Origin: Gammaproteobacteria bacterium
GTDB lineage: Bacteria > Pseudomonadota > Gammaproteobacteria > Steroidobacterales > Steroidobacteraceae
Direction: 5' to 3'
Length of the DNA stretch: 64,000 nt
Assembly: GCA_003164785.1 (NCBI GenBank)
Contig: PLUE01000062.1
Location: 248,001 to 312,000, forward strand
Shown: one piece after another, positions 1 through 64,000 of the stretch
How positions within the stretch are numbered: the stretch's first letter is position 1
Layout of the letters: the number at the start of each line of letters is the position of its first letter
The notes under the pieces: model-generated
What the model saw: the letters and a program-made list of their open reading frames with translations, nothing else
Database searches by the model: none
What the model was told of the DNA's origin: nothing
Program-made: the position numbers and the translations under genes

Positions 1-3000
1 CCGGGCACCCTCGATCCGAATGCTCGCCTGCACATCGATGCGGGCACGAGCATCGATCTGTCGGGCAGTACGGCGACGCTGCCGGTGAGCGCCAATCTGG
101 TGTCGGGACAGCTGCGGTCGACGGAACTGGCCGACGATCCCACCCAGCGCACGGGTGCGTTGCATGGACTGACGGTGTACGTGGATGCACGCGATCTTCC
201 GTCCAATTCCTTCGCCAATCTGTCGGGCGAGGTCGCGGCGGTGCCGCAGAGCGTGGCGCAGCGCACCGAGACCGGCGGCAACGCGATATTCCAATCGCAA
301 GGGGACGTGGTGTTCGCGAGCGGCGCGAGTCTCAACGTCTCCGGCGGCTCGACGACGTACACCGGTGGCGTGCTGCAAACCACGTATCTCGTCGGCGCAA
401 ACGGCCAGCTGTATCCGATCGCCACGGCCAATCCGCTGGTGAACTATGTGGGCGTCGTCAATCCCACGTTCACCGAAACCTACAATACCTGGGGCATACA
501 GACGGTCAAACCGACGCCTGGCTTGAGCTACTATTCGCCGGGATATGTCGAGGGTGCGGCCGCCGGTAGCGTGCAGTTCGTGGCGCCCTCCATGGTGCTG
601 CAGGGAACTCTCCAGGGCAGCGCCGTCAACGGGTTGTACCAACGCACCCCCACGACCAGCGTCAGCGGTGGTCATCTCATCATCGGATTGCCGGGGGGCG
701 CGGGGGATTCCACCGCGACGGCCATCGACTACATCGCCCCCGCGGTGCAGTTGAGTAATTCGCCCACTCCCGTCGTGGTCGGCGACGACGCCACGTTACC
801 CACCGGGTTGACGCTCCAATTGCCCGTCTCCTATCTCACGAGCAACGGATTTACTTCCACACAGATCTACAGCAATTTTGGCGTCACGTTGCCCGCGAAT
901 ACCCCGCTGGTCCTGCCCGCCGGCAGCACCTTCGCGGTCGATGCGGCGCGCGTCGACGTCCTGTCGAACGTGTTGGACCCGGCAGGCGCGTTGAGTTTCC
1001 AAAACGTCGCCACGTATGGATTCGTGTCACAGGCGCTACAGACCGAGGGCAATGAGGGTCCGGGTTATCTCGGGTCGACGCGCGCCGGGGTCTTCGTGGG
1101 CGATGGCGTCACCCTCGACACGCGAGGTCTGTGGACGAACGACGTGCCGGCAGCGCAGGCGGGCGGATCGAATCTTGCGCAAACCTGGCAGAACGGCGGC
1201 AGCATCAACCTGGGCGTGGCCGCGCCCGGCGCCTTGTTGTCGTTGGGAGACAACGTGGCGCTGCGGGTGAGTGGCGGCGGATGGCTGAATGCACAAGCGA
1301 AATTGACGGCGGGTACCGGCGGTTCCATCACCCTGAATGAGAATGCGGTGCTCGGGGGTCTCGACGTAGGCAACAACGTCGCCATCGACGGCTTCGGCCT
1401 CAATGGCGCGGCGGGCGGCTCGTTCAACCTGAGCGCGCCGCGCGTGGAGATCGTTGCCGGCAACGGTTCGTGGGCGACCGGGCAGCAGGTCGACGATACG
1501 CTGGCCCTGGGTAATGTGTTCGCCTTGGGCGCCGGTCTCTTCTCCAATGACGGCTTCCAAAACATCAGCATCACTGCCTCGGGATTGGTCGCACCGAGCG
1601 CGGCGACCTCGACTTTGCTCTCGATCGATCCGGGAGTGGCGCTCGCGGCGACCGTGAGTTCCCTCGTCCTTGAGCCCGGCTCGTTGCAACGCCCGTCGGC
1701 AGCGTCGGTCGCTGGGCTCGCCGTGGTATCGCTGCTCCCTGAGTATCTACGGCCGGCCGCTACCTTGAGCTTCGATGCGCTGCCGCCGACCACGGCGCTC
1801 AACCTGAGCGGCGGCGGCACCGTCGCCGGCGACATTGCGATGGGCGCGGGTGCCTCCATCACCACCGACGCCGGCGGGGTCATCAATATGACCAGCCTTG
1901 GCAGCATCTTGATCGACGGCGTGCTGAGCGCGCCCGCGGGCGATATCTCCTTGCACATCGTGTCGCCAGCCGCCATTTCGCCCACGACATTGGCGGAACT
2001 CTATCCAACCTTCGACGTGGGCTTTTTGTCCAGCCAACGCATCGATCTCGGCAACCGAGCCGTCTTGGACGCCTCGGGTACTCTGGTTTCACAGCCGTCC
2101 TCCTTCGGCCTCAGCCTGGGAACCGCCTACAGCGGCGGAACCGTCAATGTGCTGGCCGATCGAGGTGCCGTCGTGACCGAAGCGGGGTCGCTCATATCGG
2201 TCGCCGGAACCGCGGCGGCCCTCGATGTGATGCAAGCGAGCGGCGCCTATGCGCATGAGATCGAGACCACCGCCGGTGGCTCCATCTTCGTGCATTCGGG
2301 CGAGGCAATTTCGCTGTTAGGCGCCATCGAGGCGGCGGCCGGTACCGGGGGTACTTCCGGTCCCGCCGCCGGCGGCTCCTTGGACCTGGCACTGACCCGT
2401 TTGGAGTCGTGGTGGTCGACGTCCGCCAATTCAACGTTCAACCCAGTGCCGTTGTCCGTCATTCTCGAGCCGTCCGTTCCCGCATCGTTCCCCTCCGCAG
2501 CCAACAGCAACCAAGCGTTCTTGGGCGCAGCTCAATTGGCGCAGTCGGGGCTCGATGCCCTGCGCATCGAAGCGGGCGGCGCGCTGCAGGTGTCCGGGAA
2601 CGTCGAGCTTGCGTTGGCTCGCCAGCTCGTCATCGACGCGCCGGTGGTGAGCGGATACTCCGGAGCACAAGCGAACCTGAGCGCGGCCTATGTGGAACTG
2701 GGGTTCGAGCCGCCGAGCGGCATCTCGCTGTCCGTGCCCGCGCCGACCGGCGGCTCGGCCGCCATCAACTGGTCGGGCAATGAAATCGATCTCGTGGGCA
2801 ATACGGTCTTTCAGGGCGCGTCGACGGTGCGCTTCGACAGCGCGGGTGACCTCGTCTTGCGTGGCCAGCCGTTGGGCACCGGTCTCGACACCCTCACCGG
2901 CAGCATTGCGGTGGCGGGCAATCTCACCTTGAACGCGGCGCGTATCTACCCCGTGACCGCGACCAGTTTCAGCATCGACGCCGCGGACGCGCCGGGGATG

Positions 3001-6000
3001 CCGGGGACCGTCACCATCGGCCAAACGGGCGCCAATCCCGGGACGCCGTATTCCGCCGGCGGGGCGCTCAGCATCACTGCCGACAGCATCGTGAGCACCG
3101 GGACGTTGTACGCGCCGTTCGGCACGATCGCGCTCGATGGTCGCACCAGCGTGACGCTCGGCGACGGCAGCCTCACGTCGGTGAGCGGCGGCGGACTGAC
3201 CATCCCGTACGGCGTCACCCAGTATGGCGGCGACGAGTGGGGCTACGAGCCGAGCGGGGCAACCAGCTTCCAATCGGTGAGCGGCGTGCCGGCGCGTACC
3301 GTGAGCCTGACCGCACCCTCGATCTCGGTCACGAAACAGGCGACCGTCGATCTCTCCGGCGGCGGCGACTTGTCCGCCTATGAATGGGTGCCGGGTACCG
3401 GCGGAACGCAGGACGCCCTGGGTGCCGGGGTCACGCCGGGACTGTACGCCATCCTGCCGTCGACCCGCGGTGAAGCCGCACCACAGGACCCGCAGTATTC
3501 CAGCGCCTCCAACATTCTCGCCGGCGAAACCGTTGACTGGAGCGGCGGCGGCGGACTCGCGGCCGGCATCTATCCGCTCCTGTCGGCGCGCTATGCGCTG
3601 GTGCCGGGCGCGTACCTTATTCAGGTCGAGCCGCAATACCAAAGCGTCAGCGGTGGCTCTTTGGGATCGCTGGCGAACGGCACCCCGGTGGTCGCTGGGT
3701 TTCTTTCATATGGCGATACGGGCCTGCATCTCACGCCGGGGTACACCGGCTTCGCCATCTATCCGGGGAGTTACGGATCGCAGCTTGCCGATTACACGCG
3801 CAGCGTCGCGTCGACGTTCTTCGCCGCCGTGGCGACTGCAGCAGGCGACCCCGCGCCGACGCTGCCGGCCGATGCAGGAACGCTGCAAGTCGCCGTCAGC
3901 AGCGCGACGTCGAATCTCCTCGATTTGAACGGGGTGGTACGTACGGCGGCAGCTCCCGGCGGGGTCGCCGCCTCCATCGACCTCACGGCCAACGATCTCG
4001 TCGTGGGTACCGCGACGGGCAACGTCCCGGCCGACGCGGTGACTGTCGCGGGATCGGTGCTGGCCGGCTGGCAGCCGGGTTCGCTGCTCTTGGGCGGCAT
4101 TGCCTCCGCCGACGGCAGCGCCATTACGGTCGGCGCCAATACCGTCACTGTCGGTGCGGGCACAACGCTCACCGCCAATCAGATTGCGATCGTCGCCAAT
4201 CAAGCCATCGATGTGCAGAGCGGTGCGACGCTGCAAACCACGTCCGCGGCTGCGGGCGGCACGGCCACGGCGCCACTCGCGCAATCGGTCCTGCTGACCG
4301 GCACGGCCGGCTCGACGCCGGCGCTGCTCGCCGTGTCCGATCTGAACTGGTTGATCCCGACTCGCACCGCCGCTGCGTCGGTCTCGGGGACTCCTCTGCC
4401 TGCCGCCACGGTCGCGATCGATGTTGGCGGTACGATCGCCTCGCGCGGCTCGCTCACGGTGGACGGCCAAGGCGGCGTGTCGTTGAACGGCACCACCACG
4501 GGAGCCGGTGCGGAATGGTCGCTCGGCTCGTCGAGCATCGCCTTCGTCCCGGCGGGCGGCAGCGGCGACGCGCTCGCCATCAACCCAGGGCTGGTCTCGC
4601 AACTCGATGCTGCCGCGGCCGTGCGTCTCGCGAGCACGGGCGCCATCGACGTCATGACGCCGGTCACGCTCGGCGTCAGCGCCGCGGGTGCGCCGACGCT
4701 GCAAGCGCTCACGTTGTCGGCCGCGAGCCTCAACGACGTCGCCGGCGGCGCCTCGGCCTCCCCGAACGCGGCGCAGTTCGGCGCGCAGACACTGACGTTG
4801 CAAGGCGCGGGCTCGAGCAGTGCGACCCCCGTGGCGGGTCCTGCCGGCGCGAGTCTGACGTTTGCGGCCAACGTCCTCGATCTTGGGCCGGGGTTCCTGG
4901 CCGTCAATGGATTCGCCACCACGCATGCCGGCGTGACCGGTGCCGTCATCGGCGAAGGCAGCGGCGGCCTGAGCGTCGGCGGCGATCTGTCGCTCACCAC
5001 CGCGGGCATCACGGCCGCGGGCGGCTCGCAGACCCTCATCAGCTCCACTGGCACGCTCTCCCTGGCGAGCGCGGCGGGGACAACGGTTGCAATACCCACC
5101 TTGTTGGGCGGCTCGCTGAGCCTGTCCGGTGCGACCGTCGATCTCGCGAGCCGGGTGGTTGCGCCCTCAGGCCGCATCTCGATCACGGCCACGGACGAAC
5201 TCGATGTCGCCGGCGGTTCGCTCATCAGCACGGCCGGCACGGTGGTCAGCGTACAGAACCAATCGGTCGGCACGCCGGGCGGTACGCTGTCGCTGACGGC
5301 CGGCGGGAATCTCAACCTGGGCGCGGGCTCGATCCTCGACGTGTCGGGGGCGGGCAGCGCCGCGGGCGGCGCCATCTCGCTGGGCGCCGGCGGGGCCGCC
5401 GCTCTCGGTGCGACGCTGCGCGGCAGCGGCGGCAGCGGTGCCGCCGGCGGCAGTTTTTCGCTGGACGTGGGTTCGCTCGCGCCGGTGGGCGGCGCGGCTA
5501 ACGCGCTCGACGCGCTGGCGGCCTCGTTGACGACCGGCGGCTTCGACACCGCGATCGACGTGCGCGCCCGCACCGGCAACCTCGTGTTGGACGGGGGCAG
5601 CGCGCTCACCGCCAACACCGTGTCGCTCACCGCGGATACGGGGCAGGTCATCGTCGGCGGCTCGATCACCGCCGACTCGGGCGCGCTGCGCGGCATGCTG
5701 TCACTGTTCGGCGGCACCGGGGTCGAACTGACCGCGGGCGGCGCGCTGCATGCGGACGGCATCGGCGCCGGCGGCTTGGGCGGCGCCATCGAGATCGGCG
5801 CCGGAGAGCTCGTCATGGACTCGTCGGGAACGCTCGACGCCTATAACGGCGCGACCATCAACCTCGATGCCGGCAGCAGCATTTCCACCGCCGGATCGGG
5901 CGGCAACGGGTATCTGCTGCTCAGGGCGCCGGCGATCACGGATCCGGCCACCCCCAATGCCGTGATCGGCTTGGGCTCGCTCGCGTCGACCCTCACGGGC

Positions 6001-9000
6001 GTGAACCAGGTCGTCATCGAACCGGTGCTGCCGTTCAATACGGCCAATACCGCGGTTTTCTCGCCCGGCGACGCCACGGCGCCGACGGCGGGCGATTTCG
6101 CGACCGTGCAACAGAACGTCGCCAACTACATGGCGACCGCCGCTCCCCTCATCGCCGCGCAGTACACGCCGTCGGGCGGAACGCCGCTGGTGATCGAGCC
6201 GGGGGTGGAGATCATCGCGACGTCCGGCGCATTGACGATTGCCTCATCCGACGGCGTGTCGCCCGCGCTCGATCTATCGACCTGGCGCTACAACGGTGCG
6301 CCCGTGGACTTCACCGTGCGCGCGACGGGCGACATCACCGTGGCGAATTCGATCACCGACGGATTCATCGACGCGCAGGTGGGCCACGGCACGCAGTCCG
6401 TGTTGCTGCCGGGCGCGTCGTCGTCCATTCGCTTGATCGCGGGAGCGGATCTCGCGAGCGCCAATCCGCTGCAGACGGTCACCGGCGGCAGCGGCGACCT
6501 GACCATCGGCCTGGTGGGATCGTCCACGAGCGCGCTGGTGCGCACCGGCACCGGCGACGTCGATCTGGTCGCCGCCGGGAACATCGTGATCGGCAACGCC
6601 GGCTCGGGCGCCTATACGGCCGGCACGCCGGCGGTCGCGCCCGGCGGGACGGCGACGACTCCGTATGTCGACCTGTTGTCGAAGTACGGCAGCGCTCAGT
6701 CGGCAACGGACCAGTTCGGCAACGAGTACGTCGCCGGCGTGCTGGTGAAGGGCACGAGTTCATTGCTGAGCTTCCCCACCGACGGCGGCAACCTCGTGGT
6801 GCGCGCCGGCGGCGATATCGACGGCGCGACCTTGACGACGCCCAGCGTGTCGAGCTGGCAGTTGCGTGAAGGCGGCGGCCAGGCGGCCGAACTGCCCGAA
6901 TGGGGCGTTAACTTGAACGCGTACAACTGGAACTTCGGCACCTTGGGCGGCGGCGACGTGCGCATCAGCGCCCAAGGTAGCATCACCAACGTCACCGCGG
7001 CCGCGGCCGGCAGCCTGCTGCCGCAATACGGCGGCGGCACGCAGTACGTGTCGAGCGGCGGCCTCGCGCTCGCCGCCGGCGGCGACGTCGGCAGCGCCCA
7101 AGTATTCCTCGCCAATGGCACCGGCAGCGTCGCGGCGGGCGGTGCGCTCACGGCCACCCTGCCGTCGATAACGCCCGGTGATACAAACGTCGGTTCGGCA
7201 TTCTATCTGCAATCGAGCAGCATCGACGTCACCGCGCGCAACGGCATCATGCTCGATGGGGTGTTCAATCCCACCGCCCTGGGCCAGCCGTCGAGTTCCG
7301 CACTCTTGGCGCAGGGCTACTTCAGTTACGGCACCGGGTCCGGCCTCACCTTGCAGAGCATCTCCGGTGACATCGACTTGGGGCTGGGCGACGCGGGCAC
7401 GGGCGGCAATCCGCAAGTCACGCTGCTGGGCAACGCGGTGTTCACGAAGACCGGCAGCGACGCCGGGGTGTTCCCGGCCAACCTTACGGTTCAAGCGCTG
7501 TCCGGCAACGTGCTCTTCGGCGGCGGCATCGGCAACGGCGGCGGCGTGGTTTTGTATCCGTCCGCCACCGGTCAATTGGACCTCCTGGCGGCGAAGAACA
7601 TCGATGCCTCGGCCGATGCCAGTCCCTATGTGATCGCCATGTCGGATGCCGCGCCCGGCAGCTACGCGACCGTCGCCAATCCCACCGGCCAAACCGAGCT
7701 GCTGATCGGCTCCCCCTTCACCGGAGACCTTCATGTGTCCGATCCGACTCCGGCGCTGGTGACGGCGGGCGGCAATATTCTCGATCTGGGCCTGTCAATT
7801 CCCAAGGCTGCCGCGGTGATTGCCGGGCAAGACATCGACGATTTGACCTTTCTCGGGCAGAACTTGAGCGCGACCGACCAAACAATATTGATGGCCGGCC
7901 GTGATTTTGCCTACTCGAATGACTATATCGGACAAGCCGTGTCCGTCGGCGGCCCGGGCGCCCTCGACATCCTGGCCGGCCGCAACGTGTCGCTCGGCTT
8001 TTCCCAGGGAATCGTCACGACGGGCAATCTGCTCAATGCCAACCTGCCGACGGCGCAGGGCGCCGACCTCACCATCGTGACGGGACTCGGCACCACACCC
8101 ACCCTGGCCGCCGCTTTCGTCAAGAACGTGGTCGCCCCGTCGACCGTCTTTCAAGCGGATCTCGTGACCTACGTCGAAAGTCTGCAGGGGTCGTCGGGTG
8201 TGTCGTTCGCGGCAGCGCAGACGGCCTTCGGCAACCTCTCCAGCGATCAGCAGCAGCCCTTCATCGACCAGATTGCCTTCGACAATTTCCTCGCCAAGAT
8301 CATTGCGCCATCGACAACGTATCAGGCGCAGCTGGAGACGTACGTGCAAGGGCTGTCGGGAGCTTCCGCGCCGCTGTCGTTCAACGCGGCCGAGACGGCC
8401 TTCGCCGCTTTGCCTCTCGAACGGCAGCGACCCTTCATCGATCAGGTGTTCTTCGACGAGCTGTCGCTCTCGGGGTTGGCGGCGAACGCGACACCCAAGG
8501 TGGGTTTCACCGAAGGCTATGCGGCCATCGACGCGTTGTTTCCCGGAAGCCGGGCGGCCTCGGCGGCTCCCGTCAGCGGGATCGACGCCGGAGACTTGAC
8601 CCTGCAGTTCAGCCGCATCTACACCTTGAGCGGCGGCAATATCGACCTCGTGGTGCCCGGCGGCCTCATCAACGTGGGTTTGGCCAATCCGCCCTCGATT
8701 TTGAGTTCGCGCTCGCCCTCGACGCTCGGCATCGTGGCCGAGGGCGAGGGCAACGTCGATATCTATACGCAGAGCGACGTCAACGTGAACTCGTCGCGCA
8801 TCTTCACGCTGGGCGGCGGCGACATCTTGATCTGGTCCGACCAGGGCAGCATCGACGCAGGCCAGGGCGCCAAGACCTCGATTTCGGCGCCGCCGCCCGC
8901 GATCCTGGTCAGCGACACCGGCGCGGTGACGCTCGACTTCTCGGGCGCCGCGGCCGGCAGCGGCATTCGTACCATTCAAACCGAGCCCACGACGCCGGCG

Positions 9001-9375
9001 GGCAACGTGGATCTCATCGCCCCGGAGGGCACGGTCGACGCGGGCGATGCGGGTATCGGCGCGTCCGGCAACATCAACATCGCCGCGCGCTCGGTGATCG
9101 GCGCCACCAACATCAATTTCGGCGGCACCGCCACCGGCGTACCCGCGCAGGTGAGCGGCATCGGCGCCTCGTTGGCGGGCGCCTCGAGCGCTTCCAGCAG
9201 CACGAGTAATGCGGCGAGCAATGCGCTCGCCGCCAGCACCGCCGAGAAAGATGCCGCGGCGCCGCTGGCGCAGACCGCGTTGACCTGGCTCGACGTGTTC
9301 GTAACCGGTCTGGGTGAAGAGAATTGCAAACCCGACGACATCGAATGCTTGAAACGACAAAAGACGCTGCGGTGA
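1..9375 (+). CDS. Filamentous haemagglutinin-type giant adhesin, C-terminal ~3120 aa (5' truncated by window edge; DUF3739-like C-terminus)
   Basis: Frame of the 85..9375 ORF is open to base 1 (PGTLDPNARLHIDAGTSIDLSGS...), so the GTG at 85 is not the real start; low-complexity beta-helix repeats rich in G/S/A/T/N; C-terminus LTWLDVFVTGLGEENCKPDDIECLKRQ. Confidence 0.85.
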   Translation, partial: PGTLDPNARLHIDAGTSIDLSGSTATLPVSANLVSGQLRSTELADDPTQRTGALHGLTVYVDARDLPSNSFANLSGEVAAVPQSVAQRTETGGNAIFQSQGDVVFASGASLNVSGGSTTYTGGVLQTTYLVGANGQLYPIATANPLVNYVGVVNPTFTETYNTWGIQTVKPTPGLSYYSPGYVEGAAAGSVQFVAPSMVLQGTLQGSAVNGLYQRTPTTSVSGGHLIIGLPGGAGDSTATAIDYIAPAVQLSNSPTPVVVGDDATLPTGLTLQLPVSYLTSNGFTSTQIYSNFGVTLPANTPLVLPAGSTFAVDAARVDVLSNVLDPAGALSFQNVATYGFVSQALQTEGNEGPGYLGSTRAGVFVGDGVTLDTRGLWTNDVPAAQAGGSNLAQTWQNGGSINLGVAAPGALLSLGDNVALRVSGGGWLNAQAKLTAGTGGSITLNENAVLGGLDVGNNVAIDGFGLNGAAGGSFNLSAPRVEIVAGNGSWATGQQVDDTLALGNVFALGAGLFSNDGFQNISITASGLVAPSAATSTLLSIDPGVALAATVSSLVLEPGSLQRPSAASVAGLAVVSLLPEYLRPAATLSFDALPPTTALNLSGGGTVAGDIAMGAGASITTDAGGVINMTSLGSILIDGVLSAPAGDISLHIVSPAAISPTTLAELYPTFDVGFLSSQRIDLGNRAVLDASGTLVSQPSSFGLSLGTAYSGGTVNVLADRGAVVTEAGSLISVAGTAAALDVMQASGAYAHEIETTAGGSIFVHSGEAISLLGAIEAAAGTGGTSGPAAGGSLDLALTRLESWWSTSANSTFNPVPLSVILEPSVPASFPSAANSNQAFLGAAQLAQSGLDALRIEAGGALQVSGNVELALARQLVIDAPVVSGYSGAQANLSAAYVELGFEPPSGISLSVPAPTGGSAAINWSGNEIDLVGNTVFQGASTVRFDSAGDLVLRGQPLGTGLDTLTGSIAVAGNLTLNAARIYPVTATSFSIDAADAPGMPGTVTIGQTGANPGTPYSAGGALSITADSIVSTGTLYAPFGTIALDGRTSVTLGDGSLTSVSGGGLTIPYGVTQYGGDEWGYEPSGATSFQSVSGVPARTVSLTAPSISVTKQATVDLSGGGDLSAYEWVPGTGGTQDALGAGVTPGLYAILPSTRGEAAPQDPQYSSASNILAGETVDWSGGGGLAAGIYPLLSARYALVPGAYLIQVEPQYQSVSGGSLGSLANGTPVVAGFLSYGDTGLHLTPGYTGFAIYPGSYGSQLADYTRSVASTFFAAVATAAGDPAPTLPADAGTLQVAVSSATSNLLDLNGVVRTAAAPGGVAASIDLTANDLVVGTATGNVPADAVTVAGSVLAGWQPGSLLLGGIASADGSAITVGANTVTVGAGTTLTANQIAIVANQAIDVQSGATLQTTSAAAGGTATAPLAQSVLLTGTAGSTPALLAVSDLNWLIPTRTAAASVSGTPLPAATVAIDVGGTIASRGSLTVDGQGGVSLNGTTTGAGAEWSLGSSSIAFVPAGGSGDALAINPGLVSQLDAAAAVRLASTGAIDVMTPVTLGVSAAGAPTLQALTLSAASLNDVAGGASASPNAAQFGAQTLTLQGAGSSSATPVAGPAGASLTFAANVLDLGPGFLAVNGFATTHAGVTGAVIGEGSGGLSVGGDLSLTTAGITAAGGSQTLISSTGTLSLASAAGTTVAIPTLLGGSLSLSGATVDLASRVVAPSGRISITATDELDVAGGSLISTAGTVVSVQNQSVGTPGGTLSLTAGGNLNLGAGSILDVSGAGSAAGGAISLGAGGAAALGATLRGSGGSGAAGGSFSLDVGSLAPVGGAANALDALAASLTTGGFDTAIDVRARTGNLVLDGGSALTANTVSLTADTGQVIVGGSITADSGALRGMLSLFGGTGVELTAGGALHADGIGAGGLGGAIEIGAGELVMDSSGTLDAYNGATINLDAGSSISTAGSGGNGYLLLRAPAITDPATPNAVIGLGSLASTLTGVNQVVIEPVLPFNTANTAVFSPGDATAPTAGDFATVQQNVANYMATAAPLIAAQYTPSGGTPLVIEPGVEIIATSGALTIASSDGVSPALDLSTWRYNGAPVDFTVRATGDITVANSITDGFIDAQVGHGTQSVLLPGASSSIRLIAGADLASANPLQTVTGGSGDLTIGLVGSSTSALVRTGTGDVDLVAAGNIVIGNAGSGAYTAGTPAVAPGGTATTPYVDLLSKYGSAQSATDQFGNEYVAGVLVKGTSSLLSFPTDGGNLVVRAGGDIDGATLTTPSVSSWQLREGGGQAAELPEWGVNLNAYNWNFGTLGGGDVRISAQGSITNVTAAAAGSLLPQYGGGTQYVSSGGLALAAGGDVGSAQVFLANGTGSVAAGGALTATLPSITPGDTNVGSAFYLQSSSIDVTARNGIMLDGVFNPTALGQPSSSALLAQGYFSYGTGSGLTLQSISGDIDLGLGDAGTGGNPQVTLLGNAVFTKTGSDAGVFPANLTVQALSGNVLFGGGIGNGGGVVLYPSATGQLDLLAAKNIDASADASPYVIAMSDAAPGSYATVANPTGQTELLIGSPFTGDLHVSDPTPALVTAGGNILDLGLSIPKAAAVIAGQDIDDLTFLGQNLSATDQTILMAGRDFAYSNDYIGQAVSVGGPGALDILAGRNVSLGFSQGIVTTGNLLNANLPTAQGADLTIVTGLGTTPTLAAAFVKNVVAPSTVFQADLVTYVESLQGSSGVSFAAAQTAFGNLSSDQQQPFIDQIAFDNFLAKIIAPSTTYQAQLETYVQGLSGASAPLSFNAAETAFAALPLERQRPFIDQVFFDELSLSGLAANATPKVGFTEGYAAIDALFPGSRAASAAPVSGIDAGDLTLQFSRIYTLSGGNIDLVVPGGLINVGLANPPSILSSRSPSTLGIVAEGEGNVDIYTQSDVNVNSSRIFTLGGGDILIWSDQGSIDAGQGAKTSISAPPPAILVSDTGAVTLDFSGAAAGSGIRTIQTEPTTPAGNVDLIAPEGTVDAGDAGIGASGNINIAARSVIGATNINFGGTATGVPAQVSGIGASLAGASSASSSTSNAASNALAASTAEKDAAAPLAQTALTWLDVFVTGLGEENCKPDDIECLKRQKTLR
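8116..8463 (+). repeat. Tandemly duplicated ~57-aa helical module inside the adhesin
   Basis: FVKNVVAPSTVFQADLVTYVESLQGSSGVSFAAAQTAFGNLSSDQQQPFIDQIAFDNFL followed by FLAKIIAPSTTYQAQLETYVQGLSGASAPLSFNAAETAFAALPLERQRPFIDQVFFDEL. Confidence 0.85.
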
Positions 9376-9444
9376 CGGTTTGTAACACCGCCGTCACGAG
9401 TGTTGCGGAAGATACGCGCCTCGTTGCACCGGAATGAAAACAAG

Positions 9445-11283
9445 ATGAAGGGATCGCTCAAATGGACGGCACTCGCGGCTGCGCTCTTGCCGGGCCTGGT
9501 GTTGGCCGCTTCCTGGTGGAATAACGACTGGAAATACCGTAAAGAGATCAGTTTCGACTTGTCGCCGACTGGCGCCGACGTCGCGGCAACGCCTCAAGAT
9601 GTGCCGATCCTGATCCGGTTGTCGCTCGCAAACTTCAGCTATTTCAACGATACCAAGCCCGACGGCGCCGATTTTCGCGTGGTCGCGGGCGACGACAAGA
9701 CGCCGCTCAAGTTTCACTTCGAGAAATACGATCCTCAGGATCAGATGGCGCTTCTCTGGGTGCGCGTGCCGCAGATCACGGGCGGCTCGAAGACGGAGAA
9801 AATTTACGCCTATTACGGCGATACTGATGCACCGACCGCTGCCGACGCGCCGGGGACTTACGATGCTTCGCAAGTGCTGGTGCTGCCCTTCAGCGATACC
9901 GGCACGCCGGCCGACCTGACCGCCTATAAGAACAACCCGACGGCATCGACCGCCGTGCTCACGCCCGCCTCGCTGATCGGCGGCGGCGCCAAGTTTGCCG
10001 GCAAGGAGAGCATCACGGTGCCCGCCAGTCCGTCGCTGCGGCTCATGCCGAATCAAGGCCTGACGGCGTCCGCCTGGGTGCGCATACCGCAGACCCAGCA
10101 GTCGACGATCCTGGCATTGAGCGATCAGGGCAAGGAACTCGCTGTAGGTATCGACGGCGACAACGTCGTGGCGCGCGCCGCGTTCGGCGGAGCGCCGGTG
10201 ATCGTCAAGGCGCCGGCCGCGATCTCCCTGAACGACTGGCATCACGTCGCCGTGACCGCGGCGGCGGGCAAGCTCACGCTGTACGTGGACGGTGTGCCGG
10301 TCGGCAGCGCTCCGGTGACCCTGGCGGAGATCGGCGGCAATTTCACCATCGGCGCCGAGAACAATGCGCGGTTCCTCACCGGCGATGTCGATGAGGTCGA
10401 GGTCTCGAAGGTGGCGCGGTCCGCGGACTGGATCAAGGCGTCCGCGCGCGGACAGGGGATGGATGCGAATCTCGTCGTCTACGGCGCCGATGGTCAGAAG
10501 GAGGCAAGTGGTCAAGCTTCGTATTTCGGCGTCATTGCCAAGAATCTCACCCTGGATGGCTGGGTGGTGATCGGGATCTGCATGGGCATGCTGGTCATTG
10601 CTATGTTAATCATGATCTTCAAGGCGTTCTTCCTGTCACGGGTGGAGAAGGGAAACGCGCGGTTCCTGCGTAAGTTCGAACTCCTGGTCGGCGATCCCAC
10701 GCTGCTCGATCAACCTTCAAAGAACGGTGCCGAAGACGCGGAAATGGCAGAGGCTTCGGAATCGGTGGCCGGCGCACCCACGATGTCGGAAGTCAATAGC
10801 GGCAAGCACGAGTTCGGCGCCTCCACGCTGTACCGCCTGTATCACAGCGGCGTGCGCGAACTGAACAAGCGTGTCGCGGGCAGCACGGTTGGCGCGCAGC
10901 ATGCCTCAGGCCTGTCTCCGCAATCCATCGACGCGATCCGAGCGGCCATGGATGCCTCGATGACGCGCTTGCAGCAGACCTTGTCGAGCAACATGGTGCT
11001 GCTCACCATCGCGATCTCGGGTGGTCCGTTTCTCGGCCTTTTGGGCACGGTGGTCGGCGTGATGATCACCTTCGCGGCCATCGCGATCGCCGGCGACGTG
11101 AACGTGAATGCCATCGCGCCCGGCATTGCCGCGGCGTTGGCCGCCACCATCGCCGGGCTGGCGGTCGCCATTCCCGCGCTGTTCGGCTACAACTGGCTGA
11201 ATTCCCGCATCAAGAACATTTCCGCCGACAACCGCGTTTTCGTCGACGAGTTCGTCACGCGCGTCGCCGAACAACACAGCTGA
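9445..11283 (+). CDS. DUF2341-like + LamG/concanavalin-like + MotA/TolQ/ExbB proton channel fusion protein
   Basis: ATG 9445 gives a signal peptide (MKGSLKWTALAAALLPGLVLAASWWNNDWKYRKEISFD); LamG-like GLTASAWVRIPQTQ...NDWHHVAVTAAAGKLTLYVDG; C-terminal ExbB/TolQ helices (GGPFLGLLGTVVGVMITF...APGIAAALAATIAGLAVAIPALFGYN). ORF-track start 9400 is an upstream GTG. Confidence 0.85.
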   Translation: MKGSLKWTALAAALLPGLVLAASWWNNDWKYRKEISFDLSPTGADVAATPQDVPILIRLSLANFSYFNDTKPDGADFRVVAGDDKTPLKFHFEKYDPQDQMALLWVRVPQITGGSKTEKIYAYYGDTDAPTAADAPGTYDASQVLVLPFSDTGTPADLTAYKNNPTASTAVLTPASLIGGGAKFAGKESITVPASPSLRLMPNQGLTASAWVRIPQTQQSTILALSDQGKELAVGIDGDNVVARAAFGGAPVIVKAPAAISLNDWHHVAVTAAAGKLTLYVDGVPVGSAPVTLAEIGGNFTIGAENNARFLTGDVDEVEVSKVARSADWIKASARGQGMDANLVVYGADGQKEASGQASYFGVIAKNLTLDGWVVIGICMGMLVIAMLIMIFKAFFLSRVEKGNARFLRKFELLVGDPTLLDQPSKNGAEDAEMAEASESVAGAPTMSEVNSGKHEFGASTLYRLYHSGVRELNKRVAGSTVGAQHASGLSPQSIDAIRAAMDASMTRLQQTLSSNMVLLTIAISGGPFLGLLGTVVGVMITFAAIAIAGDVNVNAIAPGIAAALAATIAGLAVAIPALFGYNWLNSRIKNISADNRVFVDEFVTRVAEQHS

Positions 11284-11293
11284 GCACCGCACC

Positions 11294-11707
11294 ATGTCAG
11301 GCTCAATCGATAGCGGCGACAAGGATGTCTATGACGACATCAACATCACGCCCATGTTGGATCTGGCCTATGTGCTGATGGTGATCTTCATCATCATGAC
11401 CACGGCGTCAGTGCAGGGGATCAAGGTCAATCTGCCGAAGGCGAGCGATACACCGTCGCTGGCCAAGCCGCAAACCAAGGCGATCACCATCACGGCCGAC
11501 GGCACCATGTATTTGGACACCTATCCGGTCAGTCTGCCGGAACTCGAAACGTTGCTGCGGCAATACAAGGCGGCGAATCCGAATCTGCCCGTCGTGGTCA
11601 AGGCGGACTCGACCATTCCGTATCAGCGGGTGGTGGATGTGCTCGATGTCATTGGACGGCTCGAAATCACGCAGCTCGGGTTAGTCACCCAGCGTATCGT
11701 CAAGTAG
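11294..11707 (+). CDS. ExbD/TolR family biopolymer transport protein
   Basis: DINITPMLDLAYVLMVIFIIMTTASVQGIKVNLPKAS signature of ExbD/TolR; 11 nt after the ExbB fusion. Confidence 0.9.
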   Translation: MSGSIDSGDKDVYDDINITPMLDLAYVLMVIFIIMTTASVQGIKVNLPKASDTPSLAKPQTKAITITADGTMYLDTYPVSLPELETLLRQYKAANPNLPVVVKADSTIPYQRVVDVLDVIGRLEITQLGLVTQRIVK

Positions 11708-11714
11708 CGGGTCA

Positions 11715-12368
11715 GTGGCCGATAAGCGCACGGTGCGTCGCAATGTCTCGCGTCTTGCGGGCGTGGTCTTCGCATTCTTGTTGATCGCAGGATTCGTCTG
11801 GTTCGTCCAGGCGATGATGGCGGGTAAGGTGATCAAGGCGCAGCGGCGGGTGCAGACGGTGCAAATCATCCGCCCGCCGCCGCCACCGCCCGATCAACCG
11901 CCACCACCGCCGCCACCGCCGGAAAAGACACAGCAAGCGTTACCCAAGGACGAACCCGAGCCCGCACCGGACAACACGCCGGCGCCGGCCGATCAACCGC
12001 TCGGCATCGATGCGGAAGGCTCCGCCGGCGGCGATGCCTTCGGTCTCGCCGCGCGCAGCGGCGGCAGCGACTTGGTGGGCGGCACGGGCACCGCGCCGTT
12101 CGCGGGGTACACGAATCGCATCGCGGATGCGATTCGCGAGCGGTTGAGTGCGTTGCCCTGCGCCAAAGCGGCGAAGGGGTCGCTGTCGATGCACGTGCAA
12201 CTCGATGCCGACGGCAAGCTCAAGCAAGTGACGCTGGCGACCACCACCGGCAACGACAAGACCGACCAGTGCATTGCATCGGGCTTGAGCACCATGCCGC
12301 CGCTGGCGGACCGGCCGCCGCCGGGCATGCCGGAGCAGGTCACGATCAGAGTTGTTTCGCGAACTTAA
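11715..12368 (+). CDS. TonB/TolA-like energy transducer
   Basis: N-terminal TM helix, proline-rich spacer (PPPPPPDQPPPPPPPPEK...), C-terminal TonB/TolA-like domain with two Cys; GTG start. Confidence 0.75.
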   Translation: MADKRTVRRNVSRLAGVVFAFLLIAGFVWFVQAMMAGKVIKAQRRVQTVQIIRPPPPPPDQPPPPPPPPEKTQQALPKDEPEPAPDNTPAPADQPLGIDAEGSAGGDAFGLAARSGGSDLVGGTGTAPFAGYTNRIADAIRERLSALPCAKAAKGSLSMHVQLDADGKLKQVTLATTTGNDKTDQCIASGLSTMPPLADRPPPGMPEQVTIRVVSRT

Positions 12369-12382
12369 GGAATCGAGGAGAG

Positions 12383-14005
12383 ATGATCATGTTTACGGCG
12401 AAAATACTGCGGGCATCGCTAATGTGCGTGACGCTCGTGCTGGCGCCTGTCGTCGCCTGCGTCGCCGCCGACGAGCGTCAGTCGCTCGAGGAGCTGCGGA
12501 ACACGGTCATCAATCTGCTGCAAGGGTTGGTCGACCAGGGGGTGATCACCAAGGAGAAGGCCGATCAGATGGTCAAGGCCGCACAAGCAAAGGCCGCGGC
12601 CGATGCCGCCGCGCTCGCCAAATCGGATGAGGGCGCGGTGCGGGTGCCGTACGTGCCGCAGATCGTCAAGGACGAGATCGCCAAGCAGGTCGCCGAAGAG
12701 GTGAAACCGGCGGTAGTTGCCGACGTGGTCAAGGATGCGAAAACCGAGAAATGGGGAGTGCCCGGCGCCATGCCGGACTGGCTGTCGCGGATCCGGCTCT
12801 CCGGCGATTTGACGCTGCGCGAGGAGGATATCTTCTACGCCAAGGACAACGTCACGAACGAATACCTGAATTACTACGCCATCAATACGGCCGGCGGCAT
12901 ATCCAAAGCCGGCGAGAATGCCTTCGAAGATACGACCGTCGACCGGCTGCGCTTCCGCGGGCGCGCCCGCTTGGCCGTTGATGGGAGCATCACGGATTCG
13001 ATCACGGCGGGGATGCGGATCGCGACCGGTAACACCAGCGATCTGGTCTCCGAGAGCCAGACCTTGGACGGGACGGCGCCGTATCAGTTCGGATTGGATG
13101 AACTCTTCATTCGCGTGGACGAGCGGACGGCCAATCGCTTTCCATGGCTGTCGGTGGTGGGCGGCCGCTATATCAATCCGTACGACACGCCCACGGATCT
13201 CATTTTCCACCGCGATCTCACGTTCGAGGGAATCGCCGCGACCGGGCGCCTGGGCTTCGGCGACGGCAGCGCCGACCAGTCGCATGTGTTCCTGACGCTG
13301 GGCGCGCATCCGCTGCAGGAAATCGCGCTCTCGGCGCAGGACAAGTGGCTGGCGGGCGCGCAGATCGGCACGAATCTGCGGTGGGGCGACGGCCAGCATC
13401 TACGGGTCAGCGGGGCATTCTTCGATTACTTCAACGTCACCGGACGCTTGAACGCCCCCGACAGCACCGTATTCGACTTTACGGCGCCGCAATTCGCGCG
13501 CCAGGGCAACACGTACTTCGACATCGCCAACAGCAGCGATCCGACCGTGAACTTGCTCGCGCTGGCCTCGAAATTTCGGCTGGTCAACGTGAACGCGACC
13601 TACGTGCTGCCGGTGCAGCAATACACCATGGCCATCACGGCGGACGCGGTGCGCAACTTCGGCTACAACGCGGCGGAAGTGTCGGCCAATGTGGGCTCCT
13701 ATGTGGCGCCACGCACCAAGGGCTATCAAGCGCAGGTCAGCTTTGGAGATCCCACGGTGCTGGTCGCCGGCGCCTGGCGCGGCACCATCGGCTACCGCTA
13801 CCTGCAGCGTGATGCGGTCATCGATGCTTATACCGACTCGGACTTTCACTTTGGCGGCGCCGACGCGGCCGGGTACTACGTCACGGCGGATTACGGCCTT
13901 GCTCAGCGGGTCTGGATGCGGCTGCGTTATTTGAGTTCGAACGCGATCGATGGGCCGACGTTGGGTATCGATACGCTCCAAATCGACCTCAACACGCGGT
14001 TTTGA
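12383..14005 (+). CDS. Putative outer-membrane porin
   Basis: Signal peptide after ATG 12383 (MIMFTAKILRASLMCVTLVLAPVVACVAA), periplasmic coiled-coil, then beta-barrel ending in F (LQIDLNTRF). ORF-track start 12269 extends upstream of the RBS (aatcgaggagag). Confidence 0.8.
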   Translation: MIMFTAKILRASLMCVTLVLAPVVACVAADERQSLEELRNTVINLLQGLVDQGVITKEKADQMVKAAQAKAAADAAALAKSDEGAVRVPYVPQIVKDEIAKQVAEEVKPAVVADVVKDAKTEKWGVPGAMPDWLSRIRLSGDLTLREEDIFYAKDNVTNEYLNYYAINTAGGISKAGENAFEDTTVDRLRFRGRARLAVDGSITDSITAGMRIATGNTSDLVSESQTLDGTAPYQFGLDELFIRVDERTANRFPWLSVVGGRYINPYDTPTDLIFHRDLTFEGIAATGRLGFGDGSADQSHVFLTLGAHPLQEIALSAQDKWLAGAQIGTNLRWGDGQHLRVSGAFFDYFNVTGRLNAPDSTVFDFTAPQFARQGNTYFDIANSSDPTVNLLALASKFRLVNVNATYVLPVQQYTMAITADAVRNFGYNAAEVSANVGSYVAPRTKGYQAQVSFGDPTVLVAGAWRGTIGYRYLQRDAVIDAYTDSDFHFGGADAAGYYVTADYGLAQRVWMRLRYLSSNAIDGPTLGIDTLQIDLNTRF

Positions 14006-14007
14006 CA

Positions 14008-14655
14008 ATGAGAACACTACCAAGGCTCACCATCACCCTGGGTGCCGCGATCGCGTTAGCACTGCCGGTTCACGCCCAAGTGCAGCGCAGCGGGGGCGGC
14101 GGAGACGCGCAGAAGTTCATGCAGCAATATCAACAGGTGGCGGCCGAGAAAACGGCCCTGCAAACCCAGCTGGCGCAGGCCAAAAAGGACCTGGATGCGG
14201 CGAATGCCGAATTGGCGAGCGTCAAGAAAGAACGAGACGCCGCACTCGCGAAGGCGCGCGCCGGCAGCGGCATCGCCCCGGCGGCGCTCGCGCAAGCGAC
14301 CAGCGGCAAGGAAGCGGCCGAACGCAGCCTCGAACAATACAAACAGCGCATGACCGAACTCGTCAACCGCTTTCGTGAGACCGCCACCAACCTAAAGGAA
14401 ATCGAGGCCGACCGCACCCAACTGCGCAAAGACCTGGCCGATCGCGACGCGGCGTACGACAAGTGTGCAGTGGACAACTCGCAGCTCTACGACATCAATG
14501 GCGAGGTACTCGACCGCTTGTCCCATGTCGGCATGTTCACCAAGGTGAGTGCTTCGGACCCCTTCACCCATCTTACCCGCACGCGCCTCGACAACCTCGT
14601 GGTCGAGTACCGTGAACGTGCGCAGGCGTTGCAGGTAAAAAAGCCTACGCCCTAG
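14008..14655 (+). CDS. Exported coiled-coil protein of unknown function
   Basis: Signal peptide (MRTLPRLTITLGAAIALALPVHAQ), long heptad-rich coiled coil, conserved-looking C-terminal segment YDINGEVLDRLSHVGMFTKVSASDPFTHLTRTRLDNLVVEY. Confidence 0.7.
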   Translation: MRTLPRLTITLGAAIALALPVHAQVQRSGGGGDAQKFMQQYQQVAAEKTALQTQLAQAKKDLDAANAELASVKKERDAALAKARAGSGIAPAALAQATSGKEAAERSLEQYKQRMTELVNRFRETATNLKEIEADRTQLRKDLADRDAAYDKCAVDNSQLYDINGEVLDRLSHVGMFTKVSASDPFTHLTRTRLDNLVVEYRERAQALQVKKPTP

Positions 14656-15221
14656 CCAGCCTGCTCCCACGCCGATCGGCGCCGGCGGCTGGCCTGCCCG
14701 ATAGCGTGCAGTCATCTGCCGGTAGCACTCCTCGAGTGCGCGTCGTCATCACGAGCGCCTCCGTCATCGATTGATCCGGTGACGAATTCAGAAGCCCCGC
14801 ACCCCCGCAGAGTGCTCGCGGAGACGCAGGCCGCGAAACTGCGGCCGCGCAGCGCAACGAGTGTGGTCGCCGGCGATCAGTTCGCTGTTGGCTAGGCTTG
14901 GCCGCACTCGCATCAAGGCGCCATCCGTCGCCGACCTGTCCCGTCTCGCGCCGCTCTCGAGCGGCTGAAAATCGCATTTTCCTTCCCGTCTCCATCTGAT
15001 TGCTGACCCCTCGACCTGCGAAGGGCGGCCGGCTGCGCCGTCGTCCCATCGCGGATCTGCTCCTCCTCCGCTCGCCATCGCGCGACGCCTTGATGCAATG
15101 ACCATCCCGCGCCGCTCATCGATCGCATATGTCCCACAGAAAGGTCGCGCAAATAATTGAAATGTCAGACATCACACCCAACCGATCGCGGACGATATGT
15201 TGTCAAGATAGGAGTAAAAAG

Positions 15222-15237
15222 TGTGATATTCGTCACA
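15222..15237. promoter_or_regulatory. CRP/Clp-type binding site (TGTGA-TATTCG-TCACA)
   Basis: Perfect TGTGA-N6-TCACA palindrome in a non-coding region 76 nt upstream of the RHH-like gene. Confidence 0.65.
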
Positions 15238-15313
15238 GAAATGCCATTCTCACGACACACTTATCACCTACGATTGGCCGCGTGTGGTCCGACGAGTGGC
15301 TTTACTAGGGGAG

Positions 15314-15874
15314 ATGCAGGTGGTCGAGCAACGAAAACAAGCGGTGTCGATTCGTCTTGGCGAAAGCGACATCAGAAACATCAAACGAATTGCCAAACGC
15401 TTGGGAGTGCGCGACTCGGACATCATTCGATTCGCGATCAAATCGACCTTGAATCGCATCGCACCGCTGTGTGATCCCGGGATCCGCGGCCGAAATCTGG
15501 TGCCGGTACTGGTGGAGTCCGGCGACGAGCTGATTCGCTATTTCGAGCTGGATGCGTTCCGGCTGGACAGCATCATCAATGAGAGCGTGGATGGAGAGCG
15601 TCGGGTCGAGCGCGATGACATCGCGCTGCTCGCCATGAGCGGGCTCCGGGAGGAGTACCTGGTCATGCGCATGACGGACGGCAATGCCACGCCGGGCGAT
15701 GCCGCCGCGAGCGGACGCTCGCTGCGCCGGTATCTATACGACAAATACGTTTATCGAAACGGCGAGCATTTATCGGACGCGACCCCGGCCATCGGCGCAC
15801 GTGTTCGGAATGTCAATGAGGCTGTTTACGCCCCGGAGGCGCCCGCCAACGAGGCCGCCGCGGCGCAGGCCTGA
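15314..15874 (+). CDS. Ribbon-helix-helix-like putative transcriptional regulator
   Basis: KQAVSIRLGESDIRNIKRIAKRLGVRDSDIIRFAIKSTLNRI resembles an RHH/Arc-MetJ fold; RBS taggggag before ATG 15314. Confidence 0.6.
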   Translation: MQVVEQRKQAVSIRLGESDIRNIKRIAKRLGVRDSDIIRFAIKSTLNRIAPLCDPGIRGRNLVPVLVESGDELIRYFELDAFRLDSIINESVDGERRVERDDIALLAMSGLREEYLVMRMTDGNATPGDAAASGRSLRRYLYDKYVYRNGEHLSDATPAIGARVRNVNEAVYAPEAPANEAAAAQA

Positions 15875-15927
15875 CCGACCCCTCATCCAATCCTCTCTTC
15901 GCTCATCAAACTTCTGGAGATATCGCT

Positions 15928-16407
15928 ATGAAACTACGACGATTGTTGCCTGCCACCCTCTTGCTCCTGGCGGCGTGGGCAATTCCCGCCGGTGCGGCCC
16001 GCGCGGATACCATCCTGTACGACGGCGTCAGCCTGATTTCCGGGCAGCAGGCGTTTACCGATTCGTTCAGCATCTCATCCCCCGGCACGTTGAATTTCTC
16101 ACTCACCGCCATTCCCTGGCTCGACACGGTATCCAATTTGAGCGGATACCTGAGCAGTGCGACGGCTGAGATCGGGACGACGACATCGACCAGCGAAACC
16201 TACAACCTTGCCGCCGGCACGTACTATGCGCACTGGTTCGGCGACGCCTCGGGGGTCTACAACCTGGGTGTCGTCGGTATGAAGCTGGATTTCGTCGCGA
16301 ACGCGACGGCGGTCGGGTTGCCGACGTCGTTCATCTTGCTGTTATCCGGACTGGGGGTGCTTTTCGGTTGGCAGAGCCGGCGGGCGCCGGAATTGACGCC
16401 GGCGTGA
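15928..16407 (+). CDS. Exported protein with PEP-CTERM/VPLPA-like C-terminal tail
   Basis: Signal peptide MKLRRLLPATLLLLAAWAIPAGAARA; C-terminus VGLPTSFILLLSGLGVLFGWQSRR (motif, TM helix, basic tail). Confidence 0.65.
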   Translation: MKLRRLLPATLLLLAAWAIPAGAARADTILYDGVSLISGQQAFTDSFSISSPGTLNFSLTAIPWLDTVSNLSGYLSSATAEIGTTTSTSETYNLAAGTYYAHWFGDASGVYNLGVVGMKLDFVANATAVGLPTSFILLLSGLGVLFGWQSRRAPELTPA

Positions 16408-16442
16408 GAGGCGAATCCGAGCGCCGTCGGGGTGGAGCTGAC

Positions 16443-16468
16443 ATTCGGATGACATAAGTCATCCGAAT
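16443..16468. repeat. 11-bp perfect inverted repeat (ATTCGGATGAC-ATAA-GTCATCCGAAT)
   Basis: Direct reading; lies in the intergenic gap before the polysaccharide export gene. Confidence 0.9.
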
Positions 16469-16545
16469 TGTCGCCCACTGCAATAAAACGCTCACATACG
16501 GTCCCTAGACTTCACGTCCCTTACGCACAGAGTCGTGAAGAAGTA

Positions 16546-17187
16546 ATGATAACGAGGAGCCTGGGTGGTTTTTGGCTGGGTATGGCCGCCTGTACCGGCA
16601 TGGCCATTTGCGCGCAGGCGCGCTCGGCTGCGACCGACGATGCGGCGTCCGAGGTTGCTGGGCATCCGATCCCAACCCCCGTGGACTTGGATGTCGCGAT
16701 GACACCGGGTTATTTGCTTCAACCTGGCGACGTGCTGAGTGTCGCGGTATGGAAGGAGACCGATCTGACGTCGGAGGTCTTGATTCGGCCGGATGGCGGC
16801 ATCTCATTTCCGCTGGCCGGTGATCTGCACGCCGCCGGTCATACGACGGCCGAACTAACTACCATGCTCGAACAGCGCGTCCGCAAACTCGAGCCCGATG
16901 CCGTGGTCACCGTCATGGTCAAAGCGGCGGTGGGAAACCGCGTTTACGTCATCGGCAAGGTGACGAGACCCGGAGACTTCCCCCTGAGCCGTCCCACCGA
17001 CGTGATGCAGGCGCTTAGTCTGGCGGGGGGCGCCACGCCGTTCGCGGACACAAATGCCATCCGCGTTTTACGACGCAACGGCGAACGGCAGGTATCGATT
17101 GTGTTCCATTACGGCGAAGTCGAACGTGGACGAAGACTGGACCAAAATATTCTATTGCAAAGTGGTGATACGGTTGTCGTCCCATGA
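16546..17187 (+). CDS. Polysaccharide export protein (Wza/EpsE-like, Poly_export + SLBB)
   Basis: YLLQPGDVLSVAVWKETDLTSEVLIRPDGGISFPLAGDLHAAGHTTAELT; ATG 16546 precedes the exported leader. Confidence 0.85.
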   Translation: MITRSLGGFWLGMAACTGMAICAQARSAATDDAASEVAGHPIPTPVDLDVAMTPGYLLQPGDVLSVAVWKETDLTSEVLIRPDGGISFPLAGDLHAAGHTTAELTTMLEQRVRKLEPDAVVTVMVKAAVGNRVYVIGKVTRPGDFPLSRPTDVMQALSLAGGATPFADTNAIRVLRRNGERQVSIVFHYGEVERGRRLDQNILLQSGDTVVVP

Positions 17188-18368
17188 CACGACGCGGGCG
17201 GCCGCGCTACTCCATGATCATGGCGGCGATGTGTATGAGTAGCGCCGTCAAGGCGGGTGTATGGGTTACGGAGCCTGTGCTCGGGCTGACGGCGGACTAT
17301 TCAACCAATCCCGGCCTCTTGTTCGTGGATCATGCGGCGGAAACGCACGGCGCAGTGCTGATCGACACACCGACCACTTATCATGCTGATGCGCTCAGTC
17401 TTGCGATCCTCCCAAGTTTTCGCATCAGCGACAGTTCGGGTTACTCATCGATCGCTTCGGACTATGCGCATCTGACCCTGCAGGGCGAGGTGGATTCAGA
17501 CCGCGATTCGGTTGACTTGACGGCCCGATTGGCCCGGGATTCGAGCCTCTATTACGATTACATCTTCAACGGCTCCTCCGGTGTGAGAAGCGATACCACG
17601 CTATTTGACCTTGCATGGACACGTGCGTTGACCGAACGCCTCAATTTCAACCTCGAGACCAATTCGACCCGGGTGGTCTATGGGACCAGCGGCACGGGCG
17701 TAACATTGACCGACTACCGGTATTCGAGCTCGGCGCCTTCGCTTTCATGGAGGGCAAGCGAGCGGACTACCCTGACGGCCAACGGCAGCATCGGAGTCTA
17801 CGATTCCGCCGGCGGCCTGACGAAAAGCGCCAGCTCTGAACTCGAACTCGGCGCGACGCGACAAATGAACGAACTCTGGAGCTTCAGCACAATGGCCGGA
17901 TATTCCCGGCAGTCAAACACCATCGAGGAGTTTTACGGCCCATATCTGTTGGGGACGTATAGATCGACCAACACCGGTACGGTATTCACGACGAAGCTTG
18001 TGCGTCAAACGGAGTTCCTCGGCCTCACGGCCACCGCTTCGCGAAGCCTAGTTCCCACGGGGTTTTCATTTTTGTCTCTGCAGTCGGCGTATGAATTGCA
18101 TTTTCACTATCAATGGACGCCGCGTTGGACCATTGACGGCGGAGCCCGCTCTCTCAGGTCCACGGAACCCCAAGTGCTGGGTACGACTTTCGACCAATCC
18201 TATTGGACCTACGGACTTTCCGCGGCCTGGCTGTTTACGGAAAAATGGACCCTGACATTGCGTGGATCGAAGGTGAGCGCCAACTACACCAGCCCCCCGG
18301 ACTGGGTGGCCGCCACCGGATTCACCGTCCAATTGTCGCGAAGCTTCGCTCCCATAAAATGGCAGTGA
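17184..18368 (+). CDS. Outer-membrane beta-barrel protein of the EPS locus
   Basis: Alternating amphipathic strands throughout; 4-nt overlap with the preceding gene; EPS export context. Confidence 0.6.
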   Translation: MTRRGRPRYSMIMAAMCMSSAVKAGVWVTEPVLGLTADYSTNPGLLFVDHAAETHGAVLIDTPTTYHADALSLAILPSFRISDSSGYSSIASDYAHLTLQGEVDSDRDSVDLTARLARDSSLYYDYIFNGSSGVRSDTTLFDLAWTRALTERLNFNLETNSTRVVYGTSGTGVTLTDYRYSSSAPSLSWRASERTTLTANGSIGVYDSAGGLTKSASSELELGATRQMNELWSFSTMAGYSRQSNTIEEFYGPYLLGTYRSTNTGTVFTTKLVRQTEFLGLTATASRSLVPTGFSFLSLQSAYELHFHYQWTPRWTIDGGARSLRSTEPQVLGTTFDQSYWTYGLSAAWLFTEKWTLTLRGSKVSANYTSPPDWVAATGFTVQLSRSFAPIKWQ

Positions 18369-20134
18369 CCACCTTCATGTCCCCGGGTCCCGCCGCGACG
18401 TCCATTGGCCTTCGCGAGCGCTTCCGTGCCTTCTGGCGCCGGCGAAAGACATTCTTTGCCGTGACCTCCATCGCTGCGCTGGCCGTCATACCGCTGGCGA
18501 TCCTGTGGCCTGCCACGTACCGGTCGATGGCGACCATTCTCATCGAGCAGCAGGAAATTCCGCAGGAATTGGTCCGATCGGTGATCACCTCGTTTGCCGA
18601 CCAACGCGTGCAGGTGATCAGCCAGCGTGTGATGACGACCCAGAATCTGCTGTCGCTAATCGAGCGCTACGACCTATACCCCGACATTCGCCGCACACAG
18701 CCCCGCGAGGTGTTGCTCGACGCCATGCGCGGCGACATCGGCATGCATATGATCAGCGCCGATGTGATCGATCCGAGAAGCGGTCGCCCGATGCAGGCGA
18801 CGATCGCATTCACCGTGTCGTATCAGAGTCGTTCGCCCGATTTGGCGCTGAAAGTGGCCAACGATCTGACATCGCTGTATCTGAATGAGAATCTAACCTC
18901 AAGAACCCAATTGGGCCAGCAGACGGCGACGTTTTTCACGGACGAGTCGGTTCGTCAAGCGGCGCACATTGCAGACCTCGATCGAAATCTGTCGGCCTTC
19001 AAGGAAAAGCACAGCAACGAACTGCCGGAACTGGTCCAGCTCAACATGCAGACCATGGAACGCACCGAAATCGATCTGCACGAGTCGCAAAACAAATTGG
19101 ACGCGTTGGATGCGCAACGTGTGCTGCTCGATGCACAGCTTGCCCAGATAAACCCGACCTCGCAGGTCTTCTCGGACACGGGTCAGCGGGTCATGGGCCC
19201 TGAGGATCGGCTCAAGGCGCTCAAATCCCAGCTCGCCAGTTACAAGGCCCGTTTTGCCCCGGATCATCCCGACGTGGTCAGTACGCAGCGGGAAGTGGAC
19301 GGTTTGGAGCAGCAGGTAAAGGCCGATGACGACACCGGAGATCGTGTCAGGGAGCTGGATGAAGCCAGGGCGCAGTTGGCGCGTGCTCGGGAGCGATTTT
19401 CCGCCGATCATCCGGACGTGTTGCGTCTGCAGCGCACCGTCGCCGGTCTGGAAACATCAGTCGAGGACGCCGCCAAGGCGGGCAAGCGACGGGAAGTCAC
19501 GAATCATTCGGACAATCCGGTTTACATCCAGGTCAAAGGTCAACTGGATTCGCTCATCGTTGATCGAGACCGCGAACTCAAGCGTCACGATGCATTGCAG
19601 GTGAAGTTTGACGACTATCAACGACGCATGACCCAGTCACCGGAAGTCGAAAGGCAGTATCGCGTCATGGCGCGCGACCTCGAGACTGCGCAGCTCGAAT
19701 ATCGGTCCATCCTGGCCAAGCAGACGGAATCCCAGGTGTCGCAAAATCTGGAAACGGAGCGCAAGGGCGAGAGATTCACGATGATCGAGCCGCCACAGAT
19801 GCCGGAAAAGCCGCTGAGCCCCAATCGGGCGCTCATCGCTTCCCTCGGGCTGATCCTCAGCGTCGGGCTGGGTCTCGGGGCGGCTGCCGCGCAGGAAGCA
19901 TTAGATGCGTCGGTGCGCGGTTCGGAGGACATCCGGCAATTGCTGCAGGTTCCGGCTCTCACCTCGATTCCGTTCATCGTTACGGCCGACGATCGCGCCC
20001 GGCGTCGCAACGCGCGGCGCTATTCATGGGCGGGTGCCGCCCTCGCGCTCGCCTTGGTTGTGGTCGCCATCCATCTGTTCGTTCGCCCGCTCGATGTCGT
20101 GTGGTCCATCGTCATGCGACGCTTCGGAGTGTAG
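18359..20134 (+). CDS. GumC/Wzz-type chain-length determinant
   Basis: N-terminal TM plus YRSMATILIEQQEIP, long coiled coil, C-terminal PPQMPEKPLSPNRALIASLGLILSVGLGLGAA; overlaps the preceding gene by 10 nt. Confidence 0.85.
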   Translation: MAVTTFMSPGPAATSIGLRERFRAFWRRRKTFFAVTSIAALAVIPLAILWPATYRSMATILIEQQEIPQELVRSVITSFADQRVQVISQRVMTTQNLLSLIERYDLYPDIRRTQPREVLLDAMRGDIGMHMISADVIDPRSGRPMQATIAFTVSYQSRSPDLALKVANDLTSLYLNENLTSRTQLGQQTATFFTDESVRQAAHIADLDRNLSAFKEKHSNELPELVQLNMQTMERTEIDLHESQNKLDALDAQRVLLDAQLAQINPTSQVFSDTGQRVMGPEDRLKALKSQLASYKARFAPDHPDVVSTQREVDGLEQQVKADDDTGDRVRELDEARAQLARARERFSADHPDVLRLQRTVAGLETSVEDAAKAGKRREVTNHSDNPVYIQVKGQLDSLIVDRDRELKRHDALQVKFDDYQRRMTQSPEVERQYRVMARDLETAQLEYRSILAKQTESQVSQNLETERKGERFTMIEPPQMPEKPLSPNRALIASLGLILSVGLGLGAAAAQEALDASVRGSEDIRQLLQVPALTSIPFIVTADDRARRRNARRYSWAGAALALALVVVAIHLFVRPLDVVWSIVMRRFGV

Positions 20135-20138
20135 TTCG

Positions 20139-20966
20139 ATGGACCGTGTACGCAAAGCATTGGATCTGGCACGCATGGAGCGAACTCACTCCGTGGTAAA
20201 GCCTGTCCCCGAGCCGGCAGCGGCCGCAGATGTGGAGGAGGAACCACCCAGCAAGGCGACCGTCGCGTCAATCCTGTATACGCGAACCAAAGTATTCACC
20301 CCGCAGCCGGGCCATCTCGAACGCAATCGAATCATGAACCCCGCGTCATCGGATCCCGCGGCCGCCGCGTATCGCATGCTGCGCACGCAGGTTCTGCAGC
20401 GCTTGGATGCCCACGGATGGAGATCGCTCGCCATTTTCAGCCCGGGCACGGATGATGGCAAGACGACCACGGCAATCAATCTGGCCGTGAGTCTGGCCAG
20501 CGATCGATTGCATACGGTGCTGTTGGTGGACTTTGATTTTCGGCGCCCCACTCTCGCGGATCGTCTCGGTCTCACGGCGGAGTTCGGTTCCGATGATGCG
20601 ATCACAGGCCGGGCGCCGTTGGAGGAGTGCCTGTACCACCCGGAAGGCTTCGATCGCCTGGTCGTGCTGCCGGCTCGGTCCACGCTGGGAAATTCGTCCG
20701 AGATCCTGGCGGGCCCGCAAAGCCGGCAATTGGTCGCGGAATTGCGCGCGAGATACCCGGAGCGGGTCATCATCTATGATCTACCGCCCGTATTGTATGC
20801 GGACGACGCGTTGTCCTTCGCGCCGCTGGTCGAATGCGGGTTGATGGTGGCGTCGGAAGGGAGAACCCGGCGCAATGATCTCGTCCGCACCCTCGAATTG
20901 TTGAGCAAAACACCCATCGTCGGCACCGTTTTGAATCGCGCCTCGGATGCGCCCACGGGTTACTGA
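20139..20966 (+). CDS. BY-kinase/CpsD-like tyrosine autokinase
   Basis: SPGTDDGKTTTAINLA (Walker A), LLVDFDFRRPTLADRLG (Walker A'), VIIYDLPPVLYADDA (Walker B); C-terminus ends in a single Tyr. ATG 20139. Confidence 0.8.
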   Translation: MDRVRKALDLARMERTHSVVKPVPEPAAAADVEEEPPSKATVASILYTRTKVFTPQPGHLERNRIMNPASSDPAAAAYRMLRTQVLQRLDAHGWRSLAIFSPGTDDGKTTTAINLAVSLASDRLHTVLLVDFDFRRPTLADRLGLTAEFGSDDAITGRAPLEECLYHPEGFDRLVVLPARSTLGNSSEILAGPQSRQLVAELRARYPERVIIYDLPPVLYADDALSFAPLVECGLMVASEGRTRRNDLVRTLELLSKTPIVGTVLNRASDAPTGY

Positions 20967-20975
20967 GGCGCCGCC

Positions 20976-21833
20976 ATGTACGAGCACCACTTCGGTTTCA
21001 AGAGCAAGCCCTTTGCGCTGACGCCGGATCCGTCTTTTCTCTATCAGTCGCCTCAACACGCCATGGCCATGACCATGCTCGAATACGGACTGGAGTCGCA
21101 GGCCGCATTTTCGCTGTTGACGGGAGATATCGGCTCGGGAAAGACGACGCTGCTACGTCAGTTGCTGCGTGGGTTGGGCGACAAAGTCTGCGTAGGATTG
21201 GTCAGCAACACCCATTCCCGCTTTCATTCCATTCACGGCTGGGCCCTGTCGGCGCTGGGAATCGCGTCAACCGGTGAGTCCGAGGTCGAGAAATACGAAG
21301 CACTGGTTGACTCGTTCGTGCGCGAGTATGCGCAAGGCCGGCGCACACTGTTGATTTTCGATGAGGCGCAAAATCTGTCGGCGGATGCACTGGAGGAACT
21401 GAGGTTGCTCTCCAATGTAAATTCGGAAAAGGACCTCGTCCTTCAGGTGTTGTTGGTGGGTCAGCCCGAATTGCGGCAGACGCTGTCGAGACCGGATCTT
21501 AGGCAGTTCGCGCAGCGAATCTCGGTCGATTTCCATCTGCGGCCGCTCGATGTGGCCGAATCGCAGGCGTACATTCGACATCGTCTCCTCGTAGCCCAGG
21601 GAGATGCGGACACCTTCATGCCGGACACGATCGAGTTCATTCATCGACGCACGAGCGGCATTCCTCGATTGATCAACCAGTTGTGCGATATTGCCCTCGT
21701 CTACGCCTTTGCCGACGGACGCACCCGGATCGACCGGAACCTCATGCACGAGGTGGTGGGCGATCAGGACTCCCGCCGGATGGTTCCATCGGAGGGCGGA
21801 CCCTCGGGTCTTTCCGTTCGGTCCGGTCGATAG
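20976..21833 (+). CDS. ExeA-like AAA ATPase (PEP-CTERM/EPS-system ATPase type)
   Basis: MYEHHFGFKSKPFALTPDPSFLYQSPQHAMAMTMLEYGL...LLTGDIGSGKTTLLRQLL...LLIFDEAQNLS. Confidence 0.85.
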   Translation: MYEHHFGFKSKPFALTPDPSFLYQSPQHAMAMTMLEYGLESQAAFSLLTGDIGSGKTTLLRQLLRGLGDKVCVGLVSNTHSRFHSIHGWALSALGIASTGESEVEKYEALVDSFVREYAQGRRTLLIFDEAQNLSADALEELRLLSNVNSEKDLVLQVLLVGQPELRQTLSRPDLRQFAQRISVDFHLRPLDVAESQAYIRHRLLVAQGDADTFMPDTIEFIHRRTSGIPRLINQLCDIALVYAFADGRTRIDRNLMHEVVGDQDSRRMVPSEGGPSGLSVRSGR

Positions 21834-21854
21834 CGGCGCGACAGCGGGGCGATC

Positions 21855-22865
21855 GTGTTTCGCCTCTTGTGTATTCTCGCGTTGATTTGCAGCGCAGATT
21901 GTGCACATTCCGGCGGTCTGACGCCCGATCGACTCGGCGTGGTGTTTCAGAAGGGCAATCCTGTCAGCGAGCGGGTAGCCAGGTACTATGCGTTGCGGCG
22001 GGGCGTACCCACGGAAAATGTGATTGGCCTGTCCGCGCCGGATAAGGCCGTGATCGATCGAAACGAAGCCCTTGCGTTGCGCATGGAACTCCTCGATCTC
22101 CTGCCGACGAACGTGCAGTCCCTGTTGCTGGTATGGTCCCGGCCCTACGCGGTCGAATGCATGTCGGTGACGACGGCTTTTGCGGCCGGCTATCAGGCGG
22201 CGTTTTGCGAACCCGGTTGCGGCCGGACGAAACTCAGTCCGCTCTACGATGCACAGGGGTGGCTGCCGGCTGACACGACAGGCTGGCTGCCGGCGATGAT
22301 GCTGCCGGTTCGCGACGAGGCATTGGCCCGCGCGGTGGTCGATCGAGGCGTTCGGGCCGATGGCTCCGACCCTCGCGGCACGGTCTATTTGGTGCGTACG
22401 TCGGATGAGGCGCGCAATGTGCGCGCAGCAGGTTACGCAAACGCCGTGTCATTGGTCGGAAATCGAGTGCTGCTTCGCGAGTCGACCGCAGCCTCCGGAG
22501 GCGCGATTCCGGACGCCATCGCCTACTTCACCGGCGTCGAGCGAGTGGAGGAGTTGCATCGAATTGAATTCCGTCCCGGCGCCGCGGCCGATCACCTGAC
22601 GTCGAAGGGTGGAATGCTCGAGGGCTCCACGCAAATGTCGGCCGTCGAGTGGTTGCAGCAGGGCGCGACGGCTTCCTACGGATCCGTCTCCGAGCCGTGC
22701 AATCGTCCCGGTAAATTCCCGAGCCCGGCGATCTTTCTGGACCATTACTTGCGCGGCGAGACATTGCTGGAGGCGTATTGGAAAAGCGTCGCGATGCCTG
22801 GTCAAGGCTTGTTCATCGGAGAGCCCCTTGCACGTCCGTTCGGAGAGCGAAATCGAACCCCATGA
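21855..22865 (+). CDS. TIGR03790-like exported protein of unknown function
   Basis: Signal peptide, then RLGVVFQKGNPVSERVARYYALRRGVPTENVIGLSAP, resembling TIGR03790-family N-termini. Confidence 0.6.
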   Translation: MFRLLCILALICSADCAHSGGLTPDRLGVVFQKGNPVSERVARYYALRRGVPTENVIGLSAPDKAVIDRNEALALRMELLDLLPTNVQSLLLVWSRPYAVECMSVTTAFAAGYQAAFCEPGCGRTKLSPLYDAQGWLPADTTGWLPAMMLPVRDEALARAVVDRGVRADGSDPRGTVYLVRTSDEARNVRAAGYANAVSLVGNRVLLRESTAASGGAIPDAIAYFTGVERVEELHRIEFRPGAAADHLTSKGGMLEGSTQMSAVEWLQQGATASYGSVSEPCNRPGKFPSPAIFLDHYLRGETLLEAYWKSVAMPGQGLFIGEPLARPFGERNRTP

Positions 22866-22872
22866 GAAATTG

Positions 22873-24105
22873 ATGCGCAAGGCCCGGCGCCACCGGCGAA
22901 TCGTGTTCGTCAACCGATATTTCGACCCGGACCAGTCTGCGACCAGTCAGATGCTCACCGACCTGGCGAGGGGTCTGGCCGCAACCGGGTTCGAGGTGCA
23001 TGTTGTCTGCTCACGGCAGCTCTACGACGATGCGGGTGCCCGGCTCGCTGCTTGCGAGACGCGCTTCGGGGTGCAGATCCATCGCATTGCAACGACTCGA
23101 TTTGGCCGCTACAGGCTCGCGGGAAGGGCGATCGACTATGCATCGTTCTATGTTAGCTGCGCCGTGAAGTTGGTCATGCTGCTTCGGAATGGCGACGTCC
23201 TCGTGGCCAAGACGGATCCGCCGTTGTTGTCGATCCTAGCTGCTCCGATTGTCAAGGCAAAGCGGGTGGCGCTCATCAACTGGCAGCAAGACGTATTCCC
23301 GGAGATTGCGTCGGAACTGGGACCCCTGCGGCTGCCCCTCGGTCTGGATGGATGTCTCGGTCGTTTGCGGGACGCATCATTGCGCACGGCATCGATGAAC
23401 GTGGCAATCGGCGGCCGGATGCAGGAGTACCTGGCGACGAGAGGAATTCCGGAATCGAAGCTGTGTGTCATCGAAAATTGGGCGGACGCAGATGCCATAC
23501 GGCCGAGGTCGACGTCGGCGAGCGCCCTGCGCGCGCGCCTGGACATCGCCGACCGGTTCGTCGTCGCCTATTCCGGAAATCTTGGCCGGGCTCACGACTT
23601 CGAAACCCTTTTGAACGCGGCGTCTGCGCTCAGCGACGACGCGAGATACGTCTTTCTGATTATTGGCGGTGGCTCGAACACGGAGTCGCTGAGGCAGGGT
23701 GTGGCGGTTCGGAAGCTGAACTCCTTCCGCTTTCTACCGTATCAACCTCGGGAGACATTGGAGGACAGCCTGGCGGCCGCCGATGTCCATTTCGTGAGCC
23801 TCCTGCCGGCCCTCGAAGGGCTGATCGTACCCAGCAAGCTATATGGGATTCTGGCGGCTGGAAGAGCCTTGATTTTCCTGGGTGATCGGGACGGCGAAAT
23901 CGCGCGGGTGATTCGGCGCGCGGACTGTGGCAGTGTCGTGGAGGTGGGCGATGCCGGGGCATTGGTGCAGACGTTACGCTCCATGAGCGCAGACCCGGAG
24001 AAGCTGTCGCGGTCCGGAATGCGCGCCCGGAATCTGCTGTGCGAGGAATATAGCCTCCAACACGCGCTCGGCCGATGGATCGCATTGCTGGACGCCACTG
24101 GGTGA
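22873..24105 (+). CDS. Glycosyltransferase family 4 (WbuB-like)
   Basis: RRIVFVNRYFDPDQSATSQMLTDLARGLAATGFEVHVVCSRQLY...FVVAYSGNLGRAHDFETLL...SLLPALEGLIVPSKLYGILAAGR. Confidence 0.85.
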   Translation: MRKARRHRRIVFVNRYFDPDQSATSQMLTDLARGLAATGFEVHVVCSRQLYDDAGARLAACETRFGVQIHRIATTRFGRYRLAGRAIDYASFYVSCAVKLVMLLRNGDVLVAKTDPPLLSILAAPIVKAKRVALINWQQDVFPEIASELGPLRLPLGLDGCLGRLRDASLRTASMNVAIGGRMQEYLATRGIPESKLCVIENWADADAIRPRSTSASALRARLDIADRFVVAYSGNLGRAHDFETLLNAASALSDDARYVFLIIGGGSNTESLRQGVAVRKLNSFRFLPYQPRETLEDSLAAADVHFVSLLPALEGLIVPSKLYGILAAGRALIFLGDRDGEIARVIRRADCGSVVEVGDAGALVQTLRSMSADPEKLSRSGMRARNLLCEEYSLQHALGRWIALLDATG

Positions 24106-24216
24106 GGGCTGTTCATGCGCTTTTGGATTGACACGGCCGGGAAGCAGGCTGTCTCCAAACCATAACAATTATCGAGTAGACGTGGACTCGCCCACGCATT
24201 GGAAAGAGAGGTCTCG

Positions 24217-24840
24217 ATGGAATCTACCTATGTTCAATATGGCTGCGGCTTATCGGCCCCCCCGGGCTGGGTCAATTTCGATGCGAGTCCAACTTTGCGC
24301 CTCGAGAAACTGCCGCTGATCGGTTCACTGATACACAAGAATGCCGAGCGGTTTCCCTCGAACGTCCGGTTCGGAGACATCGTCAGGGGACTGCCTCTGC
24401 CGCAGGGAAGCGGCAAGGCCGTATATTGCTCCCATGTTCTCGAGCATCTGTCGCTGCATGATTTTCGCGTCGCCCTGTCGAACACACGCCGCCTTTTGAA
24501 GACGAAAGGCATTTTCAGGCTGGTGGTGCCGGACCTGCGCGCCGCCGCTTTGCGCTACGTTGCCGATCCTGACGATGCCGCTGCGATACGTTTCATGGAA
24601 GAGACTTATCTTGGGACGGCCACCCGGCAACGGGGCGCCATGGGGATGCTTCGAACCTGGCTCGGAAACAGCCAGCACCTGTGGATGTGGGATTTTCCTT
24701 CGATGTGCAAGGAGCTCGAAGCGGCGGGATTTGGCGGCATTCGCGCCGCCCAGTTCGGAGACTCCGAAGACCCGATGTTTGCCGATGTGGAGGACCCGCT
24801 TCGTTGGGAGGATGCGGTGGCGATTCAATGCCATGCCTAG
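24217..24840 (+). CDS. SAM-dependent methyltransferase-like protein
   Basis: VQYGCGLSAPPGWVNFDASPTLRLEKLPLIG...GKAVYCSHVLEHLSLHDFRVALSNTRRLLKTKGIFRLVVPDL. Confidence 0.75.
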   Translation: MESTYVQYGCGLSAPPGWVNFDASPTLRLEKLPLIGSLIHKNAERFPSNVRFGDIVRGLPLPQGSGKAVYCSHVLEHLSLHDFRVALSNTRRLLKTKGIFRLVVPDLRAAALRYVADPDDAAAIRFMEETYLGTATRQRGAMGMLRTWLGNSQHLWMWDFPSMCKELEAAGFGGIRAAQFGDSEDPMFADVEDPLRWEDAVAIQCHA

Positions 24841-24842
24841 GA

Positions 24843-27455
24843 TCAGGGGCACTCGCACGAGTCTGGAGCAGAGGAAGGACAGATCCTCTTCACCTCCGCG
24901 CCGCCTCTGCCAATCGGCAACGTGACATTGCTGCAGGAGTTGGCGTACAGCACCGTGTGCCACGCAATCGACGGGTCGGGGAAGGCGATGCCGATTCGCC
25001 CACGGCTCGTGCCGCAGACCGGTCTGGCCCGCGGGCCGTCGATATCCGAGATGGAATTGTGCTGGATGAGCACATTGTCGCTTAGAGGCCAGCGATGAGG
25101 AGCGGGTCCTCCGGCCCAGGTGCCAACCTGCGCGATGGCGCCCCCAAACTGTGCATCTGCATGTCGAATCGTGTTGTGCGCGACAGAAACGCCGAAACCG
25201 ACGGTCGGTGGTGGAGCATCTCCCCATTCGGCGGACGCAACACCGAGTCCGATTCCCGAACGACTACAGTCGCTCGACCAGTCATATTCGCCATCGATGA
25301 GGTTGTCGCGTATTTCGAGAAATAAATTGAAGAATCCCATCATGGTGCAGTCGGCACATGGATGCTCGGCGGCAGCATAGTTCTCCTGCACGAAGATGCC
25401 ATCCGAATCATATTGCGTGTTGCCTGCCACCAAGGAGTCGGCGGTTTGGGTCCAAAGGGCGATCACACCGGCAGCCGCGCGGGATCTATTGCTCTTTTGG
25501 CATAATGGCCGCCGGTTATCCACCTGATTATCCACGATGAGAAGCTGCCAATACTGTCGTCCAACGGTGATGCGTGTCTGCCCCGACGCGGGAACGACAT
25601 CCCAGGCTGGCGCAACCTGGATGGTGGTTCGATGTGTCACGGCATCGGTGGAATAGCCCGTGATCTTGCGAACCTGGCCGACACCGGGACCGCCAACGAC
25701 CTGCACCCAGTCACCGATATAGTAGCTCTCGATCGGGATATCGCGATGGTTCTGTCTTGCCGCAAGCGACTGTGATACTGCGATGGCGTCCGGGGACGCA
25801 TCCACCACCGTGACCGCGCCGCTAAAGCCATACGCATTGGTGTTGTTGTCGAACGAAATGGCTTCGCCGTCCGAGATTTTGTCTCCGGTGCAGGTCATGG
25901 AGTTTTGTGACACCAGGACCCGTTCGCCGTTGTTGACGGGACTCCAAAAAAACGCGGCGCGCCACCCCCGTGCGTCGTCCGGCGTGTAAAGGTATTCGCG
26001 GGAGGCTCCGTCGGCAGTATTGGCGCTGAAGTCGAGCCGGTAAGCGGCGCCCAGTTCGCTCGCGATGCTTCCGGTCTTGCCGGCCAGATCCAATTCACTG
26101 CCGGGTTTGAAGACGTTATGACCGATCACGGAGTCATCGATGCGAAATTTGTGCGCCACGTTGTATTTGTCGCCCGTGAGTTCCAAGGCGGCGTGGTATG
26201 CGCCGAAAATATTGTACGTCAGGAGCAATCGTTCGATCGGGAGGCCGCCCGAGCCGATGGCAATATTGGGCTTGTCGAAGGCATTTTGACTGATGGTTAC
26301 GTCGGACACGACCCGGTCTGCGTCACCTTGGTTGGTCGGCGCATTTTGCCAGTCCTCCCCGAGTTGGATGAAGGCTCCCGCACGATCGGTTGGCCGATAC
26401 ACCTGGAGATCTCCAAAGGTGAATCCTGTGACGCCATTGCGTCCGGATAGTGTAAAGGCGGACGTCGGCGAGTGCGCGTTCCACTCGGCGTGTCGTTCCA
26501 CCCTCGTGACGGAGCGACCCGCGCCCCGCAGCTGCACCGTCGCCGGAACGAGTATGCCTTCATGCCCGGATACCCCCGGCTGGGTGCTGTCGATGAGATC
26601 CCAAATCCCGGCCCCGAATCCGACCGTTCCTCCGCCGCTGTGCGCAGCAGCCGCGATTGCGCGCAGGATGCAAGCTGTGTCGTCCAAGCCATCATTGGGA
26701 CGACACCCCCCGAATCGCGCGTCCGCCACGGAGAATTCGATGGGCGCAGGCGGCTCGACCCGGACGTCGAGCAGCTGCCCTCGCAGCTCCACCCAATCCA
26801 TGCCATCCCGGTTCAACATGACTCGATATCGGCCCGGCGTCAGACGTGCCGGCAACTTCACCCGGGCGACGTAACGGCCCAGGGCGGCGGATCCCGTGTC
26901 GTCCGTCGCGGCGGTTACGACGAAACGTTGTGGGCCGATGAATTGCACCCGGGTCACATGGCCGCCGCCGGGGTTGAGATTCCGTCCGACGATCTTGAGT
27001 TCTCGGGGGAGGAAGCCCGGCATGGATGACTCGTAGACGTAGGCGGGACTGATCCATTGGGGACGGGCGTCGTTGATGGCTATTGATTTGCTCCACTCGC
27101 CATTGGCGTTGCGCACCCAAAGCGCATACGCCCGCCCGGCGCGCATCGCGAGCGGAAGTTTGATGGTCAAGGAGTAGGGTGCGGACGCCGTGCTGACGAC
27201 GGATGCGGTGCCCAGCTCGGCGGTGGACTCCGTCGGCACGATGTCCGGCGCACCGAGATCCGTTCCGACGGATATGGCCCGGTACACGACCACATCGTCG
27301 GCCGCCAGTCCATAACCCGCCAGCAAAAGCAGATCATCGGGATCGCCGCTGACCGGGGATTCATATGCGGGCTGGCGGTATAGCTGGGGCGGTGCGGCGA
27401 CCGCGGAAGCGCCGGCCATCAGCAGGAGCAATGCAAACAGCCAGCTGGACGCCAT
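24843..27455 (-). CDS. Exported right-handed beta-helix / pectate-lyase-like protein
   Basis: Signal peptide MASSWLFALLLLMAGASAVAA; DTACILRAIAAAAHSGGGTVGFGAGIWDLIDS...ILVPATVQLRGAGRSVTRVERH typical of pectate-lyase-like superfamily; N-repeat beta-helix turns. Confidence 0.7.
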   Translation of the reverse strand: MASSWLFALLLLMAGASAVAAPPQLYRQPAYESPVSGDPDDLLLLAGYGLAADDVVVYRAISVGTDLGAPDIVPTESTAELGTASVVSTASAPYSLTIKLPLAMRAGRAYALWVRNANGEWSKSIAINDARPQWISPAYVYESSMPGFLPRELKIVGRNLNPGGGHVTRVQFIGPQRFVVTAATDDTGSAALGRYVARVKLPARLTPGRYRVMLNRDGMDWVELRGQLLDVRVEPPAPIEFSVADARFGGCRPNDGLDDTACILRAIAAAAHSGGGTVGFGAGIWDLIDSTQPGVSGHEGILVPATVQLRGAGRSVTRVERHAEWNAHSPTSAFTLSGRNGVTGFTFGDLQVYRPTDRAGAFIQLGEDWQNAPTNQGDADRVVSDVTISQNAFDKPNIAIGSGGLPIERLLLTYNIFGAYHAALELTGDKYNVAHKFRIDDSVIGHNVFKPGSELDLAGKTGSIASELGAAYRLDFSANTADGASREYLYTPDDARGWRAAFFWSPVNNGERVLVSQNSMTCTGDKISDGEAISFDNNTNAYGFSGAVTVVDASPDAIAVSQSLAARQNHRDIPIESYYIGDWVQVVGGPGVGQVRKITGYSTDAVTHRTTIQVAPAWDVVPASGQTRITVGRQYWQLLIVDNQVDNRRPLCQKSNRSRAAAGVIALWTQTADSLVAGNTQYDSDGIFVQENYAAAEHPCADCTMMGFFNLFLEIRDNLIDGEYDWSSDCSRSGIGLGVASAEWGDAPPPTVGFGVSVAHNTIRHADAQFGGAIAQVGTWAGGPAPHRWPLSDNVLIQHNSISDIDGPRARPVCGTSRGRIGIAFPDPSIAWHTVLYANSCSNVTLPIGRGGAEVKRICPSSAPDSCECP

Positions 27456-27622
27456 TGGATTCGATTCGACGGGCGCCTTGGCGCGGACACATTTAATTGG
27501 TCATTTTATGCCAGGTACATTGCATTCATCTTGCAGCTGGACTCTTTCTTCGATCCAACGGACGATCGACGGAAATGGGCTAAACTTGGTGCGTCACCGA
27601 ATGAGAGAAGACCTTCCGCGCG

Positions 27623-28801
27623 ATGCTGCAGCGTAAATTGGCGATTGTCTGCACGCACCCGATCCAATATTCCGCGCCGGTATTTCGTGCATTGGCCTCA
27701 TTGGAGCAGATCGACCTGCGTGTGTTCTACACATGGTCTCAGGCCGCCAACGGCGCATTCGACGCTGGATTCGGCGCGCACGTCAAATGGGATATATCCC
27801 TGCTCGACGGCTACGACCATCAATTCGTCAACAACTCGGCGAAACATCCTGGGCTGCACCATTTCGGCGGCTTGGAGACTCCGACCCTCGCACGCGAGAT
27901 AGAGAGCTGGGAGCCGGACGCCGTGCTCATCTACACGTGGAATTCCCAGTCGCATTTGCAGGCGCTGCGACACTTCAAGGGAAGAATTCCGGTGCTTTTT
28001 CGCGGCGATTCCACGCTGCTCGACAGCAGGCCTTGGTGGCGAAAACTCATGAGGCGGGCATTTCTGACCTGGGTCTATGCCCATGTCGACGTCGCCATTG
28101 CCGTCGGCACGAATAACCGCAAGTATTTTGCGTGGTGTGGTTTGCCTGAGCATCGCATTGCGCTGGCGCCTCATTCAGTTGACACGGTCCGCTTTGGAGC
28201 CGAGTCGGAGCGTCACGAACGTCTCGCTGCCGAGTGGCGGCGGCAGCTTGGGATCGAGCCCGATGCGATCGTTGTTCTCTTCGCTGGAAAGTTGCAATCA
28301 AAAAAGAATCCGCATCTATTGTTGGATGCATTCGCCCGATGCGGCGACGGCGCCCATCTGGTTTTTGTCGGAAACGGAGCGCTCGAAGCCGAGATCCGGG
28401 CGGGGGCCCGGGGGATCGGCAACGTGCATTTCATGCCTTTTCAAAATCAGAGCGCGATGCCGGCCGTATATCGGCTGGGCGACGTCTTCGTGCTTCCGTC
28501 CCAAGGTCCCGAGGAAACTTGGGGATTGGCGTTGAACGAGGCGATGGCCAGCGGGCGGCCGGTCGTCGCGAGCTCGATGGTGGGCGGGGCGTGTGACCTC
28601 ATCCGGCAGGACCGGAACGGATGGGTGTTCGATTCTGGAGATGCCATCGCCCTGGAGGGCGTCCTGCGTGACGCGGTAGCGCGCGGTCGATCCGGGCTGC
28701 ATGCCATGGGGCAGGTCGCCCGGACCGAGAGCAGCCGTTGGTCAACGGAGGAGAGCGCGCGGCGCATCTGTGAGGCCGTGCTTGCCTGTACGGGCGCATG
28801 A
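27623..28801 (+). CDS. Glycosyltransferase family 4
   Basis: RKLAIVCTHPIQYSAPVFRALASLEQIDLRVFYTW...VLFAGKLQSKKNPHLLLDAF...VLPSQGPEETWGLALNEAMASGRPVVAS. Confidence 0.85.
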   Translation: MLQRKLAIVCTHPIQYSAPVFRALASLEQIDLRVFYTWSQAANGAFDAGFGAHVKWDISLLDGYDHQFVNNSAKHPGLHHFGGLETPTLAREIESWEPDAVLIYTWNSQSHLQALRHFKGRIPVLFRGDSTLLDSRPWWRKLMRRAFLTWVYAHVDVAIAVGTNNRKYFAWCGLPEHRIALAPHSVDTVRFGAESERHERLAAEWRRQLGIEPDAIVVLFAGKLQSKKNPHLLLDAFARCGDGAHLVFVGNGALEAEIRAGARGIGNVHFMPFQNQSAMPAVYRLGDVFVLPSQGPEETWGLALNEAMASGRPVVASSMVGGACDLIRQDRNGWVFDSGDAIALEGVLRDAVARGRSGLHAMGQVARTESSRWSTEESARRICEAVLACTGA

Positions 28802-28928
28802 CCGGTGAAAGCGGCCGCGTTGCCGTACGACTGCGACATTGGCGCCGCAATGGGAACCGCACTCGTGCTGGTCGTTACGATGATCGGACTCCATGCGGGC
28901 ACTGCGACGGCAGTTCGTCGGAGCGCCA

Positions 28929-30062
28929 TCAGTTCGCACCGTTGTGTTCGTCCTGGTCGGCGGTAAGGCGTAACATGGCGGAGGCGACGCGTTCCCAGTT
29001 TTCCGGCACGCTCTGAAGCGCCTCGCTCCAGTTGGGCCACCAGCCGGCCCGCAATCGATCTTCGAGAGTCACGATCGCCAATCTCAAGGACTCGATATTC
29101 TCGGGATCGAAATAGATTGCGTCGGCACCACAAACGGCGTGCGCATAGGGCAAATCGGGGCATATGATCGGCAGCCCAACCCACATGGCCTCCACCAAGG
29201 GGAATCCGAGGCTTTCTGACAGCGATAGAAATAATAATGCGTCCACCCTGCCGTACATGGCGATGACGTCCTGAGGAGACAGTTGGCCCACGCACTGTAT
29301 CCAATCCAGGCCCGGATTGGGATGGAAGCTCTGCCCGATGGTCAGGGTAAGTGCGGCGACGCGCCACGCATGAGTTTCGCTGGATTCGATGCGGCTCAAC
29401 AGACGATGGTTCTTGTGGGGGTAAGGGGCCGCCGGGAAGAACAGCCGCAACCCTCTGACCCCGTCGTCCACGACGCCGGTTCTCTGCAGTTTGGCGGCGA
29501 GCAGCCAGGCTGGCGCGGGCAGTCCAATGACGTGGATCCGCGCAGCAATCTCAGGGTAGGTATCGGCCAACGCCCGCTTCATGGCCTGGGTCTGCACGAT
29601 GTACGCCGACGCAAACCGGGCGTTGATGCGAAAGAGCGTTCTGGCAATCCAATATTTGAGCGCGCCGACCGTATGGCTGCTGCGGGCGCCGTTGGTGAGC
29701 ATCGTCGTCTGGACCAGCACGGTCTGTGGCCCCCTGCACCTGAGCGGGATGTCACCCAGCACCAACAGGGCGCCGTCTCCCTCGAAGCGGCGTGCATGAA
29801 ACGTGCATTCGATCACCCGCGAAACGACATTCGGCAGGCATCTCTTGCGGGCGACGACGGCCGTCGACCCGTGGCGCGTCCGATAGGCCGAGAGAGCGCC
29901 GCGTGAAGGCAGATACAGGGCCTTCAACTCGTAGCCGCCAATACGCTCCATTGCAGGCAGCAGTGACTGCACCAATTGCACAGCTCCGATGCCGACGATG
30001 TTCGTCGCGTGAATACGTATTTGGCGAGCCCCGGTCTCGACGAAATCCGTCGAGTCGATCAT
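28929..30062 (-). CDS. Glycosyltransferase (GT4-like)
   Basis: LRLFFPAAPYPHKNHRLLSRI...YGRVDALLFLSLSESLGFPLVEAMWVGLPIICPDLPYAHAVCGADAIYFDPEN. Confidence 0.8.
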   Translation of the reverse strand: MIDSTDFVETGARQIRIHATNIVGIGAVQLVQSLLPAMERIGGYELKALYLPSRGALSAYRTRHGSTAVVARKRCLPNVVSRVIECTFHARRFEGDGALLVLGDIPLRCRGPQTVLVQTTMLTNGARSSHTVGALKYWIARTLFRINARFASAYIVQTQAMKRALADTYPEIAARIHVIGLPAPAWLLAAKLQRTGVVDDGVRGLRLFFPAAPYPHKNHRLLSRIESSETHAWRVAALTLTIGQSFHPNPGLDWIQCVGQLSPQDVIAMYGRVDALLFLSLSESLGFPLVEAMWVGLPIICPDLPYAHAVCGADAIYFDPENIESLRLAIVTLEDRLRAGWWPNWSEALQSVPENWERVASAMLRLTADQDEHNGAN

Positions 30063-30075
30063 GCCGGAACGACCA

Positions 30076-31149
30076 TCATTGGCCCTTCGCCAACAATCGC
30101 TCCGGCTGGGCCGTCATGGCCACGACTGCGTCGCAGACCTCATCCACCTCGACGGCCGCGATACACTTTTTTTTGTATTCGATGCACGCGCTGAGCTGGC
30201 AGCCCGCGCATTCGGTTTTCTTGTAAAAAACCCTGTGTGCCGGTCCGTAGGGAAACCACGTTCCCGGCAGGTTCCTGGCGCTGAAAATCGCCGCGCACGG
30301 GGTGCCGACGGCCGCCGCCAGATGCATCGGGCCGCTATCATGTCCGATAAATACGTGCATGCGCTCCAGTACGGCACCGGACTCGCGCACGGACAGTTTG
30401 CCGCATAAATTCAGGGAATTCCCGTGCCACGCCGTCAATAGCGCGTCGCTGCGGGCACTTTCAGAAGGGGCTCCGAGCGCAATCAGACTCCAACCAGGCA
30501 GACGACGGCTTAGCTTGGTCAGCAAAGCCAGCCAGTTTTCGTCGCCCCAATCGTTGACTTCGACCTTGGTTCCGATGCTCATGGCGAGCACCCCGGCGCC
30601 AGCCATCAGGCCTCCCAGCTCGGCCTGGGCGCGCCTGTGTTCGGCCGATGAAAGAACCAGGTCCCAGGATGCCCGATCGCCGACGCTGGAATCGCCCAGC
30701 GACGCCAAACTGCGCGCGAGGTATTCTGCGCGGTGCTCGAACCTGCCGCTGTCGGGATTGAAAACCCGTCGCTGCAGCGCACGCGTCACGGGTATGCCGA
30801 TCAGTCGACGTATTCCCAGCAATTTAAAAATCCCGGCGTCACGAAGCGCGATCATCTGCCCGCGCTGCTCATGTAGATAGACCAAAACATCGGGTTTCCA
30901 GACACGAATGTCCCTGGCCAGAGCCATTATTGCACGGAGTCGGTTGGTGTCCTCGGAGCGGCCCGGAAACCAGAAATAATCGTGAACCAACCCGGTGCCA
31001 TCGAGAAGAGTCGCCATCGACGCGGCCTTCGGGTGCACGCTCCGATCCGTGAGGACGCGGCGCTGGGCGGAGGGAAACCTGCGCGCAATCAGCTTCAATG
31101 CGGGCAGCGCGACCAACGTGTCACCCAACGATCCCAGCAAGAAAATCAA
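30076..31149 (-). CDS. Glycosyltransferase family 9 (heptosyltransferase-like); start uncertain (TTG)
   Basis: IFLLGSLGDTLVALPALKLIARRFP...HVFIGHDSGPMHLAAAVGTPCAAIFSARNLPGTWFPYG; Cys cluster CAGCQLSACIEYKKKC. Confidence 0.8.
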   Translation of the reverse strand: MIFLLGSLGDTLVALPALKLIARRFPSAQRRVLTDRSVHPKAASMATLLDGTGLVHDYFWFPGRSEDTNRLRAIMALARDIRVWKPDVLVYLHEQRGQMIALRDAGIFKLLGIRRLIGIPVTRALQRRVFNPDSGRFEHRAEYLARSLASLGDSSVGDRASWDLVLSSAEHRRAQAELGGLMAGAGVLAMSIGTKVEVNDWGDENWLALLTKLSRRLPGWSLIALGAPSESARSDALLTAWHGNSLNLCGKLSVRESGAVLERMHVFIGHDSGPMHLAAAVGTPCAAIFSARNLPGTWFPYGPAHRVFYKKTECAGCQLSACIEYKKKCIAAVEVDEVCDAVVAMTAQPERLLAKGQ

Positions 31150-31171
31150 TACGCGCTCGATGTCGACATCC

Positions 31172-31207
31172 TCAAATCAGGGTGTTTGGTCAAACCAGGG
31201 TGTTTGG
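31172..31207. repeat. Two adjacent 18-bp direct repeats (TCAAA[T/C]CAGGGTGTTTGG)
   Basis: TCAAATCAGGGTGTTTGG immediately followed by TCAAACCAGGGTGTTTGG in the gap between divergent genes. Confidence 0.95.
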
Positions 31208-31337
31208 ATTCAACAGAGGAGTTGACCACACAATTATTGGTATTCGATGACATCGGCGGTTTTTCGGGGCCGGTCGTGCGTGGCAGGCAGCGATGTAAAG
31301 AGATTGCAATCAAACCGGCGCTTAATCTTGCGCCACC

Positions 31338-32870
31338 ATGGCCTTCGCAGTCGTTCCACGCGTTTCCCTCTATTTTCTCGCGAATGCGGCCTTTGCGTTC
31401 CTGGTAGGAATCGCATACGTGGTCGGTGGATATCCGAATCCGCGGCTGCTTCATCTGGCGCTGCTTTTTGCTCTCTGCAGCACTTCAATCATCGATTTGG
31501 ACGGTCCGAATGGCCGATTTGCGCTCTTGGCTCTTTTTATGCTCATTTATTTCGTCTCGTTCGGAGTGGGCGACTTGAGCAACATTCTCAACGGCAGTAC
31601 CTTTGCCGGCTCGCCGACGCCCCGGTCCAGTCCGGGAGCGATCAGCATGCCGGAGGCCGTCATTTTGGTGGGCGGCGTCATGCTGGTCCTCGGGTATCGG
31701 GCGGCCGTTTTCATTGCCGGCGCGAAAAGTGCGCAAACGAACGTCAAGGATTGGTCTCGATCCGCGATATTGCTGGTTGGGCTGATCTTCTGGACCATCG
31801 GCACGATCGCCACTTATCGCTGGAACGTGTATGTCGTAACCGAGACAACTGATGAGGCGCTACGAAAAGGCCTGGCGAGCCTCGGTCCCTTGGCCGTTAC
31901 GGGCTATATGCTGGCCCAAACCGCCCAACCATTGGGAATTCTGCTTCTAGCGTATGCCTATCGGGCATTTCGCAGCCACTATCTGCTACCGATCATCATC
32001 GGCATCGTCTGTGTGCAGCTGTTTATCGGCTTTGTCGTCGACATCAAGGGGCTTGCGATACTCGGGTTGATCTTGGTCATCGTCACCTCCGTTTTGGTGG
32101 ATGGTCGGGTGCCGAAAGTCTGGCTGTTCGCGTTCGCGCTGTTCGTGGTCTTGCTGTTCCCCATTTTCCAGGCGTATCGAGGTGCGATTCACGGCAATGT
32201 CACCCGCACCAGCGTCGTCGAGAATTTCGGCAAGATCCTGGAGAAGACGATTGCGGCCAAGGACCGGGTGAACAGCGGTCAAAATCGCGCTCAGACGTTT
32301 TTGGAACGAGGATCGCTCAAGGGCAGTGTCGAGGTCATCGTCGAGAGGACCGGAAATGGCGTCCAGTTTCAAAACGGACACACGCTGTCACCGCTCCTTG
32401 CGACATTCGTGCCGACGCTGCTCTGGTCCGACAAGCGTCCGGTCCAGACCGGACGACTCTTGAACAGCGAGTTTCACATGGTGGATAGCGACTCCATATG
32501 GATCTCTCCGTCCCATCTGGGCGAACTCTATTGGAATTTCGGGTGGCCAGGGGTCGTGCTGGGAATGGGCGCAATCGGGCTGATCTGCGGATGGGTGGGA
32601 GCGCGCTTCAACATTGCCGAATACAGGACCGTCACGCGGGTCCTCGTGACCGTCATCACGATCAAGCAATTGATCGTGGGGTTCGAAGGCGCCATTTCCG
32701 ACATCTACGTCGTGTGGTTGAGGTCCCTCGCCGGTGTGGGCATATTGCACCTGCTCTTCGCCCGCGTGCGCGTCTACTCCCGGCTCGTCCGCACGGATGA
32801 GCCGGAGCGGACGGCGCCGCACACTGGGTCCGCCCAGGCCGCAAAACTGTTTCCCAATCTCCTCACCTGA
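31338..32870 (+). CDS. Multi-pass membrane protein, probable Wzy-type polysaccharide polymerase
   Basis: About 10 hydrophobic segments and a large loop; EPS-locus context beside Wzx. Confidence 0.6.
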   Translation: MAFAVVPRVSLYFLANAAFAFLVGIAYVVGGYPNPRLLHLALLFALCSTSIIDLDGPNGRFALLALFMLIYFVSFGVGDLSNILNGSTFAGSPTPRSSPGAISMPEAVILVGGVMLVLGYRAAVFIAGAKSAQTNVKDWSRSAILLVGLIFWTIGTIATYRWNVYVVTETTDEALRKGLASLGPLAVTGYMLAQTAQPLGILLLAYAYRAFRSHYLLPIIIGIVCVQLFIGFVVDIKGLAILGLILVIVTSVLVDGRVPKVWLFAFALFVVLLFPIFQAYRGAIHGNVTRTSVVENFGKILEKTIAAKDRVNSGQNRAQTFLERGSLKGSVEVIVERTGNGVQFQNGHTLSPLLATFVPTLLWSDKRPVQTGRLLNSEFHMVDSDSIWISPSHLGELYWNFGWPGVVLGMGAIGLICGWVGARFNIAEYRTVTRVLVTVITIKQLIVGFEGAISDIYVVWLRSLAGVGILHLLFARVRVYSRLVRTDEPERTAPHTGSAQAAKLFPNLLT

Positions 32871-32882
32871 TTGCAGGCCACG

Positions 32883-33614
32883 ATGGTGTCAAGACTTGAA
32901 AAAGCGGCCGCGCGCGCATCGGAGCCGCCGGAACGGATCTATAAGAACAACGGCAACTCTCCGTTGCTCGCGCTGTTGACCGATGAGGCGGGGATGGTTC
33001 TCGATATCGGTTGTGGGGCCGGCGACAACGCATATCTCCTGAGGTCCAAAAATCCGGGCTGTCGAGTTCATGGAATCACACATTCGCCCGGGGAGGCGGA
33101 GATCGCCAGGACATGGATGGCGGCATGCTGGGTGTTCGATCTCGAGGGCGACATTCCGGAAGAGCTGTCGTCGATGAGGTTCGACGCCATCGTGCTGTCC
33201 CATGTCCTGGAGCACCTGCGCGATCCTGCGGAGATCCTCAGAAAGTTTTCCGGGCTCTTACGACCAGGCGGTCATGCCGTCATAGCGGTGCCCAACGTGC
33301 TCTCCTGGTCGATGAGGTGGCGGTTCATGCGAGGGGACTTCGAATATAGATCGGACGGAGTGCTCGATGACACGCATCTTCGCTTTTTCACCTATCTGAC
33401 AGCCGATCGCTACCTGCTTGGCAAGGCATCCGGCTTGAAGCTCGTCTCCAAGACCGTCACCGGCTCTGTACCACAGTGGTGGCTGCGGCGGTACCTGTTA
33501 CCGCGCAATTGGACTGCCTGCATAGACGCCCTTGGTTGCCGCATCTGGCCCAATTTGTTCGGGGATCAAGTGTTGCTGAAAGCAGTGTTGGCGCGGCGGG
33601 AAAGTCCGGGTTGA
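32883..33614 (+). CDS. SAM-dependent methyltransferase
   Basis: VLDIGCGAGDNAYLLRSKNPGCRVHGITHSPGEAEIA...FDAIVLSHVLEHLRDPAEILRKFSGLLRPGGHAVIAVPN. Confidence 0.85.
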   Translation: MVSRLEKAAARASEPPERIYKNNGNSPLLALLTDEAGMVLDIGCGAGDNAYLLRSKNPGCRVHGITHSPGEAEIARTWMAACWVFDLEGDIPEELSSMRFDAIVLSHVLEHLRDPAEILRKFSGLLRPGGHAVIAVPNVLSWSMRWRFMRGDFEYRSDGVLDDTHLRFFTYLTADRYLLGKASGLKLVSKTVTGSVPQWWLRRYLLPRNWTACIDALGCRIWPNLFGDQVLLKAVLARRESPG

Positions 33615-33658
33615 AATCGGGCGATGCGTGCGCCGTCGGGCGGCTGGATGGCGCGACC

Positions 33659-35170
33659 ATGGAGCATCGTGCGGCGAAAGTATCGCTCGTCAGCGGCCTT
33701 TCGACCCTGCTGGGCCTGGTTTTTCAGTTCGTGTCGGTGCCCGTCTGCCTGCATTATTGGGGCAAGGACGCTTATGGCGGTTGGCTGGCGCTATTCTCCG
33801 CATTCATGGTGATCCGCGGACTCGACGGAGGCTATACCGCGTTCGTCGGCAACAAACTGAACTATTTGTATCATCAGGATGCACTCGCTCTCCATGAACA
33901 CCTCTCCTCTGCCGTTTTTGGAGTGGCGTTGATCAGCGTGCTGCAATTGCTGCTGGTTTGTGGCACTTTCGCGTTCGAGCCGCTATCCGTCATGCTGGGC
34001 ATGGCATCGGATCATGCCGGGCTCGCGGCCAAAACCGGTCTTCTGACACTGATGATTTCGTGGATCCTGACGGGGTCCTATCTCGGCGTAGTCCACCGGT
34101 TGCTGATTCCAGCCGGATTGATGTATCAGGCCGCTTGGTGGGCCATGGGATTTCAGATTAGCCAGTTCGTCGCAATCATGGCATCGGCGCTATTCAGGTT
34201 GAATCTGCTGGAAACCAGCGCGCTGTTCGCGCTGGCTCAGCTGGCCATCTACGTGGCCTCCGCCTGGTATGTCCGCCGGGCCCTCCCCTCATTCGCTCCG
34301 TGGTTGAAAGGCGCGAGGTGTGGTCTAGGTTTCGCCGACCTCGGCCGGTCCACATTCCTGACCGCCAGCAATCTGGTCCAGCAAGGCGCCATCAATGGAT
34401 TCGTGCTGCTGATCTCGGCTTTGGCAACGCCGTCCGCGGTTCCGGCGTTTACCACCGTCCGTACGTTGACGAATCTTTGGACCAGCGCGACGACCATATT
34501 GAGCGCGCCGTTGCTGCCCGACGTGGTGCGTATGCACGCCGGCGGCGAGGCACAGAAATTGGTGACCATCAATCGCGCCTATTGGGTTCTGGTGGGATCG
34601 GGTGTCAATTTGGGCGCGGTTTTATCGTACCCGTTGATTCCGTTTCTCTACGGACTGTGGACTGCTCATGCGGTGACTCTCGATGGATCCCTGCTGTGTC
34701 TGCTGCTCGGGAGCGTTGTCGTGGCAAACGCTGGAGCGCTCATGGCGTTGCATCTCAACGGCATCAACAGCCTCGGTGTCGTGCTCGGAGCCTCCGTGGT
34801 GCGCGCCACGCTGGGACTGGGCATCGGGGCGGAGTGCTACGGCCGGTATGGATTGGCGGCATTCGGGATGGGCATCCTGGCGGGCGAATTCTGCGCCACG
34901 ATGATGACCGCGTTTTTTTTCGTCAGGTACGAGGTCGTGGCGAAGGGAGCGCATTTGCCGCCATCGAGCCTCGGCCCCGTCTCGCTGAGCACGGGATTGG
35001 TGCTGGTGTTTTTCGTGGGTGCCGCATTGGGTTGGTGGACGGTTGGCGCGGTTTGGCTCGTCACCCTTGCCGGGGTGGGGTCGGCGGCAGTGTGGGGATG
35101 GTACACGTTGGAGCCGGAATTGCAGGACCGGCTGAGAGCCATTCCGGGAAAACTGGTGGGACTGCGATGA
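33659..35170 (+). CDS. Wzx-type polysaccharide flippase (start uncertain; TTG 33611 or ATG 33659)
   Basis: VSLVSGLSTLLGLVFQFVSVPVCLHYWGKDAYGGWLALFS and ~12 hydrophobic segments. Confidence 0.75.
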   Translation: MEHRAAKVSLVSGLSTLLGLVFQFVSVPVCLHYWGKDAYGGWLALFSAFMVIRGLDGGYTAFVGNKLNYLYHQDALALHEHLSSAVFGVALISVLQLLLVCGTFAFEPLSVMLGMASDHAGLAAKTGLLTLMISWILTGSYLGVVHRLLIPAGLMYQAAWWAMGFQISQFVAIMASALFRLNLLETSALFALAQLAIYVASAWYVRRALPSFAPWLKGARCGLGFADLGRSTFLTASNLVQQGAINGFVLLISALATPSAVPAFTTVRTLTNLWTSATTILSAPLLPDVVRMHAGGEAQKLVTINRAYWVLVGSGVNLGAVLSYPLIPFLYGLWTAHAVTLDGSLLCLLLGSVVVANAGALMALHLNGINSLGVVLGASVVRATLGLGIGAECYGRYGLAAFGMGILAGEFCATMMTAFFFVRYEVVAKGAHLPPSSLGPVSLSTGLVLVFFVGAALGWWTVGAVWLVTLAGVGSAAVWGWYTLEPELQDRLRAIPGKLVGLR

Positions 35171-35213
35171 GTCCGTAACATTCTGTTGATGTTCCGGGAG
35201 TATCGTCACGGGC

Positions 35214-36245
35214 ATGTCTGCCTCATCAGCGCAACCCGAGCCGCGCATCGCCATAGTGCTCGTCAACTGGAACGGGTGGCGCGAGTGCATCGAATGCATC
35301 GACTCGGTGCTGGCGCAAATACACGGAAACTTTCATATATTTGTCGTCGATAACGATTCCCGGGACCTTTCGATCGAAAAGATTGCGTCATGGTGTTCCG
35401 CTCCCGCGGCCGACCCGGGTTGGCGCCGCCAATCGGGGGTCGATCGGCATTCTGATGCGGCCGATGCCCTCGTCGTCCCGCATCGAATCATGGATCATGT
35501 TGGCGCCTCCGTGGCGAGCCCAAAAGGTACATTGGTCACACTGATTCGTGCCGGCGGCAACCTAGGATTCGCGGGCGGCTGCAACGTGGGCATCAAAGCA
35601 GCGGGTTTGGATGACTTCGCCTATTTTTGGTTCCTGAATCCCGACACCGTGGTTGAGCGTCGGGCGCTCGCGGAACTCGTGGCTCGAGCTGCTCATTCCC
35701 CGACAGCGGGGATTATCGGCTCTACATTGCTGTTCTACGATGCACCCGGCACGGTGTTTGCGCTGGCTGGTGGGCGGCTCAATCTTCAGAACGGCCACGG
35801 TTCGCACGTCGGGCAGGGGACTTGCGCGAGTCTTTTGGTGGACGCGCCGAGGGTGGAGCGTGAATTGACGTGGGTATGTGGCGCCTCGATGTTCGTGTCG
35901 AGGGCGTTTGTGCGCGAGGTTGGCCTGATGCAGGAGGATTACTTTCTCTATTACGAGGAGGCCGATTGGGCGACGCGCGGCGCAAGAAAATTCAGGCTCG
36001 GATTCGCGCCGAAAAGCGTCGTATTCCACAAATCAGGCGCAAACAGCAGCAAGATCATGCCGTTATTCACCGCGGGCTTTTATTACCGTAATCGCCTTCG
36101 CTTCATGGGCCGGTTTTATCCCGATCGTGTGGCAGCTACCCGGCGTCGGTTGTTCAGAGAAATGCTGGGCCACGTTGCGCGACGCCGATGGGCATGGGCG
36201 CGGTTGGTGGGCACCACGCTGCTGTGGAAAATTCCCGGCGATTGA
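35214..36245 (+). CDS. Glycosyltransferase family 2 (rhamnosyltransferase-like)
   Basis: RIAIVLVNWNGWRECIECIDSVL...FVVDNDSRD...NLGFAGGCNVGIKAA...YFWFLNPDTVVE. Confidence 0.85.
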   Translation: MSASSAQPEPRIAIVLVNWNGWRECIECIDSVLAQIHGNFHIFVVDNDSRDLSIEKIASWCSAPAADPGWRRQSGVDRHSDAADALVVPHRIMDHVGASVASPKGTLVTLIRAGGNLGFAGGCNVGIKAAGLDDFAYFWFLNPDTVVERRALAELVARAAHSPTAGIIGSTLLFYDAPGTVFALAGGRLNLQNGHGSHVGQGTCASLLVDAPRVERELTWVCGASMFVSRAFVREVGLMQEDYFLYYEEADWATRGARKFRLGFAPKSVVFHKSGANSSKIMPLFTAGFYYRNRLRFMGRFYPDRVAATRRRLFREMLGHVARRRWAWARLVGTTLLWKIPGD

Positions 36246-36425
36246 CGGCGAAGGCGACGGCTCGAATCGCTGCTGCCGACGAGCTCGCCTTGCGATGTCA
36301 CGGTACTGAAACATGATCCAAGTATCTATCTCGGGCTCGTTCGGGACCCATTCGGCAGTGCGACGCGACGGAGTTCTCGCCGGACCCGGCACCGTCCGGT
36401 CCTTATATTGCGCCGGAGAGAAGAC

Positions 36426-38021
36426 ATGTCTCTGAATTTGGTTGATCGCGGTATTCAAGCGCCTCTGGTCTGGCGTCTTACATGGGGGCCAATGGTCATC
36501 GCCCTCGTCGTCGGCTTGCTGAGTCTTTGGCTGTTCTGGGATGGTCTCGTCGTCATGGGCTCCTCGTGGCTCGACAGTCCCGAATACAGTCACTGCCTGC
36601 TGATTCCGCCGATTGCAGCATTCCTGGTGTGGCAGCAAAAAGACCGCCTCGAGGAGATTCCCTTCGAAGGCAGCGCGTGGGGCGTGGTATTGGTGCTTTT
36701 GGGGGGCGGGTTTTTGGTATTGGGCCAGCTCGCGACGATATATACACTCGTACAATACGCATATGTACTGACCCTGTATGGCTTGGTACTTTCCTTTACG
36801 GGACGGCGCGCCTTCCGTTTGCTGGCAGTACCCATGCTGATCCTTGCGTTCATGATTCCGCTGCCCCAATTCGTGCTCTACAACTTGTCCGCCAAGCTGC
36901 AGCTGCTTTCCTCGGCACTCGGCGTGTGGTTCATGCGGCTGTTCGGCATCACAGTCTTCGTCGAGGGAAATGTGATCGATCTCGGCGGCTACAAGCTGCA
37001 GGTGGCAGAGGCTTGCGATGGGCTGCGGTATCTGTTTCCGCTGATGACGCTCGCTTTCTTGATGGCGTATTTTTACAAGGGTGCGCTCTGGAAGCGAGCG
37101 TTCGTGTTCCTGTCGAGCATCCCCATCACCTTGCTCATGAACAGCTGGCGGATCGGCACCATCGGCTTGATGGTCGAGCATTGGGGTATCAGCATGGCCG
37201 AGGGCTTTTTGCACGAGTTCCAGGGTTGGATGGTGTTTATGTTGAGTGCCGCGCTGCTGCTCGGCGAAATGGCGCTCTTGAACCGGGTGGGGCACGAATC
37301 GGGGACCTGGCGCCAGCTCTTCGGCGTCGAGTTTCCCCGGCCGACGCCCGCCGGGGCTGCCGTTCGGAACCGGGTCCTTCCGAGGACGTTCCTGGCCGCC
37401 GCCGGCGCGTTGCTGCTTTTCGTCATGATCGCCGTCGTGCTGCCACGGCCCGCCGAAGTGGTTCCCGCGCGCTCAAGTTTCGTGGACTTTCCGATGACTT
37501 ATGGGCGCTGGACTGCGCATCGCGAGGCCATGGAAGCCGCTTATCTCGACCAGCTGAAGCTCGACGATTATCTCCTGGCGAACTACAACGACGACGCGGG
37601 TCACTCGGTGAATGTTTATTTCTCGTATTACAACTCGCAGCGCAAGGGTGATGCGGTGCATTCACCGCGCGCCTGCCTGCCGGGCGGCGGTTGGGAGCTG
37701 CGGACGTTCGATCAGCGCGCGCTTCCGGGCATCCGGATCAACGGTCAGCCGTTGCGCGTGAACAGAACCCTGATCGAACTCGGTAACCAACGCCAGCTGG
37801 TGTATTACTGGTTTCAACAACGCGGTCGGGTCGTCACCAACGAATTTGCGGTCAAGTGGTTCATTTTCTGGGACGCCGTGACCCGGCATCGCACAGACGG
37901 CGCCATGATTCGGCTAATCACGGTGGTTCCGCTGGGTGGCAGCGAGGTCGACGCCGACCGACAATTGACCGAAGTCGCCGCCGATATCGCACCCGATCTC
38001 GCCCGCTTCATACCGAACTGA
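36426..38021 (+). CDS. Exosortase with fused EpsI domain (XrtA/XrtD type)
   Basis: Exosortase motifs YSHCLLIPPIAAFLVW, VAEACDGLRYLFPLMTLAF (catalytic Cys), SIPITLLMNSWRIGTIGL (Arg), LHEFQGWMVF (His); C-terminal EpsI segment GDAVHSPRACLPGGGWEL. Confidence 0.9.
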   Translation: MSLNLVDRGIQAPLVWRLTWGPMVIALVVGLLSLWLFWDGLVVMGSSWLDSPEYSHCLLIPPIAAFLVWQQKDRLEEIPFEGSAWGVVLVLLGGGFLVLGQLATIYTLVQYAYVLTLYGLVLSFTGRRAFRLLAVPMLILAFMIPLPQFVLYNLSAKLQLLSSALGVWFMRLFGITVFVEGNVIDLGGYKLQVAEACDGLRYLFPLMTLAFLMAYFYKGALWKRAFVFLSSIPITLLMNSWRIGTIGLMVEHWGISMAEGFLHEFQGWMVFMLSAALLLGEMALLNRVGHESGTWRQLFGVEFPRPTPAGAAVRNRVLPRTFLAAAGALLLFVMIAVVLPRPAEVVPARSSFVDFPMTYGRWTAHREAMEAAYLDQLKLDDYLLANYNDDAGHSVNVYFSYYNSQRKGDAVHSPRACLPGGGWELRTFDQRALPGIRINGQPLRVNRTLIELGNQRQLVYYWFQQRGRVVTNEFAVKWFIFWDAVTRHRTDGAMIRLITVVPLGGSEVDADRQLTEVAADIAPDLARFIPN

Positions 38022-38027
38022 CTCGCA

Positions 38028-39665
38028 ATGCTCTACGTCCTGCCGTTCATCATCGCCATGGCCGTCACCATGGCGGGCCTGCCGATGCTGGCGAGATGGG
38101 CGACCAAATGGAATTTCGTAGACCTGCCCGGTGCGCGCAAGGTGCACTCGGCGCCCATACCCCGGATCGGGGGTCTTGCCATGGCCGGTGGCGTGCTGGT
38201 CGCGGCGCTCATTGCGGTGGATCTGCGCGCCCAGGATCGGTGGTTTCTGGTGGCGGCCGGGGTGCTGGTCACGTTCGGGGCGCTCGATGATCGCTTCGAT
38301 CTGAATTACCGCATCAAATTCATCGGCCAATTGTTGGCCGTTGGCATCGTGGTGTTCTTCGGTGACGCCCAGATACACGCCATCACCCTCGACGATCGAG
38401 TGATGCTCCCGGGACCGGTGGCCGTGGGTCTCACCATCTTCTTCCTGGTAGGCATCACCAACGCGGTCAATTTGGCAGACGGGCTCGACGGCCTCGCGGG
38501 CGGTACGACGTTTCTTTCGCTGTGCGCGGTTGCGCTGTTGTCGAGTGTGAGCGATCAGCCCACGAGCGCCGCACTCTGTTTGGCATTCGCGGGCGCCGTG
38601 TTGGGATTTTTACGCTTCAACACCTATCCGGCCTCCGTGTTCATGGGCGATGCCGGCAGTCAACTCCTCGGCTTTACCATCGGGGTCTTGAGCATTCGCG
38701 CGACCCAGAGCATGACCAGCCAGGTAAGTTCGGCCATCCCGATCCTGCTGCTGGCCATTCCCATCCTCGATACCCTGAGCGTGATGGTGCAGCGGATCAG
38801 CGAACGTCGCTCGCCGTTCAGCCCCGACAAGAACCATATTCACCATAAGCTGCTGGCGCTCGGCTTGGGTCATCACGAAGCCGTCATGGTGATTTATGCG
38901 ATGCAGGGGACCCTGTTCATCGCCGCCTATCTGTTGAGATACGAATCGGATCTCCTCATCATGGCGGTCGTCACGGTCTTTTTTGTCCTGTCGATCTCGC
39001 TGCTGCAGATTGCCGCACGCACTGCGCCCCGGTCCGAGGCAGTCGCCGTGGCGGTGCCCACCGCTCCTTTGTCAAGAATGTTGACGGCAGCGCAGAGCCC
39101 GAGCCGATTGCCGCGATTTTCTTATCTTGCGATCGTCTTTTCCCTGTCGGCCTACGCGGTACTCGTCGTCATGGGGACCGCGGCATTGAGCGTCGACATT
39201 CGGGATCTCATTTTGGCCCTGTTGGCGCTGACCACCGCGTTGTTCACATTCCTTCGCATAGGCCCCCTGAGCGTTGTCGAAAAGGCGGCGCTGTACGTAA
39301 CAGCCACCGTGCTGGTCTATTTGGATGCCGTCCTGCCGCCGGACCGAATCATGTCCGTGATGACGTGGACGGCAATTTCCATCGCTGCCCTGGCGACGGC
39401 AATTCGGCTGCGCCTGCAAAAGGATCGTCGCTTTCAGATTACTCCGCTGGACTTGATCGTGTTGTTCATGGCGCTCGTCGTCCCGAGCCTGCCGGGCACG
39501 TTCAGCCTGCCGCCCGGCGGCGCCTGGACGATCGCCAAGTTATTGATCCTGTTCTATGCCGTCGAGGTCTTGGTGAGCCGCTCCGACGGTCGGGCGGTGT
39601 GGGTCCGCCTCGCCGTCGCGTCGGTGTTGGCCGCCTTGGTGGTGCGTCCATTGCTGCCGTTTTAA
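38028..39665 (+). CDS. Polyprenyl-phosphate sugar-1-phosphate transferase (MraY/WecA family)
   Basis: VDLPGARKVHSAPIPRIGGLAMAGG, TNAVNLADGLDGLAGG, FMGDAGSQLLGF, PFSPDKNHIHHKLLALGL. Confidence 0.9.
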   Translation: MLYVLPFIIAMAVTMAGLPMLARWATKWNFVDLPGARKVHSAPIPRIGGLAMAGGVLVAALIAVDLRAQDRWFLVAAGVLVTFGALDDRFDLNYRIKFIGQLLAVGIVVFFGDAQIHAITLDDRVMLPGPVAVGLTIFFLVGITNAVNLADGLDGLAGGTTFLSLCAVALLSSVSDQPTSAALCLAFAGAVLGFLRFNTYPASVFMGDAGSQLLGFTIGVLSIRATQSMTSQVSSAIPILLLAIPILDTLSVMVQRISERRSPFSPDKNHIHHKLLALGLGHHEAVMVIYAMQGTLFIAAYLLRYESDLLIMAVVTVFFVLSISLLQIAARTAPRSEAVAVAVPTAPLSRMLTAAQSPSRLPRFSYLAIVFSLSAYAVLVVMGTAALSVDIRDLILALLALTTALFTFLRIGPLSVVEKAALYVTATVLVYLDAVLPPDRIMSVMTWTAISIAALATAIRLRLQKDRRFQITPLDLIVLFMALVVPSLPGTFSLPPGGAWTIAKLLILFYAVEVLVSRSDGRAVWVRLAVASVLAALVVRPLLPF

Positions 39666-39726
39666 GCCGTGTCACGGGAACGTCACCAACTATTCTTAGA
39701 CTCGCCGCTCACTCGAATCATGTGGG

Positions 39727-42168
39727 ATGCGTATGTCCATTGTGGCCGCCAAGAGCCGGTTTATGTTGTCCGTTGCCTGTGCTGCCGCGCTTCTGCTGGC
39801 CGGGTGCGGGGGCGCGGAGTCGCGCAAGGCCCGGCATCTCAAGAACGGGCAGGCCTTTCTCGCGGCTGAGAATTTCGAAAAGGCGCGCATCGAATTCCGC
39901 AATGCCTTGCAGATTGCGCCCACGGACAGCGAGGCGCGCTTCGAAAACGGCGTCGTCGATGAGAAATTGGGCAATCCGCGCGAAGCGGCCCAGTTCTACC
40001 AGGGCGCCATCGACAGCAATGCGGACAATGTGGGGGCCCGGGCGGCATTGGCGCGCCTGTATTTGTTCTCGGGCGCGCCGGATCAGGCTCTCGACCTCAT
40101 CAAACCGGCGCTGGTGACGCATCCGATGGATGCGCGTCTCTTGACCGTGCGGGCGGCCGTGCGCGTACAGCTGAAAGATCCGGATGGTGCGCTTCAGGAT
40201 GCGGAGGAAGCCGTCAAGCTGGCGCCTACGAATGAGGACGCCGTGGCGGTGTTGGCGGGTGTCTACAAGTCGCGGAATGAACCCGAAAAGGCTCGCGCGA
40301 TTCTCGAGAGCAGCATCAAGCTCATTCCGAACTCGGTGGATCTACGGCTTGCGCTGGCGCAGCTCTATTCGAGCATGGGACTGGAGCCGCAGGTGGAGGC
40401 CCTGCTGATCGATTTGACCCATCTGAAGCCCAAGGAAAAATCCGACCGGTTGCGCCTGGCGCAGTATTACACGCGATTGAATCGCTTGGACGAGGCCGAG
40501 CACGTCTTGCGCGAGGCCACCAAGGCGTTGCCCAACGAGCGCGACTTGAAAATCGCCCTGATCGATTTTCTGGCCGCCCGCCGTGGCCGGGATGCGGCCG
40601 ACAAGGAGTTGACCGCGATGATTGCGGCGAATCCGAAAGACTATGGCATCCGGCTGGCGCAAGCGCAGTTCTTCGAGCAGGGCAAAGACTACCCGAAAGC
40701 CGAGGCGACTTACCAACGCATCATCGTCGACGCCGACCCGTCGCCACCCGCGATGACGGCCCGCGATCGCCTGGCGGCGCTCAAGATTCAGAACAAGGAT
40801 ATCCCGGGCGCCGAGAAACTGCTGGCGGAGGTGCTGGCCAAGAGCCCCCGGGACAATGACGCGCTGATATTGCGCGGCAATCTGGCGTTGGCGCAGAAGG
40901 ATCCGAAGTCGGCAATCGTCGATCTGCGGGCGGTGCTGCGCGACCAGCCAAATGCGGTGGGTGTCATGCGCACCCTGGCGCGGGCACACTTGGCCAACGG
41001 GGAGCCCGCACTGGCCGAAGAGACGATGCGCCGTGCCGCGGACGTGAACGCCAAGGATCTCGGCGCGCGACTCGACCTCGCGCAGTTGCTCGCGCAGATC
41101 GGCAAGCCGGACCAGGCCAAGCCGGTGATCGACGAACTCGTCAAGCGGGAGCCCAACAACCTGAGCGCACTCGATACCCAGTTTCGCGTCGATGCGGCGA
41201 CCGGCGACGTCGCCGGCGCCAAGATGGCCTCCGACGCCATCGTCGCGCTGCAGCCCAATTCGGGTCTCGGCTACTACTACCAAGGCGCCACCGCCGAATC
41301 GATGAAGCACCAGGAGGAGGCGGCGCGTCTGTATTCGGTCGCGCTCGACAAGCAGCCGGATTCCTCGGAAGCTTTGCAGGCTCTGTCGCTGGTGTTGGTG
41401 AAGTTGAACCGTACCCCGGAGGCATTGAAGCGGCTCGACGACGCCTCGGCCAAGTTCCCCAGCCTGCCTCTGGCCTTGAACGTCAAGGGCGATATCCTGT
41501 TGGTTGCTCAACACCCCGCGGAGGCGGCGGTGGCATTCCAGGGTGCCATCGAACGCACACCGACCTGGTGGCTGCCCTATCGAGGATTGGCGCGGGCTCA
41601 ATCGGCCGGACATGACGATGCGGCGGCGATGGCCACGCTGCAAAGCGGGATTTCCAAGGCGACTCAGCCTGAATCGCTGGAGATCGATCTTGCTCGCATG
41701 TTCGAGGTGTCCGGGAAGGCGGACGATGCGATCAAGCTCTATGAAACGACGCTGCGGCAGGATCCGCACTCGGACGTGGCAGCCAACAATCTGGCGATGG
41801 TATTGGTCACGTTCAAGACCGATCGTCCCAGCCTCGACCGGGCCAAAGACCTGGCGCAGCGATTCTCTTCCTCGCCGAATACCGCATTCCTGGATACCTA
41901 CGGCTGGGTCTTATACAAGCGCGGCGACTCGTCCGCCGCCGTCTCGGTATTGCAGTCCGTGTTGTCGAAAGCACCGGAATCGCCCGTCGCGCTCTATCAC
42001 TTGGGCATGGCGCAGGCATCGGCCGGACAGCCGGACGCGGCCCGCGAGAATCTGACGCTGTCGCTCAAATCCGGCAAGGCGTTCCCGGGAATGGATGAAG
42101 CCAAAGCCACGCTCGACAAGCTCGCCAAATTGTCTGCCATCACCACCAGCATCGCCCCCAGGTCATAA
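39727..42168 (+). CDS. TPR-repeat lipoprotein, PrsT-like (PEP-CTERM system)
   Basis: Lipobox LLLAGCGG; many TPR units (LKNGQAFLAAENFEKARIEFRNALQIAP...); adjacent to exosortase locus. Confidence 0.75.
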   Translation: MRMSIVAAKSRFMLSVACAAALLLAGCGGAESRKARHLKNGQAFLAAENFEKARIEFRNALQIAPTDSEARFENGVVDEKLGNPREAAQFYQGAIDSNADNVGARAALARLYLFSGAPDQALDLIKPALVTHPMDARLLTVRAAVRVQLKDPDGALQDAEEAVKLAPTNEDAVAVLAGVYKSRNEPEKARAILESSIKLIPNSVDLRLALAQLYSSMGLEPQVEALLIDLTHLKPKEKSDRLRLAQYYTRLNRLDEAEHVLREATKALPNERDLKIALIDFLAARRGRDAADKELTAMIAANPKDYGIRLAQAQFFEQGKDYPKAEATYQRIIVDADPSPPAMTARDRLAALKIQNKDIPGAEKLLAEVLAKSPRDNDALILRGNLALAQKDPKSAIVDLRAVLRDQPNAVGVMRTLARAHLANGEPALAEETMRRAADVNAKDLGARLDLAQLLAQIGKPDQAKPVIDELVKREPNNLSALDTQFRVDAATGDVAGAKMASDAIVALQPNSGLGYYYQGATAESMKHQEEAARLYSVALDKQPDSSEALQALSLVLVKLNRTPEALKRLDDASAKFPSLPLALNVKGDILLVAQHPAEAAVAFQGAIERTPTWWLPYRGLARAQSAGHDDAAAMATLQSGISKATQPESLEIDLARMFEVSGKADDAIKLYETTLRQDPHSDVAANNLAMVLVTFKTDRPSLDRAKDLAQRFSSSPNTAFLDTYGWVLYKRGDSSAAVSVLQSVLSKAPESPVALYHLGMAQASAGQPDAARENLTLSLKSGKAFPGMDEAKATLDKLAKLSAITTSIAPRS

Positions 42169-42175
42169 GAAAAAT

Positions 42176-44212
42176 ATGCAGAACCCTCTCATCAAATTGA
42201 TTGTCGCCGGCCTGACGGCGGTAGCGGCGCTCTCCGGGATGGCGAGCGCCGATGTGCTGTTGGACAGCACGACCTTGGTGGGTCTGCCCGCCGTGGCGGC
42301 GCCCGCGGAGCTGGCATTCACGGCCACCACCGCGGAGGCACTGACCGTCACACTCACGGACTTGCAAGCACCGGCGGCGTTCAGCACCTTGCAAATCGCG
42401 GTGACGCTGGGCGATACGCTGGTCGGGTCGGCGAACGTCGATGCGACGTCGCACACCGCGACCGTGGCGATTCCCGCCGCCACCGGCAACTACGTGTTGC
42501 ACGTGGTCGGTACGCCGGACGCCACGCAGATGATCGGAGGTTTCGGGGCGTGCGTCACCCGCAATGCCGATCCCACACCGCGTACCTGTATCGCCGCCGA
42601 CTCGTTTTCCGGAAACATTCTGACACCGTCGACGCCATCGACGGCACCTTCATCCGGGCTCAATACGAATTTTACGTCGACCGTGGCCGGTGGCTACACG
42701 GTCACGATCACCGACGATGTCTTTCCGGTTGCGTTGCAACAGGTTTCCGGCGGCATCACGCAGGGGAGCACGCCGGTGAACTCGACGGGATTCACCCTCG
42801 GAGCGAACCAGGTCACGCTCGCGGCTGGGACCACCTACACGCTGCTGCTGGGTGCGCTGGCCGATGCCACCGTGCAAGCGGGCCTCTACAGTGTGCACAT
42901 CACCGACCCGACGGGTGCCGCCGTCTTCGATCGCACGCTGCCCGTCGGCACGCTGGCGTCGTCCACCGTCGTCAACAACCCCGCCGCCCAAACGCTCGAC
43001 CTCACCTTGACCGATTTGATGTATCCGGCGGCCTTCGCCAATCTCGGCGTCGCGGTGACGTCGGGATCCACCTTGCTCGCGAATCTCTCGACGCCTGGCT
43101 CGAATCCCAGCATCGCGGCGCCGGCCGGCAACCTGCAGGTCTGGCTGTACACCGTCACGTCGGGCACTCCCGGCGTGTACAGTCTGTCCCTGTCGAATGC
43201 CGCCGCCTCGAATGCGCTGCTGTCCACCACTCAGGTGGTCAATCCAAGTACTGCCACGACAGCGACGAGCTACGCGTTCGCGGTCGATTTGACTGCGGCC
43301 GGCAGCTACACTTTGGTGGTCAGCGATTTCCAGTTTCCCGCCGCGTTGGCGGCGACGCCGGTCGCAACCGTCGCGCAGAATGGCGCCGTTCTGCAACAAA
43401 CCTCGAGCGGTGGTTTCACCGCCGCCGCCGGCTACATCGTCGTCGTGGTCAATGCGCAGCCCCCTGTCAGCGGCGCCGGGATCTTCGGCGTTACGGTCGC
43501 GACCACGGGAATGTCACCGCAGTTGTTGCTCGACCAGACCCAGTCGGTGGGCGCGACGTTCACGAATCAGACCGTCACCGTGACCACCGCCGGCAGTTAC
43601 GACGTGACGCTGGCGGATCTCGGGTTTCCGGCCGATTTCTCGAGCCTGGCGGTGGTCGTTTCGCAGGGCAGCCAAGTGTTGGGCAAGATATTCGGCGGCG
43701 GAACCTTTACGTTCAGTGGAACGGGCGGTTCCTATCTGTTGACGTTCGTGGATACGCCGAGCAGCACGGCGGCGACGGCGACGGCGACGGCGGCTGCGAC
43801 GGCCGGCTATGGCCTGTACTCGGTGCATGTGGCCTCGTCGGCGCCCACCCTCACGTTTACCTCGAGCGCCGCGTCGGTGACCGCGGGCGGGACGGTGACC
43901 TTGACCTGGACCAGCGAAAACGCCACCGCCTGCACCGCGAGCGGCAGTACGGCTTGGTCCGGAACGGAGGCCATCAATGGTTCGGCATCGGTGGTGATCC
44001 CGTCGACCGAGAGCCTGACGCTGACGTGTACCGGCTCCGGCGGATCGGCCTCGTTGTCGGTGAACGTGGCGACGACGGCGGCGACTAGTTCCGGCCACAG
44101 CGGCGGTGGCAGCGTCGATGCCGGGCTGATCGCCGGTTTGGCAGGACTCCTGCTGGCTCGTCGACGCCGCCGCGGGCGGCGAGTGCTGCCGTGCAATGTT
44201 GCTGTAATGTAA
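42176..44212 (+). CDS. Exported repeat protein with Ig-like domain and GlyGly-CTERM-like tail
   Basis: ATG 42176 signal peptide MQNPLIKLIVAGLTAVAALSGMASA; five copies of a xTVTLTDLxFPAxFxxLxVxV motif; tail SGGGSVDAGLIAGLAGLLLARRRRRGRR. Confidence 0.7.
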   Translation: MQNPLIKLIVAGLTAVAALSGMASADVLLDSTTLVGLPAVAAPAELAFTATTAEALTVTLTDLQAPAAFSTLQIAVTLGDTLVGSANVDATSHTATVAIPAATGNYVLHVVGTPDATQMIGGFGACVTRNADPTPRTCIAADSFSGNILTPSTPSTAPSSGLNTNFTSTVAGGYTVTITDDVFPVALQQVSGGITQGSTPVNSTGFTLGANQVTLAAGTTYTLLLGALADATVQAGLYSVHITDPTGAAVFDRTLPVGTLASSTVVNNPAAQTLDLTLTDLMYPAAFANLGVAVTSGSTLLANLSTPGSNPSIAAPAGNLQVWLYTVTSGTPGVYSLSLSNAAASNALLSTTQVVNPSTATTATSYAFAVDLTAAGSYTLVVSDFQFPAALAATPVATVAQNGAVLQQTSSGGFTAAAGYIVVVVNAQPPVSGAGIFGVTVATTGMSPQLLLDQTQSVGATFTNQTVTVTTAGSYDVTLADLGFPADFSSLAVVVSQGSQVLGKIFGGGTFTFSGTGGSYLLTFVDTPSSTAATATATAAATAGYGLYSVHVASSAPTLTFTSSAASVTAGGTVTLTWTSENATACTASGSTAWSGTEAINGSASVVIPSTESLTLTCTGSGGSASLSVNVATTAATSSGHSGGGSVDAGLIAGLAGLLLARRRRRGRRVLPCNVAVM

Positions 44213-44287
44213 AGATAGCGCTCGAATTGCTGTTACATATCCCGCGTAGGGTGTTATTCGATACCGCGACCTGAAGGGACGACGACC

Positions 44288-44929
44288 ATGCATTCAAAGC
44301 GATTTTCGATACGAGCCCTGTTGGGAGCCGCCGTCGCGGTCGCCGGCATCGGGTCGGCACTGGCCTCGTCGGTGCCGTTGAGCGATACGACGCTCTCCAC
44401 GGGAACGACGTCCTTCGGCAGCGGCACCACACTGGCCGTCCCCGGTTCCTACACCTATGCGAACACCTTCGCCGGCGGCGTCGGATTGAGCACGATCGCC
44501 GGCGCCACCTCGGGATTCTTCGATGATTATGTGTTCACGATTACGGGCGCGTCGGCCAACTCCGTGACGTCCACCATCAATTTGGGCGATACGCTGGCCA
44601 TCGATGGCCTGCAAGTTGCCCTTTTCGATTACACCCTCGGGCAAGCCGTCCCCGTCAGCGGGCCGGCACTGATCACCGGCTGGAGCACGGCCATCAATAG
44701 TGGCGGCGTGGCAGCCACGATTTCGGTCATTCCGCAAACGACCTTGGCGCCGGGGACGTATGCGCTGGAAGTCCAGGGCACGGTCACCGGCACGGCCGGC
44801 GGAAGCTATTCAGGCACCTTGAACCTGGCGCCGGTTCCCCTCCCGGCCACCCTGACGCTGATGATATCGGGCGTTGCGGGATTGGGCCTCTGGGGCCGCC
44901 GCCGCCAGGCTCCCGCGGCGGCTGTCTAA
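44288..44929 (+). CDS. VPLPA-CTERM sorting-domain exported protein
   Basis: Signal peptide and C-terminus APVPLPATLTLMISGVAGLGLWGRRRQAPAAAV. Confidence 0.85.
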   Translation: MHSKRFSIRALLGAAVAVAGIGSALASSVPLSDTTLSTGTTSFGSGTTLAVPGSYTYANTFAGGVGLSTIAGATSGFFDDYVFTITGASANSVTSTINLGDTLAIDGLQVALFDYTLGQAVPVSGPALITGWSTAINSGGVAATISVIPQTTLAPGTYALEVQGTVTGTAGGSYSGTLNLAPVPLPATLTLMISGVAGLGLWGRRRQAPAAAV

Positions 44930-45073
44930 GACCGACCGCACGCGAAACGTTGCGCGTCTTGCACGCGCCACGTTTTGCCATGATTCGCCTCCAGAAGGAC
45001 TGATTCCCGGCGGTGGACCCGCCGAATCCTGACCCACAGTGATCCTTGAGCAACCGCTCTGGAGGACACATCA

Positions 45074-45295
45074 ATGAGTCAGCGAAATTTCTGGAGCCAG
45101 CATCGAGAGGCGTCGCTCAGTTGGATCGCGTTTGGTCTGTTGCTTGCGGCGTGGAACGCCTCGGCTGACGATCCGCGCGGCGGCGGTGCGCGCGTCAGCG
45201 CTGCCGCGACGCGGCCGGTCTCACTGGGCACCTACCCCTGCATATCGGTCCGCGCCGTGGCGCAGCATAGCGCTGTCATCAAGGCGTCAACTTGA
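45074..45295 (+). CDS. Small putative exported protein
   Basis: SD ggagg upstream of ATG; hydrophobic leader SWIAFGLLLAAWNASADD; no family recognised. Confidence 0.4.
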   Translation: MSQRNFWSQHREASLSWIAFGLLLAAWNASADDPRGGGARVSAAATRPVSLGTYPCISVRAVAQHSAVIKAST

Positions 45296-45317
45296 TGGTT
45301 GACTGTAATGCTCGAGC

Positions 45318-46049
45318 ATGTTGGATACGTCCTCCCATTCGAGCACAGCACGGGTCTTGATCGTCGATCGGGATAGTGGTGTCGTCGACCGGTTGCGCCC
45401 CGGCTTGGAGGATGCGGCCTTCAGCGTCATCGCGACGACGGACCTTGGCATGGCCATTGCGTCGCTCGCGAAGCGCCCGCCGCAGCTCGTCATTCTCGAC
45501 TGGAACCTGCCCTGTAACGCGGGCTTGAAACTGGTTCAAGCGGTGCGGGCGGTCGACTCGCCGCCGGGTATCGGCCTCATCATCCTCTCGGGGCTCGCCG
45601 CCGAACATGACATCGTGACCGGATTGAATCTGGGTGCCGATGACTACATCGCCAAGCCTTTTTCCGTGCGCGAGGTCGTGGCGCGGGCTCAGGCGGTGGT
45701 CCGCATGCGCGCGCGCAACGCACGCGCCGACCTTCTGGCATGCGGCGATCTCGTGCTGGATGCGGCAAACCATCGCGCGATGGCGGGTAACCGGCTTCTC
45801 AATTTGAGCCCACTGGAATTTCGGCTGCTTGAATTCCTCATGGAGCATCCGGGTCGCACCTTCAACCGGGCGCAACTTCTCGCGGAGGTGTGGGGCGCCG
45901 GGAACGACATCGACGAGCGAACCGTCGACGTGAACGTCCTGCGCCTGCGCAAGCTGCTGGAGGCGCCAGGTTGTGCGGAATATATCCAAACCATCCGCGG
46001 CTTCGGCTATCGCTTCGCGGCGCCGACCTTGACCACCAGCATCGCCTGA
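45318..46049 (+). CDS. OmpR/PhoB-family response regulator
   Basis: Receiver (VLIVDRDSG...LVILDWNLPCNAGL...GADDYIAKPFS) plus winged helix (LSPLEFRLLEFLMEHPGRTFNRAQLLAEVWG...ERTVDVNVLRLRKLL...IRGFGYRF). Confidence 0.9.
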   Translation: MLDTSSHSSTARVLIVDRDSGVVDRLRPGLEDAAFSVIATTDLGMAIASLAKRPPQLVILDWNLPCNAGLKLVQAVRAVDSPPGIGLIILSGLAAEHDIVTGLNLGADDYIAKPFSVREVVARAQAVVRMRARNARADLLACGDLVLDAANHRAMAGNRLLNLSPLEFRLLEFLMEHPGRTFNRAQLLAEVWGAGNDIDERTVDVNVLRLRKLLEAPGCAEYIQTIRGFGYRFAAPTLTTSIA

Positions 46050-46171
46050 CCCTCGGGCATGTCCCGGTGCGCCTTTTGTTCTTGGCAACACACGGCGATT
46101 GTGACCTGCGACACGAAACTCTCCGCAGGAGCGGTTATGGTTAATCCAGAACTGATCACGCGGAGCGAAGA

Positions 46172-46372
46172 ATGAACGACACGACAGAGATGCAAGATCT
46201 TCGGTGGCAAATCATGCAACGCAATCTCGCCGCCGGGCGTCCCGCCGAGTCGGCGGTGTACCCGCTGGTGCGTCGACCGGCGCAGCCGCATTGGAGATTC
46301 ACTCCGGCGACAGGCTCCTGGCTGAGCCGCACCCGCAACGGAGTCGAAAAGCCTCGCGCAACTGTCGCTTAA
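46172..46372 (+). CDS. Small hypothetical protein
   Basis: ATG with upstream ggagcgaag; 66 aa; no family recognised. Confidence 0.4.
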   Translation: MNDTTEMQDLRWQIMQRNLAAGRPAESAVYPLVRRPAQPHWRFTPATGSWLSRTRNGVEKPRATVA

Positions 46373-46424
46373 TCGTCATCTTCACGCGTCAAGATTTAAC
46401 CTTCCCATAAGCGGAGGTGACAGC

Positions 46425-46658
46425 GTGAACAGCCTCGATCTCGATTCCCAGTTGAATCAACTGGAACTGGAATGGCGCGACGTGTACGAGGCCAGCATCC
46501 TGGCCCGCAGCAGCTACCAATCCTTGGCGGCGCGCAGCGCCGGCGCCGAGGTTCTCGATGTGGCCAAGGAGCGCCTGGATCGCGCGGAGGCGTTGAAGGC
46601 CCGCGTCAGCACCCGTATCGAACGGTTGGAGGCCAGCCTGTTGCGAGCGGCATCATGA
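46425..46658 (+). CDS. Small helical hypothetical protein
   Basis: SD cggaggtgaca before GTG 46425; heptad-like helical content; ATGA overlap with next ORF. Confidence 0.5.
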   Translation: MNSLDLDSQLNQLELEWRDVYEASILARSSYQSLAARSAGAEVLDVAKERLDRAEALKARVSTRIERLEASLLRAAS

Positions 46659-46867
46659 ACGATCTGCCCGTCGACGACGAATTCGCCTGGAACCAGCGGG
46701 AACGACTCTGGTTCGGGGCGCTGGCTGCCGCACGGGCCGCGCAGCTGGAGTGCGACGTCCTTCGCGAGGTGATGGTCCTCTCCCAGGCAGCGTGGAATCG
46801 GAGCCGCGAGCGCTTGGCCGAGCTTCAGGCGCTCCGCGATGCGTTCGGGGAGAAAACCGCCGCCTGA
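46655..46867 (+). CDS. Small helical hypothetical protein, translationally coupled
   Basis: ATG 46655 overlaps the stop of the previous ORF (ATGA); MNDLPVDDEFAWNQRERLWFGALAAARAAQLECDVLREVM. Confidence 0.45.
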   Translation: MNDLPVDDEFAWNQRERLWFGALAAARAAQLECDVLREVMVLSQAAWNRSRERLAELQALRDAFGEKTAA

Positions 46868-46951
46868 TTGTCCGATCAGGCGCGGACCAGCAACACGGCG
46901 CGACGCGTTGCCGCCCGCCGGTTGCCGCATGACCGTTTGGCCCGCGAATCA

Positions 46952-47611
46952 TCACCCGATGAACGCTTGACGCAACAGCGCAAGAAGGCCGCCGCCGGGC
47001 CGGCGGGGCAGCATGGTGTGCCGGATGGCGGCGTCGGCGAGGCACGCAATCGCAATGAGCCCGAACGTCCCGAAATTGACGAACAGCGACCAAGTCGATC
47101 GAGAAACGGTGAAGAATAACGCCACGATCGCAGCGCTCATGACCATGTAAAAGACAGCCCATGCGAGGGTCGCCCTGCGGGTGAAGGCGGTTTCGAGGGG
47201 CGACAGCGCGCCATGAAGCTTCACGGCCAATTGGGTGCATAAAGGAATGTGCCCCGGGAGCAGGGTGCGCGCAAAGCTCACCGCCACCAGGGTATACGCG
47301 CCGCACTGCTGCACGAGGTCTGCCCACTCGTAATTGCGTTCGATCAACCCCCAATAGTAATAGAGGCCGGCAACCACGAGTGCAGCGATCGGCAGAGCGA
47401 TCGAGGGCCGGGTCCAGCGCCATAGCAGCACGGTACCCACCAACAACACGGGGCCGATCGACAAGGCGGCTGCCAATCCCTTGGCATCAGGATTCGAGTT
47501 GCTGTAGTAGGACAGGCCGGCATAGCCGAGGATGACGAGGCCGAGCGCAACCCACGCAAAGCGCCCTGGCGTCGCGGCACTTGCCGGTGGCGCGCCTTTC
47601 GATATCGTCAA
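46952..47611 (-). CDS. Multi-pass membrane protein (COG4648-like); start uncertain
   Basis: Five to six hydrophobic segments; LVQQCGAYTLVAVSFARTLLPGHIPLCTQLA. The ORF-track start at 47647 is a TTG inside a hairpin; TTG 47611 is an alternative. Confidence 0.55.
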   Translation of the reverse strand: MTISKGAPPASAATPGRFAWVALGLVILGYAGLSYYSNSNPDAKGLAAALSIGPVLLVGTVLLWRWTRPSIALPIAALVVAGLYYYWGLIERNYEWADLVQQCGAYTLVAVSFARTLLPGHIPLCTQLAVKLHGALSPLETAFTRRATLAWAVFYMVMSAAIVALFFTVSRSTWSLFVNFGTFGLIAIACLADAAIRHTMLPRRPGGGLLALLRQAFIG

Positions 47612-47634
47612 ATGGGAGTTCGCTTCGCGTTGGC

Positions 47635-47658
47635 GCCGGGGCTGCAAGCAGCCCCGGC
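47635..47658 (-). terminator. 11-bp GC-rich hairpin downstream of rpoH
   Basis: GCCGGGGCTGC-AA-GCAGCCCCGGC on the plus strand; 3' of rpoH on the minus strand; no T-tract. Confidence 0.45.
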
Positions 47659-47694
47659 TGGGTGAACGTTTATCTCTGGCGCGATTCTACGCGG

Positions 47695-48561
47695 TCAGGC
47701 AGCGGCCATCAGACCTTTCAGCTTGCTGATGGCATTGCTCTCGACCTGGCGAACGCGCTCTGCCGAAATGCCGTACTCGTCGGCGAGTTCGTGCAGGGTC
47801 GCCTTGTCGTCGGTCATCCAGCGGCGCTTCAAGATGCTGCGGCTACGCTCATCGAGTTTCTCCAGCGCCATGCTCAGGCGATCACTGGAATCTTCCTCCC
47901 ATTCCTCGCGCTCCACCTCGACCGCAGGATCGGCGTTGCTCGCGGGCAGATACATCGCCGGCGAATAGGCCTCTTCCTCGTCGCTTTCCGGCGTCGGGTC
48001 GAACGACATATCGCGAGCGGACAACCGCTGCTCCATCTCGCGAACATCCTTGACCTCGACACCCAAGTCGCGAGCCACCGCCTTCGTTTCTTCCTCGGAA
48101 AGCCACGCCAGGTTCTTCTTCATCTTGCGCAGATTGAAGAACAACTTGCGCTGCGATTTGGTGGTGGCCACTTTGACCAAGCGCCAGTTGCGCAACACAT
48201 ACTCGTGAATTTCCGCACGAATCCAATGCACCGCGAAGGAGACCAGGCGCACCCCCACGTTGGGATCGAAACGCTTGACTGCTTTCATCAGCCCGACGTT
48301 GCCTTCTTGGACGAGATCGCCCATGGGCAGGCCATAGCCCAAGTAGCCACGCGCGATGTGCACGACGAATCGCAAATGCGACAACACGAGTTGCCGCGCA
48401 GCGTCCAGATCGGCATCCGAACGGAAGCGGATCGCGAGCGCGACCTCGTCTTCCTTGCTCAGAACCGGTATCTGGGATACGCGGTCAATATAAGAATCCA
48501 GGCTCCCCACGGGGCCCGCGAACACCAAACCAGTCTTTGTAGCGACTAAGGCGGCAGTCAT
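47695..48561 (-). CDS. rpoH: RNA polymerase sigma-32 factor RpoH
   Basis: [16 protein letters not shown]...[92 protein letters not shown] 48561 with GGAGG SD. Confidence 0.97.
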
Positions 48562-48596
48562 TAGCGGAAACCTCCAATCAAATCTCGGATGCAATA

Positions 48597-48623
48597 ATAG
48601 CACTCCCATAATTGGAGTGCTAA
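48597..48623. promoter_or_regulatory. CIRCE element (HrcA operator)
   Basis: ATAGCACTC-CCATAATTG-GAGTGCTAA: 17/18 match to TTAGCACTC-N9-GAGTGCTAA with exact 9-nt spacer. Confidence 0.88.
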
Positions 48624-48685
48624 CGGCCGCCGGAGTTCATCTTCCGGCGAAAGAAATTCTGAAAATCAACGACTTACGCGTGATT

Positions 48686-49606
48686 CTAGGTCGGTTCGAT
48701 GGCCTTTATGTGGCGCGAGGCTGCAAGCCACGAACCCAACCAGCCTAACGCGACCGCAACGCCCAATACAACGACACTCGGCCCAAATCCCACGCCGCGG
48801 AGATGGAACTCGCTGCCATATAGGCCCGCGAGGCGCCGTACCGCCCCGGCGAGCAGGCCGACCGCGATTCCCACCAGCAGGAGCGCCAAAAGGCCGCCTC
48901 CCAGCCCGTACCAGATTCCGCTGTACAGAAAAGGGCGCCGCGCGAAACCATCGGTGGCGCCGACCAACTTCATGACCTCTATTTCCGCCCGTCGGTTCAA
49001 TATGTCAAGCCGGATCGTATTCCCCACCACCAGGACCACGCCAAGGGCCAAGAGGGCGGCGGTCAGCCACAGCACCCGGTTCGCGATATCCATGAGGGCG
49101 TGCAATCGCTTGACCCATTCGGTATCTGCTTGAACGGTCTGCACGTCGGGCGCAGCGGCAATCGCGTGCTTGAGCGCCTCCAACCCCTCGGGCGTGCTGG
49201 CTGCCGGCGCCGGCGTGACGACCAACGTGTCCGGCAGCGGGTTGTCGCTCAGGGCATCCAGGGCGTTGCCGAATCCGGACGCGGTCCGAAATTGAGCGAG
49301 CGCTTCGTCGGCGGTGATGACGCGGACGGCCGCCACGTCCGAGCGGCCCCGCAATTGCTTTGCCAAGGTTTGCGCCCGTGCACCGGTTGCCTTCTTGTCC
49401 ATGTAGACCGACAAGTCGAAGGCCTCGTTCCAATCCGCCGTGGCCGCGCGGGTGTTGTCCAGGAACACGTTCAGCAGCAAGGGCAGCGCCAGCGCCACCG
49501 CGATCACCGCCATGGTCATCGCCGCCGCCATCGGCTGCTGCGCGATGCGCCCGAGCGACCCCACCAGGGTCTGCGCGTGGCGTGCGGACCAGGTTTGCAG
49601 ACTCAC
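48686..49606 (-). CDS. ftsX: Cell division protein FtsX
   Basis: Permease-like topology; LDILNRRAEIEVMKLVGATDGFARRPFLYSG; directly downstream of ftsE with 4-nt overlap. Confidence 0.95.
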   Translation of the reverse strand: MSLQTWSARHAQTLVGSLGRIAQQPMAAAMTMAVIAVALALPLLLNVFLDNTRAATADWNEAFDLSVYMDKKATGARAQTLAKQLRGRSDVAAVRVITADEALAQFRTASGFGNALDALSDNPLPDTLVVTPAPAASTPEGLEALKHAIAAAPDVQTVQADTEWVKRLHALMDIANRVLWLTAALLALGVVLVVGNTIRLDILNRRAEIEVMKLVGATDGFARRPFLYSGIWYGLGGGLLALLLVGIAVGLLAGAVRRLAGLYGSEFHLRGVGFGPSVVVLGVAVALGWLGSWLAASRHIKAIEPT

Positions 49607-50274
49607 GGATTCACGACCGCCGGCGCCGCCAACCTGCCATCGCCCAACACGATGCGTCGTGCCCCGATTTGGTCGATGAGGTGAACGTCGTGCGTGGCGA
49701 TGACGACCGTCACGCCGACGTCGTTGAAACGTTTGAACAAGCGCATGATGTCGAGTGCGAGGTCGGGGTCCAGATTGCCCGTGGGTTCATCCGCAATGAG
49801 CAACCGAGGTTTGCCGACGACCGCGCGGGCGATGCCGACTCGTTGTTGCTCGCCCGTGGACAGCTCCAGGGGTCGGCTTCTTTCCTTGCCGAGCAACCCC
49901 ACCTGGTCGAGAGCCGCCCGTACGCGCTTGTCGATCTCCCGTTTCGGGACACCGGCAATGATCAGCGGCAGCGCCACATTGTCCGAAATGGGCCGGTCGT
50001 GGAGCAGCTTGTGATCTTGGAACACCACGCCGAGCTGGCGGCGAAATTGCGGAATCCCGCGGGGCTTGATGCCGGCGGTGTTCTGACTACCGATGAACAC
50101 CTGGCCCCGGGTCGGGCGTTCGATGAGCGCGATCAACTTCAAAATGCTGCTCTTGCCGGCGCCCGAGTGGCCGGTCAGGAATGTCATTTCTCCGTCGCCG
50201 ATGGTGAAGGACACACCGGCGAGCGCCTCGCGGCCGTTGGCGTAGCGTTTGTGGACCTGATCGAATCGAATCAT
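49603..50274 (-). CDS. ftsE: Cell division ATP-binding protein FtsE
   Basis: MIRFDQVHKRYANGREALAGVSFTIGDGEMTFLTGHSGAGKSSILKLIALIERPTRG...LSTGEQQRVGIARA. Confidence 0.97.
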   Translation of the reverse strand: MIRFDQVHKRYANGREALAGVSFTIGDGEMTFLTGHSGAGKSSILKLIALIERPTRGQVFIGSQNTAGIKPRGIPQFRRQLGVVFQDHKLLHDRPISDNVALPLIIAGVPKREIDKRVRAALDQVGLLGKERSRPLELSTGEQQRVGIARAVVGKPRLLIADEPTGNLDPDLALDIMRLFKRFNDVGVTVVIATHDVHLIDQIGARRIVLGDGRLAAPAVVNP

Positions 50275-51230
50275 GCGTCGTCAGCGGATTTCAGCAGGGC
50301 CGACACGAAATCAGACGCGTTGAACACACCGAAATCTTCGGTTTGCTCTCCGACGCCCACGAATCGAATGGGAATGTTCAGCTTCTGCGCAATGGCGAGC
50401 ACGACACCCCCTTTGGCCGTGCCGTCGAGCTTGGTAATCACGAGCCCCGTGACCCCCAGGCCCTTGTTGAACTCCTGTGCTTGCGCAATGGCGTTCTGCC
50501 CGATGGTGCCGTCCAGCACCAATAGCACCTCGTGCGGCGCCGTGGGGTCGATCCGCCCTAGCACGCGCTTGACCTTCTTGAGTTCGTCCATCAGATGGGT
50601 CTGGGTATGCAGGCGTCCGGCCGTGTCGGCGATCAGCACGTCGATGTTGCGGGCCTTCGCCGCCTGCAAGCCGTCGAAGATCACCGCGGCGGGCTCTGCA
50701 CCGGCTTGTTGCGCGATGATCGGTACCTTGTTTCGGTCGGCCCAGACCTCGAGTTGCTCGCGTGCTGCGGCGCGGAAGGTGTCGCCGGCGGCCAGCATGA
50801 CGCTGCGCCGCTCCGCCAGAAGTCGATGGGCCAGTTTACCGATGGTGGTGGTCTTCCCGGCGCCGTTGATGCCGACGACCAAGATCACGTACGGCTTGAT
50901 CCGCGAATCGATGACCAGCGGCTGTTCGACGGGCTTCAGGATTTCCAGCATGGCGGCGTGCAGCGCTTTCAACAGCGCGTCGACGTCATCGAGTTCCTTG
51001 CGCGCCACGCGCTTGCGAAGATCGTCGAGGATGCGGGTGGTGGCCTCGATGCCGACATCCGCGGTGATGAGCCGCGTTTCGAGTTCGTCCAGGATCTCCG
51101 CATCGATCTTGCGGCCGCCGGGCAGCAATTCCTTGATGTCGGTGGTGAGCCATGCGGGCCCGGTGTTGATCTTGGTGCGCAGGCGTTTGAAAAAGCCGCG
51201 CACGCCGGATTTTTCGGATTCGTTCGTCAT
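50271..51230 (-). CDS. ftsY: Signal recognition particle receptor FtsY
   Basis: ILVVGINGAGKTTTIGKLAHRL...DTFRAAAREQLEVWADR...VLIADTAGRLHTQTHLMDELKKVKRV...TKLDGTAKGGVVL. Confidence 0.97.
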   Translation of the reverse strand: MTNESEKSGVRGFFKRLRTKINTGPAWLTTDIKELLPGGRKIDAEILDELETRLITADVGIEATTRILDDLRKRVARKELDDVDALLKALHAAMLEILKPVEQPLVIDSRIKPYVILVVGINGAGKTTTIGKLAHRLLAERRSVMLAAGDTFRAAAREQLEVWADRNKVPIIAQQAGAEPAAVIFDGLQAAKARNIDVLIADTAGRLHTQTHLMDELKKVKRVLGRIDPTAPHEVLLVLDGTIGQNAIAQAQEFNKGLGVTGLVITKLDGTAKGGVVLAIAQKLNIPIRFVGVGEQTEDFGVFNASDFVSALLKSADDA

Positions 51231-51308
51231 GGGCACAGGAAAAGGGCGCTGCCGCGCGCCCCGGGTTCGTTAATCATGGGACCGCGAGCTTACCAGCCTC
51301 CGCAGGGT

Positions 51309-51968
51309 ATGATGCCGCCCGTGACACCCTCCAAACCCCCAAAACCCCACTCGTCGGCCAAACCTCCCACCGAGGGCCGCAATTCCGTCCGAATCATCGC
51401 CGGCACGTGGCGTGGTCGGCGCGTGAGTTTCCCCGACATGCCCGGCCTGCGGCCGACCCCAGATCGTGTCCGCGAGACCCTGTTCAACTGGCTGCAGCAA
51501 TCCATCGCGGGTGCGCGCTGTCTGGACCTGTTCGCGGGCTCCGGTGCCCTCGGGCTCGAAGCCTTGTCCCGAGGGGCGAAGGTCGCCATCTTCGTGGAGC
51601 AGGCGCAGCTGGCTGCCCGGGCGCTGCAGGCGGAACTCACGCGCTTCGGCGGTACGTCGAAGTCCCGCGTGGTCGAGATGGGCGCATCGCGCTTTTTGCG
51701 CAGCCCCAGCGAGCCCTTCGGCGGCGCTTTCGACGTGGTCTTCGTGGATCCGCCCTTCGGCAAGGATGCCTTGGTCGACTACATTCCGTTGCTCGACGCG
51801 GGGAACTGGCTCAAGCCCGGCGGCTTGGTTTACCTGGAGTGCGAGAAGGCGGCGGGAGCGCCGTTGCTGCCCTCACACTGGGAATTGCTCAAATCGAAGT
51901 CGGCCGGTGAGGTGGGTTATCATCTGGCGCGCGTCAATGCGCGGCTGGCGAGCGAAAAACCTGGGTGA
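51309..51968 (+). CDS. rsmD: 16S rRNA (guanine(966)-N(2))-methyltransferase RsmD
   Basis: [37 protein letters not shown]...[20 protein letters not shown]...[11 protein letters not shown] 51309 rather than track start 50595. Confidence 0.95.
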
Positions 51969-52453
51969 TGAACAAAAGAAACGCTGTATACCCTGGCACC
52001 TTCGATCCGATGACCAATGGGCATCACGACTTGGTTCGGCGGGCGGCCAGTATTTTCGACCGGTTGGTCGTTGCGGTGGCGGCGAACCCCAACAAGGCGC
52101 CGATGTTTTCGCTGGAACAACGGGTCGATATGGCGCGTCGGGTGCTCGCCGACGTACACAATGTGGAAGTGAAGGGCTACGTTGGGCTTACCGTGGATTT
52201 CGCCCGTCAGAACGGTCTTTCGGTGATCGTGCGCGGCCTGCGGGCCGTCTCGGACTTCGAATTCGAATTCCAATTGGCTAATATGAGCCGTCATCTGACT
52301 CCGGAAATCGAGTCGGTGTTCATGACGCCCCAGGAGCAATACACATTCATTTCCTCGACCTTGGTTCGCGAGATCGCCGTCTTGGGCGGCAATGTCTCGG
52401 AGTTCGTGCATCCCATCGTCGAGGTCGAACTCAAGCGGCACCGCAAGCTTTGA
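51968..52453 (+). CDS. coaD: Phosphopantetheine adenylyltransferase
   Basis: [33 protein letters not shown]...[25 protein letters not shown]...[23 protein letters not shown]. Confidence 0.97.
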
Positions 52454-54198
52454 CGGGCTTTGGTGGGGATCCGATAGCCCACCGTTCGGTTTTCCGCGCC
52501 CGGTTGGCGATCGCCGCCGGCCTCCTGCTGCTGAACACGGCGGGCTCTCCCTTCGCCTTCGCCGATGCCGGCGGCGCACAGACCGCCCCGACGGCCGCTC
52601 ACAAGGGCGCCATCGCGAGCGCCTATCCGCTGGCGAGCGAAGCGGGCGAAGAAGTGCTCGCCAAAGGCGGCAATGCATTCGACGCCGCCGTGGCGGTATC
52701 CGCCGCGCTGGCGGTCGTCGAACCGAGCAGTTCAGGGTTGGGAGGGGGCGGGTTTTATCTGCTGCATCGCCAGACGGACGGTCGCGAGACCATGCTGGAT
52801 GCGCGCGAAAAGGCCCCGGGTGCAGCCACGCGCGACATGTATCTGGACAAGGCCGGCAACCCGATCGTCAACGCATCCATCGACGGGCCGCTGGCCGCGG
52901 GGATCCCGGGCGAACCCGCGGTGTTTGAATACCTGGCCCGCAAGTTCGGCCGGCTGCCGCTCAAGGTGAGCCTGCAGCCGGCGATCCGCCTGGCGCGCGA
53001 CGGTTTCCCCCTGTACGGGCGGCTGCAGGGCGGCATCCGGTTCAAACGCGAAGGCCTGCTCCGCTCGCCGGACGCGGCCAAGGTGTTTCTGACGGCTGAT
53101 GGCGGTGTCCCCGAACTGGGTGCGGTCATCAAGCAACCGGACCTCGCGAGGACCTTGGAGGTCATTGCCGAGCTGGGCGCGAAAGGCTTCTATGCCGGCC
53201 GCGTCGCGCAGGATTTGGTGAGCGGGGTGCGGGCCGGCGGCGGAATCTGGACGCTGGCGGATCTGGCGTCGTACAAGGTCATCGAGCGCAAGCCATTGGT
53301 CGGCAACTACCTTGGAGCGCGGATCGTGTCCGCATCGCCGCCGTCATCGGGCGGCGTTGCCGTGGTGGATGCGCTCAATATTCTCTCGGGTTATGACTTG
53401 CATGCGCTGGACTCGGCGACGCGCAAGCACCTGGTGATCGAAGCGATGCGCCGCGCGTACCGGGACCGGGCGCTATACCTGGGCGATCCTGATTTCGTGA
53501 AGATGCCGTTGCCTCAGCTCGTCAATACGGATTACGCGGCCGGACAACGCTCCAGCATTCGCCTCGACAAGGCGATGCCGAGCGACATGTTGCCGGGCAT
53601 CGAGGCCGAGCACGTGGGCATGCACACCACACATTTCTCGGTGTTGGATGCTGCAGGCAACCGGGTCGCGGCCACCATCTCGATCAACTTGTTTTTCGGG
53701 TCGGGCTACATGGCGCCCAAAACCGGCGTGCTGCTCAACGACACCATGGACGATTTCTCGGTCAAGCCGGGCGCCCCCAATGCATTTGGTCTGGTCGGCA
53801 ATGCGGCGAACGCGATCGCGCCCAACAAGCGCAGTCTGTCGAGCATGGCGCCGAGCTTCATCGAGACGCCGAAGGGCATGATGATCATCGGCACGCCGGG
53901 AGGCGCCTACATCATCAGCATGGTATTGCTGGGAACCCTCGATTACCTCGACGGCATGACGGCGGCCGATATCGTCAAGGATCCGCGCTATCACCACCAG
54001 TACCTGCCCGACGTGGTGGACTACGAAAAGGGTGCGCTGTCGGAGACCGAGATCTATCGCCTCAAGGGGATGGGCCACGATCTGAAGGAAGGTGATCGGC
54101 GGTGGGGCAACATGCAGGTGATCACCTGGGACTACGCCAGCGGCAAAGTGGAGGCGGCGTCCGATCCTCGAGGCGAAGGCGAAGGCTTGGTCTACTGA
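52450..54198 (+). CDS. ggt: Gamma-glutamyltransferase
   Basis: [52 protein letters not shown]...[29 protein letters not shown] (catalytic Thr region). Confidence 0.93.
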
Positions 54199-54258
54199 GC
54201 GTTGCCGGCGCGGTGTCCCGGCGCTTTGGGCCCGTCGACATCAGCAAGGCGAGCCGGT

Positions 54259-55074
54259 TCATTTCTGACACGTCGAACACCAGTAGGTCGACCGCTGCCC
54301 CTGGAGAAACTGCTTCACCGGCCCCTTGCATACGCGGCAGGCTTTGCCTTTTCGCTCGTACACGAACAGCTGCTGCCTGAAATACCCGGGGATCCCGTCC
54401 GCGTTGACGTAATCGCGAAGCGTGGTGCCGCCGATGTCGATGGCCGCCGCCAGCACTTCTTTGATCGCGCGCGTGAGCGCGCCGGCCTGCGCGCGGGTCA
54501 GGCGACCGGCAGGCTTGCGCGGCGAAATGCCGGCGCGAAATAGCGCCTCGCTGGCGTAGATGTTCCCGACGCCGACCACCACCCGGGAGTTCATGATGAA
54601 TTGCTTGATCGCGACCGCCCGCCGCCGCGTGGTTCGATGGAGATAGTCGCTGTCGAAGGATTCGCTGAGGGGCTCCGGCGCCAGCTTCGCCAGGAGCGGA
54701 TGTGCGGCTGGGTCAGTGTCGGTCCAGTGAGCGCTGCCGAAGCGGCGGGGATCGTGGAAGCGCAACACCTTTCCGGAATCCAGCACGATATCCCAGTGGT
54801 CGTGCCCTTTCGGGGTCGTGTCGGCGTCCAGAATACGCAGACTACCCGACATGCCGAGATGCAGGATCAGCGTGCCCGCGTCGAATCCGATGAGGATGTA
54901 CTTGGCCCGCCGCTCGACACGACGCACGACCTGCTGCCGAAGGGACTCTTCGAGGTGGGCGGCGATCGGCCAGCGGAGGCGGCGATCGCGGATCACCACG
55001 TCGATCACGCGCCGGCCCAACAGGGCAGGCGCGATGCCTCGGCGCGTAGTCTCGACTTCCGGAAGCTCGGGCAT
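54259..55074 (-). CDS. mutM: Formamidopyrimidine-DNA glycosylase
   Basis: MPELPEVETTRRGIAPALLGRRV...VGVGNIYASEALFRAGISP...CRVCKGPVKQFLQGQRSTYWCSTCQK. Confidence 0.97.
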   Translation of the reverse strand: MPELPEVETTRRGIAPALLGRRVIDVVIRDRRLRWPIAAHLEESLRQQVVRRVERRAKYILIGFDAGTLILHLGMSGSLRILDADTTPKGHDHWDIVLDSGKVLRFHDPRRFGSAHWTDTDPAAHPLLAKLAPEPLSESFDSDYLHRTTRRRAVAIKQFIMNSRVVVGVGNIYASEALFRAGISPRKPAGRLTRAQAGALTRAIKEVLAAAIDIGGTTLRDYVNADGIPGYFRQQLFVYERKGKACRVCKGPVKQFLQGQRSTYWCSTCQK

Positions 55075-55103
55075 GGTTCAACCCGCCCAAGACCAGAAGC
55101 GAG

Positions 55104-55259
55104 TTACTTGATCTTCGATTCCTTGTACGGCACGTGCTTGCGCACCACCGGATCGAATTTCTTGGTCTCCATCTTGTCGGGATGAAGCCGCTTGTTCTTC
55201 GTGGTCGTGTAGAAATGCCCGGTTCCGGCCGAAGAGATCAATTTGATTTTATCGCGCAT
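55104..55259 (-). CDS. rpmG: 50S ribosomal protein L33 (missing from the supplied ORF track)
   Basis: Hand translation: [51 protein letters not shown]. Confidence 0.97.
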
Positions 55260-55270
55260 GGAGAAGCTCC

Positions 55271-55507
55271 TTAAACCTTGACGCCCTGGGCGCGCAGGTC
55301 GGCAACGACCACGTCGACGCCACGCTTTTCGATGGTTCGCAGGCCGCGAGTCGTCACCCGCAGGCTGACGAAGCGCTTCTCGCTTTCAAGCCAGAACCGA
55401 TGAGTGTGCAAGTTCGGCAAAAACCGGCGGCGTTTGCGATTATTCGCGTGGGAAACCGTATTACCCGTTTTCGGGCCCTTACCCGTGACCTGGCAGACTC
55501 GTGACAT
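55271..55507 (-). CDS. rpmB: 50S ribosomal protein L28
   Basis: [63 protein letters not shown]. Confidence 0.98.
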
Positions 55508-55701
55508 GGCTTAGACCTTTGGACTTGAACACATAGGGACAGCCGCGTTTTATACCAGGGTGCTTGCGGATCGGCAACGATTGTTGACGCAGTTATCAAT
55601 TAAAGCCCCGGCAAGGGTGACGGCGATCCTGTCGGTAAGCTATATTTTTCATATACTTAACATTACACCCGGGCGCAGCCAGTGTACCGCGCCAATTAGG
55701 A

Positions 55702-58700
55702 TTGCGAGCCTTGATAAACGACCGTCCAGCCCACGCTTCCGCGCCGATTGCCGCAGAGCACGCGAGTTTTCTCGCTGGCGGTGGAGACATGGGGGCACTT
55801 CTGCGTGCGTACGACTGGCACGACACTACGCTTGGCGCGCCGCAGCATTGGCCGCAGAGCCTGAAGACCGCGCTTCGGATCATGCTGACCTCCCGCCAGC
55901 CCATCTGGGTCGGCTGGGGCCGTGAACTAACCTTTTTTTACAATGATGCCTATAAAGCCATCATCGGCGGAAAGCATCCGCGGGCGCTGGGACGACCCAC
56001 CTCCGAGGTTTGGCGCGAGATTTGGGCCGAAATCGGACCCTTGCTGGCGACCGCCATGGGTGGCAGCGAAGGTACTTACGTCGAAGAGCAGCTGCTCATC
56101 ATGGAGCGCAACGGCTACCCGGAGGAGACTTACTACACCTTTTCGTACAGCCCCATTCCGGACGACGACGGCAGTGCCGGCGGGATCATTTGCGCGAATA
56201 CCGACGACACCAAGCGAGTCATCGGCGAGCGGCAACTCACCTTGCTTCGCGACCTGTCCGCGGCGACCTCGCGCAAGCAATCTTCGAAGGAGGTCTGCTC
56301 GGATGCGGCGTTGGCGCTGGCCACCAACCCGCTCGATTTGCCGTTTGCGATGATTTACATGGCCCACGACGACATCGGTACGCTTTCGCTGGTCGGTTTC
56401 TCGGGGATACCGGCGAGCCATGCGGCGTTGCCCACCCTGATGGCGTCCGACAGCACAGCGCCCTGGCCGATCGACGCGGTGTTCCGCAGCCAGGAACTTC
56501 AGATCGTCGACAAACTCGGCGGCAAATTCTCGCAACCGCTGCCCACCGGTGCGTGGCACGAACCGGTATCACAGGTGGCGTTGCTGCCGATTCTGCCGGC
56601 CGGCGATGCCGGGCGGCGCGGCGTACTGATCGTTGGTTTGAATCCCTTCCGGCTGTTCGACGGCGGGTATCGCGACTTTTTGGGGCTCGTCACCGGCCAG
56701 GTGGCGGCGGCGGTGGCCGACGCCGACGCCTATGAACAAGAACGTCGGCGGGCCGAATCTCTGGCCGAAATTGACCGTGCAAAGACGGCGTTTTTCTCGA
56801 ATGTCAGCCACGAATTCCGCACGCCGCTCACGCTGATGCTCGGCCCGCTGGAAGAATCGCTTGCTCAGGGCGAAGTGCTGAGCCCGCAGGAACTGGAGCG
56901 GGTGACCGTGGTGCATCGCAATGCCATGCGGCTCCTGAAGCTCGTCAACTCGTTATTGGATTTTTCGCGCATCGAGGCCGGGCGCGCGCAGGCCAAATTC
57001 GAACCCACCGACCTGTCTGCGCTCACCCGTGAGCTTGCGAGCAACTTTCGCTCCGCGACCGAGAAGGCTGGGCTGGCCCTCAGCATCGACTGCTCGCCCC
57101 TGGCGGAACCCGTCTATGTGGATCGGGACATGTGGGAAAAGATCGTTCTCAATTTGTTGTCGAACGCCTTCAAGTTCACTTTCGAAGGCGCCATCCACGT
57201 TGCCGTTCAAGCGTATGGCCGCTCGGCGCAACTAATGGTCACGGATACGGGCACGGGTATATCCGACGCGGAATTGCCGCGGCTGTTCGAGCGATTCCAC
57301 CGCATCGAGGGTGTGAGGGGCCGTAGCTTCGAAGGCAGCGGCATCGGGCTCGCGCTCGTCAAGGAATTGGTGGAGACCCAGGGCGGGACGATTCGCGCCG
57401 AAAGCGAGTTGGGACGGGGGACGAGCTTCTACATCAACCTCCCTCTTGGGACGGCGCATATTCCCGCGGGACGAATTCGCGACGAAGGCGGGCACCATTC
57501 GAGCGCCGCCATCTCGCAGGCATTCGTCGAGGAGGCGCTGCGCTGGCTGCCAGACGGGGGACCTTCCAGAGAGGTTGGCGCGGAGCTTCAGGCTCTGGGC
57601 GCCGAGCCCGTGCGGACTGAAACGGAGTCGAGGTCGCGTATCTTGATTGTCGACGACAATGCGGACATGCGCGACTATATGACGCGGCTCCTCGGCCCGA
57701 GACACACGTGCATCGCAGTCGAGGATGGCCAGGCAGCTCTGGAAGCCATCCGCTCGAACCGACCTGATCTGGTACTGACGGACATCATGATGCCGCGGCT
57801 CGACGGCTTCGGTCTCATCAAGGCGCTTCGCGAAGATGCCCGGTTGCGCGACCTTCCCATCATCGTCATTTCAGCCCGAGCCGGGGAAGAGTCCAGTGTC
57901 GAGGGATTGGCTGCGGGCGCGGACGACTATCTGGTCAAGCCCTTTGCGGCGAGAGAATTGATTGCCCGTGTCGATGGCGCGTTGGCCATGGCACGCGTAC
58001 GCCGCACGATGGGCGAGGCGTTGCGCGAGGAGGCGCGTTCGCTCGAGATCCTGAATCAGGTGGGGGCGGCCGTCGCCGCCGAACTCGATCTTGGCCGCGC
58101 AGTCCAGGTGGTGACCGATGCGGCGACCGAGCTGACGGGCGCCGCATTCGGTTCATTCTTCTACAACGTACTCGACGAGCGTGGCGAGAGCTACATGCTC
58201 TACGCGTTGTCGGGCGTATCGCGCAACGCGGTTGCGGGCTTCCCCATGCCGCGTAAGACGGCATTGTTCGCACCGACCTTTGCCGGGCAAGGCATCGTGC
58301 GCGTGGACGATGTTCGTCAACATCCTGACTACGGCAGGAGCGAGCCGCATTTCGGCATGCCCAAAGGACACTTTGCCGTGCGTAGTTACCTCAGTGCGCC
58401 CGTGGTGTCGCGTTCCGGGGAGGTCTTGGGAGCGCTTCTCTTCGGCCATCCCGAGCCTGGGATGTTTAGCTCCCGCGCCGAGCGGTTGCTCGGCGGCATC
58501 GCGTCACAGGCGGCCATCGCCATCGACAATGCGCGGCTTTATCAAGCGGCACAAACGGAAATCTCCGTGCGTGCGCGCACCGAGGCGGCGCTGCGGGAAA
58601 GCGAAGAGCGCCAGCTGAAACTCAATCATTCCCTCGAGGCCATCGTCGCGGAGCGCACGGAAGAACTCGAGGCGGCGAACGAGGAATTGCGCGCAGAGGC

Positions 58701-60303
58701 CGAGGAGCGCGAGAAGATCGAACACGTTTTACGGCAATCGCAGAAAATGGAGGCTGTCGGCAAGTTGACCGGCGGCATCGCTCACGACTTCAACAATCTG
58801 CTGCAGGTGATCGGCGGCAACCTGCAGCTGTTGGTCAAGGACGTTGCCGGCAGCGAGAAGGCGGAACAGCGCTTGCGCAACGCGCTCGCGGGCGTGTCGC
58901 GAGGCTCGAAGCTCGCATCCCAGTTGCTTGCCTTCGGCCGCCGCCAGCCCCTGGCTCCAAAGGTCGTCAATCTCGGTCGATTCATTCGCGGACTCGACGA
59001 CCTGTTGCGCCATGCGCTGGGTGACGGCGTGGAAATCGAGACGGTGATATCCGGGGGGCTGTGGAACACACTGGTCGATACCTCGCAGGCCGAGAATGTG
59101 ATATTGAATCTCGCCATCAATGCGCGCGACGCGATGAACGGTCACGGCAAGTTGACCATCGAGGCGGGCAACGCGTCATTGTCGGACGAGTATGCGGCGC
59201 ATCATGGCGACGTCCGGGCCGGACAGTACGTGATGCTGGCGGTGACCGATACCGGCTGCGGCATGACACCCGAAATCATGGAACAGGTGTTCGAGCCGTT
59301 CTTTACGACCAAGCCGGAAGGCCGGGGAACGGGCCTGGGCTTGAGCATGGTGTACGGGTTCGTCAAACAATCGGACGGCCACATCAAGCTGTACAGCGAA
59401 CCTGGCCAGGGCACGACGATTCGGCTCTATTTGCCGCGCATTTACGGCGTCGAGGATGTCGTCGTCGAGGTCGATGCGGGGCCGGTGACGGGCGGCACGG
59501 AGACCGTGCTCGTGGTCGAGGATGACGAGGAAGTGCGTGTAACGGTGGTCGACCTGCTTACCGATCTTGGATACCGCGTGCTCAAGGCGCGCGACGCCCA
59601 GAGTGCTCTCGCCATCGTCGAGAGCGGCGCCGCCATCGATCTGCTGTTCACCGATGTGGTGATGCCCGGACCCGTGCGCAGCCCCGAGCTTGCCCGTCAA
59701 GCGCGGATCCGGCTGCCTGAAATCGCCGTGCTGTTCACCTCGGGATATACCGACAATGCCATCGTGCACGGCGGCCGATTGGACCAGGGAATCGAGCTGC
59801 TGAGCAAGCCCTATACCCGGGAAGCGCTGGCGCGCAAGGTTCGTCACGTGCTGCGAAACCAACTGCAGCGAACGTCGGACTCGGCCAGCCGCCGGCGAGA
59901 GGATTCCGCGACGGATGGTCGATCGCGTAGCTTGAATATTCTCTTCGTGGAAGATGACGAACTCATTCGAATGGCGACGGTGGATATGCTGAAGGGCCTC
60001 GGTCATGTGGTGTTCGATGCGGGCGACGCGCCGACGGCCCTGAGCATTCTCGATCATGCGGTCATCGACGTGTTGATGACCGACCTCGGCCTGCCCGGCA
60101 TGTCCGGAGGCAGGCTTGCAGCCGAAGCGACCCGTCTGAGGCCCGGTTTGAACGTGATTTTCGCCACCGGAGCCGACGCCCCGCCACCCTGCGTGGATGG
60201 GCAGCCGTCGGCCGAGAGCGCCGTGATGCTTCACAAGCCCTATGACGCACTCGCCTTGGAGTCGGTCTTGCAGGCGGTGGCCGAAAGACGCACGAGTCCT
60301 TAG
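55702..60303 (+). CDS. Hybrid sensor kinase: PAS-GAF-HisKA/HATPase-REC-GAF-HisKA/HATPase-REC-REC (start uncertain, TTG)
   Basis: H-box 1 SHEFRTPLTLMLGPLEESL, REC ILIVDDNADMRDYM, H-box 2 VGKLTGGIAHDFNNLLQVIGGNLQLL, REC VLVVEDDEEVRVTVVDLL and REC ILFVEDDELIRMATVDML. Confidence 0.92.
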   Translation: MRALINDRPAHASAPIAAEHASFLAGGGDMGALLRAYDWHDTTLGAPQHWPQSLKTALRIMLTSRQPIWVGWGRELTFFYNDAYKAIIGGKHPRALGRPTSEVWREIWAEIGPLLATAMGGSEGTYVEEQLLIMERNGYPEETYYTFSYSPIPDDDGSAGGIICANTDDTKRVIGERQLTLLRDLSAATSRKQSSKEVCSDAALALATNPLDLPFAMIYMAHDDIGTLSLVGFSGIPASHAALPTLMASDSTAPWPIDAVFRSQELQIVDKLGGKFSQPLPTGAWHEPVSQVALLPILPAGDAGRRGVLIVGLNPFRLFDGGYRDFLGLVTGQVAAAVADADAYEQERRRAESLAEIDRAKTAFFSNVSHEFRTPLTLMLGPLEESLAQGEVLSPQELERVTVVHRNAMRLLKLVNSLLDFSRIEAGRAQAKFEPTDLSALTRELASNFRSATEKAGLALSIDCSPLAEPVYVDRDMWEKIVLNLLSNAFKFTFEGAIHVAVQAYGRSAQLMVTDTGTGISDAELPRLFERFHRIEGVRGRSFEGSGIGLALVKELVETQGGTIRAESELGRGTSFYINLPLGTAHIPAGRIRDEGGHHSSAAISQAFVEEALRWLPDGGPSREVGAELQALGAEPVRTETESRSRILIVDDNADMRDYMTRLLGPRHTCIAVEDGQAALEAIRSNRPDLVLTDIMMPRLDGFGLIKALREDARLRDLPIIVISARAGEESSVEGLAAGADDYLVKPFAARELIARVDGALAMARVRRTMGEALREEARSLEILNQVGAAVAAELDLGRAVQVVTDAATELTGAAFGSFFYNVLDERGESYMLYALSGVSRNAVAGFPMPRKTALFAPTFAGQGIVRVDDVRQHPDYGRSEPHFGMPKGHFAVRSYLSAPVVSRSGEVLGALLFGHPEPGMFSSRAERLLGGIASQAAIAIDNARLYQAAQTEISVRARTEAALRESEERQLKLNHSLEAIVAERTEELEAANEELRAEAEEREKIEHVLRQSQKMEAVGKLTGGIAHDFNNLLQVIGGNLQLLVKDVAGSEKAEQRLRNALAGVSRGSKLASQLLAFGRRQPLAPKVVNLGRFIRGLDDLLRHALGDGVEIETVISGGLWNTLVDTSQAENVILNLAINARDAMNGHGKLTIEAGNASLSDEYAAHHGDVRAGQYVMLAVTDTGCGMTPEIMEQVFEPFFTTKPEGRGTGLGLSMVYGFVKQSDGHIKLYSEPGQGTTIRLYLPRIYGVEDVVVEVDAGPVTGGTETVLVVEDDEEVRVTVVDLLTDLGYRVLKARDAQSALAIVESGAAIDLLFTDVVMPGPVRSPELARQARIRLPEIAVLFTSGYTDNAIVHGGRLDQGIELLSKPYTREALARKVRHVLRNQLQRTSDSASRRREDSATDGRSRSLNILFVEDDELIRMATVDMLKGLGHVVFDAGDAPTALSILDHAVIDVLMTDLGLPGMSGGRLAAEATRLRPGLNVIFATGADAPPPCVDGQPSAESAVMLHKPYDALALESVLQAVAERRTSP

Positions 60304-60424
60304 GCGGGAGCGCAGAGAACTATGCATTCAACTTGACATGTGAGAATGCGACTCGATCCTCCAGCACGACGCTCCAGGTGTCCGCGAAGTAACAGAGACG
60401 ACGGTCTCTTCCACGAGCATCGGG

Positions 60425-61099
60425 TCAGACCAGGCCACGTTCGGCGAGCGACACACTGACGCCGTCGCCGACGATGATATGGTCCAGCAATCGGATGTCG
60501 ACCAGCGCCAGGGCCTCCTTCACTCGCTGCGTGATGAGCTCGTCCGCCTGACTTGGCTCGGCAATTCCCGACGGGTGATTGTGCGCGACGATGACGGCCG
60601 CCGAATTGCGCTGCAGGGCCAACTTGACGATTTCCCTTGGGTGCACGCTGGCTCCGTCGATCGTGCCGCGAAACAGCTCCTCGAATTGAATCAGGCGGTG
60701 ACGCTTGTCCAGGTACAGGCAGCAGAATACTTCATGCTCGAGATCCCGCAGCTTTGCGGAAAGAAAATCGCAAGTCGCCCGTGGGCTGCCCAGCGACGGC
60801 CCGGCGCGCAGGGATTCGGTGAGCTGCCTGCGGGAGAGTTCGAGCGCTGCCTGTAATTCGGCGAACCGGGCGAGCCCCAGGCCCGGCTCGGCGCAGAAGC
60901 GCTGGCGATCCGCCGCCATGAATTTTCGCAGCGAGCGGAAGTTCTTGAGGACATTGCGCGCCACATCGAGCGCCGAATGACCCGGTGTACCGGTGCGCAG
61001 CAGAATCGCGAGTAGCTCTGCATCCGATAGAGCTGCTGCACCCTTCTCGAGAAGTTTTTCGCGTGGCCGTTCGTCGCTCGGCCAATCCCTGATTGCCAT
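60425..61099 (-). CDS. radC: RadC family (JAB/MPN) protein
   Basis: [48 protein letters not shown]...[44 protein letters not shown]. Confidence 0.96.
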
Positions 61100-61442
61100 G
61101 TCCGCCAGCATGCGCTGCCGAAGCGCCGCGCTCCAGCCGCATATCGCCGGCAACAGCCGAGTTTTGCGGCGGGCTGGCCGCGAAGCGGCCCTTCATCATC
61201 CGACGGGGATGAAACTCGCCCGACTGCGAGTGCGCGGACCGCGGCGTCCGATCGATCCGTATCCGTCCGTGCCACGATATGTTCACAAATCCGTCAACCG
61301 CACGCTAAAGAGTTGCTTCAACCTCTCGACCGTCGCCGAGCGAATCTTGACTGACTGTAAATGCCTTTAGGGAGATTCGGTGGACGACTACCACGTCATG
61401 TCCGCTTTTGCCACGATTATTCAATGCAATGAGGTTCAAAAA

Positions 61443-62066
61443 ATGAATGTTTTAGTCAAGACGGTTGTCGCCGCGGCGTTAATCAGCGCCAGTGCAGCGG
61501 CAGGTGCCAGCACGTTCGACTTCTCTTATTCCTTTGCCGACGGTCAGCAAGTGACCGGCGACTTCACCGGCGTCACCGCCGATGGCGGCCAGTCAGTGAC
61601 CAGCATCAGCAACATCCAAGTTCAGCTGAACGGCATTGCCTTCGCACCCGTCGCCGTTGGCGGGCAAACCCTGGGCAATGCGACGCTTCAGGCCAACACC
61701 TGGAACCCAGCTACGGGCGCGTTCGTCGACTCCACGCCGGTGACCATCTACGCGAACGGGGCGCTCAACAACTTCGTCATTTCCGACGTCGATGCCGCGA
61801 CGAACACCTCGCCGGATTACGAGTTCGCTTACCTCAATGATTTGACCAACAGCCTTTTCCAAGTGGTTGCTGCCAACTTTTTACAGACCGATTCCTTCAG
61901 CCAGGCCGAAGGCAACTCCACCCAGCTGGCCGTCGATTCTCCCGGCACCGCTGCCAGCTGGAAGCTGACGGAGGCGACACCGGTCCCGATTCCGGCCTCT
62001 CTGGCGCTGTTCGCTTCGGGCCTGGGCTTTTTGGGCTTCCGCAGCCGTAGCCGTCGCGCTGCCTGA
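61443..62066 (+). CDS. VPLPA/PEP-CTERM-like sorting-domain exported protein
   Basis: Signal peptide MNVLVKTVVAAALISASAAAGA; C-terminus ATPVPIPASLALFASGLGFLGFRSRSRRAA. Confidence 0.8.
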   Translation: MNVLVKTVVAAALISASAAAGASTFDFSYSFADGQQVTGDFTGVTADGGQSVTSISNIQVQLNGIAFAPVAVGGQTLGNATLQANTWNPATGAFVDSTPVTIYANGALNNFVISDVDAATNTSPDYEFAYLNDLTNSLFQVVAANFLQTDSFSQAEGNSTQLAVDSPGTAASWKLTEATPVPIPASLALFASGLGFLGFRSRSRRAA

Positions 62067-62109
62067 ACGGGTCATTTTTTTTACCACATTCATCCGGGGA
62101 TAACCGAAT

Positions 62110-64000
62110 ATGAAATCCGATTTCCAACTGCTGCGGCCTTCGAAGGTCGCGGTTGCCGTCGCCAGCGTGCTTGCGCTGGGTTCCGCTTCCGCCTTCGCCT
62201 CAGTGTCCATCGTCCAAGGCGTCGTGGGTGGCGCTTACTTCACTCCGCCGGTCTTCGCTGACACGGCGGCTGCCTCCTCGGCTGCCAGCACGGTGGCTTC
62301 GGTATATGCCGGTGTCACGGTGTGCTTCGACCTGAACGGCAACGGTGCCTGCGACGCGGGCGAGCCGTCCACGACCACGTCTTCCACGGGCAGCTTCAAG
62401 TTGTCCAGCTCAACCCTGGCGCCGCTGGTTGCCCAGATCGGCACCAATGCCACCAACAACGGCAATCCGATCAGCAGCCGCAATGTGTTCCGGGCCAATG
62501 CGGCGCAGATCCAGGCCGCGACCAAGAACCCCCTGTTGGCGGCGACTGTCAACATTACCCCGCTGTCGACTGAAGTGGCTCTGGCTATCGAGAACCAAGG
62601 CCTGAGCTTCAATCAGGCGACCGCCAACCTGGCCCAGCGCATCGGCGTCTCCACTGCCTCAAACGTGCTGCTGCCCCCCAACCAGGTTACAAATTCGGCG
62701 GACCAGGCGGCCATACTCAAGGAGTCGGTCATCGCGCAGGGCCGCCTCACGCTGGCGGCGAAGTTCGTCGATCGCGGTGACACCGTCGGCGAGCTGCGCG
62801 GCAATTTCGACTGCCCGGCCGTGGCGAATTTCGATTCCGCCAATGCCGACGTCTGTTCGGGAACGGATCAGAGCACCGTCGCCATCCCGGCCGCCCAGCA
62901 GTGGGCATTCAACCTGGAAGGCATGCCGCAATACGATTACGTGTTTGTCATCGTCGAAGAGAACGAGTCACAGAACGCCGTGTATGGCAAATCAACCCTG
63001 CCGTACATCAATAGCTTCCTGAATTCAGGCAACCTGTACTACAACTACTTCTCCACGGGCGATCCGAGTGAGCCAAACTATCTGGCGCTGGGCGCGGCCG
63101 ACGACTTCGGCCAGACCGGCGACGAAGCCATTCCTTACCCGGCGATCGTCGGTGTGGTTCCCAATCTGGCTAACTCCATGAAGGCCGCGGGTCTGACTTG
63201 GCACGAGTATGAGGGGTCGCTCTGGCCGTCACCGGCGGGCACTACCGCGAATGCGGGGGCCAGCAGTTGGAACGCGGCCACCGGCGGCATCTATTTCGAC
63301 AATCCCGCCGAGAGCACCATCACGGGAGCAGATGGCATCACCTACCCCAGCGGGGTTGTCGCCAAGAAGCACAATACCGGCGTCTGGTTCGCGGATGCGG
63401 TGGCGCAGCCGGACTACGCACTCAACGCGCGCAGCATTTCGGGCGCCTACGGGACCACCGACGTGAATGGCAATGCGATCCCGTATCTCTACCCGAGCAA
63501 TACCAATTCGACCGCTGCCGACAATTACACGGCCGCGGGAGACTGGGACAGCGCGCTGCAGGCCCATGCCGCGGCGAACAACATCACCTCGTGGTGGACC
63601 GGTAACACGCAACCGTGGGTTCAGGACCAGTTCAAGGCGGACCTGGCGAGCGGGAACGTCGCCAACCTGAACATCATTGTCCCTGATACGAAAGATGACA
63701 TGCACGACCTCGGCACGGTGCCCCGTACCGATTACTGGGCCGAGAACGTCGTCAAGAAGATCGAGTCCTCCGCGATATGGAACGATCCGACCAAGCGCGT
63801 TGCCATCGTCATCACCTTCGACGAAGGCGAATCGGCGACGACCGCCTGCTGTGGCTGGAACCCGGAGCGCACGGGCGATGGGAAGGCACAGCTGGTCACG
63901 TTCACCGCGAACGGCACGGAGGTCTCGAGTCAGTCCGCTGAGTCGCCGTTCACAGAGGCCTACAAGGGTTCTGCCGGTACCAGCACTCTGACCTTCACGC
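62110..64000 (+). CDS. Exported phosphoesterase-like protein, truncated at right window edge (absent as one ORF from the track)
   Basis: ATG 62110 frame open to 64000: MKSDFQLLRPSKVAVAVASVLALGSASAFA...YDYVFVIVEENESQNAVYGKSTLPYINSFL...RVAIVITFDEGESATTACCGW, resembling the PF04185 phosphoesterase family. Confidence 0.75.
   Translation, partial: MKSDFQLLRPSKVAVAVASVLALGSASAFASVSIVQGVVGGAYFTPPVFADTAAASSAASTVASVYAGVTVCFDLNGNGACDAGEPSTTTSSTGSFKLSSSTLAPLVAQIGTNATNNGNPISSRNVFRANAAQIQAATKNPLLAATVNITPLSTEVALAIENQGLSFNQATANLAQRIGVSTASNVLLPPNQVTNSADQAAILKESVIAQGRLTLAAKFVDRGDTVGELRGNFDCPAVANFDSANADVCSGTDQSTVAIPAAQQWAFNLEGMPQYDYVFVIVEENESQNAVYGKSTLPYINSFLNSGNLYYNYFSTGDPSEPNYLALGAADDFGQTGDEAIPYPAIVGVVPNLANSMKAAGLTWHEYEGSLWPSPAGTTANAGASSWNAATGGIYFDNPAESTITGADGITYPSGVVAKKHNTGVWFADAVAQPDYALNARSISGAYGTTDVNGNAIPYLYPSNTNSTAADNYTAAGDWDSALQAHAAANNITSWWTGNTQPWVQDQFKADLASGNVANLNIIVPDTKDDMHDLGTVPRTDYWAENVVKKIESSAIWNDPTKRVAIVITFDEGESATTACCGWNPERTGDGKAQLVTFTANGTEVSSQSAESPFTEAYKGSAGTSTLTFT

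What the first reader, a model, noticed from the sequence alone, without database searches (positions are those of the whole stretch)
48597..48623. CIRCE operator immediately upstream of rpoH
ATAGCACTC-N9-GAGTGCTAA (17/18, exact spacer) lies 36 nt before the rpoH ATG, between ftsX and rpoH. CIRCE/HrcA usually controls groE/dnaK operons, while rpoH in enterics is thermosensor- and sigma-controlled. HrcA control of rpoH, which I recall reported for Geobacter, would make a hierarchical circuit in which loss of the repressor triggers the sigma factor.
Basis: partly seen in the sequence, partly recalled or inferred. Interest (0 to 1): 0.65.

Follow-up and report, generated by a model that had tools for sequence, protein, structure and literature searches.

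The report
Heat-shock repressor site inside rpoH promoter
The control region of the heat-shock master gene rpoH carries a binding site for the repressor HrcA laid directly over the promoter, and the same arrangement recurs in nearly every sampled gammaproteobacterium (including betaproteobacteria) that still has HrcA, which suggests that the E. coli way of controlling rpoH is the exception.

Summary
The CIRCE element is real (48597-48623, 17/18, 9-nt spacer, 35 nt before the rpoH ATG; chance about 0.01 per window). The genome has hrcA, a second CIRCE at groESL (16/18), and rpoE. The site is not an oddity. In genomes sampled across the class, 110 of 115 hrcA+ genomes examined have CIRCE (3 or fewer mismatches) upstream of rpoH, against 4 of 24 hrcA- genomes that are at least 90% complete; two of those four look like decaying remnants. 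The new point is the geometry. At rpoH, unlike groESL, CIRCE overlies the core promoter. A sigma-E -35 (GGAACTT) sits 16 nt ahead of CIRCE, and its -10 (TC-TAA) is built from the end of the left arm plus the first spacer bases. The right arm plus three flanking bases forms an extended sigma-70 -10 (TGCTAAAAT; here TGCTATTAT). The sigma-E promoter has the geometry of E. coli rpoH P3. Most likely HrcA blocks both promoters until heat disables it, so rpoH integrates cytoplasmic (HrcA/GroEL) and envelope (sigma-E) stress. Binding and transcription are inferred. CIRCE at rpoH was predicted earlier for Geobacter; I found no held paper on it for beta- or gammaproteobacteria, but a key 2003 paper was not readable.

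The parts
48597..48623 (-). CIRCE operator, TTAGCACTC-N9-GAGTGCTAT in rpoH orientation (17/18)
   Evidence: conserved upstream of rpoH across the class
48633..48639 (-). predicted sigma-E -35 element TGAACTC (consensus GGAACTT), starting 16 nt before CIRCE
   Evidence: conserved GGAACTT at the same offset in 111 class-wide rpoH sites and absent from groES sites
48612..48616 (-). predicted sigma-E -10 element TCCAA, made of the last two bases of the CIRCE left arm and the first three spacer bases; 16-nt spacer from the -35
48594..48602 (-). predicted extended sigma-70 -10 TGCTATTAT, made of the CIRCE right arm plus three flanking bases; -35-like TTAGCA at 48618-48623
   Evidence: 9/12 match, 18-nt spacer, TG before the -10; flank T conserved in 103/111 rpoH sites vs 5/50 groES sites
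48571..48575 (-). Shine-Dalgarno GGAGG of rpoH
   Evidence: sequence
47695..48561 (-). rpoH, heat-shock sigma factor, 288 aa
   Evidence: 52-94% identical to rpoH frames at related loci
48686..49606 (-). ftsX, upstream neighbour (same ftsY-ftsE-ftsX-rpoH order as E. coli)
   Evidence: E. coli order

Best explanation
The element is an HrcA operator superimposed on the core promoter of rpoH. Two promoters share it: a sigma-E promoter (the counterpart of E. coli rpoH P3) whose -10 is made from the CIRCE left arm and spacer, and a housekeeping sigma-70 extended -10 promoter made from the right arm and three flanking bases. HrcA bound to CIRCE would occlude both. On heat shock HrcA loses activity (intrinsic heat lability and titration of GroEL, as shown or proposed for other species), so RNA polymerase with sigma-70 and, if the envelope is also stressed, sigma-E can transcribe rpoH. 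RpoH then raises chaperones, including GroESL, which restores HrcA and shuts rpoH and groESL off. Shown: the sequence features, their class-wide conservation, and co-occurrence with hrcA. Inferred: HrcA binding, promoter use, start sites, and the feedback.
For: CIRCE 17/18 at rpoH; hrcA in the genome, 226.9 bits; groESL CIRCE in the same genome; bona fide RpoE, 307.8 bits, over the cut-off. CIRCE upstream of rpoH in 110/115 hrcA+ genomes vs 4/24 hrcA- genomes that are at least 90% complete, Fisher p about 1e-15; shuffles reach 3 mismatches in 0.03%. Two same-family pairs in which one member lacks both (G071/G223, G156/G275). Unbiased profile of 111 rpoH sites vs 50 groES sites: GGAACTT (5 or more of 7) at -16 in 65/111 vs 0/50; A at the third spacer base 86/111 vs 3/50; T three bases after CIRCE 103/111 vs 5/50; sites with the -35 also have the -10 base more often (59/65 vs 27/46, p = 1e-4). 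A scan of GTDB genomes for GAAC-N11-CIRCE gave 118 loci, 107 of them upstream of rpoH, in genera such as Alcanivorax, Rhodanobacter, Thiobacillus, Azoarcus, Thioalkalivibrio and Deefgea. E. coli P3 shows the same GAACTT-N16-TCTGA geometry. hrcA-less genus g106 keeps a decaying CIRCE with the sigma-E promoter intact. Bordetella bronchiseptica SigE transcribes rpoH in vitro (PMC3490749). HrcA as intrinsic thermosensor stimulated by GroE: Campylobacter jejuni, PMC8533110.
Against: No binding or expression data for this organism. The window's own -35 (TGAACTC) and -10 (TCCAA) are imperfect. 23 of 111 class sites have no recognisable sigma-E -35 in either register, and in 11 the -35 would place the -10 just upstream of CIRCE instead. 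Five hrcA+ genomes lack a good rpoH CIRCE. The sigma-70 promoter rests on a 3-base flank plus the CIRCE right arm. Genomes are related, so the Fisher p-values overstate independence, although the sample is mostly one genome per family. In Stenotrophomonas maltophilia rpoH mRNA did not rise significantly after 10 min at 42 C (PMC6479208), but I did not check that species for the element.
Confidence: 0.8

Rival explanations
1. CIRCE represses rpoH through HrcA in the classical way, but the promoter resemblances are coincidental or only one of the two promoters (sigma-E or sigma-70) is real; transcription starts elsewhere, e.g. in or before ftsX, and HrcA acts as a roadblock.
For: CIRCE at groESL sits just downstream of an ordinary promoter, so HrcA does not need to overlap the -10; 34 of 111 rpoH sites lack the -35 in the embedded register.
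Against: GGAACTT peaks at one offset only, 16 nt before CIRCE (0.59 of sites vs at most 0.08 elsewhere); spacer and right-flank bases are conserved at rpoH and not at groES; the sigma-E promoter persists where CIRCE is lost.
Confidence: 0.13
2. The inverted repeat acts as an RNA stem-loop in the rpoH leader (mRNA stability or a thermosensor) rather than as a DNA operator.
For: The repeat could pair in a transcript that reads through from ftsX; such a leader folds better than shuffles (z -3.55).
Against: From the predicted start sites the left arm is not transcribed; that leader folds no better than shuffles (z -0.56). In the read-through transcript the minimum-energy fold does not form the CIRCE hairpin. 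Presence tracks hrcA. No Rfam family matches (the best hit is far below its gathering score).
Confidence: 0.04
3. The element is a non-functional remnant: HrcA's only important target here is groESL.
For: One mismatch; some own-genus species have 3 mismatches at rpoH (G021).
Against: It is closer to consensus than the groESL site in the same genome (17/18 vs 16/18); conserved across the class with hrcA; the single mismatch improves the sigma-70 -10 (TATTAT).
Confidence: 0.03

Closest known systems
HrcA/CIRCE regulon; Geobacter sulfurreducens rpoH CIRCE (Rodionov et al. 2004, PMC545781, Table 8; prediction)
   Same: Perfect CIRCE upstream of rpoH (-51 from the start), together with groESL and hrcA-grpE-dnaK-dnaJ sites; same repressor-over-sigma-factor hierarchy.
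   Different: There rpoH is reported in one of the deltaproteobacterial genomes studied and no promoter overlap is described; here it is class-wide and fused to sigma-E and sigma-70 promoter elements, and in the window genome no CIRCE was found in front of hrcA-grpE-dnaK.
E. coli rpoH P3 (sigma-E promoter)
   Same: GAACTT-N16-TCTGA in the ftsX-rpoH gap; same gene order.
   Different: No CIRCE; the HrcA family search found nothing in E. coli (controls). rpoH in E. coli is instead controlled by an mRNA thermosensor and chaperone-dependent turnover (own knowledge).
Bordetella bronchiseptica SigE-dependent rpoH (fam) promoter (PMC3490749)
   Same: Experimental support, by in vitro transcription, that an RpoE-type sigma factor transcribes rpoH in a betaproteobacterium.
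   Different: HrcA is not mentioned in that paper; I had no Bordetella sequence to check for the overlap.
groESL CIRCE in the same class
   Same: Same operator, same repressor.
   Different: Sits just after a TTGACA-N17-TATTAT-type promoter, with no sigma-E -35 and a different spacer and flank.

Membership tests
HrcA/CIRCE regulon | TTAGCACTC-N9-GAGTGCTAA with exact spacer | tested here: met
   17/18, N9
HrcA/CIRCE regulon | hrcA encoded in the same genome | tested here: met
   PF01628, 226.9 bits at G000:C28:196690-197355, followed by dnaK
HrcA/CIRCE regulon | CIRCE also at groESL | tested here: met
   G000:C65:75150-75176, 16/18, upstream of groES-groEL
HrcA/CIRCE regulon | CIRCE at hrcA/dnaK operon of this genome (common, not defining) | tested here: not met
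   no CIRCE with 3 or fewer mismatches there; Rodionov et al. note groESL as the only constant member
HrcA/CIRCE regulon | HrcA binding and heat derepression | not testable with these tools
   needs EMSA and expression data
sigma-E (RpoE) promoter | GGAACTT-type -35, 15-17 nt, TC-type -10 | tested here: met
   TGAACTC-N16-TCCAA here; GGAACTT-N16-TCTAA in the class profile
sigma-E (RpoE) promoter | cognate RpoE encoded in the genome | tested here: met
   TIGR02939 307.8 bits, above cut-off 236.15
sigma-E (RpoE) promoter | transcription by E-sigmaE | not testable with these tools
   shown for rpoH in Bordetella by others (PMC3490749)
E. coli-type rpoH RNA thermosensor | unusually stable structure around the start codon | tested here: inconclusive
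   predicted leader z = -0.56; no specific comparison with the E. coli structure was made

The most novel reading that the evidence does not exclude
In the ancestor of the Gammaproteobacteria (in the broad sense, including betaproteobacteria) rpoH was controlled by a single composite element in which an HrcA operator doubles as the -10 of a sigma-E promoter and the extended -10 of a sigma-70 promoter. It acts as a one-site gate that combines cytoplasmic and envelope stress. Lineages that lost hrcA kept the sigma-E promoter and had to find another sensor, of which the E. coli mRNA thermosensor is one.
Probability: 0.5. Interest if true: 0.75.

Novelty: new variant of a known kind. Interest (0 to 1): 0.58.

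Why it matters
Textbook rpoH regulation comes from E. coli, which has no hrcA. If the composite works as it reads, the default wiring in this large class is different: a repressor that senses free GroEL controls the heat-shock sigma factor, at the very bases used by the envelope-stress sigma factor. It gives a concrete, class-wide and cheaply testable hypothesis for how rpoH is switched on where the E. coli thermosensor is absent, and a natural experiment (hrcA losses) for how such circuits are rewired.

Tried and rejected
RNA-level explanations: Rfam scans and folding gave no support; the predicted start sites leave out the left arm. The in-frame ATG at 48609 inside the CIRCE spacer was set aside as a start because it precedes the predicted start sites and the ATG at 48561 has a Shine-Dalgarno. 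My first rpoH translation was out of frame and was redone. The class-wide pattern includes GAAC and so favours sites with a sigma-E -35; for unbiased statistics I used rpoH genes found by protein search, irrespective of CIRCE. Searches of held papers for HrcA/CIRCE control of rpoH in beta- or gammaproteobacteria found none. Permina and Gelfand 2003 (doi 10.1159/000077248), the paper most likely to have listed such sites, is not held, so priority for 'CIRCE at rpoH in beta/gamma' is unknown to me. No CIRCE was found at hrcA-grpE-dnaK in this genome, and I could not make out a convincing sigma-32 promoter before hrcA by eye.

Full report
THE OBSERVATION. In rpoH orientation the region reads TGAACTC-CGGCGGCCG-TTAGCACTC-CAATTATGG-GAGTGCTAT-TAT-...-GGAGG-...-ATG; 17 of 18 operator bases match and the spacer is exactly 9. 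By shuffling, 0.01 such sites are expected in the window. rpoH starts at 48561, 35 nt away, and ftsX ends at 48686.

THE GENOME. Its 5.85 Mb contain one hrcA, with dnaK about 0.6 kb downstream on the same strand and nadK divergent on the other side, and one bona fide RpoE. Only two CIRCE-like sites reach 3 or fewer mismatches: rpoH and groESL.

HOW COMMON IT IS. In 60 relatives from genus to order, 59 have CIRCE-like sites, typically two per genome, and nearly all loci fetched and classified fall upstream of groESL or rpoH. I then sampled the class: 229 genomes, mostly one or two per family. hrcA was found in 162. rpoH was located by protein search without regard to CIRCE and its upstream DNA fetched for 146 usable genomes. 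CIRCE with 3 or fewer mismatches lies upstream of rpoH in 110 of 115 hrcA+ genomes and in 9 of 31 hrcA- genomes; shuffled sequence reaches that in 0.03%. Five of those nine hrcA- genomes are incomplete assemblies. Among hrcA- genomes at least 90% complete it is 4 of 24, and two of the four, from one genus, are degenerate (TGTGCACTC-N9-GAGTGTTAA). In two families one member has hrcA and CIRCE and the other has neither. CIRCE at rpoH is thus the rule, tied to hrcA, and not an oddity of this genome.

THE GEOMETRY. Aligning upstream regions showed a GAAC exactly 11 nt before CIRCE in most relatives. Named organisms include Alcanivorax, Rhodanobacter, Arenimonas, Thioalkalivibrio, Thiobacillus, Azoarcus, Dechloromonas, Methyloversatilis, Limnobacter, Deefgea and Chitinilyticum. 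In the unbiased class sample (111 sites) the profile before CIRCE is GGAACTTT at -16 to -9, and the first three spacer bases are T-A/C/T-A. With the last two bases of the left arm this gives GGAACTT-N16-TCTAA, a sigma-E promoter with its -10 inside the operator. The -35 occurs at one offset only (59% of sites at -16, at most 8% elsewhere); 50 groES CIRCE sites have none there. Allowing one base of slippage, 77 of 111 sites have it, 11 more have a sigma-E -35 that puts the -10 just upstream of CIRCE, and 23 have neither. Sites with the -35 also have the -10 base more often than those without (p = 1e-4).

THE SECOND PROMOTER. The three bases after CIRCE are AAT or a variant ending in T (103/111 at rpoH, 5/50 at groES). 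With the right arm they form TGCTAAAAT, an extended -10 for sigma-70. A consensus scan of the window independently picked the same place (TTAGCA-N18-TATTAT with TG, 9/12). The window's single mismatch to CIRCE (last base A to T) is the base that turns TAANAT into TATTAT. The groES sites instead show the classical layout: a TTGACA-like -35 and a TATTAT -10 abutting CIRCE. That layout was recovered with no prior assumption and serves as a positive control for the method.

EVOLUTION. E. coli, where the HrcA search finds nothing (controls), has GAACTT-N16-TCTGA in the same gap (P3) and no CIRCE. Many other hrcA- genomes keep a sigma-E-like promoter (52% vs 5% in shuffles). The genus with a decaying CIRCE keeps TGAACTT-N16-TCTTA and TG-N-TAA intact. 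Two hrcA+ genomes that lost a full CIRCE (G259, G171) keep GAACTT-N16-TCCAA or TCAAA. This fits an ancestral composite from which the operator is lost when hrcA is lost.

MECHANISM. HrcA on this site would cover both -10 elements. HrcA is heat-labile and stimulated by GroE in Campylobacter (PMC8533110), and that paper cites the GroE titration model for Bacillus. Heat would therefore free rpoH for sigma-70 polymerase and, when the envelope is stressed, for sigma-E polymerase. A sigma-E-type factor does transcribe rpoH in vitro in Bordetella (PMC3490749). RpoH then raises chaperones, and GroESL (itself under CIRCE) restores HrcA. Shown here: sequence, conservation, co-occurrence. Shown by others in other species: HrcA heat-lability, GroE stimulation, SigE-dependent rpoH transcription. 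Inferred: that these apply here, the start sites, and the feedback.

ALTERNATIVES. An RNA role is unlikely: predicted transcripts lack the left arm, and their leader folds like shuffled sequence (z -0.56). A read-through transcript folds well (z -3.55) but not into the CIRCE hairpin. A relic is unlikely because the rpoH site is better than the groESL site of the same genome.

NOVELTY. CIRCE upstream of rpoH was predicted for Geobacter sulfurreducens in 2004 (PMC545781), and sigma-E at rpoH is known. In the library I could search, no paper connects HrcA to rpoH in beta- or gammaproteobacteria, and none describes the shared element. Permina and Gelfand 2003 could not be read and may have listed the sites. 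I therefore call it a new variant of a known kind; the class-wide link to hrcA and the promoter-operator fusion are the parts most likely to be new.

Noticed in passing
G000:C65:75150-75176 (L002) and own-genus genomes: The groESL CIRCE of this genus has a consistently altered left arm (TTAGCAGCC, two mismatches; one species TTGGCAGCC) in the own-genus species listed, so here the rpoH operator is closer to consensus than the groESL one; elsewhere in the order both are usually perfect or nearly so.
   Followed up: partly
G000:C16:14917-16425 (L005): A second groEL-like gene (about 54% identical to the main GroEL) in the same region as a glutamyl-tRNA synthetase-like frame, with no CIRCE.
   Followed up: no
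L265 and L266 (genus g106, G133 and G260): Genomes without detectable hrcA keep a decaying rpoH CIRCE; all changes fall at bases not needed by the two predicted promoters.
   Followed up: partly
L322 (G069) and L125 (Catenovulum sp. 2E275): Two tandem CIRCE-like elements upstream of rpoH.
   Followed up: no
L158, L353, L355, L357, L372: A minority of genomes in the class also carry CIRCE directly before hrcA, so autoregulation of hrcA looks patchy while rpoH and groESL sites are near constant.
   Followed up: partly
L202 (G259) and L203 (G171): hrcA-bearing genomes whose rpoH CIRCE has degenerated (in G171 only the right arm is left) but whose sigma-E promoter is intact.
   Followed up: partly
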